64,000 bases of DNA from Halobaculum halobium (GTDB taxonomy: Archaea > Halobacteriota > Halobacteria > Halobacteriales > Haloferacaceae), in contig NZ_CP126158.1 of NCBI RefSeq assembly GCF_030127145.1, forward strand, positions 806,001 through 870,000, given 5' to 3'. A model generated the notes under the pieces. That model did not search any database. It was not told where the DNA came from and saw nothing but the letters and a program-made list of their open reading frames with translations. A program made the translations under genes and the position numbers. Shown piece after piece: positions 1 to 64,000 of the stretch (position 1 is the stretch's first letter; every line of letters starts with the position of its first letter).

Positions 1-1
1 C

Positions 2-1411
2 GAGTACTTCTCCACGGACGGCGACGGGCCGTTCTTCGCGGGCGTGGGCCCCTTCCAGGTCGACTCCTGGAGCAAAGGGGACCAGATCCGGCTGTCGGCG
101 TTCGACGACTACTACGGCGAGGGCCCGTACATCGACGAGATCGTCTACACGGTCATCGGCAACCAGCAGACGCGCTTCTCGCGGTTCAAGAACGGCAACC
201 TCGACGTGCTGCTCGAGGGAATGCCGACAGCGGCGTTCAACCCCGACCGGCGGTCGATCAGCCGCAACCGCGGCACCTACCGCACCGGCAGCTACGAGCT
301 CGACACCGGCGGTACGGTCAACTACGGCGAGGCGCCGGCGCTCGACACCACCTATCTCGTGTTCAACGCCGCGCGGACGCCGAAGGCGGTCCGGCAGGCG
401 ATCGCGTACCTGATCAACCAGGAACGGATCTCGCAGGACGTGTACAAGGGACTTCAGCCGCCCGCGTACCACCTGACGCCGCCGGGCGCGTTCATGGCCC
501 GCGAGGGCGAGAACCCCGGCGAGAACTACAACAAACACTATCAGGACGGTCACCGCAACCAGCTCGACCAGTTCTCCGACGGCTACCCCTACGGGGTGGC
601 CGAAGGCCGGATCGGCGAGGCGCAGCGCGTCATGGAGGAGGCCGGCTACGGCGAGGACAACCGCTACGAGCTCGAATTCACCATCTTCTCGGGCAACAGC
701 GCGTGGCAGTCGATCGCCCAGACGCTGCGCGACAAGGCGACCGCCGCCTACATCGACATCAGCATCGTCGAGGCCGACTTCGGGACGATCATCGGGCAGG
801 CGCTGGACGGGGCGATGGACATGTTCTCGCTCAGCGACGGCATGGAGTGGCCGGAGTCGGACAACTTCCTCCGGTTCATCCCGCCGTACGACAGTCCCAG
901 CGGGATGTTCACCCGGTGGACCTACCAAGTGGTCTGCTCGGACGTCGACTTCGACGGCGACGGCACCGACACCGTCCGCTCGAACGTCTACGCGGAGCTT
1001 GACGGCGACTTCCCCGAGGACCACGTGAAGGTGAACACGGACGGAAATCAGGTCAGCGTCGCGATCGAGAACGTTACCCCGGACGAACTGGAGTCGGCGA
1101 TCAACGACGCCGGCTATAACTACGGCGAGGCCGAGTCGACGCAGGCGCCGTTCGACCCGCTCATGCCCCGCTCGGACCGCCAGTGGGACACGTACCTCGA
1201 CAACCGCGGGCCAAGCGAGGAGGCGACGCGCGCACGCGACGAGGTCTACTACTTCCAAGAGGAGGTCAACTGGGCGGCCGTTCAGGAGCTGCCGCTCGTC
1301 CACTCGGTCACCCAGCGGCTCTGGCAGGACCGTGTCAACGCCCGGATGGCCGGCACGATGGAAGACCAGACGTTCAACTCGCTCACGCTGGAGGACACCA
1401 GCGACAGCTGA
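2..1411 (+). CDS. ABC importer substrate-binding protein, family 5 (5' partial)
   Basis: Extracellular receptor of a peptide/nickel-type ABC importer, which captures the solute outside the membrane and delivers it to the permeases encoded next. The frame is open from base 2 and no start is visible, so the signal peptide and lipobox lie outside the window; 469 residues are seen. The segment FNAARTPKAVRQAI near residue 120 is typical of the C-terminal half of SBP family 5 proteins. The rest is very acidic, as expected for a haloarchaeal exported protein. A gap of 87 bases with a T5 run (1448-1452) separates it from the first permease, which could allow the receptor to be made in excess. The substrate (peptide, nickel or sugar) cannot be told from sequence. 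Confidence 0.9.
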   Translation, partial: EYFSTDGDGPFFAGVGPFQVDSWSKGDQIRLSAFDDYYGEGPYIDEIVYTVIGNQQTRFSRFKNGNLDVLLEGMPTAAFNPDRRSISRNRGTYRTGSYELDTGGTVNYGEAPALDTTYLVFNAARTPKAVRQAIAYLINQERISQDVYKGLQPPAYHLTPPGAFMAREGENPGENYNKHYQDGHRNQLDQFSDGYPYGVAEGRIGEAQRVMEEAGYGEDNRYELEFTIFSGNSAWQSIAQTLRDKATAAYIDISIVEADFGTIIGQALDGAMDMFSLSDGMEWPESDNFLRFIPPYDSPSGMFTRWTYQVVCSDVDFDGDGTDTVRSNVYAELDGDFPEDHVKVNTDGNQVSVAIENVTPDELESAINDAGYNYGEAESTQAPFDPLMPRSDRQWDTYLDNRGPSEEATRARDEVYYFQEEVNWAAVQELPLVHSVTQRLWQDRVNARMAGTMEDQTFNSLTLEDTSDS

Positions 1412-1498
1412 CCCGGCCGGACGCGGCGCCCAGTCGATGCAACAGTGTTTTTGTAATCCGATCGAACTCACCAACGAGATGCGAACCCCTGGAAATCC

Positions 1499-2545
1499 AT
1501 GAACCGGCTCAAATACCTCGCGAAGCGCTTCCTCATGTCCGTCCCGGTGTTGTGGCTCGGGACCAGCATGACGTGGTTCATCATCTATCAAGGACCCGTC
1601 GACCCCGCCGCGAACCTGCTGAGTGGCACCGAACGGCTGACCGAGACCAAGTACGAGGCCGCTCGCACTGAGCTCGGGCTCGATCAACCCCCGCTGCAAC
1701 ACTATCTCGACTGGATGTGGAGCCTGTTCACGCTGGACCTCGGCCAGACGTGGCTCATCTACACCGGATCGAACGTCGGTTCGCTCGTGTTGGACTTCCT
1801 GCCGCGGACCGTCTGGCTCGGCTTCTGGTCGGTGCTCGTCGCGATCTGTATCGGCGTCCCGTTGGGGTTCTATGCCGGGATCCGCTCGAACACCATCGCC
1901 GACTACATCGCCTCCGTCTCGGGGATCGTCTGGCGCGCGATGCCGAACTTCTGGCTTGCCGTGATCCTGCTCGCGGTCCTCGTCGGCTCGGAGTCGCTGC
2001 TCGGGTTCGACTGGGACACCTTCGTGGTGAACCTCCCCTCCGGGGTGACCGGCAACCCCGGGCTTTCCTACATGGCCGGCGACCCGCTCGCCTTCTTCAC
2101 ACAGCCGCGAGAGACGCTGGCCGCGATCAAGAAGATCCTGCCTGCGGCGCTCGTGTTGGGCTCGGCGTCGATGGGGAACGAGATGCGTATCGGACGGACG
2201 GCGGTTCTGGAGACGAAAAACGAGCAGTACGTCGACTTCGCTCGCGCTCGTGGAATCCCCGGGCGGGCGATCGTCTGGAAGCACGTCTTCCGGAACGCGC
2301 TCGTTCCGCTGGTTCCCGTGATCACCACGGAGGCGTTCCTGCTCATCGGCGGCAGCGTCCTCGTCGAGTCGGTGTTCGGGATCAACGGGATGGGGAAGCT
2401 GTTCTTCGACGCCGCCATTCAGGGCGACCTGCCGCTCGTGGGGTCGCTCATGTTCGTGTTCATCGTGCTCATGCTCACCATCAACATCGCACAGGACGTC
2501 CTCTACACACTGATCGACCCCCGTGTGGGCTACGAGGGAACCTGA
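1499..2545 (+). CDS. ABC transporter permease, DppB/OppB type
   Basis: First membrane subunit of the peptide/nickel importer, 348 residues. It begins NRLKYLAKRFLMSVPVLWLG, the usual DppB amino end with one membrane helix, followed by a periplasmic-side loop and five more hydrophobic segments. The EAA-type loop that docks on the ATPase is seen around residues 245-265, where the pattern YVDFARARGIP is recognisable. Length matches the family (about 310-350). The ATG at 1499 sits just after the DppA-type gene, and the next permease begins 6 bases after its stop, so the genes are surely co-transcribed. Confidence 0.93.
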   Translation: MNRLKYLAKRFLMSVPVLWLGTSMTWFIIYQGPVDPAANLLSGTERLTETKYEAARTELGLDQPPLQHYLDWMWSLFTLDLGQTWLIYTGSNVGSLVLDFLPRTVWLGFWSVLVAICIGVPLGFYAGIRSNTIADYIASVSGIVWRAMPNFWLAVILLAVLVGSESLLGFDWDTFVVNLPSGVTGNPGLSYMAGDPLAFFTQPRETLAAIKKILPAALVLGSASMGNEMRIGRTAVLETKNEQYVDFARARGIPGRAIVWKHVFRNALVPLVPVITTEAFLLIGGSVLVESVFGINGMGKLFFDAAIQGDLPLVGSLMFVFIVLMLTINIAQDVLYTLIDPRVGYEGT

Positions 2546-2551
2546 CTGCCC

Positions 2552-4006
2552 ATGGCGACAGCTACCAGAACCTTCACCGACGGCGAGGCCGCATCGCTTC
2601 GAGACCGAATCGCCGCGAACCCCCGGCCGGCGGCGGCCTGGATCGCCGTCGCCGGTGTGTTGTTCGCGCTGGAGGCCGGCGCTCTCGCGCAGTTCCTCTC
2701 GGCGCTGCTGGCGGACGCCGTGTCAGTGCTGCCCGGCGTCGCCGTTCCCGGGGCCGTACTCGCGCTCGAACGGGCGGCGGACGCCGTCCCGACGCTGCTC
2801 TCCCGCGAGACGATCCCGAACCGGGGGTACTACGACGGCAGCGGCTACGTCGGAACGTTCCTCGGACTGTCACCCGATCTGGCGTGGCTGCTCCGTGTGG
2901 CGCTCATCTACGCGTACTCGTTCGTGTCGTTAGCTTGGCTGTGGGTCGGCTACGAGCGGTACCGGACCCACTACCGGATCGCCGACTGGACGCCGCGGGA
3001 CGACGTTGTCGACCGGTTCCGTGAGCACAAGTGGGGCCTGTTCGGCGTCGCCGTCGTCGTGATGTTCTTCGTACTGGTCCTGTTCGCGCCGGCGCTCAGT
3101 CCCACGACGACGGCGGCGAACCTGGCGAACCCGTACCAACACGATGTGACCTACTGGACCGGCGACGGGACCCAGACCGTGACCGTCGGACAGGCGAACC
3201 TGGGGTCACAGTCGCAGGGTACCTCACAGGAGAACGTCGGTCCGATGCAGTACGACGACTACGGCCGCATCCATCCGTTCGGGACGCTTCCGAGCGGGAA
3301 GGACCTGTTCACGTTCATCGCCCACGGCTCGCGGATCTCGCTGGTGGTCGGGCTCGTCTCCGTCGGCCTCTCGGTGTCGGTCGCGATCGTCCTCGCGCTG
3401 TTGACGGCGTACTACCGTGGGAAGGTCGACCTCGGCGCGGTGCTCGTCTCCGACGCGGTGATGGGGATGCCGCAGTTACTGCTGCTCATCATGCTCTCCG
3501 TGATTCTCTCGGGGACGTGGATCGGACAGATCTACTCCGGGGCGTTCGTGCTCGCGCTGATCTTCGCGGGGACCGGTTGGCCGGCGATGTGGCGGTCGTT
3601 CCGCGGCCCGGCGCTGCAGGTGTCGAATCGGGAGTGGGTCGACGCCGCGAAGTCGTTCGGACAGACTCCCGGGACGATCATGCGAAAACACATGCTCCCG
3701 TACATCACCGGTTACGTGCTCGTGTACGGCTCGATGACGCTCGGGGGTGCCATCATCGCCATCGCCGGGCTGTCGTTCCTCGGGCTCGGCGTGAACCCGC
3801 CGACCCCCGAATGGGGACGAGCGGTCAACGCGGGCCAAGACTACGTGACGACCGCCTCGTGGCACATCTCGCTCATCCCGGGGATCCTGATCACGCTCGT
3901 CGTGACCGGATTCAACGCCCTCGGTGACGGCGTTCGCGACGCGATCGATCCGGAGTCCGACGCGGAAGACCAGGGCAGCGCCAGCGGTCGCGGGGGTGGT
4001 GCCTGA
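2552..4006 (+). CDS. ABC transporter permease, DppC/OppC type, with extra N-terminal membrane region
   Basis: Second membrane subunit of the importer, 484 residues against about 280-320 for most DppC proteins. The standard DppC core starts near residue 150, at FREHKWGLFGVAVVVMFF, and carries the docking loop WVDAAKSFGQTP near residue 365. In front of it lie about 150 residues with two or three additional hydrophobic segments (about 24-75 and 110-135). The extra region keeps the same codon usage and frame, so it is part of the gene and not an upstream misread. Its role is unknown. The stop overlaps the start of the following ATPase gene. Confidence 0.9.
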   Translation: MATATRTFTDGEAASLRDRIAANPRPAAAWIAVAGVLFALEAGALAQFLSALLADAVSVLPGVAVPGAVLALERAADAVPTLLSRETIPNRGYYDGSGYVGTFLGLSPDLAWLLRVALIYAYSFVSLAWLWVGYERYRTHYRIADWTPRDDVVDRFREHKWGLFGVAVVVMFFVLVLFAPALSPTTTAANLANPYQHDVTYWTGDGTQTVTVGQANLGSQSQGTSQENVGPMQYDDYGRIHPFGTLPSGKDLFTFIAHGSRISLVVGLVSVGLSVSVAIVLALLTAYYRGKVDLGAVLVSDAVMGMPQLLLLIMLSVILSGTWIGQIYSGAFVLALIFAGTGWPAMWRSFRGPALQVSNREWVDAAKSFGQTPGTIMRKHMLPYITGYVLVYGSMTLGGAIIAIAGLSFLGLGVNPPTPEWGRAVNAGQDYVTTASWHISLIPGILITLVVTGFNALGDGVRDAIDPESDAEDQGSASGRGGGA

Positions 4007-5124
4007 TGCGACCGAACGGGACCGACGCACCCGCGGGAGAACCCGACGGAGTGCCGACCGGCGCCGCCTGTACTGACGGCGGTCGCGAGGCGCTCCTCGC
4101 CGTCGAGGGGCTGACGACCGTCTTCCACACTGACAAGGAGACGATCCGCGCGATCGACGACGTCTCCTTCACCGTCGACAAGGGCGAGACGCTCGGGATC
4201 GTCGGGGAATCAGGCTCCGGGAAGTCCGTCACGGCCCGCTCTGTCCTCGGACTGATCGACTCACCCGGCGTGATCGAGTCGGGGTCGATCCGGTTCAGAG
4301 GCGAGGAACTGACCGACGACAACTGGGACACACACCGCGGCGACATCTCGATCGTCTTCCAGGACCCGAACAATTCCTTGAACCCGGTGTACACGGTCGG
4401 GAACCAGATCCGCGAGACGCTCCGGATCCACCAAAACCTCACCGGCGCGGCCGCCCGCGAGGAAGCCGTCCGACTGCTGGAGTCCGTCGGGATCCCCGAC
4501 GCCCGCCGGCGGGTCGGCGAGTACCCCCACCAGTTCTCCGGCGGGATGAAACAGCGAGCGGTCATCGCCGTCGCGCTGGCGTGTGACCCGGACCTGCTCG
4601 TGTGCGACGAGCCGACGACGGCGCTCGACGTGACCATCCAAGCGCAGATCTTGGAACTGCTCGACGACCTGCAGGACGAGGAGGATCTCGCGATCATGTT
4701 TATCACCCACGACATGGGCGTCATCGAGGAGACCGCCGACCGAGTGAACGTTATGTACGCCGGAGAGATCGTCGAATCGGCGCCGGTCGACGAGCTGTTC
4801 GACGCTCCACAGCACCCGTACACGCAGGGGCTGCTCGCGTCGATCCCCGGGCGGACCGTCTCGGGCGACCGGCTCCCGACGATCGGCGGCGAAGTGCCCA
4901 CGCCAACGACGGAGCCGACCGACTGTCGGTTCGCAGACCGATGTCCGCAGGCGTTCGATGCCTGCGAACGCGTCCACCCGGAGCCGATCCGGGTCGGCCC
5001 CGACCACACCGCCGCGTGTCTGCTCCACGAGGACGGCTACGACGGGGACCCGGGCACCGGCGATCCGCGACCGGATCGAAGCGCCGGCGGCGACGCCGTC
5101 GCCGACGGGGGTGACCACCAGTGA
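4006..5124 (+). CDS. ABC transporter ATPase, DppD/OppD type
   Basis: First cytoplasmic ATPase of the importer, 372 residues. Walker A is GESGSGKS (about residue 66), the Q-loop [11 protein letters not shown], the signature FSGGMKQR, and Walker [13 protein letters not shown] followed by the switch histidine in FITHD. The C-terminal oligopeptide-transporter domain has the regular cysteine pattern [14 protein letters not shown] and a last Cys in AACLL, which in some members binds an Fe-S cluster. Start chosen at ATG 4006, overlapping the preceding TGA by one base; its own stop overlaps the GTG of the next gene. Confidence 0.95.
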
Positions 5125-6563
5125 GCCGAAGCGACACCCCGGACCCGGAAGAGTCGGCCGTCGCAGACGAATCGAACGGCGGTCCTGCCGGCGATAGCGT
5201 CGCTGGCGACGCGGACGCCGCCGACCCCCTCGTCGAGGTTCGGAACCTGAAGAAGTACTACGACGTCGACGGGTTCCTCGGCGACGACCCGGTGAAGGCC
5301 GTCGACGGCGTCTCCTTCGACATTCGACGCGGGGAGACGCTCGGGCTCGTCGGCGAGTCCGGCTGCGGGAAGACGACGCTCGGGCGCACGATCCTCGGAC
5401 TCGAGGACGCGACCGACGGCGAGGTCACCTCGGACGGGCGGAACGTCGCACGCCTCTCGGGGCGTGAGCTCCGCGAGTGGCAGCGGGACGCGCAGATGGT
5501 GTTTCAAGACCCCGAGGCGAGCCTGAACGACCGAATGACGGTCGGCGAGATCGTCCGCGAGCCGCTGGAGGCACACGACTCCGAAACCGCTTCGGCGCGC
5601 AGAGAGCGCGTCTTCGAACTGCTCGATCTCGTCGGGCTCAACGAGGAGCACTACTACCGCTACCCGCACCAGTTCTCGGGCGGACAGCGCCAGCGCGTCG
5701 GGATCGCCCGCGCGCTCGCGCTCGAACCCGAGTTCATCGTGCTCGACGAGCCGGTATCCGCGCTCGACGTGAGCGTCCAGGCGCGGGTGATCAACCTCCT
5801 CGAGGATCTTCAAGAAGAGCTCGGCCTCACGTACCTGTTCATCGCGCACGACCTCTCGGTCGTTCGCCACATCGCCGACCGCGTCGCCGTGATGTACCTC
5901 GGCGACATCGTCGAGTTGGGAGGGACCGAATCGGTGTACACCGACCCCGCCCACCCGTACACGCTGTCGCTACTGTCGGCGATCCCGGGCAGTCACACCG
6001 GAACCGACCGGGATCGAGTCACGCTTCGCGGAACGCCGCCGTCGCCGCGGGACCCGCCCCAGGGGTGTCGGTTCGCCACGCGCTGCCCCGCGAAGGTCCG
6101 CCCGTCGGAGTTCGACGACCTCTCGGGGATCGCCTGGGAGCGTATCGACGCCTTGCATACGGTGTTGCGCGAGCGGGCAAACACCGAGACCAGTCTTACC
6201 GACCGCCTGAAACGACAGCTCGGACTCGCCGCCGACGCGAACGACATCGACGAAGTGGTCGCGGATCTGTTCGAGCGTGACGCGTCCGGCGACAGTGACA
6301 CCGACGCGACTGAAGGCGCCGGTCTCCTCACTAAATCGGCCCGCAAGGCCGTCGAGGACGCGGTCCAGTTCGCTCGGCGGGGAGAAGACGAGGAGGCGAC
6401 GGCGGTGCTTCGCGAAGCGTTCGGCTCGGTGTGCAACCGCGAGCGGCCGGAGCGACATGCCGTCGGCGACGAGGGCAGAGTGAGCGCGTGCGTCCGGCAC
6501 ACGGACGAGTACGAAGACCCCAGCGACGTCGTCGACCGTCGGTACGGTCGGGACGACGACTGA
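5121..6563 (+). CDS. ABC transporter ATPase, DppF/OppF type, with long insert in C-terminal domain
   Basis: Second ATPase of the importer, 480 residues where about 320-350 is normal. Motifs: Walker A GESGCGKT, signature FSGGQRQR, Walker [13 protein letters not shown], switch FIAHD. The extra length sits inside the C-terminal oligopeptide domain. Cys316 and Cys322 (GCRFATRCP) are followed by the remaining cysteines only at 438 and 457, so roughly 105 acidic, helix-prone residues are inserted between them. I recall similar inserts in other haloarchaeal DppF proteins. Start is GTG 5121, overlapping the previous TGA. It is the last gene of the transporter operon. Confidence 0.93.
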
Positions 6564-7544
6564 GCGCGCCCTGTGTTTCGCGTCTTCCGGGTTCGGGTCC
6601 GGTCGTGATTCGCTGCCAGTTGGGTATCGCGATATTCAGTGTATGAGTCTGTCGTCAGTCAGAATTCCGTGGATCCATCGGCGACGGAATTGCGGATCCG
6701 AGGTCGTCGAACTGCACACAGCGGCGGAGAGTCTTCCACCGAGGCAATTCCCATTCCGGAGGACTGACGACTCGGTGATTCGGTTCCCCGACCGTATCGA
6801 ACGCGTGAGACGCCGACGCACCATCGGGAGCCAACGACGCTGGACACCGTGCGATTCGATTAGCTGGCGAGAAGGGCCCTCCTGGTTACGGACGGTCCCA
6901 ACTTCATCAACCAGTTCCGAGTCCTTCGTGTGGGCCGCACAGCGGCCGAGGACTCCACCGGGTGGAGAGTCACAGACCCGGCCTCGGACTACTGCCGCAC
7001 CACTGGCTACCTCGAGCGAGGGAGTAACTTACACAAGTTGGCTGGTCCGAGAGGGATCAGCCGACCACTGGAGCGACGGCCGACAGGCTCACGCCCGCGA
7101 CGTGTAGCCCGTCGTCGTGGAGTCGAACGGGTTCTCGCCCCGTGGTCGTAGAGGCGAACGGGCCCTCGCTCTGTCCGAGGGGCGACAGCGGAGGCGCAGA
7201 TACGAGCGCCCCCGTTCGCGAACCGTTCCTGTGTTGTTCGTTCGGGTACCGATTCACGCGCCGGTTTTGCCCGATGCGAAGGATGACTCCGAACGAGCTG
7301 ACAACCCGAGAGCGGTCGAGACCCGACCCGAAGTAACGGCGCGGCTCGACGCCGGGGAAATTAAGACTGTATCATGCACCACCCAGAGTCTATCGAGCAG
7401 TTTAGCGAAACCGGCCAAAATAAGCGGTATAAGCATTCAAACGCGATTCTAACCTCGCCAGAGGTACCGCTGCAATTCAAAGAATTAGTGTATTAGGACA
7501 GGAGAGTGCACCACCTTGATGATGACCGCCTCGGTGGGAAGGGT
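6564..7544. other. Gene-poor region of about 1 kb
   Basis: No frame on either strand gives a recognisable protein; the open frames are short, arginine/serine-rich and lack the acidic bias of the neighbours. Seen here: an inverted repeat AATTCCG/CGGAATT (6663-6669, 6685-6691), a two-tier hairpin at 6946-6987, and two 26-base near-copies (21/26 identical) spaced 31 bases at 7114-7139 and 7145-7170. From about 7360 to 7500 the sequence becomes AT-richer and probably contains the promoter of the recombinase operon (for example GGTATAAG near 7427). It could be a decayed element or an untranslated RNA locus; neither is shown. Confidence 0.5.
6946..6987. repeat. Two-tier inverted repeat (possible RNA hairpin)
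   Basis: The outer arms are CCGAGG (6946-6951) and CCTCGG (6982-6987). Inside them GACTCCACC is followed almost directly by GGTGGAGAGTC, which folds back with a two-base bulge. The element lies inside the gene-poor region. Whether it is transcribed cannot be seen. Confidence 0.35.
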
Positions 7545-8006
7545 ATGAGCGATGCGGACGCCGACACCGAGCGGGTGGCCGTGACCGCCCGGGTACCGGC
7601 CTACCAGAAGGCGGCGTGGGTCGCAGACGCCGAGCGCCTCGACATGTCCCAAGCAGAGTTCCTCCGGACGATGGTGCAGGCCGGTCGCCGCGATCTTGGG
7701 ATCGCAGCCGAGTTCGGCCCTCCCGAGGGAATCGAGACGGACACAGCGGCGGATCGAACGGAACCGGCAACGAGTTCCGGTGATCTGGAGGGGCGTTCTC
7801 CCCCCGCGGACCCTGGGGGTAACGACCTCGAAGACCGCCTCCTCGACGCGCTCGATCGAGAGGGCGTCATGTCGTTCGAGGGACTGGTCGAAGCGGTCGC
7901 CGGCGACATCGAAGATCGTGTCGACGAAACGATGGGTGAACTCCAATCGAGCGGTCGGGTCCGCTACAGCGGTCGCGACGGGGGATACGTGCTGGTGGAG
8001 CGATGA
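7545..8006 (+). CDS. Small haloarchaeal protein paired with the recombinase (DUF5805-like)
   Basis: An acidic protein of 153 residues, translationally coupled to the Xer-type recombinase that follows (its TGA overlaps the next ATG). The N-terminal part (VTARVPAYQKAAWVADAERL then MSQAEFLRTMVQ) reads like a ribbon-helix-helix or similar DNA-binding fold. The C-terminal 60 residues (about 95-150) look like a winged helix ending GRVRYSGRDGGYVLVE. I recall it as the DUF5805 family, found next to haloarchaeal recombinases; the name is from memory. ATG 7545 is preferred over the in-frame GTG at 7506 because the extra 13 residues are not acidic and lie in the AT-rich leader. A role as accessory factor for recombination is inferred. 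Confidence 0.75.
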   Translation: MSDADADTERVAVTARVPAYQKAAWVADAERLDMSQAEFLRTMVQAGRRDLGIAAEFGPPEGIETDTAADRTEPATSSGDLEGRSPPADPGGNDLEDRLLDALDREGVMSFEGLVEAVAGDIEDRVDETMGELQSSGRVRYSGRDGGYVLVER

Positions 8007-9073
8007 GCGCTGCCGACGAGGACGTGGACGCCGACACCGCCGACGAGGATCCGATCGGCTACTTCCTCGAGGACATGGAGCTTCACGGAAAAAGCGGCCG
8101 GACACGCGCGGAGTACGGCCGTGTGCTCCGCCGGTTCGAGGGGTTCCTCGCAGATCCGACGCGCGGTCCCGGCGGCGCCGCGAGCAGTCCGGCGGCCGCC
8201 TCTCATCGCGACTGTATGGCGTTCGTCCACGAATTGCGTCGGGACCCGGACCTGACGGATTCGACGACTGCGACGTACGCGGCGTACCTGCATCGGTTTT
8301 TCGCGTACATGACGCAGGTCGGCGCCTTCGACGCGAATCCGATGGCGCTGGTGATGGAGGAACTCGACGAGCGGATCGACACTGATCCGACCCGCCGGGA
8401 GATCTCCGTCCCCAGGATGCGAGCGTTCGTCGGGGAGATCACGCACCCGCTGGAGCGCGCGCTCGTCGTCACGCTGTTGAAGACAGGAATGCGCGTCGGC
8501 GAGCTGTGTAACCTGGACCTTCGGGATGTGGCCCTCTCGCGGGACCTCGCAGGCTACGACGTCGGCGACCGCGCACAGGTCGACGGCCGCCCGGACTCGC
8601 TGTTCGTCGCGAGCGAGCCGTCCGTTGGTGAAGTGCACAACGGTGAGACACGGAGCGCCTCGAACAAGCGCAAGCGCGGGACGGTGCTCCCGGTCGACGA
8701 CGAGCTCGCCGAAACGCTCGTCCGATGGCTCGCGGTCCGGCCGGATGCCGTCTCGCCCGCCGAGCCGCTGTTCGTCGCCACCGGTAGCGGGTGGGGCGAG
8801 CGCCTCACTCCCGAACAGGTCGGCCGCGTCGTCAGGACGCACGCTGCCGACGCCGGGTGGTACGAATCCGGAGCGGGGGCCACGGAGAACGTCACACCCC
8901 ACTACTTCCGGCACTTCTTCACCACCCATCTCCGGGACCGCACGGGCGACCGCGGCGTCGTGAAGTACCTCCGCGGCGACGTCGCCGACGACATCATCGA
9001 CACCTACACCCACAACTGGGGCGACAACGTCCGCGAGACGTACGAGCAACACATCTACTCGCTGTTGGAGTAA
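8003..9073 (+). CDS. Tyrosine recombinase / integrase, XerC/XerD-like
   Basis: Site-specific DNA recombinase of 356 residues. An N-terminal SAM-like core-binding domain (about 15-110, with SGRTRAEYGRVLRRFEGF) is followed by the catalytic domain. The catalytic Arg164 is in TGMRVGELC, the HxxR box in HYFRHFFTTH, and the nucleophilic Tyr in the C-terminal segment VRETYEQHIY. No phage genes or target tRNA are near, so a housekeeping Xer role (dimer resolution) or a domesticated integrase is more likely than an active prophage. Start ATG 8003 overlaps the stop of the small partner gene. Two AT-rich dyads follow its stop within 160 bases. Confidence 0.92.
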   Translation: MSAADEDVDADTADEDPIGYFLEDMELHGKSGRTRAEYGRVLRRFEGFLADPTRGPGGAASSPAAASHRDCMAFVHELRRDPDLTDSTTATYAAYLHRFFAYMTQVGAFDANPMALVMEELDERIDTDPTRREISVPRMRAFVGEITHPLERALVVTLLKTGMRVGELCNLDLRDVALSRDLAGYDVGDRAQVDGRPDSLFVASEPSVGEVHNGETRSASNKRKRGTVLPVDDELAETLVRWLAVRPDAVSPAEPLFVATGSGWGERLTPEQVGRVVRTHAADAGWYESGAGATENVTPHYFRHFFTTHLRDRTGDRGVVKYLRGDVADDIIDTYTHNWGDNVRETYEQHIYSLLE

Positions 9074-9140
9074 CGGCCGGCTCGACTCGGCCGCACGGTC
9101 CCGCTAGCGTCCGAACGTGCGTTCGATTCTGGTGGGTCCA

Positions 9141-9171
9141 CTGAAAAATGTCACTGTATTAGACATTTCAG
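9141..9171. repeat. Inverted repeat downstream of the recombinase
   Basis: CTGAAAAATGTC (9141-9152) is mirrored by GACATTTCAG (9162-9171) with a two-base bulge in the left arm and a nine-base loop. It is AT-rich against a GC-rich background. It may be a transcription-end hairpin of the recombinase gene or a protein-binding dyad. Confidence 0.45.
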
Positions 9172-9207
9172 GAAGAACTCGTGACGATTGGCGTTCCGTG
9201 ACGATCA

Positions 9208-9230
9208 GATAAATTGTATAATGCTATATC
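9208..9230. repeat. AT-rich imperfect dyad (candidate recombination or regulatory site)
   Basis: GATAAAT and CTATATC form imperfect arms around a nine-base centre (TGTATAATG). The geometry of two short arms around an AT-rich centre recalls Xer/dif sites, and the recombinase gene ends 135 bases before it. This is only a resemblance; a TATA-rich terminator is equally possible. Confidence 0.25.
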
Positions 9231-9334
9231 AAAAGTGTGGCCGTACGCGGGTTGTTCATCTGCCGATCTGAACGGTCACAGGCGGTCTCGCGGGCGTTGT
9301 CGGCCTGTTCCGAATGAGGAGCCAGCGCCGCCGT

Positions 9335-9745
9335 TCACTCGACCGCCGCGTCAGCGGCGGCGGCGACGAGGACGGTGAAGAACGTCGCGACGAGCACCGC
9401 CTTTGTCGTCTCGATCGTCGAGTGTGTCCCTTCCACGGGGAGTCCGTACAGCGCAACGAACAGCAGCGAGGTGGCGATGGCGATCGCGATCGTCGAGAGG
9501 AATCGCAGCGGAAGCCCCGCAACGGACCGTTCTGCGGCGGGGTCTCGGCGCTCGACGGCAGTGTAGAGGGCAACGTAGGTGAGCGCCAGCGCGAGCGCGA
9601 CCGCCCCAACGGCCTGCATGAGACTCATCCCGGCGGCGATCACCCAGACGTCTCCGGGGATCAACAGCCCGCCGGCGATGAGCGACGCACCGACGGCCTG
9701 CTGTGAGATGTCCGCCAGGTCGAACCGTACGGGTCGCTTACCCAC
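9335..9745 (-). CDS. Small integral membrane protein (DUF2391-like)
   Basis: A membrane protein of 136 residues with four hydrophobic segments (about 16-34, 38-62, 80-101 and 108-133). The first 15 residues are charged, and the second segment contains MQAVGAVALALALTY. It resembles DUF2391 proteins (name from memory), whose function is not known. It stands alone, convergent with the recombinase gene. The downstream gap contains the AT-rich dyads described separately. Confidence 0.7.
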   Translation of the reverse strand: MGKRPVRFDLADISQQAVGASLIAGGLLIPGDVWVIAAGMSLMQAVGAVALALALTYVALYTAVERRDPAAERSVAGLPLRFLSTIAIAIATSLLFVALYGLPVEGTHSTIETTKAVLVATFFTVLVAAAADAAVE

Positions 9746-9822
9746 ACACGGATCTCAGTGGGCGTCCGCAAGTAGTCACCGGCGCGCCCCGGTGCCGGCG
9801 CCGGTGCTGGTGGCGCCGATGG

Positions 9823-10533
9823 TCACGGAACGGGTCGCTCCTCGATCAGCGACGGGTCGTCGTTCGCGGGCGAGTTCACCCGCGACGACACCGGGTAGTA
9901 GCGCATGTCGTCGCCCGGGTACGGCCTCAGTAGATCGGTCTTCTCGAACTCGCCGGCGAGCCAGTCGTCCTCGCGCTCGCGGGGCAGAACCACGGCCATC
10001 CGGTGGTGGAGGTCGGCGATCCGGTCGTTCGGCTCGGTCGTGAGCACGGCGAACGCCTCGACGCGGTCGGCCGCCGAGCCGTCGCCGTCGTCGCTGCCGC
10101 CGCCCCACTCGCCCAGCCCGGCCTGTCTCCCCGGCGTCGGTGGCTCCCACGTCGCGTGGATCCCGGCCATCGCGAACGCGCGCTCGTCGTCGAACGCGAC
10201 GCGGAAGGGCCGCTTGTCGCCGCCGCGGTCGCTCCATTCGTAGAAGCCGTCCGCAGGGACGAGACACCGGCGCGACTCGAACGACTCCGCGAACGCGCGC
10301 GTCTCGTCGACCGTCTCCGCCCGGGCGTTGATCAGATCGCGCGACTCGTCTGCCCACGGCGGCGTGTAGCCCCACCTCATCCGCCGGACGGACTCAGGGG
10401 AGTCGGCGGCGATCACCGGGAGATCCTGCCCCGGAGCGCAGTTGTACCGCGCTTCCCAGTCGTCGGGGACGGCGGCGTCGAATCGCTCCGCGAGTTCGTC
10501 GGCAGTGAGGGTGAGCGAGTAGCGTCCGCACAT
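9823..10533 (-). CDS. SRAP/YedK-type DNA-protein crosslink protein
   Basis: SOS response-associated peptidase family (HMCES/YedK), which covalently caps abasic sites in single-stranded DNA through its second-residue cysteine. The gene is started at ATG 10533 so that the protein begins MCGRYS with Cys2 exposed after Met removal; a longer in-frame start at 10620 would bury this residue. Other family marks are the NARAET segment, PADGFYEW, and the histidine in LHHRMAVVLP. It has 236 residues, slightly longer than bacterial members because of an acidic GSDDGDGSA insert near residue 150. A TTATTC box on the minus strand about 25-30 bases upstream suggests a leaderless message. Confidence 0.93.
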   Translation of the reverse strand: MCGRYSLTLTADELAERFDAAVPDDWEARYNCAPGQDLPVIAADSPESVRRMRWGYTPPWADESRDLINARAETVDETRAFAESFESRRCLVPADGFYEWSDRGGDKRPFRVAFDDERAFAMAGIHATWEPPTPGRQAGLGEWGGGSDDGDGSAADRVEAFAVLTTEPNDRIADLHHRMAVVLPREREDDWLAGEFEKTDLLRPYPGDDMRYYPVSSRVNSPANDDPSLIEERPVP

Positions 10534-10709
10534 ACCGCACCGAAAGGCGTCCCGTCGAATAACCGTACCCCTGTCGGAGTCCGGGCGGTCTCCGCGAAAG
10601 CGGTCCATCGCGGAGTGCAACAGAACCCTTTAGCCTCGGTGCGGCTCCAGATCAATCGACACGGCGCCGCGGAACCGACGATCGAGTCGGCCGCGGCGAC
10701 CACGACACC

Positions 10710-11489
10710 ATGCGCATCAGAAACAGTTTCATCCCGGTCGAAGGGGTCGGCGCGACGACAGAGCGTCGAATGTGGGAGAACGATATCCGCGAGTGGGGGG
10801 AGTTCCGGCAGGAGCGCGCACCGGGGGTCGGCGCGACTACCGCCTCCCGCATCGAGTCGTTCGTCGACGAGGCGAGCGAGCGCCTCGACGACCGCGACGC
10901 GTCCTACTTCGATCGGGCGTTCCCGTCCGGTGAGCGCTGGCGCCTCTACGAGGACTTCCGCGACGGCGCCTGCTTCTTCGACATCGAGACGACCGGCCTC
11001 TCTCACGATCGCGACCGCGTCACGACGGTCTCGTTCCACCGGGACGGCGAGACGACCACGCTCGTGCAGGGGCGCGACCTCTCGGCGGCGTCGCTGCGCG
11101 AGCAGTTTCGCGCCGCGGACCTATTGGTGACGTTCAACGGGACGAGCTTCGACGTGCCGTTCCTCGAAACCTCGTTCGGCCTGGAGATCGATACGCCCCA
11201 CCTCGATCTCATGTATCCGTGTCGGACGCTCGGACTGACCGGCGGCCTGAAACCGATCGAAACGGATCTGGGGATCGCCCGCGACGGCCCGGATATCACC
11301 GGTCGCGACGCGGTTCGGCTGTGGCGCGAGTACGAGCGCGGGGACGACCGATCGCTGGAGCGGCTGATCTCGTACAACCGCGACGACACGGTGAACCTGC
11401 GGACGCTCGCCGACGAGGTCGCCGGCCGGCTCCACCGGGAGGCGGTCCCCGACGACGACCCGATCGGAACGACGCTGGGCGGACAGTAA
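10710..11489 (+). CDS. DEDD-type exonuclease domain protein (YprB/RNase H-like fold)
   Basis: Predicted 3'-5' exonuclease of the ribonuclease H-like superfamily, 259 residues. The DEDDy residues are seen in order: FFDIETTGLS (near 90), FNGTSFDVPFL (near 145), and YNRDDTVNL (near 230), matching the YprB domain. The N-terminal 70 residues contain GVGATTERRMW and GVGATTASRIESF, a repeated GVGATT that may belong to a helix-hairpin-helix-like DNA contact. It is divergent from the SRAP gene with 176 bases between. DNA or RNA as substrate cannot be decided. Confidence 0.85.
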   Translation: MRIRNSFIPVEGVGATTERRMWENDIREWGEFRQERAPGVGATTASRIESFVDEASERLDDRDASYFDRAFPSGERWRLYEDFRDGACFFDIETTGLSHDRDRVTTVSFHRDGETTTLVQGRDLSAASLREQFRAADLLVTFNGTSFDVPFLETSFGLEIDTPHLDLMYPCRTLGLTGGLKPIETDLGIARDGPDITGRDAVRLWREYERGDDRSLERLISYNRDDTVNLRTLADEVAGRLHREAVPDDDPIGTTLGGQ

Positions 11490-11534
11490 CCACTGGCCGC
11501 CTGGCGGACTCGAACCGGTGTGCGCGGGACTGGA

Positions 11535-11729
11535 TCAGACGATGTCGCCGATCCGGCGCGGCTCGCCCGACAGCGACGGCTGCTCCTCGACGATCTGCAG
11601 CACCTCGTGGTCGGTCACGTCCATGTACGACTTGCGGGTCGCGTCCTCGATCAGCTCTTTTTCCAGCCGGAACTCCGTCCCCTGATGGACGACGTCGGCG
11701 CCGGTCTTGTCGAACGAAAGCGTTGTCAT
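11535..11729 (-). CDS. Small conserved haloarchaeal protein (DUF5800-like)
   Basis: A soluble protein of 64 residues beginning MTTLSFDKTGADVVHQGTEF and ending EPRRIGDIV. I recognise it as a haloarchaeal family, probably DUF5800 (name from memory), with no known function. ATG 11729 is chosen: a TTAATTAC box (11748-11755 region) lies about 20-28 bases upstream on the minus strand, fitting a leaderless transcript, while the open frame further upstream runs antisense through the antiporter gene. Confidence 0.8.
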   Translation of the reverse strand: MTTLSFDKTGADVVHQGTEFRLEKELIEDATRKSYMDVTDHEVLQIVEEQPSLSGEPRRIGDIV

Positions 11730-11821
11730 ACGTGGAGATAGTCGACCGGGGTAATTAAGCGGACGGCTCGGGCGGTCGTGCGACAGTTCGCCCGAGATCA
11801 CGGACGGTGGCCGACGTGTGG

Positions 11822-12832
11822 TCACCCGACGATACGGAACAGGCTGAGCACCCATCGGAGGCCCTCCGAACACACGAGGAGAACGCCCTCGACCCGGGTG
11901 AGCCGCCGGCCGGACCACAGGCCAACGACGACCGCCGTCGTCAGCACGACCAGCCACCCGACGCTCCACAGCGCCTCCGGGGCGACGGTCAGCGGCGTCA
12001 ACAGGGCCGCCAGTCCGAGCACGCCGAGCACGTTGAACACGCTGGAGCCGACGACGTTGCCGACGGAGACGCCGAGGCTCCCCTGTCGTACGGCCACGAC
12101 CGACACCGCGAGCTCCGGGGTCGAGGTGCCGGCGGCGACGACCGTCCCCCCGATCACCCACTCGGAGACGCCTGCCGCCCGCGAGAGGCGAACCGCCGAT
12201 CCGACGAGGATCTCGCCGCCGCCGACGACGACGGCGACGCCGGCGACTACCAGAGGCAGGTCGAACGCCGGCCTCGTCGCCAGCCGTCGGGCGGGCGTGG
12301 AGAGGTCGACGCTGTCGTCGGACTGGCGTGGTTCGGCGCCGGTCCCGTCGGTCGCAGTCGGCGCGGCCCCGGCGGTGCCGGTTCGCAGCGAGAAGGCGGT
12401 GTACCCGACCAACGACGCGAGGAGCACGCTCCCCTCGGGCACCGACACCGCGAGATCCCACACCGCGACCGCGCCGGCCAGCGTCGCCCCCAGAAGCACG
12501 AGCCCGTCGCGTCGGACGAGGCGAGCCTCGACGGCAAACGGGCCGATCACCGCGATGAGCCCGAGGACGACAGCGAGGTTGAATACGTTCGACCCGACCA
12601 CGTTGCCGACGGCCAGGTCGGCGGCACCGTCGATCGCGGCGCCGACAGTGACCGCGATCTCCGGGCTGGAGGTACCGACCGCGACGACCGTCAGCCCGAT
12701 CACCAACTCAGAGAGCCCGACGCGGCGCGCGAGCCGGACGGACGACCCGACGAGCAGCCGCGCGCCGACCCACAGTGCCGCGACGCCGACCGCGAGGAGG
12801 AGCACGTCGGCCACGGGGACGGGAACGACCAT
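11822..12832 (-). CDS. Calcium/sodium antiporter, YrbG/CaCA family
   Basis: Membrane cation exchanger of 336 residues. The two inverted alpha-repeats that form the ion site are visible: GTSSPEIAVTVGAA (about 52-65) and AAGTSTPELAVSVVA (about 230-245). About ten hydrophobic segments surround them, with a hydrophilic central loop near residues 150-175 (TATDGTGAEPRQSDDSVD). It likely exports Ca2+ in exchange for Na+ or H+. It is a single gene, divergent from the YchF GTPase. Confidence 0.93.
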   Translation of the reverse strand: MVVPVPVADVLLLAVGVAALWVGARLLVGSSVRLARRVGLSELVIGLTVVAVGTSSPEIAVTVGAAIDGAADLAVGNVVGSNVFNLAVVLGLIAVIGPFAVEARLVRRDGLVLLGATLAGAVAVWDLAVSVPEGSVLLASLVGYTAFSLRTGTAGAAPTATDGTGAEPRQSDDSVDLSTPARRLATRPAFDLPLVVAGVAVVVGGGEILVGSAVRLSRAAGVSEWVIGGTVVAAGTSTPELAVSVVAVRQGSLGVSVGNVVGSSVFNVLGVLGLAALLTPLTVAPEALWSVGWLVVLTTAVVVGLWSGRRLTRVEGVLLVCSEGLRWVLSLFRIVG

Positions 12833-12945
12833 GTGATCGCAGGGTCGACGCCCGGGGCCGTAACTGTCCGGGGCGACCGACCGCGTGCTGGCCCCCGGTC
12901 GAACGGACCGAAAGCGCCTTTCGGCGGCGCAGTCGAGTGCTCCCC

Positions 12946-14127
12946 ATGATCTCTATCGCGCTCGCGGGCAAGCCCAACGCGGGCAAGTCCACCTTCTACA
13001 CGGCAGCGACGATGGCCGAGGTGGACGTGGGAAACTACCCGTTCACCACGATCGACCCGAACCGGGGCGTCACGCACGTCCGAACCGAGTGTCCCTGTCT
13101 CGCTCGCGAGGAACGCTGCGGTGACGAGGACTGTCACGACGGGAAACGGTACGTCCCGGTCGAACTGCTCGACGTGGCGGGGCTCGTGCCGGGAGCCCAC
13201 GAGGGGAAGGGGCTGGGCAACCAGTTCCTCGACGCGCTCACCGACGCCGACGTGATCCTCCAGGTCGTCGACGCCGCGGGCGCGACGAACGCCGAGGGGG
13301 AGCCGGTCGAGGTCGGCGAGTACGACCCCGTCGAGGAGGTCGACTTCATCGAGGCCGAGATGGACGCCTGGCTCGCGGGCATCCTCGACCGCAACTGGGA
13401 GTCCGTCGAGCGCAAGTCTCGCTCGCCCGACTTCGACCTAGAAGCGGCGCTGACGGACCTGCTGACGGGCTTCGGCGCGACCGAACACGACGTGACGATC
13501 GTCTTGCGCGGGCTGGAGTATCCCGACGACCCGATCCAGTGGACCGAGGCCGACCGCGAGGCGCTGGCGGCGGCGATCCGCGCACGCACGAAGCCGATCG
13601 TTCTCGTGGCGAACAAGGCCGACATCGCGCCGGCCGAGAACATCGAGCGCCTGCGCGAGACCGACAAGCCGGTGATCCCCGCGACCGCGGACGGCGAACT
13701 CGCGCTCCGGCGCGCGGCGGAGGCCGGCGTCGTCGACTACGACCCGGGCGACGACGACTTCGAGATCGTCGGCGACCTCAGCGACCAACAGGCGGACGGA
13801 CTCGAACAGATCCGCGGGGTGATGGACGAGTTCGACGGCACCGGCGTTCAGCAGGCGCTGAACGAGGCGGTGTACGGCCTGCTCGATCTGATCACCGCCT
13901 TCCCCGTCCAGAACGAGACGCACTGGACCGACGCGAAGGGGAACGTCCTCCCGGACGCGTTCCTGCTTCCCCACGGGAGCGGCCCGCGCGATCTCGCGTA
14001 CGCCGTCCACAGCGACATCGGCGACGGCTACCTCCACGCCGTCGACGCCCGCGCTGACCGCCGGATCGGCGAGGATACCGAGTTGGAGGAGGGCGACGTG
14101 ATCAAGATCGTTTCGACGGCGTCGTAG
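12946..14127 (+). CDS. ychF: YchF/OLA1-type ATP/GTP-binding protein
   Basis: Ribosome-associated nucleotide hydrolase of the Obg family, 393 residues. G1 motif AGKPNAGKST (residues 6-15), switch segment NYPFTTIDPNRG, G3 LLDVAGLVPGAHEGKGLG, NKAD (about 223-226), and the C-terminal TGS domain ending DVIKIVSTAS. Like other archaeal members it carries a cysteine-bearing insertion (ECPCLAREERCGDEDCHDGK), a possible metal-binding loop. ATG 12946 gives the canonical start; the open frame continues upstream antisense to the antiporter but without family similarity. Confidence 0.95.
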   Translation: MISIALAGKPNAGKSTFYTAATMAEVDVGNYPFTTIDPNRGVTHVRTECPCLAREERCGDEDCHDGKRYVPVELLDVAGLVPGAHEGKGLGNQFLDALTDADVILQVVDAAGATNAEGEPVEVGEYDPVEEVDFIEAEMDAWLAGILDRNWESVERKSRSPDFDLEAALTDLLTGFGATEHDVTIVLRGLEYPDDPIQWTEADREALAAAIRARTKPIVLVANKADIAPAENIERLRETDKPVIPATADGELALRRAAEAGVVDYDPGDDDFEIVGDLSDQQADGLEQIRGVMDEFDGTGVQQALNEAVYGLLDLITAFPVQNETHWTDAKGNVLPDAFLLPHGSGPRDLAYAVHSDIGDGYLHAVDARADRRIGEDTELEEGDVIKIVSTAS

Positions 14128-14139
14128 TCAGGCGGGCAG

Positions 14140-15318
14140 CTACTCCGCGGCGTTCAGGGCCTCGGCGAGCCGGTCGACCTCGGCTTCGGTGTTGAACGCG
14201 TGGACGGACGCGCGGACCGCCTCCGGGTGGGGGAGGTCGCGGATCACGAGCCCCTCCCCGTGGAGTCGCTCGACGGTCGCTTCCGGGTCGCTCGCGTCGA
14301 AGACGACGAGCCCCGAGTCCGGGTCGGCCGGCGACAGCAGTCGCTCGTCGTCGAGTCGGTCTGTCAGCCGACCGGCCAGCCGGTGGATGCGGTTCTCGAC
14401 CGCGTCGAGTCCGACCGACTCCATCGTCTCGACGGCCTCGCGGAGACCGACGTGCGGCGCGAGCGACGCGGTTCCGCGTTCGAAGCGCGCGCCGCCCGGC
14501 TTCAGATCGTACTCGTCGGCGGCGGGCGACTCGACGCTCCGGTAGCTGATCTGCGCGGGATGGAGGTCGGCCTCGGCCGAGGGGTCGACGTACAGCAGTC
14601 CGGCGCCCCACGGGCCGAGACACCACTTGTGGCCCGAGCAGGCGACAGCGTCGGCGCCCCACTCCGGAACCGATAGCGGGCGCTGCCCGGGCGACTGCAC
14701 CGCATCGACGACCGTGAACGCGCCCGCGTCGGCGGCGATCTCGCACAGCTCACGGACGGGGAGCCGAGTGCCGTAGTTCCACGAGAGCGACGAGAAGCAG
14801 GCCAGATCCGCGCCGGCGACGGCGTCGGCGAACTCGTCGGTGTCGATGCGTCCGTCGTCGGTCTCGACGACGCGCACCTCGACGCCGTGGCGGCGCGCGA
14901 GGCGGTCGAACGGCAGCGTGCCGGCCGGGTGTTCGATGTCGGTGCGGACGACCGTGTCGCCGGGCTCCCAGTCGAGGGCGGCCGCGACGGCGCTGATGCC
15001 GTCAGCGGTGCTCTCTGCGAGCCCGACCGCGTCGGCGGGCGCGTCGAGGAACGCGGCGAGTCGCTCGCGGAGGCGCTCGTACTCCGCGAAGGCGACCTCG
15101 TAGGGGTCCGACTCGGCGAGCACGTCGACTTTGTGGTACCGCTCCCAGGCGGCCGACGCGTCGAGCACCCGCCCCGGCGACGGGCCGGTCGCGCCCGTGT
15201 TGAAGTAGGCGACGCGGTCGCACGCGGGGATCGCCCCGCGAAGCGCCTCGGGGGAGTCGGGGCGGGCGCCGTGGTCCGCCGCCAGATCGGGGTCGAACTC
15301 GGTCCCGGCCATCGTCAT
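14140..15318 (-). CDS. PLP-dependent class V aminotransferase (cysteine desulfurase-like)
   Basis: Pyridoxal-phosphate enzyme of 392 residues. The Schiff-base lysine is in CSGHKWCLGPWG (about 230), and the N-terminal part has FNTGATGPSPGRV, as in isopenicillin-epimerase/kynureninase-like class V enzymes. ATG 15318 is chosen because it overlaps the TGA of the upstream aminotransferase (ATGA), showing translational coupling; the next ATG, 6 bases later, is also possible. It lacks the mobile catalytic-Cys loop of true NifS/IscS enzymes in any obvious form, so sulfur delivery is not assured. Substrate unknown. Confidence 0.88.
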   Translation of the reverse strand: MTMAGTEFDPDLAADHGARPDSPEALRGAIPACDRVAYFNTGATGPSPGRVLDASAAWERYHKVDVLAESDPYEVAFAEYERLRERLAAFLDAPADAVGLAESTADGISAVAAALDWEPGDTVVRTDIEHPAGTLPFDRLARRHGVEVRVVETDDGRIDTDEFADAVAGADLACFSSLSWNYGTRLPVRELCEIAADAGAFTVVDAVQSPGQRPLSVPEWGADAVACSGHKWCLGPWGAGLLYVDPSAEADLHPAQISYRSVESPAADEYDLKPGGARFERGTASLAPHVGLREAVETMESVGLDAVENRIHRLAGRLTDRLDDERLLSPADPDSGLVVFDASDPEATVERLHGEGLVIRDLPHPEAVRASVHAFNTEAEVDRLAEALNAAE

Positions 15319-16433
15319 CGCACCGCCTCCGCGGTCTCGGCCATGATCGAAAGTGCGGCCTCGAGGTCGTCCTCGCCCGTGGCGTACGAGATACGCGCGT
15401 GTCCGGCGCCGTGCTCGCCGAACGCCTCGCCGGGGACGACGACGACGCCGCGCTCGATGCACTCGTCGACGAACCCCTCGGGCACGCGCGGCATCGCGTA
15501 GAACGCGCCCTGCGGAGTCGGACAGTCGAGCCCGGCGTCTGCGAGGCCCTCGACGACGAGGTCGCGCCGGCGCTCGTACGCCGCGTGCATCTCGTCGACG
15601 ACGCCCTGCGGTCCCGAGAGGGCGGCCTCGGCGGCGTACTGCGCCGGGGCGGACGCACACGCTTGGACGTACTGGTGGACGCGCAGCATGCGCTCGATGC
15701 GGTCGCTCGCGCCGGTGACCCACCCGAGGCGCCACCCCGTCATCGAGTACGCCTTCGAGGCCGCGTTGACGACGACGACGTTGTCGCGCTCGAACTCGAT
15801 CGGCGAGCGGTGCTCGCCGTCGAAGACGAAGTGCTCGTACACCTCGTCGGAGACGCACAACACGTCGTGTTCGCGGGCGATGCGGGCGAACTCCTTCACG
15901 TCAGCTTCCGAGGAGACCGTCCCCGTGGGGTTGCCGGGCGAGTTGACGACGAACGCGGCGGTGTCGTCGGTGATCCGGTCTTCGATCGCCGCCGGATCGA
16001 TCGTCAGGTCATCTCGCAGCGGGACGGGCACGGGCTCGCCGCCGGCGAGTTTCGCGAGCGCGTCGTAGGCGACGAAGCCCGGATCCGGAATGAGGACCTC
16101 CTGCCCGGCGTCGACGTGCGCCTCCATCGCGAGGTGCAGCGCCTCGCTGCCGCCCGCCGTCGCGATCACGTCCCCGGGGTCGACTTCGATCCCCTGGTCG
16201 CGCGCGTGTTTGTCGGCGATCGCCTCGCGTAGTTCTGCGGTGCCCTTGTTGCCCGTGTAGGCGTCCGTGTCGCCGGCCTCGATGGCGTCGATTGCGGCGC
16301 GCTTGGCGTGGTCAGGCGTCGGAAAGTCCGGCTGGCCGAGCCCGAGGTTGATGGCATCGGCGCCGGCCGCCTCGAACACCTCGCGGATGCCGCTGATGGA
16401 GATTCGCTCCACGCGGTCGGAGAAGGTCGTCAT
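15315..16433 (-). CDS. PLP-dependent aminotransferase, class I/II (aspartate aminotransferase type)
   Basis: Amino-acid transaminase of 372 residues. Family marks: GLGQPDFPTPDH near residue 32, YTGNKGTAELREAIA, NSPGNPTG, SDEVYEHF, and the PLP lysine in NAASKAYSMTGWRLGW (about 225-240). It begins at ATG 16433; its stop overlaps the start of the class V enzyme downstream. Co-translation suggests the two PLP enzymes act on linked amino-acid substrates. The amino donor cannot be deduced. Confidence 0.93.
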   Translation of the reverse strand: MTTFSDRVERISISGIREVFEAAGADAINLGLGQPDFPTPDHAKRAAIDAIEAGDTDAYTGNKGTAELREAIADKHARDQGIEVDPGDVIATAGGSEALHLAMEAHVDAGQEVLIPDPGFVAYDALAKLAGGEPVPVPLRDDLTIDPAAIEDRITDDTAAFVVNSPGNPTGTVSSEADVKEFARIAREHDVLCVSDEVYEHFVFDGEHRSPIEFERDNVVVVNAASKAYSMTGWRLGWVTGASDRIERMLRVHQYVQACASAPAQYAAEAALSGPQGVVDEMHAAYERRRDLVVEGLADAGLDCPTPQGAFYAMPRVPEGFVDECIERGVVVVPGEAFGEHGAGHARISYATGEDDLEAALSIMAETAEAVR

Positions 16434-16579
16434 AAAAGTACGCGCGGCTGCGGCGGTGTTAGTCGTTTCCCCGTTCGGCGAGCGGGTCGACCACATCCGT
16501 GGGCCGACCGGAGAGGGGGCGGCGACCCGTCGCCGATCGCCGGCGCGCGCGGCGGTATCAGACCGGCGGCGCCGCTCCG

Positions 16580-17380
16580 CTACTGGTACATCCGCAGCGG
16601 CTGCGCCTGCGTGACGTTCTCGTCCTGCTGGCGGAGCTGCGCGGCCAACTGCGCTTTCGCCTGCTGGATCCGCTCGGCCTGGTCGTCGAGCGTTTCGACG
16701 TCGACGTCGACGCCCGAGATCGGCTCGACAGCCTCCTCCAGCACGACCCGCGCCGCGGCGGGATCCGGGAACTGCGGGTCGGACTCGGCGACGAGGCCGA
16801 CCGCCGGCAGTTCGGTTTCGAGCGCGTGCGTCAACAGCGCGCCCGTCGGCCCCGACACGATGCCCGCTGAGTCGGGCTCTGCAACGCCGATCTCGTCCAG
16901 CAGATCGGCGCCGGCGCCGACGCCGATCCCGCACAGCGAGGGGTGTTCCGCCGCGTCGCCGTCGCCATCGCTATCGCCCTCGCCCTCGCCCTCGCCCTCG
17001 CCCCCGCCCCCGCCCCCGCCGTTTCGGCGCATTCCCGCGATGTACAGCGGCATGACCCCCTCCTCGCGGAACCACCCGTCGATGCAGTCGGCGAACTCCT
17101 CGGCGGCGCTCGGAGAGACCGGCACGTCAGACTGGAGCACGAGCAGGTCGTCCTCCGGGGCGGCGTACAGCCGCACGGGCGTGGTGACCGCGCGGTCGTC
17201 CGCCCCGTAGGCGGCCGCGGGCGGCAGGCCGTCGCAGTGGACGGTCGCGTACAGCTCCGCGTCGAGCGTCCCGACGAGGTGGTCCGCGACGATCTTCCCG
17301 ACCAGCCCCACGCCGGGGAACCCCTCCACGAGCACCGGCTCGTCGAACGCGCGCTCGGAGACCACGTCGATGTGTCCCAT
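16580..17380 (-). CDS. PAC2-family (proteasome assembly chaperone-like) protein
   Basis: A 266-residue protein of the PAC2 superfamily, with the diagnostic EGFPGVGLVGKIVADHL near residues 18-35 and GPTGALLTHALE near 180. A flexible insert near residues 120-145 is almost pure Gly/Glu/Asp (GGGGGGEGEGEGEGD), produced by a six-base tandem repeat. The C-terminal tail (about 225-266) is Gln-rich and likely coiled coil. The start ATG has a TTTATG box 24-29 bases upstream on the minus strand. Family members are thought to be chaperone-like and linked to the proteasome; the exact role in archaea is unsettled. Confidence 0.88.
   Translation of the reverse strand: MGHIDVVSERAFDEPVLVEGFPGVGLVGKIVADHLVGTLDAELYATVHCDGLPPAAAYGADDRAVTTPVRLYAAPEDDLLVLQSDVPVSPSAAEEFADCIDGWFREEGVMPLYIAGMRRNGGGGGGGEGEGEGEGDSDGDGDAAEHPSLCGIGVGAGADLLDEIGVAEPDSAGIVSGPTGALLTHALETELPAVGLVAESDPQFPDPAAARVVLEEAVEPISGVDVDVETLDDQAERIQQAKAQLAAQLRQQDENVTQAQPLRMYQ
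16961..17021. repeat. Hexanucleotide tandem repeat inside the PAC2-family gene
   Basis: About ten consecutive six-base units of the type (N)TCGCC, then CCCGCC. The unit length is a multiple of three, so changes in copy number would lengthen or shorten the Gly-Glu/Gly-Asp linker without breaking the frame. Confidence 0.85.
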
Positions 17381-17464
17381 GCGGGTATTCGACCGCTCTC
17401 GGGCATAAACCTAGGTCGCGGCGGCGTCCGAAAGGGACAACCGCCGCGGCGCGAATCCCCGGAC

Positions 17465-18406
17465 ATGAACGATGACGGCGGCGTGCTCGACCGATACGCC
17501 TCGCTGGCCGACGACGAGGCGGCGTTCCGGGCGGCCTGCGACCGACCGCTCCCGTCGGTCGTGCGCGTCAACACGCTCGCGGCCGACGCCGACCGCGTCG
17601 CCCGCGCATTCGACGAGGAGGGGACCGGCTACGAGCGCGTCGACTGGCACGACGGCCTGTTCCGGATGGCCGACCGCTCGCCGGGGACGACGTGGCCCTA
17701 CGCTCACGGCTGGGTCCACGGGCAAGAGGAGGTGTCGTGTCTCCCGGCGCTCGCGCTCGACCCGGAGCCCGGGACGCGCGTGTGGGACACCTGCGCGGCG
17801 CCGGGGAGCAAGACCACGCAACTCGCGGCGCTGATGGGGGACACCGGGACCCTCGTCGGCAACGACACTAGTCTGGGCCGGCTGTCGGCGCTGCGGCACA
17901 ACGCCGAGCGGCTCGGCGTGACGAACCTCGTCGTCGACCAGCAGGACGCCCGCAACTACTCGCTGAACGGCCTCGGCTTCGACGAGTTCGACGCGACGCT
18001 GGTCGATGCACCCTGTTCCTGCGAGGGGACGATCCGGAAGAACCCCGACGCGTTCGACACCTGGACGCTGGATCACGTCCACGAAGTCGCCGGCATCCAG
18101 AAGGGGATCCTCCGCCGGGCGGTGCAGGCGACCCGCCCCGGCGGCACCGTCGTCTACTCCACGTGTACCTTCGCGCCCGAGGAGAACGAGGCCGTGCTGG
18201 ATCACGTGCTCGGCGAGGAGGACTGTGCGATCGTCGAGTGGGACTGCCCGCTGGAGTCGGTCCCCGGAGTCAGCGAGTGGAACGACGAGGAGTACGACCC
18301 GAGCGTCGCGAAGGCGACGCGGGTCTACCCGCACCACAACGACACGGGCGGGTTCTTCCTGGCGAAGCTCCGAGTGGGCGGGGCGGACGAGGGGGTGGCC
18401 ACATGA
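17465..18406 (+). CDS. RNA 5-methylcytosine methyltransferase, RsmB/NOP family
   Basis: S-adenosylmethionine-dependent RNA m5C methyltransferase of 313 residues, acting on tRNA or rRNA. SAM motif I is WDTCAAPGSKTTQ (about 103-115); the two catalytic cysteines are in DAPCSCEGT (motif IV) and STCTFAPEEN (motif VI). ATG 17465 is 84 bases from the divergent PAC2 start. There is no fused RNA-binding tail: instead the next gene overlaps by four bases (ATGA) and resembles the PUA-like tail of related enzymes. Confidence 0.93.
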   Translation: MNDDGGVLDRYASLADDEAAFRAACDRPLPSVVRVNTLAADADRVARAFDEEGTGYERVDWHDGLFRMADRSPGTTWPYAHGWVHGQEEVSCLPALALDPEPGTRVWDTCAAPGSKTTQLAALMGDTGTLVGNDTSLGRLSALRHNAERLGVTNLVVDQQDARNYSLNGLGFDEFDATLVDAPCSCEGTIRKNPDAFDTWTLDHVHEVAGIQKGILRRAVQATRPGGTVVYSTCTFAPEENEAVLDHVLGEEDCAIVEWDCPLESVPGVSEWNDEEYDPSVAKATRVYPHHNDTGGFFLAKLRVGGADEGVAT

Positions 18407-18936
18407 GCGACGGCGAGGGCGCCCCCGGCAACGACGGGAGTCAGTTCGACCGCCTGCCCGCAACCGGCCGGGAGCGCGTGGTCGAGGGGCGCGCGACCCG
18501 CGAGGAGGTGCTCGACTGGTGGGACGAGCGCTTCGACGTCGGCCCGGAGACGTTCGCGAACCACACCTTCTGGGAGAAGGGCAAGGGGAAGATCTGGGTC
18601 TTCGCGGACGAGCTGCCCAGCCCGCAAGGGCGCGAGGGCGTCGGGATGACGGTCCTGCGTACGCGGCAGGAACACTGGAAGCCGACGACGACCGCGGTCA
18701 GGAAGTGGGGTCACCTCGCGAGCAAGAACGTGATCGATCTGTCGCCCGGACAGGCGACCGCGTTCGCCGCGGGCCACGACCAAGATCTCCCCGAGTGGGA
18801 CGGCGACTGGGGCTATCTGATCGCGACCCACGAACTCGCGGGCGAGCAGGTGCCCATCGGCGTGGGGCTGTACGTGTACGACGAACTCCGGTCGGTCGTT
18901 CCGAAGGGATATCAAGAGGAGTTACCGGAGCTGTAG
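18403..18936 (+). CDS. PUA-like protein coupled to the methyltransferase (DUF7122-like)
   Basis: A 177-residue soluble protein translationally coupled to the m5C methyltransferase. The second half reads like the RNA-binding PUA-like tail of RsmF-type methyltransferases: VLRTRQEHWKPTTTAVRKWG, then GYLIATHELAGEQ and a terminal pattern IGVGLYVYDELRSVVPKGY, comparable to the family's GWGK...LKNHYPKG. The first half contains DWWDERFDV and FWEKGKGKIWVF. I recall the family as DUF7122 (from memory). Inference: it supplies the RNA-binding domain that other organisms fuse to the enzyme. Confidence 0.78.
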   Translation: MSDGEGAPGNDGSQFDRLPATGRERVVEGRATREEVLDWWDERFDVGPETFANHTFWEKGKGKIWVFADELPSPQGREGVGMTVLRTRQEHWKPTTTAVRKWGHLASKNVIDLSPGQATAFAAGHDQDLPEWDGDWGYLIATHELAGEQVPIGVGLYVYDELRSVVPKGYQEELPEL

Positions 18937-18943
18937 ACGCCGG

Positions 18944-20476
18944 TCACTCCGCGTCGCCCTCCTTCTCGCGAACCGTTCCCCCGCCCAGTCCCTCCCACTC
19001 GACGCGGTAGCCGAGCGCCGACAGCGCCGCGCTCGCGTCGGTGAGGCCGGCGTCCTCGAGCGCTGCCTCCGCCTCAGCGAGGGAGATCCCGGCTTCGATC
19101 TCGTCGCCGACGCGATCCAGTACCGCAGGTCGTACGAGCGTCCCCCCGAGCCGGCGGTGCTCCGGGAACGCCACGTCCCCCAGCGCGTCGACCGGAACGG
19201 CGCGCTCGGCGGCCACGTCCTCGACCGCGACCACGTCGCCGTCGGGGACCAACTCGGCGGGCAGGTCCGCGGTCACCTCCCCGGCGAGATCCGCCTCGTA
19301 CTCGCGGAGCACGTCGACCACGTCCTTCACGCGGACGGTCCCCGAGTAGGTGACGACGCGGTGGTCGCGGGCGGCGATCTCCTCGCCGACGCCGAGGCTC
19401 TCGTCGACGGCGACGACGAGTTCCACGTCCTCCACGTCGGCCAGTTGCACGAGCTTCTTCTCGACGTACTCGGGCGTCCAGAAGCCCATCACCTCGAAGA
19501 ACACGCGGAAGTCGGCGTGGCGGTACTCGAACGCGAAGTCGGGGATCATCACGCTCGTCCCGACGCGCAGCGGCTCGGGCTCGCGCGTGAGGTCCCAGTC
19601 GAGGTCGAGCGCGCGAAAGCGGGCGGCGAAGTCGGCCTCGACCCCGGAGTCGAACGCGGGTTCGGCCAGCGGTTCGACGCCCGGAACCGACACGTCGCCG
19701 GCGTCGAGTTCGAGCAGGTACTCGCGTCCGCGGTCGTCGATGTCGGCTTCCAGCTCCCAGTCGCTCGCGGTCGCGGCGACAGTCCGCAGCAGGCGGGCGA
19801 ACGCCGTGCCGTAGCGTCGCGTCCGGCGGAACAGCGCGTCGGGGCCGGTGATCACCACCTCGCGGTCGGTCGGGCCGTTGTCCTCCCGAATTCGGATCTC
19901 GTACAGGAGGCCGAGGCGCTTGGCCGCCGAGACGAGCGCCTTCGGGTCGGTCGACCGGACCCGAACTTCCGTCGCGTCGAACAGCGCCGTCTGCGCCAGC
20001 GAGAGGTCGTACTGAACGAGCAGGTCGTCGGGGTCCCACCGCGGGTCGAACGCGGCGAGCACCTGATTCGCGTCGCGGTCGGCGTACAGCGACGCCTCGA
20101 TCTCGTCGGGGGCGACGCCGAGGCGGTCGGCCGCGCGGTCGAGGGCCGCGGTTCGGTCATCGTCGCCGGCGACCCCGACCAACTCCGCGGCCTCGAAGGC
20201 GACCCTGCGAGCCCGGCGGGGCGGGAGCGGCGCGTGGGTCTCGAACTCGGCCGCTCGGTCGAGCAGCGCGGCGAGTCCGCGGACGAGTTTGTAGTCGTCG
20301 GCTTCGCGTTCGAGCGCCGAGAGCGCCTCGTCGAGGTCGGCCCGTCGCTCGCCCGCGTGGCCCTGGTAGACGCCGAACACGCGCGCGGCGAGCCTGCGGG
20401 CGTCCGGGTCGCCGGCGACGAACTGCGGCCGGTAGCCGCCGCGGCGGCTGACGCGCAGGAGATCCTTCGTGATCAC
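18944..20476 (-). CDS. bax1: Bax1-type nuclease (DUF790), partner of XPB helicase
   Basis: Archaeal nuclease Bax1, which binds XPB helicase and cuts DNA at bubble edges during repair; 510 residues. The N-terminus ITKDLLRVSRRGGYRPQFV matches the family. The PD-(D/E)xK nuclease core is seen as VMIPDFAFEYRH followed by FFEVMGFWTPEYVEKKL (about 330-365). GTG 20476 is chosen since the family begins here; a CTTTATC box 30-36 bases upstream on the minus strand supports it. Unusually, a lipoprotein gene on the other strand separates it from the XPB gene. Confidence 0.92.
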   Translation of the reverse strand: MITKDLLRVSRRGGYRPQFVAGDPDARRLAARVFGVYQGHAGERRADLDEALSALEREADDYKLVRGLAALLDRAAEFETHAPLPPRRARRVAFEAAELVGVAGDDDRTAALDRAADRLGVAPDEIEASLYADRDANQVLAAFDPRWDPDDLLVQYDLSLAQTALFDATEVRVRSTDPKALVSAAKRLGLLYEIRIREDNGPTDREVVITGPDALFRRTRRYGTAFARLLRTVAATASDWELEADIDDRGREYLLELDAGDVSVPGVEPLAEPAFDSGVEADFAARFRALDLDWDLTREPEPLRVGTSVMIPDFAFEYRHADFRVFFEVMGFWTPEYVEKKLVQLADVEDVELVVAVDESLGVGEEIAARDHRVVTYSGTVRVKDVVDVLREYEADLAGEVTADLPAELVPDGDVVAVEDVAAERAVPVDALGDVAFPEHRRLGGTLVRPAVLDRVGDEIEAGISLAEAEAALEDAGLTDASAALSALGYRVEWEGLGGGTVREKEGDAE

Positions 20477-20503
20477 GGGTCGTCGCCGAGTGTACCGGCG
20501 CGG

Positions 20504-20512
20504 GCGATAAAG
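20504..20512 (-). promoter_or_regulatory. TATA-like box of the Bax1 gene
   Basis: On the minus strand the sequence reads GCTTTATCG, 28-36 bases before the GTG start at 20476. This spacing fits a short-leader or leaderless haloarchaeal transcript. Confidence 0.5.
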
Positions 20513-20619
20513 CGGCGGCGGTGCGTGCCACCGGGCGGGGGTCAGGCCATCCGAACCGGCGGGAAACCGCCGCGCCGCGATGGACAAGGCTCATACGGGA
20601 TCCCCGGAATCGGGGAGAC

Positions 20620-21033
20620 GTGAACCGCAGGCGTCTGCTCGCGACGGGCGCACGCCTCGCCGCCGTCAGCGGCGTCGCCGCGCTCGCCGGCTGCACCGAC
20701 GCCGCCGACCCCGCTGGGCCGATGACGCCGCCGCGCTCGCCGGAGGGGACGGGGTCCGACGACGAGGGGCTCGTCGTCACCGACTTCACCGACGTCGAGG
20801 GCGACGACGGCGCGCTGCTCGTTCGCGTCACCGTCGAGAACCGCGGCGGCGAGGAGCGCACGGGCACGGTCGTCGCGACCGTGAGCGCCACCGCAGACGA
20901 CCAGGAACGCGAGGAGACCGTCTCCCAAGCGGTGACTGTCGGTCCCGGCGAAGCCACCGAGGCGACGCTCGAAACCTCGCTGTCGTTCGACTCGTTCAGT
21001 CAGAGCGGGTCGATCCGCGTCGAGATTGTCTGA
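20620..21033 (+). CDS. Tat-type lipoprotein with FxLYD/CARDB-like domain
   Basis: A 137-residue secreted lipoprotein. It starts at GTG 20620 (NRRRLLATGARLAAVSGVAA), a twin-arginine signal, followed by the lipobox LAGC with the lipidated cysteine near residue 25. The mature part is a single beta-sandwich-like domain (VTDFTDVEGDDGALLVRVTV and VENRGGEERTGTV), of the kind seen in FxLYD or CARDB domains. It lies between and opposite to the Bax1 and XPB genes. Function unknown; a surface-anchored adhesion or binding role is inferred. Confidence 0.8.
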   Translation: MNRRRLLATGARLAAVSGVAALAGCTDAADPAGPMTPPRSPEGTGSDDEGLVVTDFTDVEGDDGALLVRVTVENRGGEERTGTVVATVSATADDQEREETVSQAVTVGPGEATEATLETSLSFDSFSQSGSIRVEIV

Positions 21034-21088
21034 GTCGACCCGAGCGGCGCGTCGTCTCCGGTGACTCCTCCGACGGCCCACCGCCCGG

Positions 21089-22438
21089 TTAGCGTCGCCG
21101 ACGTGCGACCCGCTCCTCGGCCGTCTCGCTCGTCACGAGTTCGTACAGCGTCGCCGTCTTCGCGCCGTCGGCGCCGGGGCGGAGGATCCGACCGAGCCGC
21201 TGAGTGAACTCCCGCTCGGAGCCGCTGCCGGAGAGGATGACGCCGACGCTCGCCTCCGGCACGTCGACGCCCTCGTCGAGCACGTTCGCGGCGACGACCC
21301 GGGAGTAGGTCCCGTCGCGGAACCGAGAGAGGACCTCGCGACGCTCGTCCGTCCCGGTCTCGGCCGTGATCGCGGGGATCAGGAACCGCTCGGAGATGCG
21401 GTACACGAGCGCGGTGTGGGCGGTGAAGACGATGACGCGCTCGCCCCGGTGGCGGTCGAGGATCCGCGCCAACTGTGTCAGCTTCGCGTCCGCGTTCATC
21501 ATCACCTCGCGGGCGCGCTGCTTGGCGAGCAGCGCCTCGCGCGCTCTCGGGTCCGTCCCCGACCGCTTCACCAACTCTTGGTAGTCGGAGCCCGAGCGGA
21601 ACGTGATCCCCGCGTCGCGGACGTACTCGAGGAAGGTCCCCTGTGCCGCCTCGTAGCGCTCTCGCTCCTCGCTGGTCAGTTCCACCTCGATCCGGCGGAC
21701 CTCGTAGTCGGCGAGGTGTTCCCCGGCGAGGTCGTCCGGATCGAGGTCGTACACGACCGGCCCGACGAGTTCGGCGACCGCCTCGTGAGCGCCGTCGGGG
21801 CGTTCGAACGTCGCGGTCAGGCCGAGCCGAGCCGGCGCGGCGAACAGCCGCGCGATGTCCCGATACCCCTCGCCGCCGAGGTGGTGGACCTCGTCGAACA
21901 CGACCAGGCCGAAGCGATCGCCCAGTTCGTCGGCGCGGAGGTACGCCGAGTCGTACGTGGCGACCGTGAGCGGTTCGACGGTCTGTTCGCCGCCGCCGAG
22001 GCGTCCGACGGAGCCGTCGAACGTCGCGGAGAGTTCGCGGTGCCACTGCTCCAGCAAGTCGACGGTGGGAACGACGACGAGCGTCGGCGACTCGACCGTC
22101 GCGATCGCCGCCAGCGCAATAACGGTCTTCCCGCTCCCGGTCGGGAGTTCGAGGACGCCCCTGCGGTCGTTGCCTTCCCAGGCGTCGAGCGCCTCGCGCT
22201 GGTAGTCGCGGAGCGCGTAGTGCGACGACAGCCGCGGAACTTCCGGGAGGGCCAAGACACGGTCGGTCACGTCGTGGCCGCGTTCGCGAAGCGTCTCGCG
22301 AACCTCGCGGTAGCGGTGGGCGGGCGCGCGGCGGGTGCCCGAGCGGGCGTCGGTGGCGACGCCCGGTAGTGGCTCGTCGGCGGGCGCGCCCGCGACCGCG
22401 ACGGTACCGTCCTCGTAGGTCAGCGTTACCGACGCCAC
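21089..22438 (-). CDS. XPB/Rad25-type DNA helicase
   Basis: Superfamily 2 DNA translocase of the XPB family, partner of Bax1 in DNA repair, 449 residues. Seen: an N-terminal damage-recognition-like region (1-75), Walker A PTGSGKT (99-105), VVFDEVHHLG (motif II), GLTATFER (motif III) and, in the second RecA domain, NVLDEGVDVPEAS and REFTQRLGRILRP (motif VI). The thumb region is suggested by the helical stretch around residues 260-310. A TTATC box lies 23-28 bases before the ATG on the minus strand. Confidence 0.94.
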   Translation of the reverse strand: MASVTLTYEDGTVAVAGAPADEPLPGVATDARSGTRRAPAHRYREVRETLRERGHDVTDRVLALPEVPRLSSHYALRDYQREALDAWEGNDRRGVLELPTGSGKTVIALAAIATVESPTLVVVPTVDLLEQWHRELSATFDGSVGRLGGGEQTVEPLTVATYDSAYLRADELGDRFGLVVFDEVHHLGGEGYRDIARLFAAPARLGLTATFERPDGAHEAVAELVGPVVYDLDPDDLAGEHLADYEVRRIEVELTSEERERYEAAQGTFLEYVRDAGITFRSGSDYQELVKRSGTDPRAREALLAKQRAREVMMNADAKLTQLARILDRHRGERVIVFTAHTALVYRISERFLIPAITAETGTDERREVLSRFRDGTYSRVVAANVLDEGVDVPEASVGVILSGSGSEREFTQRLGRILRPGADGAKTATLYELVTSETAEERVARRRR

Positions 22439-22651
22439 GCGCGAAGGTGGACGGTCGCGGTGATAAGTCCGCCGTCACCGCGAGCCGCGTTCGCCGGCGG
22501 CGCGGGATGCTCTCCCCGCCGTCGGCGACGATCGGACGGTATCCGACAACAACTCGACAGCAGTTCCGCACGTCCGTTTTTCACCGACGACCGGATACCG
22601 GGGGGACGGGGCCGGTCGCCGGACGCGCCCGGTGGCACCCCGACTCGACCC

Positions 22652-23395
22652 ATGACCGGACTATCGCGATCGTCTGCGACGTTCGTGTTGGTGCTCGTCG
22701 CCGTCGGCGTCGTCACCGCGAGCGTCGGACCCGTGGCCCATGCGCGGGCCACGGCGGCCGACGCCGTCGTTGCCGACGGTGCGATCGTGCCGACCGAGGC
22801 GGTAGACGGCTTCGAGACCGTCCCCGTCGGAGCCAACGCAGGCGACGTGAGAACCGTCGCGACGACGGCCGAACGGCCGGTCGCGGACGCCCCGCCGGTG
22901 CTCGTTCCGGTTGTCGCAGCGAGCCGCCTGGGCGACCCTGACTCCGACACCCTCGATCACGAGACGCGGCGCGGTATCCACGAGACGGTCACCGCGACGC
23001 CGGGGATTCACCTCGCCGGCGTCGCGGACGCCGTCGGCGAGCCGATCTCGACGGTTCGCTACCACAGCCGCGTCCTCGAGCGAGCGGACGTGATAGAGAC
23101 GGAGAAGATTCGGGGCAAGAAGTGCGTGTTTCCCGCCCTCGACGGGGATCGCGATCGGACGCTCCAGGCCGCACTCGCGACCGATCCCAGTCGGAGCGTC
23201 CTGCGTTCGGTGCGGGACCACGAGCCGACGACGGTGAGCGAGTTGGCGGAGCACCTCGATCGCGCACGAAGCACCGTCTGTCACCACCTCGGTCGGCTGT
23301 CAGACGACGGGTTCGTCACGCGCGACCGAGACGGCGAACGGGTCGCGACGACCCTGACGGAGACGGTCCGGGACGCGCTCCGGGACCGTCGCTGA
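22652..23395 (+). CDS. Membrane-tethered winged-helix regulator with two HTH domains
   Basis: A 247-residue protein that joins an exported N-terminal segment to two DNA-binding domains. Residues 9-30 (ATFVLVLVAVGVVTASVG) form a signal or anchor helix. A short acidic segment follows, then a weaker hydrophobic stretch PPVLVPVVAAS near 80-92. The first winged helix is about 100-165 (ISTVRYHSRVLERADVI) and the second about 170-240 (RARSTVCHHLGRLSDDGFV). If both hydrophobic segments span the membrane, the HTH domains are cytoplasmic. I recall similar membrane-bound regulators in haloarchaea, with unknown signals. Confidence 0.8.
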   Translation: MTGLSRSSATFVLVLVAVGVVTASVGPVAHARATAADAVVADGAIVPTEAVDGFETVPVGANAGDVRTVATTAERPVADAPPVLVPVVAASRLGDPDSDTLDHETRRGIHETVTATPGIHLAGVADAVGEPISTVRYHSRVLERADVIETEKIRGKKCVFPALDGDRDRTLQAALATDPSRSVLRSVRDHEPTTVSELAEHLDRARSTVCHHLGRLSDDGFVTRDRDGERVATTLTETVRDALRDRR

Positions 23396-23427
23396 CCCTT
23401 TCGACGGGTCCGTCAGAACCACTTTTT
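23394..23427 (+). terminator. Hairpin with downstream T run after the wHTH regulator gene
   Basis: GACCC (23394-23398) pairs with GGGTC (23406-23410) around a seven-base loop, starting at the TGA of the regulator gene; a T5 run is at 23423-23427. The T run may instead serve as the promoter box of the next gene, whose GTG is 24 bases further on. Confidence 0.35.
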
Positions 23428-23450
23428 CCAGGGACGGCGTCTCCACATGC

Positions 23451-23876
23451 GTGACAGAGACAACACGTGCTCCGGCGAACGAGGGCGAAAACATCCTCGC
23501 GTTGGTAAATCATCGGCGGAGGCGAGCGGTACTCCGATACCTCTGGGGGCGAAGCGACCCCGTCGAGGTCGAACGACTGGCGACCGCGGTCGCGTCGATG
23601 GAGGCGGTCGACACGGCCGAGGAACCGGACGCGGACCGGTCGGGTTCGGGGGCGGTCGACTCGGCCGGCGGCCGGCCGAGCGTCGAACGCGTGTCGATCA
23701 GGCTCGTCCACGTCCACCTCCCGAAGCTGGCGGAGACGGGAGTGGTGGAGTACGATCACGACGCCAGCACGGTCGAGTTCAACGGCGTTTCGTCGTGCGA
23801 GGTCGACTCGCTCAGGCGTATCGAGCGGATCGCGGGCGAACTCGCCGGGGCGGCAGACTCGACCCGAGCCAGTTGA
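23451..23876 (+). CDS. Haloarchaeal winged-helix protein (DUF7344-like)
   Basis: A 141-residue predicted DNA-binding protein. The N-terminal helix pair NILALVNHRRRRAVLRYLW is typical of the haloarchaeal DUF7344 winged-helix family, and the C-terminal half HVHLPKLAETGVVEYDHDA forms the recognition helix and wing. A long acidic loop (about 50-80) sits between them. It starts at GTG 23451 and its TGA overlaps the ATG of the HalOD1 gene, so the two are one operon. Target genes are unknown. Confidence 0.82.
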   Translation: MTETTRAPANEGENILALVNHRRRRAVLRYLWGRSDPVEVERLATAVASMEAVDTAEEPDADRSGSGAVDSAGGRPSVERVSIRLVHVHLPKLAETGVVEYDHDASTVEFNGVSSCEVDSLRRIERIAGELAGAADSTRAS

Positions 23877-24283
23877 TGACCAACTCAGAAAAAGACGGGA
23901 GGTGCCCAACGCAGGACTCCGGAGACACCGGGTCCGCCGGGAACGGGGACGACGCCGAGGACTCCCGGGGCGTCGGGACGGCCGAACAGCTCGAGGGAGT
24001 CCACGCGGACGACGTGTTACTTCGGTATCTCCCCGGGGACGACAGCTACGCCGCCGGGTTCGACCCCGCGGCGGTGCCCCCGAGCTATCTCGTCCCGGTC
24101 GCCGTCGCGGCACTGCGGGGAGTGGCGGTGGACGCGCTCCCGCCGCTGCACTACTCGCTCGATCCGACCGCGCTCGACCGCCTGTGCCACAACGACGACG
24201 CGTCGGTGACGTTCGTCTACGCTGACTACCAGATCGCGGTCGAAAGCGCCGGCGAACTCCGAGTTCGAACGCAGACCGCGTGA
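23876..24283 (+). CDS. HalOD1 output-domain protein
   Basis: A 135-residue protein consisting of an acidic, disordered N-terminal 50 residues and one HalOD1 domain: PSYLVPVAVAALRGVAVDAL, PPLHYSLDPTALDRL and VTFVYADYQIAVE. HalOD1 domains are found mainly in haloarchaea as outputs of sensory proteins, but their biochemical role is not established. Coupled to the winged-helix gene by a one-base start/stop overlap (ATG 23876). Confidence 0.82.
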   Translation: MTNSEKDGRCPTQDSGDTGSAGNGDDAEDSRGVGTAEQLEGVHADDVLLRYLPGDDSYAAGFDPAAVPPSYLVPVAVAALRGVAVDALPPLHYSLDPTALDRLCHNDDASVTFVYADYQIAVESAGELRVRTQTA

Positions 24284-24484
24284 CCCGACAGTCGAGAGAA
24301 CTCCTCTCTCAGGACTGCGACGACGACTCCGAGGAGGGCCCCGACGAACGAGCCGTCGGCCGCGGCCGTCTCGCGCTCCGTGGGCGACAGGGAATCGCCC
24401 GGCCCGACGAAAACGGGTTGGTACGCCCGCCGTACCCGAGGCCGTCGCCGTAAGCCACAGGCGTCCGGGCGCAGTACGGGGCGT

Positions 24485-24715
24485 GTGACCGACGGAACCG
24501 ACGACACGGGACAGGAGCCGAGTACAGACGCCGACGAACCGACGCCCGCAGAGGCTGCGAGCGCGTTCATCGCGTCCGCTGACGACGTGTACGACGACTA
24601 CGACCGCGGCTACGTGGACGCCGACGCGGCGCTGGCCGTACTGTCGAGCCGGATCGACGACCTCCGAGACGCCGTCGACTCCGCGGCGGCGGCCGAAAAC
24701 GGCGACGAACCGTAA
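24485..24715 (+). CDS. Small acidic helical protein upstream of grpE
   Basis: A 76-residue acidic protein, GTG start at 24485 (VTDGTDDTGQEP). After a disordered N-terminal 25 residues the rest is helical: EAASAFIASADDVYDDYDRG and AALAVLSSRIDDLRDAVD. I do not recognise a named family. It lies 107 bases before GrpE on the same strand. An earlier in-frame ATG at 24380 would add basic, non-acidic residues and is unlikely. Confidence 0.6.
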   Translation: MTDGTDDTGQEPSTDADEPTPAEAASAFIASADDVYDDYDRGYVDADAALAVLSSRIDDLRDAVDSAAAAENGDEP

Positions 24716-24822
24716 CTCGACGCGGACGGGGATCGACGACGCCGTCGTCGAAGGGGCCGAGGGCCGCCGGCGCCGCGCCCGGATCCGCAATCCGTATTTC
24801 CGCGCGACCGCTTCACGGAGGT

Positions 24823-25449
24823 ATGAGTGAAGAGGCCGACGCCGGACGCGACGACCCGGAAGACGCGACCACCGCCGCCGGCGACGCGACGGGCGCGGAC
24901 GCGGCGGAGTCGACCGGGCGAGACGGCGACGACGTGATCGAGACCGCGCTGGCCGACGAGGCCGCCCAGTACGACGACGCGCTGGCGGCCGAGGTCGCGG
25001 CCCTCGAACGCGAGGCCGTCGAGTCCGCCGATCGCATCGAGGAACTGGAGTCGAGCCTCCGACGGACGAAGGCGGACTTCCAGAACTACAAGAAGCGCGC
25101 GAAGAAGCGTCAAGAACAGGAGAAGGCCCGCGCGACCGAGTCGCTCGTGACCCGGCTGACCGAGGTGCGCGACAACCTCGTACGCGCGCTCGATCAGGAT
25201 GAGGACGCCGACATCCGCCCGGGCGTCGAGTCCACGCTGGAGACGTTCGACCGCGTCCTCGCCGAGGAGAACGTCGAGGTGATCGACCCCGAACCGGGGC
25301 AAGCGGTCGACCCCGAGCGACACGAGGTGATGATGCGCGCCGACTCCGAGCACCCGGCGGGCACCATCGCCAGCGTGTACAAGCAGGGGTACGAGATGGC
25401 AGACAAGGTGATCGAGGCTGCACAGGTTACCGTTAGCGACGGCGAGTGA
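24823..25449 (+). CDS. grpE: Nucleotide exchange factor GrpE
   Basis: Cochaperone that releases ADP from DnaK, 208 residues. An acidic disordered tail (1-45) precedes the long dimerisation helix (about 50-110, LRRTKADFQNYKKRAKKRQE). The beta-wing domain follows (EVMMRADSEHPAGTIASVYK, then GYEMADKVIEAAQVTVS). A GGAGGT directly before the ATG is too close to act as a ribosome site, so initiation is probably leaderless. DnaK lies 1.07 kb downstream behind one unrelated gene. Confidence 0.95.
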   Translation: MSEEADAGRDDPEDATTAAGDATGADAAESTGRDGDDVIETALADEAAQYDDALAAEVAALEREAVESADRIEELESSLRRTKADFQNYKKRAKKRQEQEKARATESLVTRLTEVRDNLVRALDQDEDADIRPGVESTLETFDRVLAEENVEVIDPEPGQAVDPERHEVMMRADSEHPAGTIASVYKQGYEMADKVIEAAQVTVSDGE

Positions 25450-25630
25450 GCGATGTGAGGCCGACCGAAGGGAGGCCCCGAACACGCGACCGGCGAACGG
25501 TGTGAGCCGTGAGCGGTAGCGAGCGAACAGACCGCCGGACAATCGGCGCCGAGGTCCCGTGGCGAGGCGTCCAGTACGCAGCGACGGCGCGGAGGCGTAG
25601 GATTTTGTCGCCACGGCGAGATGTTCGCGT

Positions 25631-26332
25631 GTGAACGTCACCGTCCACGGCCCCGCCGCAGGCGACCCGCTGTTGTTCGTGATGGGGTGGGGAAACACGG
25701 CCGACCAGCCCGCGGTGCGGTGGCTGCTCGACACGCTCGCGGGCGCCGGGTTTCGGACCCGTGCGATAGAGATCCCGACGAACGTGACGAGCTTCGAGGA
25801 GGAGTACCTCGCCCCGCTCGCCGACGCGGTCGCGGATGGACCGACTCCCGAACGCGTCCTCACACACAGCACCGGGGGCCTGATCGCCGCGCACGCCGTC
25901 GGCGCCGGAGTGCTGCCCGAACGGGTCGTCCACCTCAGTCCGTGGTGGGGCCTCAATCCGAGCCAACGGCTCCCGTTTCGCGTGCTCGGGGCGCTCCCGA
26001 CGAGCAGAGCCCTCGTCTCGGTCGAACCGGACCGCGAGACGCTCGGGGACCTTGCTGCGCCCGACGCACGCGACCCGATCGGACTCTCCCCGTCGTTCGT
26101 GCGCGAGATTCGTCGTGCGCAGTCGTCGCTGCCGTCTGCGGCCGACGGAGCGGTCGCGTTCTGCACGCTGACGGACGGGCTCGTGGGCGTCGACGCGATC
26201 GGCGAGCGGCTGCCGGCCGACCGGATCCGGCTGTACGACGGGGGCCACGAGTGCTTCGCCTCGACCGGCCGAGAGTCGGTCGTCGCGGACGCGGTCACCG
26301 CGCTTCGCGACGGCCCGAGCGCGCTTCGATAA
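25631..26332 (+). CDS. Alpha/beta hydrolase-fold protein
   Basis: A 233-residue hydrolase-like protein starting at GTG 25631. The nucleophile elbow is THSTGGLIA (near 80, Ser in HSTGG). A candidate acid is in LTDGLVG and the histidine in YDGGHECFAST near the C-terminus, as in small lipases/esterases. The oxyanion segment is LLFVMGWGNTAD near residue 14. It sits between grpE and dnaK on the same strand, but a 180-base gap before it and a 190-base gap after it suggest separate transcription. Substrate unknown. Confidence 0.8.
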   Translation: MNVTVHGPAAGDPLLFVMGWGNTADQPAVRWLLDTLAGAGFRTRAIEIPTNVTSFEEEYLAPLADAVADGPTPERVLTHSTGGLIAAHAVGAGVLPERVVHLSPWWGLNPSQRLPFRVLGALPTSRALVSVEPDRETLGDLAAPDARDPIGLSPSFVREIRRAQSSLPSAADGAVAFCTLTDGLVGVDAIGERLPADRIRLYDGGHECFASTGRESVVADAVTALRDGPSALR

Positions 26333-26489
26333 GGCCGCGAACCCGGCCTCGATGCCAGATCCGACCACGGGTCGGTCGGCTGGATTCGCGGTTCGTGATA
26401 AGCGTTGTCACTCGTGGAGCTTCGATGAACCGCGAATCGCAAGACTGCGGCCGGATCAGTTGAGACCGCGGTACGCTCTGTCTAGTAAC

Positions 26490-26496
26490 GTTTAAC
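26490..26496 (+). promoter_or_regulatory. TATA-like box of dnaK
   Basis: GTTTAAC lies 28-34 bases before the ATG at 26524, the spacing expected for a leaderless haloarchaeal transcript. It supports dnaK having its own promoter. Confidence 0.5.
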
Positions 26497-26523
26497 GGAC
26501 TCGCGGCGCTATTCAGGGCCAAG

Positions 26524-28449
26524 ATGGCGACTAACAAGATCCTCGGAATCGACCTCGGGACCACGAACTCCGCGTTCGCGGTGATGGAGGGGGACGACCC
26601 CGAGATAATCGTGAACGGCGAGGGCGACCGAACGACGCCGTCGGTGGTCGCGTTCACCGACGACGGCGAGCGACTCGTCGGCAAGCCCGCGAAGAACCAG
26701 GCCGTGCAGAATCCGGACCGCACGATCCAGTCGATCAAGCGGCACATGGGCGATGAGGACTACGCCGTCGACATCGACGGCGAGGACTACACGCCCCAGC
26801 AGATCTCGGCGATGATCCTCCAGAAGATCAAGCGCGACGCCGAGGAGTACCTCGGCGACGACGTGGAGAAGGCGGTCATCACGGTCCCCGCCTACTTCAA
26901 CGACAAGCAGCGCCAGGCGACGAAGGACGCCGGCGAGATCGCCGGCTTCGAGGTCGAACGCATCGTCAACGAGCCGACCGCCGCGTCGATGGCGTACGGC
27001 CTCGACGACGAGTCCGACCAGACCGTCATGGTGTACGACCTCGGGGGCGGCACCTTCGACGTGTCCGTCCTCGACCTGGGCGGCGGCGTGTACGAGGTCG
27101 TCGCCACGAACGGCGACAACGACCTCGGCGGCGACGACTGGGACGAGGCGATCATCGACCACCTCGCCGACGAGTTCCAAAACGACCACGGCATCGATCT
27201 GCGCGAGGACCGCCAGGCGCTCCAGCGCCTGAAAGACGCCGCCGAGGAGGCGAAGATCGAGCTCTCCTCGCGCAAGCAGGCCAGCGTCAACCTCCCGTTC
27301 ATCACGGCGACCGACTCCGGCCCGGTCCACCTCGAAACCGAGATCACCCGCGCGACGTTCGAGAGCATCTCCGAAGACCTCATCGAGCGCACCGTCGGCC
27401 CGACCGAGCAGGCGCTCGCGGACGCCGGCTACGACGCCGACGACATCGACGAGGTCATTCTCGTCGGCGGCTCCACCCGGATGCCGCAGGTCCAGGAGAA
27501 GGTCGAGGAGATCCTCGGCACCGAGCCGAAGAAGAACGTCAACCCCGACGAGGCGGTCGCGCTGGGCGCGGCTATCCAGGGCGGCGTCCTCTCGGGCGAC
27601 GTGGACGACCTCGTGCTGCTCGACGTGACGCCCCTCTCGCTGGGGATCGAGGTGAAGGGCGGGCTGTTCGAGCGTCTCATCGACAAGAACACCACCATTC
27701 CGACCGAGGAGTCGAAGATCTTCACCACCGCGGCCGCGAACCAGACCTCGGTGCAGGTTCGCGTCTTCCAGGGCGAGCGCGAGATCGCCGAGGAGAACGA
27801 GCTGCTCGGGGAGTTCCAGCTCACCGGCATCCCGCCGGCGCCCGCGGGCACCCCGCAGATCGAGGTGTCGTTCAACATCGACGAGAACGGCATCGTGAAC
27901 GTCGAGGCCGAAGACCAGGGCTCGGGCAACGCCGAGTCGATCACCATCGAGGGCGGCGCCGGCCTCTCCGACGACCAGATCGAGCAGATGCAGGAGGAGG
28001 CCGAGCAGCACGCCGAGGAGGACGAGGAGCGTCGCCGCCGCATCGAGGCCCGCAACGAGGCCGAGAGCGCGGTCCAGCGCGCCGAGACCCTGCTCGAGGA
28101 GAACGAGGAGGAGATCGACGAGGACCTCGAATCTGACATCCGCGAGGAGATCGAGGCGCTGGAGGAGACGCTCGCCGACGAGGACGCCGAGACCGAGGAA
28201 CTCGAGGACGCGACCGAGAGCCTCTCGGAGGCGCTTCAGGAGATCGGCAAGCAGATGTACCAGCAGCAGGCCCAGGCCGGTCCCGGCGGCGCGGGCGGCC
28301 CCGAGGGCGCCGCGGGCGCGGGTCCCGGCGGCATGGGCGGTATGGGCGGCATGGGCGGTCAGGGTCCCGGCGGGGCCGCTGACGCCGAGGGCGACGAGGA
28401 GTACGTCGACGCCGACTTCGAGGACGTGGACGAGGACGAGGACGAATAG
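26524..28449 (+). CDS. dnaK: Hsp70 chaperone DnaK
   Basis: ATP-driven protein-folding chaperone, 641 residues. The actin-like ATPase domain starts [13 protein letters not shown] and includes [12 protein letters not shown] and [10 protein letters not shown]; the substrate-binding domain begins near residue 385 with [10 protein letters not shown] helical lid and a Gly/Met-rich stretch ([12 protein letters not shown]) precede the acidic end [15 protein letters not shown]. Works with GrpE and DnaJ, both encoded within 4 kb on the same strand. Haloarchaeal DnaK is thought to be of bacterial origin. Confidence 0.97.
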
Positions 28450-28466
28450 TCCTCGTTCTCGTCTGC

Positions 28467-28489
28467 TCACGAGAGCGTTGTGCTCGTGA
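28467..28489. terminator. Stem-loop after dnaK
   Basis: TCACGAG (28467-28473) and CTCGTGA (28483-28489) pair perfectly around a nine-base loop, 18 bases after the dnaK stop. No T run follows on the plus strand, so a role in ending or stabilising the dnaK message is only suggested. Confidence 0.35.
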
Positions 28490-28682
28490 ACGTGGACGAC
28501 GGGGAGGACGCGTAAGCGTTCGAGGGGTCGGCCTCGATCCGAAGGCCGAATCGGTCGCCGAGTCGGCAGCCGTTTCGGTTCTCATTCGACGGATCTCGCT
28601 TCGAGCACGGGAACCCGGACCGACCCCGCCGTCGCCACGAACTCGGGCCGCAGCGGTCACTCCGCGGTCGGTCAGACATCAG

Positions 28683-28707
28683 AAAAAACCTCGTACGCGG
28701 GACGAGG
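28683..28707 (-). terminator. Hairpin plus T6 terminator of the PRC-barrel gene
   Basis: On the minus strand CCTCGT (28707-28702) and ACGAGG (28694-28689) form a stem around a seven-base loop and are followed at once by six T (28688-28683). It begins 7 bases after the stop of the PRC-barrel gene. Confidence 0.65.
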
Positions 28708-28713
28708 GGACGT

Positions 28714-28959
28714 TTAGGAGCCGTCCTTGAGTCGGATCTCGTCGTCGGTGACGGTGTCGATTCGGTCGTTTTCGAGGGCGTAGTCCCCCTCGTCCGCGTC
28801 GCCCCAGCCGAGTTTCGAACGGATCGAATCGGCGAGGCCGGGGTCGGCGTTCACGTAGGCCGTTCCGGACTTGACCTCGGTGACCATTCCGATCTTTCGA
28901 CCGCCGGAGTCGAGTACCGCCTTGCCTTCGTCGTCCTCGGTAACGTGGTTTCGCTCCAT
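28714..28959 (-). CDS. PRC-barrel domain protein
   Basis: An 81-residue protein made of one PRC-barrel domain: GKAVLDSGGRKIGMVTEVKS, then GTAYVNADPGLADSIRSKLGW and a final DTVTDDEIRLK. PRC-barrels bind RNA or protein partners; haloarchaeal single-domain members are common and largely uncharacterised. ATG 28959 is preferred to a longer frame start because the family begins there. A clear terminator follows. Confidence 0.88.
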   Translation of the reverse strand: MERNHVTEDDEGKAVLDSGGRKIGMVTEVKSGTAYVNADPGLADSIRSKLGWGDADEGDYALENDRIDTVTDDEIRLKDGS

Positions 28960-29141
28960 TGCCGGTGAGCGGACGCCTCCCGCGAGCATTGTTATAGAGG
29001 TCGTTCGCGAACGGGATACGTGGTAGACTCGCGCTTGATCGGATGTGGCCGTCCGTACCCCGTCGCAGCCCACGGGGTTATCGACGACTCGTTCGGTTGG
29101 GTGCCGCCGCCGCGCCTCGACGGCGTCGCGGCCGATCAGTC

Positions 29142-29903
29142 CTACTCGTCGGTCTCGTCCAGTCGGTCGACCAGCGAGTCGACGTGGTCGATGCCGACCA
29201 CAGCGACGATGTCGTCGTCCTCGCTCCCGTCGCCGCCGAGTTCCGTAAGCCGATCAGCCATCTCCGCCTCTCTGGCGGCGTCCTCGAGCCGGGAGGCCCG
29301 AGAGCGGCTCGCGGTCCGAAACGCGTTCATAAACGAGCGGCACCGACGGACCTCCTCGCGTTCGTGACGCGCCTGGTCGGCGGGGCTGTCCGTCCATGCG
29401 ACGCCGTGAGGAGTCGGCGAGGCGACGTCGAGACGGACCGGAGTGCGGGCGCCCACGACCGCCGCGGCCCCACACAAGAGCGCGTGTTTCGTCGTTTCGA
29501 CGGCGCTGGAGACGACGTTTCGAACCGTCTCCACCGGCGGCCGATCCCGAAGCAGGGTTCGTCCCAACCGGCGGAAGAAGCCGCCGGTCGGCCGGTCGAT
29601 ACCGACGATGACATCGGCATCGGCGGCCTGGATCGCCGCGCTCATCTCGCCGCCGAGGGCGGGCGGCGTCCGGTCGACGGCCGCGTACTGCTCGAACAGC
29701 GTCAGCGAGATCGGCGGTAACTCCAACGCGAGCACCGCGGGGTCGACGTCCCGGATAACGTGACGAACCCGGTAGACGCTCGCCGGGTGGTCGTGGACGA
29801 CGCCGACGAGCGTCACCGTCGCGTGGCCGTTCGAGACCTGTTGGACGTGCTCGCCGGTCACCCGCGGGTCGGAATCGACGTCGATTGTCGCTGGAGTATC
29901 CAT
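29142..29903 (-). CDS. TraB/GumN-family protein, membrane-free
   Basis: A 253-residue member of the TraB superfamily. The domain's first motif is VTLVGVVHDHPASVYRV with the acidic pair VLALELPP (about 30-65), and the last is VVGIDHVDSLVDRL near the C-terminus. Longer archaeal TraB proteins carry a membrane region after the domain; this one ends without it. The central part contains LCGAAAVVGARTPV and a basic helix SFMNAFRTASRSRASRLED. Tiki/TraB proteins are putative metalloproteases, but the activity of archaeal forms is unknown. Confidence 0.75.
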   Translation of the reverse strand: MDTPATIDVDSDPRVTGEHVQQVSNGHATVTLVGVVHDHPASVYRVRHVIRDVDPAVLALELPPISLTLFEQYAAVDRTPPALGGEMSAAIQAADADVIVGIDRPTGGFFRRLGRTLLRDRPPVETVRNVVSSAVETTKHALLCGAAAVVGARTPVRLDVASPTPHGVAWTDSPADQARHEREEVRRCRSFMNAFRTASRSRASRLEDAAREAEMADRLTELGGDGSEDDDIVAVVGIDHVDSLVDRLDETDE

Positions 29904-30173
29904 CGTAGGGCGTAGTTACGGGGGCTTAGTACGGGCTTAGTTAACGCCGTCGCCCGAGGCAAACCGACCGGCACGGCGGCCGTCGCGCATGAATCGTCCT
30001 CGGTATCCGACGCAGTCTACCGTCGAGGTGCCGTTGGCGACGCCGGCTCGCCGGTGGGGTCGGTGACGGCGGATCGATCGAACGCCGAGTCGGTGATCGA
30101 CCGTGCGCGTCGATCAGTCCTCCCGCGAGCCACGCGATTGAAATAGCACGAGCGTTCAACCAACGAACAACGA
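29904..30173. promoter_or_regulatory. Divergent intergenic region upstream of dnaJ
   Basis: 270 bases between the TraB-like gene (minus) and dnaJ (plus). No protein frame with acidic bias is seen. TTGAAATAG at 30138-30146 is 28-36 bases before the dnaJ ATG and is the best TATA candidate. Confidence 0.45.
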
Positions 30174-31352
30174 ATGAGCGAGGACTTCTACGACGTGCTC
30201 GGAGTCTCACGGGACGCCTCCGAGGAGGAAATCAAGCAGGCGTACCGCCAGAAGGCAACCGAGTACCACCCCGACGTCAGCGACGAGCCCGACGCCGAGG
30301 AGAAGTTCAAACAGGTCAAGAAGGCCAAGGAGGTCCTCACCGACGAGGAGAAGCGCCAGGCGTACGACCAGATGGGTCACGACCAGTTCGAGCAGGCCGA
30401 GAAGCGCGGCGGCTTCGACGGCGGCCCCGGCGGCGCTGGCGGGGGAATGGGCGGCGGTCCCTTCGGCGGCGGAGGGATGGGCGGCGGAATGGGTGGCGGC
30501 GGGGGAATGGGCGGTCTCGGAGATATCTTCGAGGAGTTCTTCGGGGGTGGCGGCGGCGGTCGGGGCGGCCCGCGTCCCGGGAAGGACCTCCGGACGAACC
30601 TCGACGTCACGCTCCAGGAGGCGCACGACGGCGTCACCAAGCAGTTCTCCGTCGCCCGCCCGACCCGCTGTGCGGAGTGCGACGGCGAGGGTCACCCCGA
30701 GGACGCAGACGTGCAGACGTGCCCGCAGTGTGACGGTCGCGGGCAGGTCCGGCAGGTGCAGCAGACCCCGCTCGGACGCGTTCAGCAGACCGGCACGTGT
30801 CCGCGGTGTGAGGGCGACGGCGAACTGTACTCCGAGGACTGCGCCGTCTGCGACGGCTCCGGGATCACCCGCGAGGAGAGCTCTCTCACAGTGGACGTCC
30901 CCGCGGGGATTCAAGGCGGCCAGACGCTGCGGATGGACGGCGAGGGCGCCCCCGGCGAGCCCGGCGCGCGCGACGGCGACCTGCTCATCGAGGTGCGCGT
31001 CGAGGGGGACGACCGCTTCGAGCGCGACGGCGCCGACCTCAACCTCACTGAGCCGGTCTCGTTCCCGCAGGCCGTCTTCGGCGACACGATCCAATTGGAG
31101 ACGCTCGACGGCAGCGTCGAGTTCGAGGTACCCGCCGGCACGCAAAGCGGCGAGACGTTCCGACTGAAGGGCAAGGGAATGCCCCGGCTGCGCCGCCGCG
31201 GCAACGGGGACCTCTACGTGCAGGTGCAGGTCGTCACGCCTGACGATCTCACGAGCGAGCAGCGCGAGGCGCTGAAGGAGTTCGCGGAGGCCGGCGGCGA
31301 GGAGATCGACGTGAGCGAGGGGTTCTTCGAGAAGATCAAGAAGTCGCTGTAG
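30174..31352 (+). CDS. dnaJ: Hsp40 co-chaperone DnaJ
   Basis: Type I DnaJ of 392 residues that delivers substrates to DnaK and stimulates its ATPase. J domain 1-68 with the HPD motif (EYHPDVSD), a Gly/Phe/Met-rich linker (about 80-135), and the four zinc-finger motifs CAECDGEG, CPQCDGRG, CPRCEGDG and CAVCDGSG. The C-terminal substrate-binding beta domains end FFEKIKKSL. It is 1.7 kb beyond dnaK, separated by two minus-strand genes, so it is a separate transcription unit. Confidence 0.97.
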   Translation: MSEDFYDVLGVSRDASEEEIKQAYRQKATEYHPDVSDEPDAEEKFKQVKKAKEVLTDEEKRQAYDQMGHDQFEQAEKRGGFDGGPGGAGGGMGGGPFGGGGMGGGMGGGGGMGGLGDIFEEFFGGGGGGRGGPRPGKDLRTNLDVTLQEAHDGVTKQFSVARPTRCAECDGEGHPEDADVQTCPQCDGRGQVRQVQQTPLGRVQQTGTCPRCEGDGELYSEDCAVCDGSGITREESSLTVDVPAGIQGGQTLRMDGEGAPGEPGARDGDLLIEVRVEGDDRFERDGADLNLTEPVSFPQAVFGDTIQLETLDGSVEFEVPAGTQSGETFRLKGKGMPRLRRRGNGDLYVQVQVVTPDDLTSEQREALKEFAEAGGEEIDVSEGFFEKIKKSL

Positions 31353-31404
31353 CGGTCGGCCGCGAACGCGCCGTCACGGCTGCGAACCGACCGTCTCCGC
31401 CCGC

Positions 31405-31944
31405 TCAGGACAGCTGGGCCGCCAGGTCCGCTTCCGTGATGATCCCGACGGCGTCGCCCCCGTCGGTGACGACGACCGCCTTGTAGTGCTCCAGCAGGTT
31501 CCGGATCTCGTCGACGGTCGCGTCCGGGCTCACCGGCGGGAACGACTCCGACATCACCTCGCTGACCGGGAGCTCGGCGGCGTCCTCGCCGGCCTGGTTC
31601 ACGTCCGAGAAGGAGATCGACCCGACGGGCGTCCCGTTCTGGATCACCGGAAGCTGCGAGTACGCCTCCTCCTCCATCAGGTCGACTGCCTCGCGCACGG
31701 AATCGTCCGGGGCGACGCTGATCACCGACTCGTGCATGATGTCGCGGGCCCGCACGACGCCCCCCTCGACCTCGTCGAGCGCCTCGACGATGCGCCGGAG
31801 CGTCGACAGGCGCGGGTCCACGTCTCCGCCCTCGATGCGGGCGATCAAGGGCTGGGACACGTCCGCGCGCTCGGCGAGCGCGCTCTGGGTCAGATCGAGC
31901 GACGTCCGCCGCTCGCGAAGGTCCTGCGGCGTCGGGAGTTCCAT
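31405..31944 (-). CDS. HTH-CBS transcriptional regulator
   Basis: A 179-residue protein with an XRE-type helix-turn-helix (LTQSALAERADVSQPLIARI, residues about 19-38) followed by two CBS domains (about 65-120, MHESVISVAPDDSVREAV; and 126-179, MSESFPPVSPDATVDEI). CBS pairs usually sense adenylate nucleotides or ions, so DNA binding is probably ligand-controlled. A perfect 7+3+7 palindrome lies 8-24 bases before the start codon, strongly suggesting autoregulation. Confidence 0.92.
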   Translation of the reverse strand: MELPTPQDLRERRTSLDLTQSALAERADVSQPLIARIEGGDVDPRLSTLRRIVEALDEVEGGVVRARDIMHESVISVAPDDSVREAVDLMEEEAYSQLPVIQNGTPVGSISFSDVNQAGEDAAELPVSEVMSESFPPVSPDATVDEIRNLLEHYKAVVVTDGGDAVGIITEADLAAQLS

Positions 31945-31951
31945 ACCGAGG

Positions 31952-31968
31952 AATTACCCGAGGTAATT
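31952..31968 (-). promoter_or_regulatory. Palindromic operator at the HTH-CBS promoter
   Basis: AATTACC-CGA-GGTAATT is a perfect inverted repeat of 7-base arms. On the minus strand it overlaps the TATA-like run CTTTTTAATTACC (31974-31962) and ends 8 bases before the ATG, so a bound dimer would block initiation. The same bases also contain two adjacent 11-base near-direct copies ending CCTCGG. Confidence 0.75.
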
Positions 31969-32014
31969 AAAAAGGGTTCGGTCGCGCTCGTGAGCGACGA
32001 CTTCCGAGACGGCC

Positions 32015-32377
32015 TTACTCGTCCTCGTCGTCGGCTTCCGTCTCGATGATGTCGATAACGTCGAGCGGCACGTCGCGGAGGGCGCCGCCGATCTCGCTTT
32101 TCGCGATCCGGGTGGCGTGTTCCTCGCTGTCGGCGTTGAACACCTCGATCTCAAGCATCAGTCCGACCAGGGCGGTCGAAGCCGCGATGAACGCCGAGTC
32201 GAACGGCTCTCCGCAGGCGGGACACGGCGTCGCGCCCACCTCGACGTCGACGAACTCCTTGTTCGCCTCGTTGAGTCGGCGCCCAGCCTCGCTGACGGCG
32301 ACACCGATCGCGTCGTCGATCGCCTCCACGTCTCGAACCAACCAGGCCGCCTCCAGCGCGACGAGATAGTTGCTCAT
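32015..32377 (-). CDS. UPF0212/DUF555 family protein
   Basis: A 120-residue conserved archaeal protein starting SNYLVALEAAWLVRDV. A CPACG pair near residue 52 may be half of a zinc site, which would then need a dimer. The C-terminal half has IAKSEIGGALRDVPLDVIDI and ends in an acidic tail. No function is known. ATG 32377 has a TTATTG box 24-29 bases upstream on the minus strand; upstream in-frame residues are basic and not family-like. Confidence 0.9.
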   Translation of the reverse strand: MSNYLVALEAAWLVRDVEAIDDAIGVAVSEAGRRLNEANKEFVDVEVGATPCPACGEPFDSAFIAASTALVGLMLEIEVFNADSEEHATRIAKSEIGGALRDVPLDVIDIIETEADDEDE

Positions 32378-32615
32378 ACACACCTTCGCCGACCTGTGGA
32401 CAATAACCCGTTGATTCCCCGGGCCCGTGTCAGTCGATCGTCGACGGTGGTGGTTCGGGAGTTCGAACGGCGGGCGATAAATGTGTGAACCCCTAATAGA
32501 TAGTCCGTATATTAAAACGAATGGGCTTATTGAATTGCAATAATCCACTACTTCAGATAAGATTCACTCGAAAGAGTTAATACCACAATCCGCATCTGCA
32601 GACCGTACGCAACCG
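32378..32615. promoter_or_regulatory. AT-rich divergent intergenic region
   Basis: 238 bases between the UPF0212 gene and a small plus-strand gene. From about 32480 to 32590 the sequence is much richer in A+T than the rest of the window and contains a dyad TTATTG/CAATAA (32527-32532, 32538-32543). It could hold promoters, an operator or a foreign fragment. Confidence 0.5.
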
Positions 32616-32795
32616 ATGTCACTCAGATCGCTGACCACGGCCCTGACGCTGTATCGCGGCACGTCGCTCACCCTCGAACGGGCGGCCACCCACGGCGGCA
32701 TCTCGCCGGCCGAGTTGGAGTCGGGGCTGCGGAGCCAAGGCGTCCCGGTCCCGGAATGCGAGCGCGCGAGCACGACCGAACGAGCCCGCGACTGA
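32616..32795 (+). CDS. Very small HTH-like haloarchaeal protein
   Basis: A 59-residue protein, MSLRSLTTALTLYRGTSLTL at its start, with the HTH-like core LERAATHGGISPAELESGL. I recall a small haloarchaeal family with this pattern (possibly DUF7317, from memory). The stop TGA is at 32793-32795. The frame shows normal third-position GC bias, which supports coding. Role unknown. Confidence 0.65.
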   Translation: MSLRSLTTALTLYRGTSLTLERAATHGGISPAELESGLRSQGVPVPECERASTTERARD

Positions 32796-33025
32796 TCCCT
32801 GTCGCCTCCCGATCCATGTCCCACAGTCACTCCTCGATCCGCGTCCCGACGGCCACGATGGGAATCCGCACGACACCCGCTGGTTCGCCGTAAGTTATGG
32901 GAAACCCTCGCGTCCGTGCCCCGGAACGTCTGGTCCTCACGGAACGAGATCAGGTGACCGTCGCGAACAACGGGCCGAGAAGAAAACCGACAGACTGCGA
33001 CGTGATCCACCTCGGGACGGAGCCG

Positions 33026-33060
33026 ATATACTTATTAGGAGGTACGCCAGCACAAGGTGA
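33026..33060 (+). promoter_or_regulatory. TATA box and Shine-Dalgarno site of the 63-residue membrane protein
   Basis: ATATACTTATTA (33026-33037) is a strong TATA element 31-42 bases before the ATG at 33068. AGGTGA (33055-33060) lies 7 bases before the ATG and matches the 16S anti-SD. A clear SD is unusual here and fixes this start. Confidence 0.6.
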
Positions 33061-33067
33061 CACCGGT

Positions 33068-33259
33068 ATGACCCACGCTGCCCGAGCCGCCCGCCGCGCT
33101 GGCATCCACGCGCTCCACCACCTGACCCTGCTCACGGGGATCCTCGCGTTCCCGTTCGTGCTCCTCACCCGAAACGCGGGAGTTTCCCTCCCGGTCGGAG
33201 CGGTCGTCTCCCGGATCCACGACACGTACGATCGGGTCGTCGACGCGACTGACAAGTAA
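33068..33259 (+). CDS. Small membrane protein (63 aa)
   Basis: A 63-residue protein with one or two membrane segments (about 16-48: HLTLLTGILAFPFVLLT then AGVSLPVGAVVSRI) and a basic N-terminus (THAARAARRAGIHALHH). No family recognised. The SD and TATA sites fix the ATG at 33068 instead of a possible upstream start in the same frame. It lies 172 bases upstream of the proteasome beta gene. Confidence 0.65.
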   Translation: MTHAARAARRAGIHALHHLTLLTGILAFPFVLLTRNAGVSLPVGAVVSRIHDTYDRVVDATDK

Positions 33260-33400
33260 CGACCCCGACGCTCGAACACGGCCGTCCGCGGCGTTTTCGC
33301 ACAGAGACAGCACGCAAAGAGCCACGTCGCCAGTGACCGCGACGACGACGCCGAGACCGGAAGATAGCGCCGCCGTCGGCTGAGTTCCTCAAAGGGTGCA

Positions 33401-33406
33401 TTTATC
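33401..33406 (+). promoter_or_regulatory. TATA-like box of psmB
   Basis: TTTATC is centred about 29 bases before the ATG at 33432, which predicts a leaderless proteasome beta message. Confidence 0.55.
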
Positions 33407-33431
33407 AGCGACGCTCCCTAATCGAGCGGTA

Positions 33432-34157
33432 ATGCGACCATCTAGTGACCTCGCGGACCTCGACGCCACCAGTGGCGACGAAACCGTGTTCGGGCCGGAA
33501 CTCGGCGAGTTCCCCAACGCCGACGAGCGCCGTGCGCAGTCGACCGGCGAAGGCGAGATGAAGACCGGGACGACCACCGTCGGCCTGCGGACGAACGACG
33601 GCGTCGTGCTCGCGACCGATATGCGCGCCTCGCTGGGCCGGATGGTCTCCTCGAAAGACGTGCAGAAGGTCGAGCAGATCCACCCGACGGGCGCGCTCAC
33701 CATCGCGGGCTCGGTGTCGGCCGCGCAGAATCTCATCCAGACGCTGAAGGCCGAGTCGAACCTCTACGAGGCGCGACGCGGCAAGGACATGAGCATGCAG
33801 GCGCTGTCGACGCTCACCGGGAACCTCCTTCGCTCGGGCGCGTTCTTCATCGTCCAGCCCATCCTCGGCGGCGTCGACGACGAGGGCGCCCACATCTACT
33901 CCATCGACGCGGCCGGCGGCATGACCGAGGAGGAGTACACCGTCACCGGCTCGGGGTCGCAGTTCGCCCTGGGCGTGCTCGAACAGGAGTACGACGACGA
34001 CCTGTCGATCGACGAGGCCAAGCGCGTCGCCGCGCGGTCGATCAAGTCGGCCGTCGAGCGCGACACCGCCTCCGGCAACGGGATCAACATGTGCGTCGTG
34101 ACCGACGAGGGCGTCGAGGTCACGAAGCACAAAGACATCGACGAGCTGACCGCCTGA
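33432..34157 (+). CDS. psmB: 20S proteasome beta subunit
   Basis: Catalytic subunit of the archaeal 20S proteasome, 241 residues. A propeptide of 46 residues ends MKTG; autocleavage would expose Thr47 in TTTVGL as the nucleophile. Counting from it, Asp17 (ATDMR) and Lys33 (SKDVQKV) of the catalytic site are present. ATG 33432 is supported by the TATA box and gives the family-typical propeptide length. The alpha subunit is not in the window. A PAC2-family protein is encoded 16 kb away. Confidence 0.97.
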   Translation: MRPSSDLADLDATSGDETVFGPELGEFPNADERRAQSTGEGEMKTGTTTVGLRTNDGVVLATDMRASLGRMVSSKDVQKVEQIHPTGALTIAGSVSAAQNLIQTLKAESNLYEARRGKDMSMQALSTLTGNLLRSGAFFIVQPILGGVDDEGAHIYSIDAAGGMTEEEYTVTGSGSQFALGVLEQEYDDDLSIDEAKRVAARSIKSAVERDTASGNGINMCVVTDEGVEVTKHKDIDELTA

Positions 34158-34248
34158 CGCTCAGGTCCCTCGTTTCGTCCGAGTCCTGGTTCTCGCTTGC
34201 TTCCCGGGACACCGCCGCTTTTGCGTACCCGCGGTCAACGCGGTAGCG

Positions 34249-34668
34249 ATGGCTACGGGCGCGCGGATCACGTCGATCGACGAGGTACCGGAGGCCGGCT
34301 CGTCCCTGTTCACCGTCAGCGACCGCCACGGCGACGACCGCGAGGCGATCCTCGTCCGCTGCGACGAGGAGCCCGGCGTTCGCGCGTGGATCAACGTCTG
34401 TCCCCACGAGTACCAGCGGCTCGACCGCGGCCGGGGAGCGGCGATCCGCGACGGGGAAGTGATCTGCCCGAAACACGGCTCCATGTTCGACACGTGCTCA
34501 GGCGACTGCGACAACGGCGAGGCAGCGGGGACGACGCTGACCGCCGTCGAGATCGCCGTCGACGACGGGACCGTGTACCTCGCCGACGAGGGGTACACGT
34601 ACCGCCACAACGGGGCTGGTGAGGACGGCGACGACGGCCCGAGTTCCACGTCCCACATCGGCTTCTAG
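34249..34668 (+). CDS. Rieske-type 2Fe-2S protein
   Basis: A 139-residue small Rieske protein, likely an electron carrier of the ferredoxin-component type. The cluster ligands are seen as VCPHEYQ (Cys and His) and CPKHGSMF (Cys and His), with further cysteines in DTCSGDC that may give a disulfide. No signal or membrane helix, so it is cytoplasmic. The partner oxygenase is not next to it. Confidence 0.9.
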   Translation: MATGARITSIDEVPEAGSSLFTVSDRHGDDREAILVRCDEEPGVRAWINVCPHEYQRLDRGRGAAIRDGEVICPKHGSMFDTCSGDCDNGEAAGTTLTAVEIAVDDGTVYLADEGYTYRHNGAGEDGDDGPSSTSHIGF

Positions 34669-34713
34669 CTCGGGAGGTGGCCGCGAGCGGACGCCGCCCG
34701 GTCGCCCGAGGCG

Positions 34714-36297
34714 TTACCCGTCGATCCAGTCTGCGAGTGTCCCGTCGAACAGCGTCTCGCGCTGTCGTTCGACGTACGTCCGCTGCATCGCAGGGATCGC
34801 GTCGGCGAGGTCGGCGCCGGCGTCGACGCGCCCGCGAACGCGTCGCCGCTTCCACGCTGCGGGCGTCAGCCCCGTCTCCGCTCGCCAGCGCAGCGGTGCG
34901 AGGTACGACTCCGCCTCGGCTTCGGGGAGACCGGCGTCCGCCAGTCCCGCCTCGGCGTGCGAGAGCAGGTCGTCGAACAGGGCCTCGCGGTCGCTCGTCT
35001 CGACGCCGTCGGTCGTGACCCACGAGAGGTCTGCGTCGACCCCGTCGCGGACGGCGGCGTAGAAGTTGTCGCGGGCGGTCTCCCACGAGAGGTCGGACAC
35101 GGGGTGACGCCGGCGCGGGAGGCTCTCCAACAGCCCCGCGAACGCCGCGAGAAAGGCGATCGAGTCGCCGACGGTCGGCTGGGCGGGGATCGGGCGGAAC
35201 TCGATGCGCGCGTTCGCCGCCGATCGCGTGGCGCCGTCGAACACCGGACGGACCCAGCGCCAGAACGTGCCGTGCTTGCGTCGGAGCGTCGCGAACGCGT
35301 CGTCGAAGCGGTTGCCCTCCGCGACCGGCATCGGGACGATCGTCGGGTCGGCGGCGACGCGGTCGACCGCCTCCTCGACGCTGTCGAGGTCGGCGGGGAA
35401 CGTCACCTTCTGTGCATCCTCCTCGTTGAGGACGGACTCGAAGACGGCGACGCGGTTCTCGTGCCAGCCGTCGGCGAGCACGTCCTCGGCGGTCGCGTCG
35501 GCGGCGTACAGGTCCGGCGGGAAGAACGGGGCGTTGACGCCGAGCGCGAGCAGCGGCCCCGCGATCCGGAGCGCGAGGTTGTGATAGCGGGGGATGTCTT
35601 CCGCGCTCGCGACCTGGTAGTGCGGCTGGATCGACGTGATGAGGGCCTCGGGCATCACCGTGTCCGCCGCCAACTCGACGTGCGGGGCGTCGATCGAGAA
35701 CGACTCCGATCCGGGACCGTTAGCCATCGCGTGGTAGCGCACCGCGTCGCTCATGTTGGTCGCGATGCGGACGCCGTCGTCGTCGACGGAGTCCGACAGG
35801 TACTCGCGGGCGGTCTCGCCGACCGGCGAGACGGTCCACATCGCGTCCGAAACGAGCCGCATCCCCTCGGCGCCGGTCGTTTCCTCGGCCGCCTCGAGTC
35901 GGGCGCGAACCTCCGCCGACTGCGCGCGCACGCCGGCGGCGTTGAGCGGCTGCGGGCTCGTCGTCATCTCGGCGTTGTGCAGCCCCAACTCCTTCTCGAA
36001 GCCGATGAGTTCCAGAAGGCGGCGGGGGACCCTGCTGAGGTGGGGCGCGTTCACCTCGGCGGCGGCCGTCCTCGCCGCCTCGGCGTTCGCTCCCCCGCCC
36101 TCGCGCCACCGGCCCTCCGAGACGGCGTAGAACTCGTACTCCAGCCCGATGATCGACTGGTGGTTGTCGAAGGTGCCGTCGCGAAGCTCCGCTTTCACCG
36201 TCTCCGCGTCGGCCTCCGCTCGCCGCCGGAACTCCTCCGGATCGGTCTCCAACACGCTGCGGACCCGGGCGGCGAGGTCGCCGTCGGCGTCGGTCAT
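34714..36297 (-). CDS. GCS2-like (glutamate-cysteine ligase family) protein
   Basis: A 527-residue protein with the carboxylate-amine ligase opening IGLEYEFYAV near residue 52, followed by NAEMTTSPQPLNAAG and a C-terminal part of unknown fold. It resembles the GCS2 family that makes gamma-glutamyl peptides (haloarchaea contain gamma-glutamylcysteine), but it is longer than typical GshA-like proteins, so the exact product is not certain. ATG 36297 is preferred to an upstream ATG at 36369 because the TATA element at 36371-36380 would be only 2 bases from the latter. Confidence 0.72.
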   Translation of the reverse strand: MTDADGDLAARVRSVLETDPEEFRRRAEADAETVKAELRDGTFDNHQSIIGLEYEFYAVSEGRWREGGGANAEAARTAAAEVNAPHLSRVPRRLLELIGFEKELGLHNAEMTTSPQPLNAAGVRAQSAEVRARLEAAEETTGAEGMRLVSDAMWTVSPVGETAREYLSDSVDDDGVRIATNMSDAVRYHAMANGPGSESFSIDAPHVELAADTVMPEALITSIQPHYQVASAEDIPRYHNLALRIAGPLLALGVNAPFFPPDLYAADATAEDVLADGWHENRVAVFESVLNEEDAQKVTFPADLDSVEEAVDRVAADPTIVPMPVAEGNRFDDAFATLRRKHGTFWRWVRPVFDGATRSAANARIEFRPIPAQPTVGDSIAFLAAFAGLLESLPRRRHPVSDLSWETARDNFYAAVRDGVDADLSWVTTDGVETSDREALFDDLLSHAEAGLADAGLPEAEAESYLAPLRWRAETGLTPAAWKRRRVRGRVDAGADLADAIPAMQRTYVERQRETLFDGTLADWIDG

Positions 36298-36370
36298 AGT
36301 CACCCGTGTACCCGCGGCGTCCTTCAACTCGTCGGAGGCCGCGATCGCACTATCGGAATCGAGAACCAAG

Positions 36371-36380
36371 ATTTATAAAT
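36371..36380. promoter_or_regulatory. Shared palindromic TATA element
   Basis: ATTTATAAAT is self-complementary. It is 21-30 bases before the DUF6884 ATG at 36401 and about 75 bases before the GCS2-like start on the minus strand, so it may serve both divergent genes. Confidence 0.5.
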
Positions 36381-36400
36381 TCACTCGCTGATCCCCGCGT

Positions 36401-36910
36401 ATGGAGACCTTCGGGCTCGTGCAGGCCGGCGCCTGTCCGTTTCGGGGGCGGGGGGCGGCAGCCGATCGCTACGCGACAGCGTTCTTCACGAAGAAGGCCG
36501 AGCTCGCCGAGCTCGTCTGCGACGAGTGGGTCGTCCTCTCGGAGCGCCACGGCGTGATCGACCCGGACGAGGAGGTCGAGGGCGTCGATCGGGAGTTCGC
36601 CGAACTGGAGCCGGCCGCGCAGGCCCGGTGGTCGATGGAGGTCGTCGCCGACGTCGCCTCCCGCGTCCGCAAACACGAGTTCGACCGCGTCGTCGTGTTC
36701 GCAGATCGGTCGATGCGCGACGCGCTGAAGGAGCGCGGCGGCCTGCTCAGCCGGATCGCTGCCGCCGAGGCGGAGACCGTCGAGCCGCTGGCCGGGATCG
36801 GCGGTCGCGACCGGCAGGAACAGTGGCTCGACGAGCAACTGTCGATCCGGCGCGACGCCGCCGACCCGACGGCGGCGGATCTCGAATCGACCCCCGGCGA
36901 TCTGGCCTGA
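36401..36910 (+). CDS. DUF6884-family protein
   Basis: A 169-residue protein: LVQAGACPFRGRG at the start, ATAFFTKKAELAELVCDEW, and WVVLSERHGVIDPDE (about 44-58), the pattern of DUF6884. This fold is seen in proteins of unknown enzymatic role, sometimes near DNA-modification genes. Here it lies 122 bases upstream of the DNA ligase gene, same strand. The C-terminal tail is disordered and acidic. Confidence 0.75.
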   Translation: METFGLVQAGACPFRGRGAAADRYATAFFTKKAELAELVCDEWVVLSERHGVIDPDEEVEGVDREFAELEPAAQARWSMEVVADVASRVRKHEFDRVVVFADRSMRDALKERGGLLSRIAAAEAETVEPLAGIGGRDRQEQWLDEQLSIRRDAADPTAADLESTPGDLA

Positions 36911-37032
36911 CGCGACGGACGACCGCCGGCGGCAGTCACGCCTGACAGCCGACTACGAGTCGACGAACGGTCGTGGCCCGCGGATGGGCGCGAGTCGTCG
37001 GAGTTATTCTCGCCGGCCGACTCCGGTCGGGC

Positions 37033-38910
37033 ATGGAGTTCGACACGTTCGCCGAACGCGGCGAAGCCATCGCGGCCGAGCCGGGTGCCCTCGACACCGT
37101 GGCGCTCGTCGCCGACGCGCTCACGGCGGCCGGCGGTGCGACACCGGCCTCCGGCGGCGACACCGAAGGGGCCGGGCCCGCGGCGGACGACGATCTCGCG
37201 ATCGTCGCGCGGTTCCTCCGCGGGGCGGTGTTCCCCGGGTGGGACGGGCGGACGCTCTCGGTGGGGCCGTCGCTGTGTCACGCCGCGCTGGCGCGCGCGG
37301 CCGGCGCGAACGTCACCGCGGGTGACATCGAGGATCGACTCGCCGAAACCGGCGAGATCGGCGCCGTCGCCGCGGGGCTCGATCTGGGCGGACAGACCGG
37401 TCTCGGGGCCTTCGCCGGCGGCGACGCGACCGGCGGGGCGGGAGACGACGACCTGACCGTCCGCGATGTGTACGACGAGTTGGTCGCCGTCGCGGAGGCG
37501 ACCGGTGACGGCAGCGAGTCGTTCCGCGAAGACGCACTGTTCGGGCTGTTCACGCGCGCCGGCCCGGTCGAGGCGAAGTACCTCGCTCGGCTCGTCCTCG
37601 GGGAGATGCGGATCGGCGTCGGCTCCGGTACGCTCCGGGACGCCACCGCCGCGGCGTTCCTCGGCGCGTCCGTCACGACGCCGACGGAGGAGCGCGACGA
37701 CGACGACGACCGTACCGGGGAACTGGTCGCGCTCGTCGAACGCGCGCTGCAGGTGACGAACGACCACGGGCGCGTCGCTCGGATCGCCCGCGACGAGGGC
37801 GAGTCGGGGCTGCGGGAGGTCTCGCTGTCGGTCGGCCGGCCGGTCCGGTCGATGCTCGCGCAGGCGGGCACCGTCGCCGACGCGCTCGACGCGTGGGACG
37901 CCGTCGCTGTCGAGACGAAGTACGACGGCGCGCGGGTACAGATCCACTACGAGGACCGCGTAGACGACGAGGAAGGCGAGGACGGCGCGACTCCCGCCGA
38001 CCCCGCGGACGGGCCGGTCTCGATCTACTCGCGCAACATGGAGGACGTGACCGCCGCCCTCCCGGAGTTGGTCGAGCACGTCCGCGAACACGCGACGGCG
38101 CCGGCGATCCTCGACGGCGAGGCCGTCGCGGTCGACGACGACGGGGAGCCACTCCCGTTTCAGGAGATCCTCCGACGCTTCCGGCGCAAACACGACGTCG
38201 ACCGGATGCGCGAGGAGGTGCGCGTCGAGCTTCGGGCGTTCGACTGCCTGCACGCCGGCGGCGACGATCTCCTCGACGCGCCGCTGACTGGGCGCCACGA
38301 GCGGCTCAGCGCGGTGTTGGGGGAGGGCGTCTCTGAGCTGCGGGTCTCCGACGACGCCGAGGAGATCGAGGCGTTCGAGGCGGCCGCGCTGGCGGCCGGG
38401 CACGAGGGCGTGATGCTGAAGCGCCCGGAGTCGACGTACGACCCCGGAAACCGCGGGAGGGAGTGGCTCAAACGCAAGCCAGACGTGGAAACCCTCGATC
38501 TCGTCGTCACCGGCGCCGAGTGGGGAGAGGGCCGGCGGGCGGAGCTGTTCGGCACCTTCGAGGTGAGCGTGCGTGTCGACGACGGCGACGGCGAGCGCGA
38601 TGCCGACGAGTCCGTCGATTCCGGGGCCGCGTACGCCACCGTCGGGAACGTCGCGACCGGCATCACCGACGAGGAGCTGGCCGACCTCACCGAGCGACTG
38701 GAGCCGCACGTGCGCGCGGAGTCGGGTCAGAGCGTGACCGTCGCGCCCGAGGTGGTGTTCGAGGTCGGCTACGAGGAGATCCAGACGTCGCCGACGTACG
38801 AGTCGGGACACGCGCTGCGGTTCCCGCGCTTCCTCGCGGTCCGCGAAGACAAGGCGCCCGAAGCCGCCGATTCGCTCGCCCGCGTCCGGCGACTCGCAAG
38901 CGATGAGTGA
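37033..38910 (+). CDS. lig: ATP-dependent DNA ligase
   Basis: Replicative/repair DNA ligase, 625 residues. N-terminal DNA-binding helical domain (1-265), adenylation domain with the nucleotidyl lysine in VETKYDGARVQIH, and motifs YSRNMEDV, ILDGEAVAV and GVMLKRPES; C-terminal OB-fold to about residue 620 ending RFLAVREDKAPE. Start ATG 37033, with AGTTATTCTC 25-33 bases upstream. Several acidic insertions (for example VDDEEGEDGATPADPADG) are halophilic features. Confidence 0.96.
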   Translation: MEFDTFAERGEAIAAEPGALDTVALVADALTAAGGATPASGGDTEGAGPAADDDLAIVARFLRGAVFPGWDGRTLSVGPSLCHAALARAAGANVTAGDIEDRLAETGEIGAVAAGLDLGGQTGLGAFAGGDATGGAGDDDLTVRDVYDELVAVAEATGDGSESFREDALFGLFTRAGPVEAKYLARLVLGEMRIGVGSGTLRDATAAAFLGASVTTPTEERDDDDDRTGELVALVERALQVTNDHGRVARIARDEGESGLREVSLSVGRPVRSMLAQAGTVADALDAWDAVAVETKYDGARVQIHYEDRVDDEEGEDGATPADPADGPVSIYSRNMEDVTAALPELVEHVREHATAPAILDGEAVAVDDDGEPLPFQEILRRFRRKHDVDRMREEVRVELRAFDCLHAGGDDLLDAPLTGRHERLSAVLGEGVSELRVSDDAEEIEAFEAAALAAGHEGVMLKRPESTYDPGNRGREWLKRKPDVETLDLVVTGAEWGEGRRAELFGTFEVSVRVDDGDGERDADESVDSGAAYATVGNVATGITDEELADLTERLEPHVRAESGQSVTVAPEVVFEVGYEEIQTSPTYESGHALRFPRFLAVREDKAPEAADSLARVRRLASDE

Positions 38911-38976
38911 CGGGACGAGACGGCACGGCCGCAGCCGAGTGACAAGACACTACCCGAGGGCGGCCCTGCGGTCGAT

Positions 38977-39180
38977 ATGGATACACGCCGAATCGTCGCC
39001 GAGTACCCCCTGCAGGTGCTGCTCGCCGCCGCGACGCTCGCGGCGCTCGTCGCGACCGCCCTCGTCGCCGCCGGCGGGTCGACGGTCCCGACGACGCTTC
39101 GCCTCGCCGCGCTCACGACCGTTCTGTTCTTGTTCGCGGTCGGCTTCTCCGCCGGCCCGCTGGCGGAGCGGTACTTATAG
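38977..39180 (+). CDS. Small two-helix membrane protein (67 aa)
   Basis: A 67-residue hydrophobic protein with two membrane segments (about 12-33, LQVLLAAATLAALVATALVA; and 42-62). No family recognised. ATG 38977 follows the ligase gene by 66 bases. Its stop codon overlaps the TATA element of the next gene. Confidence 0.65.
   Translation: MDTRRIVAEYPLQVLLAAATLAALVATALVAAGGSTVPTTLRLAALTTVLFLFAVGFSAGPLAERYL
39174..39180 (+). promoter_or_regulatory. TATA box embedded in the stop codon of the 67-aa gene
   Basis: CTTATAG lies 25-31 bases before the ATG at 39205 and includes the TAG stop of the preceding gene. The metallo-hydrolase gene thus likely has its own start of transcription. Confidence 0.5.
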
Positions 39181-39204
39181 ACGCGTCCCGCCCGACCGAC
39201 TGGT

Positions 39205-39981
39205 ATGACGGTCAGACACGACGACCTGCGGGTCACGTGGTACGGCTACGCCACCGCGCGCATCGAAAGCGAGGACGGCACCGTCGCCTACACCGACCCC
39301 GGCCGCTACGGCGTGCTCACCGGCGAGTGGACCCCGCCCGGCGGCGGCAACCCGAAGGAGGCTGCCCATCCCCGCGCCACCGATCACCGTCCGATGGACG
39401 CCGATCTCGTCCTCGTCACCCACGACCATCACTACGACTCCGCGGGAATCGAGCGCGTCGCCGCCGACGACGCGACCGTCGTCGTGTACGATGGCGTCGA
39501 CCCCGCGGGAATCGAGCGCGACGTGAAGCCGCTGAAGGACCTCCCGTTCGAGGTCGTTCGGGTCGACGAGACCGACCACGTCGCCGTCGACGGCGTCGGC
39601 GACGTGTGGTCCGTGCCGGCGTACAACGATCCGGACGGGCCGCACGCGAACGACGACGGCGCCGTCCCCCACCCGAAGGGACTGGGGGTCGGCTACCGCT
39701 TCACCGTCGGCGCGAACGACACCTCGGTGTTCTGGCCGGGCGACTCCGACGCGCTCGCCGCGTTCGCCGAACTCGACGCATCGCTGTTTCTCGCGAACAT
39801 CTCCGGCTCCGTCTGCATGAGCGGCGCCGAGGCGGCGGCGCTCGCCGACCGGATGGACCCGGACCTCGTCGTCCCGATCCACTACAACACCCAGGCGTTC
39901 CTGGAAGCCGACTCGGCGTCGTTCGCAAGCGATGTGGCGAAGCGGGGGGTGCCGGTCGCGCTCGACGAGTCGGCCGAGTAG
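39205..39981 (+). CDS. Metallo-beta-lactamase-fold hydrolase (UlaG-like)
   Basis: A 258-residue metal-dependent hydrolase. After WYGYATARIE, the zinc motif appears as VTHDHHYDS (about 71-79); further ligands are likely in FWPGDSD (Asp) and IHYN (His). The UlaG-like subgroup includes lactonases and nucleases, and no substrate can be named. The acidic sequence is a halophile trait. Confidence 0.88.
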   Translation: MTVRHDDLRVTWYGYATARIESEDGTVAYTDPGRYGVLTGEWTPPGGGNPKEAAHPRATDHRPMDADLVLVTHDHHYDSAGIERVAADDATVVVYDGVDPAGIERDVKPLKDLPFEVVRVDETDHVAVDGVGDVWSVPAYNDPDGPHANDDGAVPHPKGLGVGYRFTVGANDTSVFWPGDSDALAAFAELDASLFLANISGSVCMSGAEAAALADRMDPDLVVPIHYNTQAFLEADSASFASDVAKRGVPVALDESAE

Positions 39982-40097
39982 CGCCTCGCGCGCGTCGCCG
40001 CGGGGCTGGAGCCCGACAGGGTGCAACCGCGGTGAACCCACCTTACAGCGACACTGCACGCAAGCTACTTGTCGACAGCCGAGTGACTTCCCGATCG

Positions 40098-40988
40098 ATG
40101 CCCTCCAGATCGTCGGCGGCCGGCCGCTCGCGCACCTGCGACGGCTGCGGAACCCGAATCGACCTCGAGGACCGGTTCTGTTCGTGCTGTGGCCGTCCGG
40201 TTCGTTCGAACGCGGACGGCCCACGCGGGCGCGAGTCACCCAGCGCGGAGGACCGCGCGTGGCTCCGGCGGCGCGTCGACGACCTCCGCGCGAACGGCTG
40301 GGAGTCTGTCGACGACGACGGCGAGCGGGTCGTCCTCCGCAAGCGCGGCGTCGGCCGGCTCCCGGTCCACGTCGTCTTGTTCCTGTTGACCGGCGGGATC
40401 GGTAACCTCCTGTACGCGCTGTATCGTTACACTTCGGGGGCGCCGCGCCGCGTGGTGTACGCCGACGGCACCGAACGGTCCCTCTCCGGCAACGGAGACG
40501 GCGGGCGTGACCTCGCCACCGTGACCGCCGCGGCCGTCGCCGGCCTGTTCGTGTTCGGCGGCGCCGTCTGGGTCGGCGCGGCCGTGCTCGCGAACCTCTC
40601 TGTGTTCGCCGCCGTGCTCGGGGCACTCGCGTTCGTCCTGTCGGCGCTGGTCGCGGTCGCGATCCCCCAGGTGGCCCGCGACGGGCTCGAATCGCCCGGG
40701 ACGTTCGGTACGGCACAGACCGTCGCGCGCGAGCGCGTCCGCAACCCGCCGGAGCCGTGTGCCGACTGCGGCCGGCGGGTGTTTCGCGGAGAGCACCGCC
40801 GCTACGCGAGGCGGTTCTACGTCGCCGGGGTTCCGGTGCGGACGACGGCATCGGGCGAGAACGTCTACTGTGCCGACTGCGCCGACGAATCCGGCCGATC
40901 GCCTGTCGGCGACGACGTCGACGCGGAGTTGGCCCGACTGCGCGGCGACGGCGAGCGGGAGCGCGAACCGGCGTTCGAACGGCGGTAG
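40098..40988 (+). CDS. Zinc-ribbon membrane protein
   Basis: A 296-residue protein with an N-terminal zinc ribbon (CDGCGTRIDLEDRFCSCCG, residues 14-32), a soluble region (50-90), and three hydrophobic segments: one near 91-110 (HVVLFLLTGGIGNLLYAL) and two near 145-195. A C-terminal second cysteine site is CADCGRRV near 225 and CADC near 265. It may read a basal ribosomal/DNA partner or act as a membrane scaffold; function unknown. ATG 40098 is taken; an earlier in-frame GTG near 40032 is possible. Confidence 0.72.
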   Translation: MPSRSSAAGRSRTCDGCGTRIDLEDRFCSCCGRPVRSNADGPRGRESPSAEDRAWLRRRVDDLRANGWESVDDDGERVVLRKRGVGRLPVHVVLFLLTGGIGNLLYALYRYTSGAPRRVVYADGTERSLSGNGDGGRDLATVTAAAVAGLFVFGGAVWVGAAVLANLSVFAAVLGALAFVLSALVAVAIPQVARDGLESPGTFGTAQTVARERVRNPPEPCADCGRRVFRGEHRRYARRFYVAGVPVRTTASGENVYCADCADESGRSPVGDDVDAELARLRGDGEREREPAFERR

Positions 40989-40998
40989 GGCGGGCGCC

Positions 40999-42108
40999 TC
41001 AGAGCACGCCCATGTCCCCGAGCCGCTCGGGGAGGTACGTGTCGGTGACGAAGTCGAGGCCCTGTGCCGCCAGGGCCTGCTGTTCGGCCTTCTTCCCGAT
41101 GTCGAGTTGGAGTTCGATCTGCTCCTCCCAGAAGTCGGTCTTGAAGCGTGGGTCCTCGAGTTCGGATTCCAGCGCGTTCACGTCGGAGTCCGCCAGCGGG
41201 TCCGTCGGGAGGTCGTAGTCGACGATGTCCTGGGGGCGGATGCCGACGTAGCGGGCCTCCGGCGTCGCGAGGTACTCCGAGAGGTGGGCGGACTTGATCG
41301 ACCCGTAGGCGACCGAGCCGTAGATGCGGTACGACCAGGGGTCGCCGTCACAGAACACCACGACGGGCAAGTCGAGTTCGTCGTGCAGGCGCTTGGTGAG
41401 CCGCCGGGTCGCGCGGGCCGGCTGCCCCCCGAGGTGGACGACGATCGAGTCGTAGTCGACGTCGAAGCCGTTCTCGACGAGCCGGTCGCGCATGCCGCCG
41501 GTCTCGACGCAGAGGACGAACTCGGCGTCGTTGTCGAGGAACTCGATCGTGTCGGGGTTGTTGGGGATCTGATAGCCGCCCTGCCCGACGTCCTCCTGAC
41601 AGTGGATGTCGCGGTCGCCGCGGCGCGTCTGCTCGCGGATCCGTAGCGGGCCCATCACCTTCGCGCCCGACTCCTCCGGGCGCATGTGGAAGTCCTCGCG
41701 AGTGACGCCCGAGACGATCTCGAGGTCCTCGATCAGCTGGTTCGACTCGTCTTGTGAGGTGAACTGCGCCTCCTCGGAGTCCCACGACTCCGAGAGGTAG
41801 TACAGCTCACGAAGGGTGGACGAGCGGTCCTCGTCCAGTTGCTGGGCGAGGAATTCGACGGCGTACACCGCCTTCAGGAGCTTTCGCGCGCCCCGGACCG
41901 AGTTGGCCGAGCGGGTGGAGGTGCGATCGCCGTACACCCAGACGCCCGCCTCCTCGTCGAAGACGATGTTGCTCTTCGTCCGCGTGGGAAGCGTCATCTC
42001 GGGGATGTCTCCGTGCTCGAACTGATCGTAGAACTCGGCCGCGAGGTCGATCAGCTGTTCGCGGGCCTTCTCCTCGTTCAGCTTGGTGTGGGGTGTGTCT
42101 GCGCTCAT
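40999..42108 (-). CDS. top6A: DNA topoisomerase VI subunit A
   Basis: DNA-cleaving subunit of topoisomerase VI (type IIB), 369 residues. The catalytic tyrosine is in the conserved LRELYYLSE (Tyr103/104). The toprim metal residues are in VLCVETGGM (Glu) and [11 protein letters not shown] (DxD). One base separates its ATG from the top6B stop, so top6B and top6A are one operon. The enzyme relaxes and decatenates DNA; the related Spo11 makes meiotic breaks. Confidence 0.97.
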
Positions 42109-42109
42109 A

Positions 42110-44515
42110 TCAGGCGTTCACGGTCAGCTTCTCGGTCTCGATGCCGTCGACGTTCACGTCGAAGTCGGCGTCGCCGGCGACGGTGTACTCCAAGACGGCC
42201 TCCTCGCCGCCCGAGACGGACGGGTTCCACTTCACGAACCACTCGCCGTCGAGGTCGACGACGGTCGCCTCCTCGGGCACGTCCGTCGGCTCCGCGGAGA
42301 CGATGTCGGTCACGTCGGGCTCCTCCGTCCGGTCGGAGTGGTTTTCGACGATCAGGCGCACAGTGTCGCCCTCGCGCTCGCGTTCGACCCCGACGTTGTT
42401 CATGATGCGCGCCAGCGCCGAGTCGATGTTCGGGCGCTCGCGACCGGTCACCTCGGCGACCTTGTCGGCCATCTCGGGGAGAATCCGACCGAGCACGTCC
42501 TGCTTCTCGCGGCGCTTTTGCATCGAACGGCGCTTGTTCAGGTAGGTCTTTAGCTCGCGAGCGGCTTCCCGCACCGCGAGTTCGATCTCGTCTTCGATTG
42601 CCGGGATGTTCGCGAGCGCGTCCTTCGACTCGCTGGTGAACGGCACGTTCGTCGAGGCCACGTGGATCATGATCACCGCGGGGCCGTTGGGCATGCCGGA
42701 GCCGCCAGGCTGGTCGAGCCCGTAGTTCCGCCAGCCGATCCCCTTGATCACGTCCGTCGTGGCGCAGGCGCCGCGCTGGTACACCAGCGGGACGCGGTTG
42801 GCGAACCGGAGCAGGTCGGCCTGCCCGCCGTCTTCCAACTCGCCGCCGTAGGCGATGCCGGCCTCGACGATGAACGGGTCGCCGCCGTGGACCTCCGCGT
42901 CGCGCGTGGCGGCGGCGTAGAAGTCCGCGTCGAACTCCTTGCGGAGGCCCGCCTCGACGAGTTCGGCCGTGATCGGCGCGAGGCAGTCGGTCGGCGGCGC
43001 GAGGATGTCCGTCTCGCGCATCGACTCCAGTAGCTCGGAGGCGGTGTCGCGGTCGGCGGCCACCTCGCGTACCTTCGGCACCTCATCGGGGACGGTGACC
43101 ATCCGCGACCACAGCGCCTCGACGACGTTCTCGCGGGCGGTCTCCCCGAACGTCGCGTCGTCGAACTCCTCGGTGTCGTCGGCCGCCTCGTCGACGAGCG
43201 TCGAGAGGTCCGAGTACGTCGCGCGCACTCGCTCGTCTGCGGCGGCGAACCGCCGGGCGAGCCGCTCGGCCATCCCGGCGACGACGGCGTCGTCCTTCCG
43301 AGTGGAGGTTGCCTCGTCGACGAGCCCGTACAGGTCGTCGGTGAGTTCGTCCTCGTCGGACTCCTCGTCGTAGGCGGTCATCGAGGCCCACGCGGCCCGG
43401 ACGGCGTTGTCGCGGACCGTCGCCCCGAATCGAGTGCCGTACTCGTCCTCGGCGGCGTCGGCGACGCTGTCGACGATCCCGACGAGTTCGTGGTGGCTCG
43501 TGCGCTCGCGCTCGCCGAGCGTGCTCGCGACCTCGCCCGCGAAGAAGTCGGTCGCGTCGGCGCCCTTGTTCGACACCGCGTCGGCGACCGCGCCGGCGAC
43601 GGCGTCCTCCTGGGCCGACCAACCCAGCTCCCGGCCGAAGTGGCGGTCGCGGAAGTTGTCGATCACCTTGTCGGCGGTTTTCTTCCCGACGCGGGTGAAC
43701 TCCTCCTGCAGGAACCCCGAGACGGAGTAGCTCTCGGTCGCCTCCAGCATCTTGATCACCGTCCCGAGTTCGACTCCGTGCGGGTGCGGGCGGATCTCCT
43801 TCGTCTCGGCGGGCAGCTGGTCGGTGCCGCGCTCGAACTTCAGGGGCTCCTCGAGCCCTGGTTCGCGCAGTTCGAGTCGGGCGTGGGGGTTGACGACCGC
43901 GGTGTGTTTGATGTAGTCGTGAAGCTGCTGACGGGCGCGCATGTTCGCCTCCATCTCGATCTCGATGCGCGTGCCGTGCGTGCGGTCCCACGAGGTGGTG
44001 CGCTCGGCTTTGATCTCGGGCTCGTTCGTGTCCGTGTCGATGATCAGCTCGAAGTACTGCGCGTCGACCTCGCCCTTCGGCCGCGAGGTGATCTTCGCCG
44101 GCTTGCCCGAGGTGAGCTGGGAGTAGAGGACCGCCGCAGAGATGCCGATCCCCTGCTGGCCGCGCGATTGCTCGCGGGCGTGAAAACGACTTCCGTACAG
44201 GAGTTTTCCGAACACCTTCGGGAGCTGTGCCTTCGTGATCCCGGGGCCGTTGTCTTCGACGATCAGACGGTAGTAGTCGCCTACCTCTCTGATCTCAACG
44301 TAGATATCGGGACGGATGCCCGCCTCCTCGCAGGCGTCGAGCGCGTTGTCGACGGCCTCCTTGACGGCGGTGACCAGCCCGCGGGCGCCCGAGTCGAACC
44401 CGAGCATGTGCTTGTTCTTCTCGAAGAACTCGGCGATGGAGATCTCCCGCTGGCCCTCGGCCAGCTCGTCGGCGATCCCCTGGTCCTCGCCGAGTTGCGA
44501 CTGGAACGACGTCAT
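42110..44515 (-). CDS. top6B: DNA topoisomerase VI subunit B, with duplicated helical insert
   Basis: ATPase subunit of topoisomerase VI, 801 residues, against about 530-620 in non-halophilic archaea. GHKL ATPase: [12 protein letters not shown] (Asn57 region), EDNGPGI (87-93), GQQGIGIS (119-126). The extra length lies after the H2TH region, about residues 302-475, in two related segments: [17 protein letters not shown] (363-379) matches [17 protein letters not shown] (456-472) at 9 of 17 positions. The transducer domain follows (480-665), then a C-terminal Ig-like domain (about 710-801). ATG 44515 is in the family-typical place. Confidence 0.96.
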
Positions 44516-46760
<2,245 letters not shown>

Positions 46761-46812
46761 TGCAGGTACCGCGTATGACGCGACACGACCACACGACGAC
46801 TGAGGTGTATCG

Positions 46813-49311
46813 ATGAGTTCCGACGTTCCCGACGTGGACCCCGACGACGTCCGAGCGGCCCAGATCGACCGCGTCCGCATCGAAGACGAGATGGAGCAGT
46901 CGTACATCGACTACGCGATGTCGGTCATCGCGGGTCGAGCGCTGCCCGACGTTCGCGACGGGCTGAAGCCCGTCCACCGGCGCATCCTCTATGCGATGCA
47001 CGAGATGGGCGTCACCAGCAACACCAGCCACCGGAAGTCCTCCTCCGTGGTCGGCGAGACGATGGGTGATTACCACCCGCACGGCGACCAGGCCATCTAC
47101 GACACGCTCGTCAACATGGCCCAGACGTTCTCGATGCGCTACCCGCTGGTCGACGGGCAAGGGAACTTCGGCTCGATGGACGGCGACCCGGCCGCGGCGA
47201 TGCGGTACACGGAGGCCCGCATGGCCGACATCGCCCAGGAACTGCTGTCCGACATCGAAAAAGACACGGTCGACTTCTCCGCGAACTACGACGACCGCCT
47301 GACGGAGCCGGACGTGTTGCCGGCGGCGTACCCGAACCTCCTCGTCAACGGTTCGACCGGCATCGCGGTCGGGATGTCGACGAAGGTGCCGCCGCACAAC
47401 CTCGGCGAAGTGATCGACGCGACGATCGAGTTGATCGACGACCCCGACGCGACGGTCGCAGACCTCATGGAGCACGTGGAGGGCCCCGACTTCCCGACCG
47501 GCGCCAACATCGTCGGTCGCAACTCCGTCCGCGAGGCGTACACGACCGGCCGCGGTCGCGTCCGCGTGCGAGCCGAGATGGACGTCGAGGAGTACGGCAA
47601 CGACCGCCAGCGAATCGTCGTCACCGAACTGCCGTACCAGGAGAACAAGGCCCGCATCGTCGAGCGCATCGCCAACGACGTGAACGAGGGCGTCATCGAG
47701 GGCATCTCCGACCTGCGCGACGAGTCCGACCGCGAGGGCGTGCGCGTCGTCATCGAACTGAAGCGCGGCGCGAACGTCGAGGTGGTGAAAAACCAGCTGC
47801 TTGAGCATCACCTGGAGTCCACCTTCGGCGTCATCAACCTCGCGCTCGTCGACGGCCAGCCGAAGGTCCTGACCCTGAAAGAGACCCTGGAACACTACAT
47901 CGACCACCGCAAGGAGGTCGTGACCCGACGCTCGCAGTTCGACCTCGAGGAGGCGGAGGACCGCGCGCACATCCTCCAGGGGAGGCTGAAAGCGCTGGAG
48001 AACGCCGAGGACGTCGTCGAGACGATCCGCGAGAGCGAGGACCGCGACGCCGCGAAGACGGCCCTCCGGAGTACCTTCGAGTTCAGCGAGGAGCAGGCCG
48101 AACACATCGTTCGGATGCAGCTCGGCTCGCTCACTTCGATGGAAGCCGCCGAGATCGAAGACGAGTACGAGGACGTGCAGGCGACCATCGAGCGCCTGAA
48201 CGAGATCCTCGACTCCGAGCAGGAGCTGCTCGACGTGATCAAATCGGAGCTGCGCGATATCAAAGACAAGTACGACGACGACCGCCGCACCGGCTTCGTC
48301 GAGGACACCGGCTCCGTCACCCACGAGGACCTCATTCCGGAGGAGGAGTCGGTGGTCGTGCTCTCGGAGGACGACTACATCAAGCGGATGCCCGCGGCCG
48401 ACTTCCGCGCGCAAAACCGCGGCGGTAAGGGGATCATCGGCGCCGACCTGAAGGAGGGGGATCGGGTCTCGTCGGTGTTCCTCGCCTCGACCCACGACTA
48501 CCTCCTGTGTTTCACCGACCAGGGCCGCGTCTACCAGCTGAAGACGTACCAAGTGCCCGAGATGGGTCGCACCGCCCGCGGGAAGTCGGCGGTGAACGTG
48601 CTCGACCTCGACGGCGACGAGGAGTTGACGGCCGTCGTCAACACCGCCGATCTCACGGGCGACGAGTACCTCACGATGGCAACCGAGGGCGGCTACGTGA
48701 AGCGGACCGCCGGCGACGAGTTCGAGAACATCCTCTCGACGGGCATTCGCGCGATCAAGCTGGAAGACGGCGACGCACTCGTCGACGTGGAGGTGACCGA
48801 CGGCGAACGCGACCTCGTGATCGGCACCCGCGGCGGCATGGCGATCCGGTTCGACGAGGACGAGGTGCGGTCGATGGGCCGCACCGCTCGCGGCGTCCGC
48901 GGGATCAACCTCACCGGCGACGACCGCGTCGCCGGCGTCGCCGCCATCGACGAGGACGAACACGACTGGGTGCTCACCGTGACAGCGAACGGCTACGGGA
49001 AGCGGACGGACCTGGCGGAGTACCGCACCCAGAGCCGCAACGGCAAGGGCCTCATCGACATCAAGACGAACGAGCGAAACGGCCCCGTCTGCGCCGTCGA
49101 AGCGGTCACGTTCGGCGACCACCTGTTCGCGATGAGCGCGGGCGGGCAGATCATGCGAACGCGCGTCGAGGACATCTCGACGATCGGCCGCAACACGATG
49201 GGTGTCACCGTGATGGACCTCGACGGGGGCGACACGGTCGCCGCTATCGACGTGCTTCCTGCCGAGCGCGTCTCCAGCGAACGGGCCACGGACACCCCGG
49301 ACGACGAATAG
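46813..49311 (+). CDS. gyrA: DNA gyrase subunit A
   Basis: DNA-cleaving subunit of gyrase, 832 residues. The catalytic Tyr132 is in [10 protein letters not shown]. The N-terminal winged-helix domain has the [20 protein letters not shown] region linked to quinolone action. The C-terminal beta-pinwheel (about 500-832) carries the GyrA-box as AQNRGGKGI, needed for wrapping DNA. Start ATG 46813. It is co-transcribed with gyrB. Confidence 0.98.
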
Positions 49312-49410
49312 GCGCGGAGCCGCTGTCGTCCGCTCGTTCTCCCGCCACACAACCGCGGTCCACTGGCGATTCCGTGTTCGCGCGAGGTCAGTCGGTCGAG
49401 GGGGCGGGAG

Positions 49411-50313
49411 TCACAGGATCCGCTTGCCGAACGCGCTGGCGGCGAGTTCGACCGCGAGTGAGGCAGTCTCGTTCGACTCGTCGAGGACGGGGTTCACCTC
49501 GACGACCTCCATGGAGCGGAGGCCGTCGGTCTCGGCGACCAGTTCCATCGCGTGGTGCGCCTCGCGGTAGGTGACGCCGCCGCGGACGGGCGTGCCGACG
49601 CCCGGCGCGATCGTCGGGTCGAGCCAGTCCATGTCGAGGCTGACGTGGACGCCGTCGACGCCGTCGCCGGCGACCGAGAGGGCCGCCTCCACCACGTCGG
49701 TGATCCCGCGCTCGTCGATGTCGGACATGGTGTACGCCGTCATCTCGGTGGCTCGGATCGCCTCGCGCTCGCTGTCGTCGAGCGCGCGCAGGCCCACGTA
49801 GGCGACGTTCTCCTCGCGCAGGCCGTGGGCGTTCGCCCAGTCGACGCCGTCCCACTCGGCGTGTCCGAGTGCGGCCGCGAGCGGCATTCCGTGAACGTTG
49901 CCGGAGGGGGAGGTCGTCGGCGTGTTGTAGTCGCCGTGGGCGTCGAACCAGACGGCGCCGATCTCGGCGTCGCGCGCGCTTCCGCACAGCGAGCCGATCG
50001 CGACCGAGTGATCGCCGCCGAGCACGAGCGGTGTTTCGCCGGCAGCGACGCTGTCGGCGACTCTGTCGGTGAGTGCGGTCGTGACCTCCTCGATCTCCTG
50101 CAGGAACTTCGCGTTCCCCTCGCTCGGCTGTCGGGCGTCCGGGTCCCGCTCCTCCGCGCGGGGCACCGTGAGGTCGCCGGCGTCGATAGCGTCGACGCCC
50201 GCTGACGCCAGCGCGTCCGAGAGGCCGGCATAGCGGATCGCTGACGGGCCCATGTCGACGCCGCGTCGGTCCTGGCCGTAGTCGGTCGGCGCGCCGATGA
50301 TGCGGACGGTCAT
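49411..50313 (-). CDS. Arginase family ureohydrolase (RocF-like)
   Basis: Metal-dependent hydrolase of 300 residues, converting arginine to ornithine and urea (or a related ureohydrolase). Manganese ligands are visible as LGGDHSVAIG, FDAHGDYN and SLDMDWLDP. It starts at ATG 50313; an extra upstream in-frame start would precede the promoter-like TTTGAAG. It shares the arginase pattern GAPTDYGQDRRGVDMGP. The arginine or agmatine choice cannot be settled from motifs. Confidence 0.92.
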   Translation of the reverse strand: MTVRIIGAPTDYGQDRRGVDMGPSAIRYAGLSDALASAGVDAIDAGDLTVPRAEERDPDARQPSEGNAKFLQEIEEVTTALTDRVADSVAAGETPLVLGGDHSVAIGSLCGSARDAEIGAVWFDAHGDYNTPTTSPSGNVHGMPLAAALGHAEWDGVDWANAHGLREENVAYVGLRALDDSEREAIRATEMTAYTMSDIDERGITDVVEAALSVAGDGVDGVHVSLDMDWLDPTIAPGVGTPVRGGVTYREAHHAMELVAETDGLRSMEVVEVNPVLDESNETASLAVELAASAFGKRIL

Positions 50314-50359
50314 GCTCCAACGAGTGCCTGCGGGGGGCTTCAAACGGCTGGTTCCTCGC

Positions 50360-51601
50360 TCAATCGCTCCCGTTCAACTCCGCCAGGCACTCCCACGCGT
50401 ACATCGTCCGGAGCACGTCCGATGCGGCGCCCGGCGCGAACACGAGGTCGTCGGTCCTCCGGACGTGCTCCAACACGTTCCGCGAGGAGTGTTCGGGCGC
50501 GGCTGCGACGCCGGAGTCGGTGTCCTCGGCCCACTCCATCACCCGGAGGTCGGACTTCGAGTCGCCCATGACGCAGACGAACGGGTCGTCCACGCCGAGT
50601 ACGTCGAGCGACGCCTCGACGCCGGCGGCCTTGTGGAGGTCGGCGGCGGCAAGCTCGGCGGCGTCGGCGCGGTACAGCGCGACCTCCAGCCGGTCGAACA
50701 GCGACGCCGCCGCCTCCGGCACGTCGCCGTCGGCCGAGGCGCCGGCTCGATCGATCGCACCAGCGATCTCGGGGTCGTCTCCCGCGTAGTACGCCCGCGC
50801 GGCCGCCGGGCCGTCATCAAGGCCGAGGCGCTCGCCCGCGGCGCTCCCCACGAGCCCGAGCAGGTGGACCATCGCCTCGTCGATGACGGCCTCCGCGTCG
50901 TCGCTGCCGGTTTCGTGATTCGGCTTGAGCGTGACGTTGAACTCGTTGCCCTGGAGGTGACAGCCCCGGCGGACGCGCTCGGGCGCCTCCCGGAGCACGC
51001 CGTCCCGAACGTCGTCGACGACGCCGCGCACGTCGTCCACGAGATCGTCGTACAGCAGGCGCTTCGTGTCGGCGCCGCTGCCCGGGGTAAACACGCCCGC
51101 GCCGGCCTCGTACACGACCGAGACGTCGCCGGAGTGGACGAGTTCGTTACCCAGGCCCTGGATGAGGAAGCCCTTCACGTTCTCGAGCGTCTGCCCGGTG
51201 CAGATCACAAGCGGGACGCCCCGCTCGGCGAACTCGGTGAGCAGGTGAAGCGTCTCGCGGGGGATTTCGTTGTCCGTGTCACCCGCCGATCGCAGTGTTT
51301 CGTCAACGTCAAGCACGAGCGCGTTCAGCGCTCTGCCGTACTTCCCGTGGAGATCGAGCGCGGTGAAGGCCGACTCGCGGTCGGCCATCGACGCCACCTC
51401 CGCGAGCGTCGCCCCGCCGGCGCCGAAGGAGCGCTCGATACGCTCGCGCCGATCGGAGAGTTCGGCGTTCGCGTCGTCCCAACTGTCGAGCGCGACGCGC
51501 GAGTCCAGCGGCGGGAACAGGTCGACGAACTCCCGATACGCGCGGAGCGTCTCCGTGTCGAACTCCGCGTACAGCTCGTAGAGTCTATCGTAGAGAGTCA
51601 T
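50360..51601 (-). CDS. HAD-superfamily phosphatase with N-terminal extension
   Basis: A 413-residue haloacid dehalogenase-type hydrolase. An N-terminal helical part of about 90 residues (YDRLYELYAEFDTE, then RRERIERSFGAGG) precedes the HAD core. The nucleophile motif is LDVDETLRS (about 98-106), motif II is VICTGQT, and the late acidic motif is MGDSKSDLRVM. A large cap (about 150-310) includes the segment HLQGNEFNVTLKPNHE. It may be a sugar- or glycerate-phosphate phosphatase; the substrate is unknown. ATG 51601 is chosen; its promoter may be ATCTTTTC on the minus strand. Confidence 0.85.
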   Translation of the reverse strand: MTLYDRLYELYAEFDTETLRAYREFVDLFPPLDSRVALDSWDDANAELSDRRERIERSFGAGGATLAEVASMADRESAFTALDLHGKYGRALNALVLDVDETLRSAGDTDNEIPRETLHLLTEFAERGVPLVICTGQTLENVKGFLIQGLGNELVHSGDVSVVYEAGAGVFTPGSGADTKRLLYDDLVDDVRGVVDDVRDGVLREAPERVRRGCHLQGNEFNVTLKPNHETGSDDAEAVIDEAMVHLLGLVGSAAGERLGLDDGPAAARAYYAGDDPEIAGAIDRAGASADGDVPEAAASLFDRLEVALYRADAAELAAADLHKAAGVEASLDVLGVDDPFVCVMGDSKSDLRVMEWAEDTDSGVAAAPEHSSRNVLEHVRRTDDLVFAPGAASDVLRTMYAWECLAELNGSD

Positions 51602-51770
51602 GAGCGGGCTACGGGAGGCTCGGTGAAAAGATTCACTCGCTACGCGAATACTGATGCGAGTCACGGGCGCGACGGTGGGTCGCGAGCGCGGTGTCGTGCG
51701 GGAAGCGAGCGCGGTGCGCGCACGGAGACCCCGCCGAGCGACCTTTGTGGTCTGGACCCGTGCGTTACGT

Positions 51771-51896
51771 ATGGCTGATCAGGACCAGAAGAAAGAGACG
51801 GGCGGGTTGTTGTTCCTCCTCGCCGGCGTCGCCGGCGTCGTCTTCCTACTGACGATCGCCGTCATCTGGGCGCTCGCCTACGGGCCGCTGTCGTAG
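51771..51896 (+). CDS. Very small membrane protein (41 aa)
   Basis: A 41-residue protein: hydrophilic start MADQDQKKETGG, then one long membrane helix (about 13-36, LLFLLAGVAGVVFLLTIAVI). ATG 51771 has an ACCTTTG box about 24-30 bases upstream. It stands between two minus-strand genes. No family recognised; it could be a subunit of a membrane complex. Confidence 0.6.
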   Translation: MADQDQKKETGGLLFLLAGVAGVVFLLTIAVIWALAYGPLS

Positions 51897-51933
51897 CGCG
51901 TCGCCTCCGCCACGCGAGGACGCGCCGCCTTCC

Positions 51934-52827
51934 TCACGCCGATTCGTCGAGGGGGTCGTCGTCGCCGTCTCCTTCTTCTTGGCCGCCTCCCTCTCCGTAG
52001 CTCCGGCCCTCTCGCGCGTCCGCCTTCATTCGACGAAGCGCAGCCACGGCCTGACTCGCGTCGTAGCCGAAGAACACGTCCTCGCCGTACTCGGCGGCGA
52101 CCTCGGCGGCGTGATTCAGCTCGTCGATCTCGACGTTCACGGCGTACAGCTCGACCGAGAACGCGACGTCGAGTTCGGCGAGTCGGCTCTCGAACCCCTT
52201 CGCGATCGTCTCCAGCCAGTATGTCGTCCCGTAGTGAGTGTCGTACAGCGGGACGACGAACTCGTCGACGTGCGCGGCCAGCGCGTCCAGGTCGAGCCCC
52301 GCGCGGTCGTACAGGTGTCCCGGATACGGGTCGGGGTACAGCGTGAGGTACGTGTGCCCGGGGATACGCTCGGCCGCCTCCGCGACGAACTCGGTGATCA
52401 CCTCGGCGCGCCACTCGGTCCACTCGTCGTGGCCGCTCTCGGCGAACTGCCGCTCGCAGCGGTCACACCGACAGAAGCCTTCACGCGGAAAGCCGACGTC
52501 GTCGAGCCGAACGTCGCCGTTGACGGTCGCGCAGTCCTCGACGATCTCCAGCAGCCCGCGACGGTACTCCTCGTGAGTCGGGCAGATGTACGCCCAGTCG
52601 AAGTACGGCAGGTCACGGGTGGCCGACCGACCGTCGGCGTCGACGGGCACGAGATCGGGGTTCGAGTCCGCGGCGGCGTTGTCTCCGAAACACGACACCA
52701 TGTTCACGGCCGTCTCGATCGGCTCGGCCGAGCGGCCGGTCACGTCTTTCACCTCGTAGAACGCCACATCGAAGTCCGGCCACTCCGTCTCCTCTGCGTT
52801 GCGGGTGACGACGCCGTACTCGGTCAT
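51934..52827 (-). CDS. Predicted TIM-barrel glycoside hydrolase-like protein
   Basis: A 297-residue protein without signal peptide. The segment FCRCDRCERQF (near 118-128) is typical of hypothetical glycoside-hydrolase-like (GHL) TIM barrels, where it follows a phrase on the face of the barrel (here LDDVGFPREGF). Later strands include TYLTLYPDPYPGH and FVVPLYDTHYG. The C-terminal tail is Gly/Glu/Asp-rich. The enzyme activity and substrate are unknown; the call rests on pattern recognition. Confidence 0.6.
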   Translation of the reverse strand: MTEYGVVTRNAEETEWPDFDVAFYEVKDVTGRSAEPIETAVNMVSCFGDNAAADSNPDLVPVDADGRSATRDLPYFDWAYICPTHEEYRRGLLEIVEDCATVNGDVRLDDVGFPREGFCRCDRCERQFAESGHDEWTEWRAEVITEFVAEAAERIPGHTYLTLYPDPYPGHLYDRAGLDLDALAAHVDEFVVPLYDTHYGTTYWLETIAKGFESRLAELDVAFSVELYAVNVEIDELNHAAEVAAEYGEDVFFGYDASQAVAALRRMKADAREGRSYGEGGGQEEGDGDDDPLDESA

Positions 52828-52923
52828 GGGGACGCTTGGCCGCTCGTGAGGGTACGTGTTTCGAAAGAATCGGGAGAACGAAGCGTCAGTGGAGCCGACC
52901 GGAGAGCAGTCGGCAGGTCGCGC

Positions 52924-53034
52924 TCAGTCCTCGCTCTCGACTTCGACTTCGACGGGTTCGCTGTCCGAACTGAAGAGGACGTACAGGAGCACGATGACAC
53001 CGAACAGCACGACGAGTTTGGATTTGCCGGACAT
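52924..53034 (-). CDS. Very small membrane-anchored acidic protein (36 aa)
   Basis: A 36-residue protein: MSGKSKLVVLFGVIVLLYVL gives a basic start and one membrane helix, followed by a short acidic tail (SSDSEPVEVEVESED). Stop TGA is at 52926-52924. A CGATTAG box about 25-33 bases upstream on the minus strand could be its promoter. It is too short for most gene finders. I believe similar small proteins occur in other haloarchaea, but cannot name the family. Confidence 0.55.
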   Translation of the reverse strand: MSGKSKLVVLFGVIVLLYVLFSSDSEPVEVEVESED

Positions 53035-53126
53035 AGCCGAGTGTTCAGGCGGCGGGCACTAATCGTTTCCGCCCTGGGCTGGCCCGTCCTCGAGACCGGT
53101 TCCGGGATCGACACCGACGCCGGCGG

Positions 53127-53966
53127 TCACACGTCGGCATCGTCGCCGCGGTCGTCGAACACGTGTACTTCCGCATCGCAGTCGACACACGCGAGCACGT
53201 CTCGCGTCGGAGTGTCGTCGAGTCCCATCGTCCCGCCGCAGCAGCCGTCGGCGACGGTGCGCTCATCGAGGTCGCCGCCGCAGGCGGGACACTCGGGCGT
53301 GAACAGCCGCAGCGGCGTCGTCGCCGGCGCGCGAAGCGACGCCGGCACGTCCAGGCGCGCCATCGCGCGCACGGCGGCCACGTCGCCGGTGGCGTTCGTC
53401 GGCTGGAGCCAAACTGCACCCCCCTCGCCCTCGACGGCGACGCCGTCGTACTTTCGCTCGCCCGTCCCCTCGAAGGGGACGACCTCGGCGGTCGCCTCGA
53501 CGAGGTCGTCGGGCGTCGCCGCCCGCAGCGTCTCCATCTCCTCGCGCCAGGCGGTCTCGAACGCCTCGGTCAGGTACAGCGCGTCGTCGCCACCCTCCCC
53601 TTCCTCGATCACGCCGTGGCGGAACATCGCGCCCAGCAGTTCCTGCGGGTCGGTGTCGGCGACGAGGTCGTCCGACTCCCGGCGGCGTTCGGGGTCGCCA
53701 CCGTCGACGGCGACGTGGCGGAAGCGATCTTCCATGCCCAGCGACCGGACGAGATCCGGCGCGAACGCGGGCGTCCCGGGGACGACGTACCCCCGGAGGT
53801 AGACGAGCGCCGCGCCGACCGCGACCACGGGGACAGCGAGCGACCGTCGTCGCGTCGCGGCGACGGCGGCCGCGACGACGACGGCTGCGACGTTGAGGAC
53901 GGTACACGGTCCGCACCGGTTCTCGCCGGTGTACTCGGGACGGCGGAGCGTGTCGATGAGACTCAT
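53127..53966 (-). CDS. Zinc-binding membrane protein of unknown function
   Basis: A 279-residue protein. Two membrane helices come first (about 23-38, VLNVAAVVVAAAVAAT; 43-64). A soluble middle region follows, with EDRFRHVAVDGG and LLGAMFRHGVIEEGEG. The C-terminal end has a zinc-ribbon-like pattern CPACGG (near 228) and CCGG, then LACVDCDAEVHVFDD. The cysteine pair of the first six residues after the start (ENRCGPCT) may be another site. No named family known to me. Confidence 0.7.
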   Translation of the reverse strand: MSLIDTLRRPEYTGENRCGPCTVLNVAAVVVAAAVAATRRRSLAVPVVAVGAALVYLRGYVVPGTPAFAPDLVRSLGMEDRFRHVAVDGGDPERRRESDDLVADTDPQELLGAMFRHGVIEEGEGGDDALYLTEAFETAWREEMETLRAATPDDLVEATAEVVPFEGTGERKYDGVAVEGEGGAVWLQPTNATGDVAAVRAMARLDVPASLRAPATTPLRLFTPECPACGGDLDERTVADGCCGGTMGLDDTPTRDVLACVDCDAEVHVFDDRGDDADV

Positions 53967-54047
53967 GTCGAATCGTGGCGGGCCGAACGGAATAGGCGTT
54001 TCCGAAGCGGCGCCCGGTTCGACGCTCGACGAGCGATGGGGACGCCG

Positions 54048-54518
54048 TCAGTGGACGGCGAGGTGGTCGCCGATGTCCTCGCGGACGATCTCGCCGCAGA
54101 ACTCACAGCGGACGCCGTCGTCGACGACCTCGAATGCGGACTCGACCGGCTCGTCGGCGTTCGTGATGCAGTTGTGGTTCGGACAGGTGAGCAACCCCAC
54201 GACGTGCTCGGGGCGCTCGACGCGCTTCTTGTCGACGACCTCGAACTCGCGGACGATGTTGACCGTCGCCTCCGGCGCGAGCAGCGAGAGCACGTCGACT
54301 TCTCCCTGGCTCAGCTCGCGGTCCTCGACCTTCACGACGTCCTTCGTCCCGAGCTTGTCCGAGGGGACGTTCATCCCGATGGAGACGCCGACCCCCTCGT
54401 CGCCGTCGATGCCGAGGACCGCGAGGACGTTCAGCGCCTGGCCGCCGGTGATGTGGTCGATGACGGTCCCGTTGCGGATCTTCGAGATGCGGAGTTCGCG
54501 CTCGGGCGCGTCGCTCAT
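54048..54518 (-). CDS. pyrI: Aspartate carbamoyltransferase regulatory subunit
   Basis: Regulatory subunit of aspartate transcarbamoylase, 156 residues, which binds CTP/ATP and zinc. The N-terminal [20 protein letters not shown] is the nucleotide-binding start. Zinc ligands are CPNHNC (about 109-114) and CEFCGE (about 138-143). ATGA overlap with pyrB at 54515-54518 shows coupled translation. Confidence 0.97.
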
Positions 54519-55480
54519 CGGGATTCACCTCCGTCCGTCGCGGCGGCACCTCCGCCGGCGCCGCCGTCGTCGCCGTCCCCGAGCAGCCCGTCCAACAGCG
54601 CCATCCGCACGGGGACGCCGTTGTGCGCCTGCGCGAAGTAGGCGGCGTGCTCGGTCGCGTCCACGTCGGGGGCGATCTCGTCGACGCGGGGGAGCGGATG
54701 CATCACGGTGAGGTCGTCGCGGGCGCGCTCGAGCGTCTCCGCGTCGATCTGGTACTCGCCGGCGATCTGCTGGTACTCGTTCTCGTCCGGGAAGCGCTCG
54801 CGCTGGATCCGCGTGACGTACAGCACGTCCAGCTCGCCGAGCACCTCGTCGAGGTCGGTGTGCTCGCGGAGCCTCGCGCCGGCGTCGTGGAGGTCGAACT
54901 GGACGCCCCGCGGGAGCCGCAGCGACTCGGGGCTGATGAAGTGCATCCGCGCGTCGAAGTTGGTGAGCGCTGCGGCGAGCGAGTGGACCGTCCGCCCGTA
55001 CTTGAGGTCGCCCATGATCCCGATCGTCAGGTCGTCGAGCCCGGCGCGCTCGCGTATCGTGTACAGGTCCAACAGCGTCTGGCTCGGGTGTTGGCCCGCG
55101 CCGTCCCCGGCGTTGACGACGGGCACGTCGACGAACTGCGAGGCGAGTTTGGCGGCGCCCTCGCTGGGGTGCCGGAGGACGATCCCGTCGGCGTAGCCCT
55201 CGATGACGCGAACCGTATCAGCCAGCGACTCGCCCTTCTTCACCGAGGACGACTCGACGGTCCCCATGTCGACGGTGTCGCCGCCGAGGCGCTGTATCGC
55301 GGTGTCGAAGGACATCTTCGTGCGCGTGCTCGGCTCGAAGAAGCACAGTGCGAGCAACGTGTCGGCGTACCGGTCGCTGACGGCGCCCGGATCGGCTGCG
55401 AGATCGGCCGCTCGGTCCAAGACGGCCTCGATGTCCTCCCGGGTGAGCTGGCCCGCCGAGAGGAGGTGGTCGTGACGCAT
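54515..55480 (-). CDS. pyrB: Aspartate carbamoyltransferase catalytic subunit
   Basis: First committed enzyme of pyrimidine synthesis, 321 residues, joining carbamoyl phosphate and aspartate. The carbamoyl-phosphate site STRTKMSF is near residue 53, the KKGES loop near 84, and [12 protein letters not shown] with the aspartate region [10 protein letters not shown] near 269. The ATG at 55480 has the GATTGAAG promoter-like sequence about 30 bases upstream on the minus strand. pyrB is transcribed first, then pyrI. Confidence 0.97.
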
Positions 55481-55820
55481 TACTGGATACCGCGTCGCCG
55501 CCTCCCTTCAATCGCTCGGCTCGGGTATCCCGCCGCTGTCGTGCGGTTTTGCATAGGTGTGCACCCCGCCGACGCAGCGGTTTCGAGATTCGAAGCGTTC
55601 GATCGGCGCCATCCGGGGCGCTCCGAACGGCGTGCTCCCACGACAAGTTCGACTTGTCCAACAGTTCGGTACCCTTCGCAGTGTTCGCCATGTGCAGTGG
55701 CGACTGTCGCGAGCGGTCAATACGCCGGCTCGAGGTTCCAGCCTGGCAGCGAACGCGGCTCAAATCGGGGCGAGACAGCCGGTTGGAGGTATCTCACTCG
55801 TGCGCGGCCGGAGGCGACTG
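55481..55820. other. Intergenic region with a possible decayed dodecin-like frame
   Basis: 340 bases between pyrB and the next minus-strand gene. Most of it shows no coding signal. On the minus strand a frame from an ATG at 55691 reads a 37-residue stretch whose middle (SNLSWEHAVRSAPDGADRTL) resembles dodecin, a small flavin-binding protein, before continuing into unrelated basic sequence. No full dodecin is present. See the findings. Confidence 0.45.
55581..55691 (-). pseudogene. Possible dodecin-like gene remnant
   Basis: Reads MANTAKGTELLDKSNLSWEH at its start, followed by AVRSAPDGADRTLRISK. Dodecins have the pattern SWE-AV--A---A--TLR near the middle of a 65-70 residue chain, so the N-terminal half would be matched. 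The expected C-terminal strands are not found in any of the three frames. It may be chance similarity. Confidence 0.25.
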
Positions 55821-56483
55821 TCAACACACGGGCTTCACGTCGATCCCCATCCCGGTCAGCGCGTCGGCGTAGTCGTCGTAGGCGATCTGCACGACGTACT
55901 CGGCGACCATCCGAGCGCGCTCCCAGTCCTCGTCGTCCGCGCACAGGTCCTCCAGCAGCGCGAGCCCCCGCTTCAGTTCCTCTTCGGTTTCGGTGCGCAG
56001 GTCGCGGAACAGGGTCGCGCGCGACTCGTCGCCCTCGTTGACGAAGAACGAGACGATCTGGAGGTGCGAGCGGTCGCTGACGAGTCCGCGACCGACAGCG
56101 CCGGCGGCGACGCGTTCGACGGGGGCCTCGCGGGCGCGGAGATACTGGTGCATCGCTCCACCGTCGACCGGGTCGTGCTCGGCGCCGAGCTCCGTCAACG
56201 ACTCGAGCACGCGCTCGCGGTGCTCGCGCTCGCGCTCGGCGAGCCAGTCGAACAGACCCGCGGCGGCGTCGCCGGCCGGGTCGTCGTCGGGGCCGCCCGC
56301 GTCCGCCGCCCACCCGGAGAAGGTGGTGTGTGCGGCGTGTTCGGAGTCGGCAGCCGCGCGCAGCACCGCCTCCGGCTCCAGCGTCGCGTCCGTGAGCGCG
56401 ATGAGGAGCTTGTTCGATCCGAACCGGTCCAGTTCGGTCGCCTTCGCCGATTCGACGGTCGCGCGGAATCGCTCGCCGTCCAT
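55821..56483 (-). CDS. Haloarchaeal helical protein (rubrerythrin/ferritin-like?)
   Basis: A 220-residue, mostly helical acidic protein: TELDRFGSNKLLIALTDATL, REREHRERVLESLTELG, and DLRTETEEELKRGLALLEDL. It has several His and Glu residues in helices (SEHAAHTTFSGWA; EHRERV) but I cannot confirm a di-iron site. I recall haloarchaeal homologues annotated as rubrerythrin-like or antitermination proteins; neither label is well supported. ATG 56483 has the palindromic GTTAAC 25-30 bases upstream. Confidence 0.65.
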   Translation of the reverse strand: MDGERFRATVESAKATELDRFGSNKLLIALTDATLEPEAVLRAAADSEHAAHTTFSGWAADAGGPDDDPAGDAAAGLFDWLAEREREHRERVLESLTELGAEHDPVDGGAMHQYLRAREAPVERVAAGAVGRGLVSDRSHLQIVSFFVNEGDESRATLFRDLRTETEEELKRGLALLEDLCADDEDWERARMVAEYVVQIAYDDYADALTGMGIDVKPVC

Positions 56484-56507
56484 GGTCGATCGGTCGCCGA
56501 GCGTGGC

Positions 56508-56513
56508 GTTAAC
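56508..56513. promoter_or_regulatory. Shared TATA-like palindrome for two divergent genes
   Basis: GTTAAC is 25-30 bases before the minus-strand ATG (56483) and 31-36 bases before the plus-strand ATG (56544). The 60-base gap leaves room only for this one box, so the two genes probably share it. Confidence 0.5.
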
Positions 56514-56543
56514 GTTTCCCCCGAGCGACACCAGCACACGAGT

Positions 56544-56858
56544 ATGGCACACATCGAGGCGTCCGAGATCCTGCCGAACGACCACGTCCAGCAGCTGGCC
56601 GGGGACGGGGCGGTGACGCAGCTCCACCGCGGCCACGCCTACGCCGAGGAGGGCGACACCTTCGAGATCGACGGGACCACCTTCGAGGTGACCGCGGTCG
56701 ACCGCCGCACGCTCGGCGACCTCACCGACGAGGACGCCCGCGCGGAGGGTTCGGAGGACCTAGCGGCGTACAAGGACAGGCTGGCCCGCGTCCACGACGA
56801 GTTCGAGTGGGACGACGACAGCGAGGTCGTCAAGCACGCGTTCGAACCGCGGGAGTGA
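56544..56858 (+). CDS. ASCH/PUA-like domain protein
   Basis: A 104-residue protein: MAHIEASEILPNDHVQQLAG, then GHAYAEEGDTFEIDGTTFEVTAV and TLGDLTDEDARAEGSEDLAA, the pattern of ASCH domains, which belong to the PUA fold and are thought to bind RNA or modified bases. ATG 56544 is taken. The next gene begins 9 bases after its stop, so it may be co-transcribed with the rhodanese fusion. Confidence 0.8.
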   Translation: MAHIEASEILPNDHVQQLAGDGAVTQLHRGHAYAEEGDTFEIDGTTFEVTAVDRRTLGDLTDEDARAEGSEDLAAYKDRLARVHDEFEWDDDSEVVKHAFEPRE

Positions 56859-56867
56859 GCCGTCGCG

Positions 56868-58157
56868 ATGCGCGACAGCGACCGCGGAGACAACGAGGAC
56901 GATCCGACCGCTGACGCCGACGCGGTCACCGACGGCGACGGCCCGAGCCACGTCACCGCGCTCGGTCCCCCGCCGGGCGGCGAACTCGCACCCGAGGCAC
57001 TCGCGCGGCGCCTTCGCGCCGGCGACCCGGTGTCGGTGCTGGACGTGCGCGACCGCCCGGAGTTCGAGGCGTGGCGCGTCGACGGCCGCGGCGTGACCGC
57101 CCGCCAGGTTCCCCACGTGAACTTCGTCGCCGCGGCCGCGACGGGCGACGCGACCGATCCGCTGCCCGAAGGCCTTCCGGAACCGATCGTCGTCGTCTGC
57201 GGCCGCGGGAAGGCGAGCGCAGACGTGGCGCGCGACCTCGCCGCCGCCGGCGTCGACGCGGTGAACCTCGCGGGCGGCATGGACGCGTGGGCCGAGACGT
57301 ACCTCGCTGAGCCGATCGTCCGTGACGGCAGCGAACCCGGCGGCGACGGCGACCTGACCGTGATCCAGTACCAGCGCCCTTCCTCTGGCTGCCTGGGGTA
57401 CCTCGTCGTCGCCGACGGCCCCGACGGTCGCGAAGCGGCGGCGATCGACCCGCTGCGCGCGTTCGCCGACCGCTACGCCGACGACGCCGAGGCTCGGGGC
57501 GCGACGCTGCGGTACGCGGTCGACACGCACGTCCACGCCGACCACGTCAGCGGCGTCCGCGCCCTCCGCGACGGCGCCGGCGCCGAGGCGGTGCTTCCCG
57601 CCGGCGCGACCGAGCGCGGGCTGGCGTTCGATGCGACCCTCCTCTCGGACGGCGACGCGCTCCGCGTCGGCGACGCCGTGATCGAGGCCATTCACGCGCC
57701 GGGACACACGACCGAGTTGACGTGTCTGCGGCTGCGCCGGCCGGGCGGGGACCGTGGGGACGTGCTCTTCACGGGCGACGCGCTGTTCTTGGGAAGCGTC
57801 GGCCGCCCGGACCTCGAGGCGGGCGACGACGGCGCGCGCGACCGTGCGACGACGGCGTACGACACGCTCCACGATCGGCTGCTCGCGCTCCCGGTCGACA
57901 CGCTCGTCGCGCCGGGGCACTTCGCGGACCCGGCGGACGCCCGCGCGAACGACTACGCCGCCCCGCTCGCGCGGATCGCCGAGCTCGACGTCCTCTCGCT
58001 CGACCGAGCGGCGTTCGTCGCCCGCGTCGCCGGGGACCTCCCGCCGCGGCCGGCCAACTTCGAGCGCATCGTCGCGACGAACCTGGGCATCGAGTCGATG
58101 GACGACGCGGCGGCGTTCGAGGCCGAGTTGGGTCCGAACAACTGTGCCGTCGGGTAG
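56868..58157 (+). CDS. Rhodanese / metallo-beta-lactamase fusion (sulfur metabolism)
   Basis: A 429-residue two-domain protein. Rhodanese domain (about 45-145) with active-site Cys111 in VVVCGRGKAS; metallo-beta-lactamase domain from about 165 with HVHADH (221-226), HAPGHT and FTGDALFLG. Related persulfide dioxygenases have the MBL domain first; here the rhodanese comes first. The likely task is handling persulfide or thiosulfate sulfur with glutathione-like or gamma-glutamylcysteine thiols. The N-terminal 30 residues are acidic and disordered. Confidence 0.88.
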   Translation: MRDSDRGDNEDDPTADADAVTDGDGPSHVTALGPPPGGELAPEALARRLRAGDPVSVLDVRDRPEFEAWRVDGRGVTARQVPHVNFVAAAATGDATDPLPEGLPEPIVVVCGRGKASADVARDLAAAGVDAVNLAGGMDAWAETYLAEPIVRDGSEPGGDGDLTVIQYQRPSSGCLGYLVVADGPDGREAAAIDPLRAFADRYADDAEARGATLRYAVDTHVHADHVSGVRALRDGAGAEAVLPAGATERGLAFDATLLSDGDALRVGDAVIEAIHAPGHTTELTCLRLRRPGGDRGDVLFTGDALFLGSVGRPDLEAGDDGARDRATTAYDTLHDRLLALPVDTLVAPGHFADPADARANDYAAPLARIAELDVLSLDRAAFVARVAGDLPPRPANFERIVATNLGIESMDDAAAFEAELGPNNCAVG

Positions 58158-58201
58158 CACGCCGCCGGTGCCGTTTTCAGCTTCGGCGGCGCCGTCTGCC
58201 C

Positions 58202-59059
58202 ATGGGCGAACGCGAGGTCGTCGACCGAACCGACGCGCCGCTGACGACCGATCGACTGCGAGCCGACCTGCGCGAACTGGGCGTGACGCCGGGGGAAACC
58301 GCGCTCGTTCACTCGTCGCTGTCGGCGATCGGGTGGGTCGCCGGCGGGGTTCCGACCGTCGTCGACGCGCTGCTCGGGGCGGTGACAGCGACCGGGACGG
58401 TCGCGGTGCCGACGCACTCGACGCAACTGTCCGACCCGACGCACTGGGAGAACCCCCCCGTCCCCGACGAATGGGTCGACGCGATCCGTGCGGAGGCGGC
58501 ACCGTACCGCCCCGAAGTGACGCCGACGCGTGGGATGGGCGCGGTGCCGGAGTGCCTCCGCGACTACCCGGGCACGTTCCGGAGTCGCCATCCGACCACC
58601 TCGTTCGCGGCGTGGGGTGCAGACGCCGAGCGGGTAACCGCCGACCACGCCTACGACTCCCCGATGGGAGAGGACTCGCCGCTCGCGCGGCTGTACGACC
58701 TCGACGCGCTGATCGTGCGGATCGGGGTCGACGCGAACACCTCGCTGCACCTCGCGGAGTACCGCGCCGACTACGACGGCGACCCCGAGTCGAACGGCGG
58801 TCCGGTACTCGTCGACGGCGCACGCGAGTGGGTCGAGTTCGCCGAGCCTGAGTCGCGCGACGACTTCCGTGAGATCGAAGCCGCGTTCGAGACCGAACGT
58901 GGTGTCGCTACTGAACGGGAAGCGGATAGCGATCTGGGTGTCGGTCCCGAACGCGAGGACGGGGTGTGGCGCGGCCGCGTCGGTGACGCCGAGGCAGAGA
59001 TCTGCCGGATGCGGTCGCTCGTCGACTTCGCGGTCGAATGGATGGAGCAGAACCGCTAG
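58202..59059 (+). CDS. AAC(3)-family N-acetyltransferase
   Basis: A 285-residue member of the aminoglycoside 3-N-acetyltransferase family: LVHSSLSAIGWVAGGVPTV (about 36-54), VAVPTHSTQLSD (about 70) and FRSRHPTTSFAAWG. Chromosomal members in non-producers may have natural substrates unrelated to antibiotics. Start ATG 58202. Its stop overlaps the stop of the convergent histidine kinase gene by four bases. The insertion around 225-255 (ETERGVATEREADSDLG) is acidic. Confidence 0.85.
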   Translation: MGEREVVDRTDAPLTTDRLRADLRELGVTPGETALVHSSLSAIGWVAGGVPTVVDALLGAVTATGTVAVPTHSTQLSDPTHWENPPVPDEWVDAIRAEAAPYRPEVTPTRGMGAVPECLRDYPGTFRSRHPTTSFAAWGADAERVTADHAYDSPMGEDSPLARLYDLDALIVRIGVDANTSLHLAEYRADYDGDPESNGGPVLVDGAREWVEFAEPESRDDFREIEAAFETERGVATEREADSDLGVGPEREDGVWRGRVGDAEAEICRMRSLVDFAVEWMEQNR

Positions 59060-60235
59060 TCCGACACTCGCCGGACGCCGCTGGGCAGGCCTGACTCCTC
59101 CGACAGTCCGCGGTCGCCCGCGGTATCGACGTCGTCTGCCGGGTCGTCGCTGTTCGATGACTCCTCGCTCGCCACGCGAGCGCGGTTCTCGGAGCGGAAC
59201 CGCATCTCGACGCGGACGCCGCGCTGGTCGCGGTTCTCGATGGTCAGTCGGCCGCCCGAGAGCTCAACGACCCAGTAGATGACCCACAGCCCCAGCCCGG
59301 TGACGTGTTTGAGCGGGAACTCGCGCAGTTCGGCGATCGCCTCGAGTTCCTCGGCCGGAATGCTCGACCCGTCGTCGACAATCGTCACGGTCGTCCACGG
59401 GCCGTCCTCAGCGACCGTGATCGTGACGGTGACCTCCTCGTCGTTGTGACGGGCCGCGTTGTCCAGCGCCTCGCGGATCGCCTTCCCGGCGGCCGGATGA
59501 ACGACCGCCACGGCGCGGTCCGGTATCGACGTGCGCACGTCGACCTCGGGGGTGTCCTCGTGGAAGCTGGACACCTCCGCGCGCGCGACGGCTCCCAAGT
59601 TCGTCTCGATGGGGTCCCCGACGTTCCACAGGTCCGCGAGCGTCTGCGCCTTCTCCGAGAGCTCGTGTACCCGGTCGACGTGCTCGATCAGCGTCCGCAG
59701 ATCCGCCGCCACCTGCGGCTGATCGGTCGTCTCCGCGGCCGAGGCGGCGACGCCCCGGATGACGCCCACCTCGTTGCGGATGTTGTGTCGAAGCACCCGC
59801 TGGAGGACGGTGAGTCGCCCGGTCAACTGGGCTTGGGCGGCCCGCTCGGCGCGGACCCGCTCGACGTAGTAGCCGACGAGCCCGCCCGAACTGGACCCCA
59901 GGCTCCAGCCGATCGAGAGGATAAACCAGGCCTCGGAGACCGGCTCGTTGCTCGCGTAGCGAGAGACGACGTACACCGCCGAGAGCCCGCCGACGACGAC
60001 CCCGGCACCGAGGCTGGTCGCGACGAGTCGGGTCACGCGCTCGGGGGGCGAGCCGCTCGCGGTCGACGCGAACGGCGACGACCGCGAGCACCAGGGCGAA
60101 CACGACGAGAATCGACGCCTCGGTGAGTTCAACGAGAACCGGGTCGTCGTCGCGGACCACGTGTGCGACCGCGAGACCGAGGACCGCAGCTCCAAGCGCC
60201 GGTGGGATCAGCCTGGCCCCTCGGTCCCGTATCAC
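59056..60235 (-). pseudogene. Sensor histidine kinase with four-helix N-terminus, interrupted by a frameshift
   Basis: Two frames together make one protein. From GTG 60235 the first frame gives two membrane helices (PPALGAAVLGLAVAHVV; LVVFALVLAVVAV) up to DRERLA. The second frame, from about 60045, continues with PERVTRLVATSLGAG, two more helices (to about 59880), the phospho-acceptor box LQRVLRHNIRNE, a coiled segment, and the ATPase end with DNAARH, DDGSS and GLGLWV. The join falls in a run of six C on this strand (60048-60043); five would restore one frame of about 392 residues. It may be a sequencing error or a switchable gene. No receiver is adjacent. Confidence 0.85.
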
Positions 60236-60329
60236 GCTCGCGGGATTTCGCCCCGACCGATGAAACTGTTATGGCGGACGTCAGTCCCGTCGTGACTGAG
60301 ACGGCCGACGGCGATGGTGGGGGGGAGCG

Positions 60330-60665
60330 TCAGTCGTCGTCAGCGGCGGCGCCGGCGGCGGATGCCGCGTCCTCCTCGATGCTCGGCGGGTACTTGCCGC
60401 GGTCGAGCTTCAGGTCCGACTGCGCACGCGCCATACAGGTGAGGGCGTAGTCCTCTGCCTCTTCCTCGGTGAGCGCACGGGCGACGGCGGCCTGCTGAGC
60501 CACCTCGCCGTCCACGATCTCGGCGGTGCACGCCAGGCACATCCCGACGCGACAGGAGTACTCCTGTGCGATGCCCTCCTCGATGCAGGCGTTCAGGATG
60601 GTCTGCTTGTCGGACACCTCGATCGACTCGCCGGTGCCGACGAACTCCACGGTGTACTCGGCCAT
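60330..60665 (-). CDS. Plant-type 2Fe-2S ferredoxin
   Basis: A 111-residue electron carrier. Cluster cysteines are CRVGMCLAC (38, 43 and 46) and the distal TCMA near 78. The C-terminal 25 residues are acidic/alanine-rich. It is shorter than the classic haloarchaeal ferredoxin, which has an N-terminal acidic insertion. The gene is close to enoyl-CoA hydratase but without clear coupling. Confidence 0.93.
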   Translation of the reverse strand: MAEYTVEFVGTGESIEVSDKQTILNACIEEGIAQEYSCRVGMCLACTAEIVDGEVAQQAAVARALTEEEAEDYALTCMARAQSDLKLDRGKYPPSIEEDAASAAGAAADDD

Positions 60666-60753
60666 GCAACCAGTGTTCTCGGGTTCTCCCTTCTACGTTT
60701 CGCTCCGCGGACCGCCAGCAGCCCGGCCCGCGGCCCTCGGGGCGGGTCAGAGC

Positions 60754-61566
60754 CTACCGCCCCTCGAACTCCGGCTGTCGCTTCTCCGTGAACGCGTCTA
60801 CCCCCTCGGCGTGGTCCTCCGACTCCAGGACGGCAGCCTGCGCGCCCGCCTCGTGCTCGATCGCCTCGCCCAGCGTGGCGAACTCCGACCGCAGCAAGCG
60901 CTTCGACGTGCGAAGCGCGACTGTCGGCCCCGAGGCGATCCGGTCGACCAGCATCGAGAAGCGCGCCTCGAACTCGTCGTCGCCGACGGCGTGGTTCACC
61001 ACGCCCAGTTCCTCGGCGCGCTCGGCGCTCAACAGCTCGCCGGTGTACACGAGCTCCTTTGCGACGTTCTCGCCGACCAGCCGCGGGAGGAGATAGGAGG
61101 TCCCGGAGTCGACCGCGAGACCGACCTCTCGGAAGCCGAATCCGATCTGTGCGTCCTCGTGGAGCGCCGTCACGTCGCAGGCGATCGCGAGGTTCGCGCC
61201 GGCGCCGAAGGCGGCGCCGTCGACTTTGGCGACCGTCGGGAACTCGCACTCGTACACCCGCTTCACGCAGCGACCGATATCCTGGATCACGTGGCGGACG
61301 GCGTGGTCGGTCGGTTCGTCCGACTCCTGCCGCTCTTGCATCGAGTCGATGTCGCCGCCGGCGCAGAACGCGGGACCCTTGCCTTCGACGACGACGCAGC
61401 GCGCGTCGCCGCCCTCCAGGTCGTCGAGCGCCGCCTCGATCCCCTCGGTCATCGCGACCGACAGGGCGTTCCGTCGGTCCGGGTCGTTCAGCCGGATCGT
61501 CGCGACGCCGTCGTCGTCGCGTTCGAGCCGCACGATTCCCTCCGAGAACGTCGTCGTCTCAGCCAT
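60754..61566 (-). CDS. Enoyl-CoA hydratase/isomerase family protein
   Basis: A 270-residue crotonase-fold enzyme, probably of beta-oxidation or a related acyl-CoA pathway. The CoA-binding AFCAGGDID (about 68) and GAGANLAIACDV (about 123) form the oxyanion pocket. Catalytic acids: REVGLAVDSG provides a Glu/Asp near 145, fitting many hydratases. ATG 61566. It neighbours an acyl-CoA synthetase (86 bases apart), suggesting shared fatty-acid metabolism. Confidence 0.92.
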   Translation of the reverse strand: MAETTTFSEGIVRLERDDDGVATIRLNDPDRRNALSVAMTEGIEAALDDLEGGDARCVVVEGKGPAFCAGGDIDSMQERQESDEPTDHAVRHVIQDIGRCVKRVYECEFPTVAKVDGAAFGAGANLAIACDVTALHEDAQIGFGFREVGLAVDSGTSYLLPRLVGENVAKELVYTGELLSAERAEELGVVNHAVGDDEFEARFSMLVDRIASGPTVALRTSKRLLRSEFATLGEAIEHEAGAQAAVLESEDHAEGVDAFTEKRQPEFEGR

Positions 61567-61651
61567 ATTCGGGGCGACGGGGCCCCGGGGTTTGGTCGTT
61601 TCCCCGCCGCGTCGCCGACGTCGACGCGACCAACTGCGCGTCGCCCGTCCG

Positions 61652-63208
61652 TTATTCGCCGCGGAGCTCGAACTTCTGGACCTTCCCGGTCGTCGTCCGG
61701 GGCAGTTCCTCGACGAACTCCACTTCGCGGGGGTGTTTGTACTCCGCGAGGTTGTCGAGGCAGAACTGCCTGATCTCGTCGGGCGTCACGTCCGCGCCCG
61801 GCTTGGGGACGATGAACGCCTTCACCGTCTCGCCGCGACGGTCGTCCGGGATGCCGACGATGGCCGCGTCCGCGACCGCCTCGTGCTCGAAGAGCAACTC
61901 CTCGACCTCCCGCGGGTAGACGTTGTACCCGGCGGTGTTGATCATGTGCTTCTCGCGGTCGACGATGTAGAAGTAGCCGTCAGCGTCGTGGTAGCCGATG
62001 TCGCCGGTGTGGAACCATCGCTTCCCGTCGCGCTCGGTGAACACCTCCTCGTTCGCCTCTGGGCGGTTGTGGTACCCCTGCATCACGTTCGGGCCGCTGA
62101 CGACGACCTCACCGGTCACGTCGTCGAGGGCTACCTCCTCCTCGTCGACCGGTCCCTCGTCGACCGGATCGATCTCCTCGAACTCGTCATCGACGACCAT
62201 CGAGGAGACGCCGGGAAGTGTCTTCCCGATGGAGCCGACGCGGCGGCCCTTCTCGGGCGTGTTGAAGTGCGTCACCGGGCTCGTCTCGGTGAGGCCGTAC
62301 CCCTCGTAGATCTTCACGTCGAACAGCTCCTCGAATCGACGCAGCACCTCGACGGGGATACCCGACCCGCCGACGCCGCACAGCCGGAGGCTGGAGAGGT
62401 CGCGCTCGGCGGCGTCCGGCTGGTTGATCGCGTCGTTGTACATCGCGGGGACGCCGTGCATCAGCGTCAGTTCCCGGGACTCGATGAGGTCGAACGCCTG
62501 CTGTGCGTCCCACGCGGGCAGCGGGTAGTACGCGCCGCCGTCGAACAGCGTCGCGTTCATCACGACCGTCATGCCGTAGATGTGGAACAGCGGAAGGACG
62601 CCCAGCTGCCTGTCGTCGGTCGATATCCCGCCCGGGACGAGCGAGGCGGACATCGCCGCGTTCGACGCGAGGTTGTCGTGGGTGAGGAGGACGCCCTTCG
62701 GCGTCCCGGTGGTCCCCGAGGTGTACGGCTGACAGGCGATGTCGTCGTCCCCGCGATCGACCGTCTCGAACGCCGGGTCGCCGCAGAACTCCTCGAAGGA
62801 GACGGTCCCCTCGACCGCCTGACCGATCGTGACGACGGTGTGCACGTCGGTGTCCTCGCGTACGTCCGCGACGTGCTCGGCCAGGTCCGGCAGCGTGACG
62901 ACCACCTCGGCGCCGGAGTCGGTGAGCATGTGCTCGATCTCGCGGGACTTGTACTGCGGGTTCATCGGAACGACGACCCCGCCGGCTCGCAGCGTTCCGT
63001 GGAAGCCGATCACGAACTGCGGAAGGTTCGGTAGGTAGATGCCGACCCGGCCGCCGGTGTCGACGCCGGCGTCGGCGAGTCCGGACGCGAACGCCCCTAC
63101 CTGCCCCCAGAGGTCCCGATAGCTGATGTCGGTCCCGTCGTACCACACCGCCGTCTCGTCGGGGTGTTCCTCGGCGGTCGAACCGACGTGCGTGACGAGG
63201 TTTGTCAT
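61652..63208 (-). CDS. Long-chain fatty-acid/acyl-CoA synthetase (AMP-forming)
   Basis: A 518-residue AMP-forming ligase that activates a fatty acid to acyl-CoA. Motifs: P-loop YTSGTTGTPKG (about 164-174), the GYGLTETSP adenine motif, HTGDIGYHDADGYF, and the C-terminal lysine in TTGKVQKF near residue 510. Promoter-like CTTTAG lies 28-34 bases before the ATG (63208) on the minus strand. The exact chain length of the substrate is unknown. Confidence 0.95.
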   Translation of the reverse strand: MTNLVTHVGSTAEEHPDETAVWYDGTDISYRDLWGQVGAFASGLADAGVDTGGRVGIYLPNLPQFVIGFHGTLRAGGVVVPMNPQYKSREIEHMLTDSGAEVVVTLPDLAEHVADVREDTDVHTVVTIGQAVEGTVSFEEFCGDPAFETVDRGDDDIACQPYTSGTTGTPKGVLLTHDNLASNAAMSASLVPGGISTDDRQLGVLPLFHIYGMTVVMNATLFDGGAYYPLPAWDAQQAFDLIESRELTLMHGVPAMYNDAINQPDAAERDLSSLRLCGVGGSGIPVEVLRRFEELFDVKIYEGYGLTETSPVTHFNTPEKGRRVGSIGKTLPGVSSMVVDDEFEEIDPVDEGPVDEEEVALDDVTGEVVVSGPNVMQGYHNRPEANEEVFTERDGKRWFHTGDIGYHDADGYFYIVDREKHMINTAGYNVYPREVEELLFEHEAVADAAIVGIPDDRRGETVKAFIVPKPGADVTPDEIRQFCLDNLAEYKHPREVEFVEELPRTTTGKVQKFELRGE

Positions 63209-63376
63209 GCCATCGAACCGGTGGGTCGGTCCCGGCTAAAGTCTTTCCCGGTCGTTCACGAAGGTAGGTGGCGGCGATCGGTCCGTGCGACGGCGACGCG
63301 CTCTCCCGTCGCGACCCGCTGTGCGGTGCGACCGCGAGTCGGTGGAGCCATAGCCGTGCGGGACCGACGGCTCGCC

Positions 63377-63913
63377 ATGAGCGAGACGACCGGACCCGAA
63401 CTCGTTCGCCAGACAGCGACGCGCAGGCGCCTGCTCGCGGCCGTCGGAGCGACGGGAGTAGCGGCGGCGCTTTCGGGCTGTATTGGCGGCGGTGGCACTG
63501 GCGGCGGCAGCGGCGGTAGCAGCGGTGACGGTGGAGGCGGCGGAGGCGGCGGAGGCAGCGACGGGACCACGCGGTACGACGGCTGGCTCGCAGACGCGAA
63601 CGGGTACGACGGTGAGGCCGTCGACCGGACCGGCGACGACGAGGTGACCGTCGCGGTCGGCGCCGGCGACGGCCTCGCCTACGACCCGGTCGCCGTCCGC
63701 GTCTCACCGGGGACGACCGTCACCTGGGAGTGGAGCGGAATGGGGAGCCGGCACAACGTCGTCGACGACGACGGCCGGTTCGAGAGTGCCTACTACGCGG
63801 CAGAGGGCGCGACGTTCTCCCGCGAGTTCGCGGACCCGGGCGTCGCGAAGTACTACTGCACCCCGCATGAGAACCTCGGAATGGTGGGCGTCGTCGAGGT
63901 CGTCGACGAGTAA
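63377..63913 (+). CDS. Halocyanin-like blue copper lipoprotein
   Basis: A 178-residue Tat-exported lipoprotein of the plastocyanin family that carries electrons at the outer face of the membrane. TRRRLLAAVGATG is the twin-arginine signal, LSGC the lipobox (about 32-35). A poly-glycine linker (about 36-62, many GGG) leads to the domain. Copper ligands are His in SRHNVVD, then Cys, His and Met in YYCTPHENLGM. The gene is divergent from the acyl-CoA synthetase. The redox partner is not in the window. Confidence 0.93.
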   Translation: MSETTGPELVRQTATRRRLLAAVGATGVAAALSGCIGGGGTGGGSGGSSGDGGGGGGGGGSDGTTRYDGWLADANGYDGEAVDRTGDDEVTVAVGAGDGLAYDPVAVRVSPGTTVTWEWSGMGSRHNVVDDDGRFESAYYAAEGATFSREFADPGVAKYYCTPHENLGMVGVVEVVDE

Positions 63914-63942
63914 CTCCGGAGCAGCAAAGTTCGAACGGGCCG

Positions 63943-64000
63943 TCACGCAAGCCCGCCGAACGCGTTGCCGGCGAGCCCCGGTCCGGCCGGAACCATGATC
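63943..64000 (-). CDS. Possible 3' end of a gene running off the window
   Basis: A minus-strand frame is open from base 64000 down to a TGA at 63945-63943, giving the last 18 residues IMVPAGPGLAGNAFGGLA. The strong Gly/Ala content fits a membrane protein end, but 19 codons are too few to be sure. No family assigned. Confidence 0.25.
   Translation of the reverse strand, partial: IMVPAGPGLAGNAFGGLA

Follow-up and report, generated by a model that had tools for sequence, protein, structure and literature searches.

A conserved operator of a probable, previously unrecognised archaeal regulator of S-adenosylmethionine supply

The regulator gene and its palindrome

The window, a stretch of 64,000 nucleotides from the Halobaculum halobium genome, contains a gene for a putative transcription factor with a palindrome immediately ahead of its start codon (Table 1). 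The gene product had been described, from its letters, as a DNA-binding protein with two CBS domains, and the domain searches agree, with E-values of 9e-11 for HTH_3 and 5.9e-26 for CBS. HTH_3 (PF01381) scores 42.1 bits against a curated cut-off of 23, which places the protein in the XRE/HTH_3 class, and the only HTH families that it matches are HTH_3-like. The CBS family (PF00571) is matched in two stretches with 91 bits, i.e., a CBS pair or Bateman module, and the second repeat ends in G-I-I-T-x-A-D. Residues 29-50 of the HTH are invariant among 30 haloarchaeal orthologues. The AF2 model of the protein has a pLDDT of 91 and aligns to CBS pairs with Z of 15-17 across 106-136 residues. One full-length copy is present in the window's genome, and the gene is single-copy in 184 of the 247 genomes of the phylum.

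At 71 of 80 haloarchaeal loci the gene immediately upstream, on the same strand, is DUF555/UPF0212, and at 75 of them this gene occurs somewhere in the locus. The DnaJ neighbour is kept in just 3 of the 80 loci, so a tie between the regulator and a chaperone cluster was dropped.

The palindrome is an exact 7+3+7 inverted repeat and was found at precisely the place given in the original prediction. Its proposed rarity holds in part: the window has 30 perfect 7+3+7 repeats, as well as 207 inverted repeats with 7-bp arms and spacers of 0-8 bp, but this is the sole perfect one with AT-rich arms. No match to the 17-mer within three mismatches occurred in 100 dinucleotide shuffles. The gap between palindrome and ATG is 7 bases, not 8 as had been stated, and the overlap with the TATA-like box is present, though its extent is just 2 bp. 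This box lies about 23-29 bases ahead of the ATG. Given that distance, the usual archaeal spacing and the closeness of the start codon to the operator, the transcript of the regulator gene is probably leaderless.

Table 1. Features of the regulator locus (positions in the window)
Feature	Position	Strand	Basis or remark
HTH_3 + CBS-CBS regulator gene, 179 aa	31405..31944	-	start codon 7 bp past the operator
HTH_3 DNA-binding domain, residues 9-57	31774..31920	-	domain match
CBS pair, about residues 66-178, presumed adenosyl-ligand sensor	31411..31749	-	domain match
Operator palindrome AATTACC-CGA-GGTAATT (minus-strand reading AATTACC-TCG-GGTAATT)	31952..31968	-	sequence and orthologue conservation
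Conserved operator core ATWAC-N5-GTWAT	31953-31967	-	orthologue promoters
TATA-like box TTTTTAA	31967..31973	-	overlaps operator by 2 bp
BRE-like CGAACCC	31974-31980		next to TATA-like box; read from sequence
DUF555/UPF0212 gene	32015..32377	-	directly upstream of regulator gene; genomic context

Conservation of the operator at the regulator's own promoter

We gathered 80 haloarchaeal orthologues (L016-L095, which carry real organism names) by protein similarity, independently of the DNA site. The labels Natrialbaceae-like (f11), Methanosarcinaceae-like (f13) and Archaeoglobus-like (f15/f33), which are used below, are inferred from sequence. An alignment of this promoter among related haloarchaea had been set as a test of the original prediction, and the palindrome passed it. 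It is kept with the protein in 80 of 81 promoters, window included, with the best operator site at -23, -24 or -25. The exception, L089, has an 8/10 version at the expected position and a better-scoring copy 18 bp upstream. A further operator-like copy, 18 bp ahead of the main site, is present at five Halorarius-type loci (L076, L080, L082, L088 and L089), where it takes the place of the usual CGAAA-nC-TTTT promoter.

The consensus from the haloarchaeal orthologue promoters is ATWACYNNNRGTWAT. Nearly all core positions are invariant among the 65 distinct sites, the weakest being kept in 63, and the TTTT and CGAAA columns are also conserved in the alignment. Operator scores are at least 19.6 in 80 of the 81 real upstream sequences, and the 99th percentile of the best scores in shuffled upstream sequences is 1.1. 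The exact core is present in all 145 genomes of the order, with 260 sites in total compared with 71 for the reversed-pattern control. Outside the haloarchaea, 24 of 39 orthologue promoters, mostly methanogen-type, have a 9/10 or 10/10 core at -18 to -22, and one further promoter has the core at -49. Among these 39, the core is missing from three f19 promoters, one f20 promoter and six Archaeoglobus-like ones, and the operator is also missing from L266, L275 and L280.

One arm position of the operator accepts A or T among relatives (ATAAC or ATTAC). Because of this tolerance, we consider that the half-site is what is conserved and that the perfect symmetry is incidental. A rival reading takes the palindrome for an RNA hairpin, or for the terminator of DUF555, an idea that draws on the position of the inverted repeat beside a T-run and between two same-strand genes. 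In 28 of the 65 distinct sites one arm pair (columns 4/14) is mismatched; the 37 complementary cases compare with 35 expected, i.e., no covariation. Since the tolerant positions do not covary, they point to a protein that reads DNA half-sites, and the hairpin was rejected for this reason; the site also lies upstream of the presumed leaderless transcript. The distance to the ATG is fixed even where no DUF555 gene was detected at the locus (L047, L048, L068, L072 and L079) and in methanogen-type genomes too, and a hairpin or terminator is very improbable. The 30 perfect repeats in the window could be taken to mean that the palindrome arose by chance. However, its sequence and position are conserved throughout the order and in the majority of methanogen-type orthologues, so chance is already ruled out by conservation and its probability is negligible.

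In archaeal promoters, a site downstream of the TATA box is the usual position for a repressor and an upstream site that for an activator. At the regulator's own gene, the conserved operator overlaps the core promoter, as the site of an autoregulated repressor does. The layout for autorepression that had been proposed is therefore borne out as far as position goes, the site lying between TATA and start, and its conservation supports autoregulation. Thus, the comparative evidence strongly supports the view that the palindrome is an autoregulatory operator, to which the HTH-CBS protein would bind.

Sites at genes of homocysteine and S-adenosylmethionine supply

The 17-mer had been offered as a motif with which to search for the whole regulon. 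In the window's own genome it added no exact site. The exact core ATWAC-N5-GTWAT occurs once in 3.46 Mb, and the scan with at most one mismatch found 29 core matches, no excess over the reversed control (30). This genome therefore lacks a large regulon of perfect sites, and the idea of a larger one was rejected. A two-mismatch operator site was found at C1:1270811. The search worked through relatives, where sites lie before the regulator gene, the S-adenosylmethionine (SAM) synthetase gene and methionine-pathway genes, the pattern of a SAM/methionine regulon.

The archaeal SAM synthetase, MAT, belongs to PF01941. In all seven Natrialbaceae-like genomes of the batch that was read out, an exact extra site lies about 67 bp before the MAT ATG. 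We read 57 haloarchaeal MAT promoters and aligned 55 of them on the TATA element. At one TATA-relative offset, 40 of the 55 have a site of at least 7/10, including 26 of at least 8/10 and 10 exact ones; elsewhere, outside the core promoter, no offset has more than five sites of at least 7/10. The MAT promoter of the window's genome reads ATACT-TCCGG-GTAAT there (8/10). The MAT site is degenerate in most haloarchaea, often to ATWAC...GCAT, and is weak or unrecognisable in some haloarchaeal lineages and in most Methanomicrobiales-like genomes. Of 10 MAT promoters from Methanosarcinaceae-like genomes, 7 carry an exact site within 250 bp upstream, about 24-34 bases ahead of the point where the likely TATA box ends. 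Thus, MAT has the operator upstream of TATA, whereas the regulator gene has it downstream. The position at MAT could serve repression too.

At the TATA position of the haloarchaeal MAT genes (e.g., L189, L159-L188 and L190-L208) there is a nearly invariant 15-bp element, TTTCCGCAAGTTATA, which is conserved beyond an ordinary BRE/TATA. In one haloarchaeal genus (f9/g25; L177, L182, L184 and L194), both half-sites at MAT have drifted, giving ATGCGTAGCGCGCAT-like forms, and these sites are a natural test of operator drift.

The other group of sites is found at homocysteine synthesis. HcyBio-CBS (PF01837 plus CBS domains) is the COG1900a enzyme, an L-aspartate semialdehyde sulfurtransferase that forms homocysteine. 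A scan of four Methanosarcinaceae-like genomes gave exact sites ahead of HcyBio-CBS in three of them. When HcyBio promoters were collected from 12 genomes, nine had an exact site and two more a 9/10 site. Most of these sites lie 60-71 bp ahead of the start and directly adjoin the TATA box. The chance of an exact site in a 350-bp upstream region is about 1 in 900, based on 37 sites in about 11.5 Mb of the four genomes. The MMP16 paralogues, which belong to the same Pfam family and serve coenzyme M synthesis, were used as a control: none of 11 promoters has an exact site and one has a 9/10 site, with too little upstream sequence at the twelfth locus. The regulator gene is 5-9 kb from HcyBio in five genomes, and in one Methanosarcinaceae-like genome a site lies 102 bp before a Cys/Met-metabolism PLP enzyme.

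Some of these promoters may hold a second site. The TTTCCGCAAGTTATA element of MAT itself matches the operator at 7-8/10 and lies 31 bp away from the upstream site. At HcyBio promoters the top offset for a second site is +31, though this is a small number of cases (4 of 11), and in one genome (G308, L349:1501-1546) two exact operators are exactly 31 bp apart with no clear downstream gene. No second site at 31 bp was found at the regulator's own promoter. The spacing equals three helical turns and hints at cooperative binding at the enzyme genes, but in the MAT case this signal is confounded with the core promoter.

The exact extra sites of the other haloarchaeal genomes, outside the regulator and MAT, have no recurring target. 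In one methanogen-type genome (G215), sites lie near corrinoid/URO-D methyltransferase genes (L339, L340 and L343); these genes were set aside as conserved targets. In two Methanosarcinaceae-like genomes (L319 and L322), an exact site lies between fae, for the formaldehyde-activating enzyme, and a divergent HxlR-type regulator gene, 50 bp from the latter.

Proposed mechanism and significance

The simplest reading of this pattern would be feedback control of the supply of homocysteine and SAM by the regulator. We put a probability of about 0.75 on an ancient HTH-CBS regulator that autoregulates and controls this supply, with SAM or a related metabolite as the probable ligand of its CBS pair. 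From conservation, site position, target genes and the paralogue control, all of which are observed, we infer binding, the ligand and the direction of control. We suggest that the protein may be an ancient, single-copy transcription factor of the phylum that includes the haloarchaea and several methanogen groups, an XRE-type HTH with a CBS pair, and that its dimer would read a pair of ATWAC half-sites separated by 5 bp. At the regulator gene, binding between TATA and the start codon would block TFB/RNA polymerase and cause repression. At MAT, the predicted site is some 30-40 bp ahead of the TATA box, and binding there would be of the activator type; at Methanosarcinaceae-like HcyBio genes the predicted site, abutting the TATA box, would be in a repressor position. 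A feedback loop on SAM supply would be closed by the CBS pair, which has SAM or a related compound (MTA or SAH) as its probable ligand. The full scheme, in which a phylum-wide, SAM-sensing factor represses its own gene and homocysteine synthesis, activates MAT and uses paired 31-bp sites at the enzyme genes, is more tentative, and we rate it somewhat below even odds.

A narrower reading is that the operator serves autoregulation only, the sites at MAT and HcyBio being either core promoter elements or targets of a different regulator whose half-site is similar. The uniqueness of the exact core in the window's genome fits this, as do the degeneracy of most haloarchaeal MAT sites and the fact that the invariant BRE/TATA TTTCCGCAAGTTATA forms part of the MAT signal. 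Yet exact MAT sites occur in two distant groups, the haloarchaea and the Methanosarcinaceae-like genomes, with similar TATA spacing; sites are found at HcyBio and not at its paralogues; and all the target genes are in one pathway. We therefore regard autoregulation alone as improbable. The ligand is a closer question. The original prediction proposed AMP/ATP or similar ligands, and the regulator might sense adenylate charge or c-di-AMP, with the SAM genes merely being ATP-consuming targets. Such sensing is common among CBS pairs, and the top fold matches to the AF2 model include AMP/ADP-bound AcuB and c-di-AMP/AMP-bound DarB. But AMP-, ADP-, c-di-AMP- and SAM-binding CBS pairs match the model about equally, and the SAM/MTA-bound CBS pair of MJ0100 falls no more than about 1.3 in Z below the best one. 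In addition, the conserved targets are specific to methionine/SAM, and among the extra sites that were read no energy-metabolism gene was seen with a shared conserved site. Because of the target genes, AMP/ATP is less likely than SAM or MTA, and adenylate or c-di-AMP sensing as a whole is less likely than not. SAM, MTA or SAH is favoured since the CBS pair sits on a predicted regulator of the pathway in which the homocysteine-forming enzyme has a CBS pair reported to respond to SAM.

Several known systems share parts of this design. The bacterial CcpN / EF1025 group also joins an HTH to two CBS domains, and it reportedly acts in carbon metabolism, or with DivIVA and in cell shape, in Firmicutes. 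TrmB of haloarchaea can repress or activate depending on the position of its site relative to the promoter; it offers a parallel of one haloarchaeal regulator with site position setting the sign of control, as proposed here, but is sugar-sensing, with a different fold family and targets. The CBS domain of the COG1900a enzyme (MJ0100 / MA1821 type) has been reported to enable allosteric control by SAM (PMC12068725), and PDB titles record the MJ0100 CBS pair with MTA and SAM (3kpb, 3kpc, 3kpd). This is a CBS pair in the same pathway, but those proteins are enzymes that do not bind DNA, whereas our candidate couples such a pair with an HTH and has the enzyme gene as a predicted target. In Proteobacteria, the SahR / SamR regulons cover SAM and methionine genes including metK (PMC4239095). 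Like our candidate, they have an autoregulated palindromic operator and a SAM/methionine regulon inferred by the same comparative method. Unlike them, our candidate has an HTH_3 (XRE type) fused to a CBS pair, a different motif, and as predicted targets the archaeal-type MAT and HcyBio. The new part is thus a methionine/SAM regulator of different architecture in a different domain of life.

A literature search, which was not exhaustive, returned no study of archaeal transcriptional control of SAM supply and none of this HTH-CBS family. The protein is probably an unrecognised archaeal regulator of the supply of SAM, the cell's main methyl donor. The analysis yields one single-copy regulator together with its operator, plus two or three predicted target genes, in groups that have working genetics (Methanosarcina and the haloarchaea). 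Such a regulator would add a direct DNA-binding role to the CBS domains in methionine metabolism.
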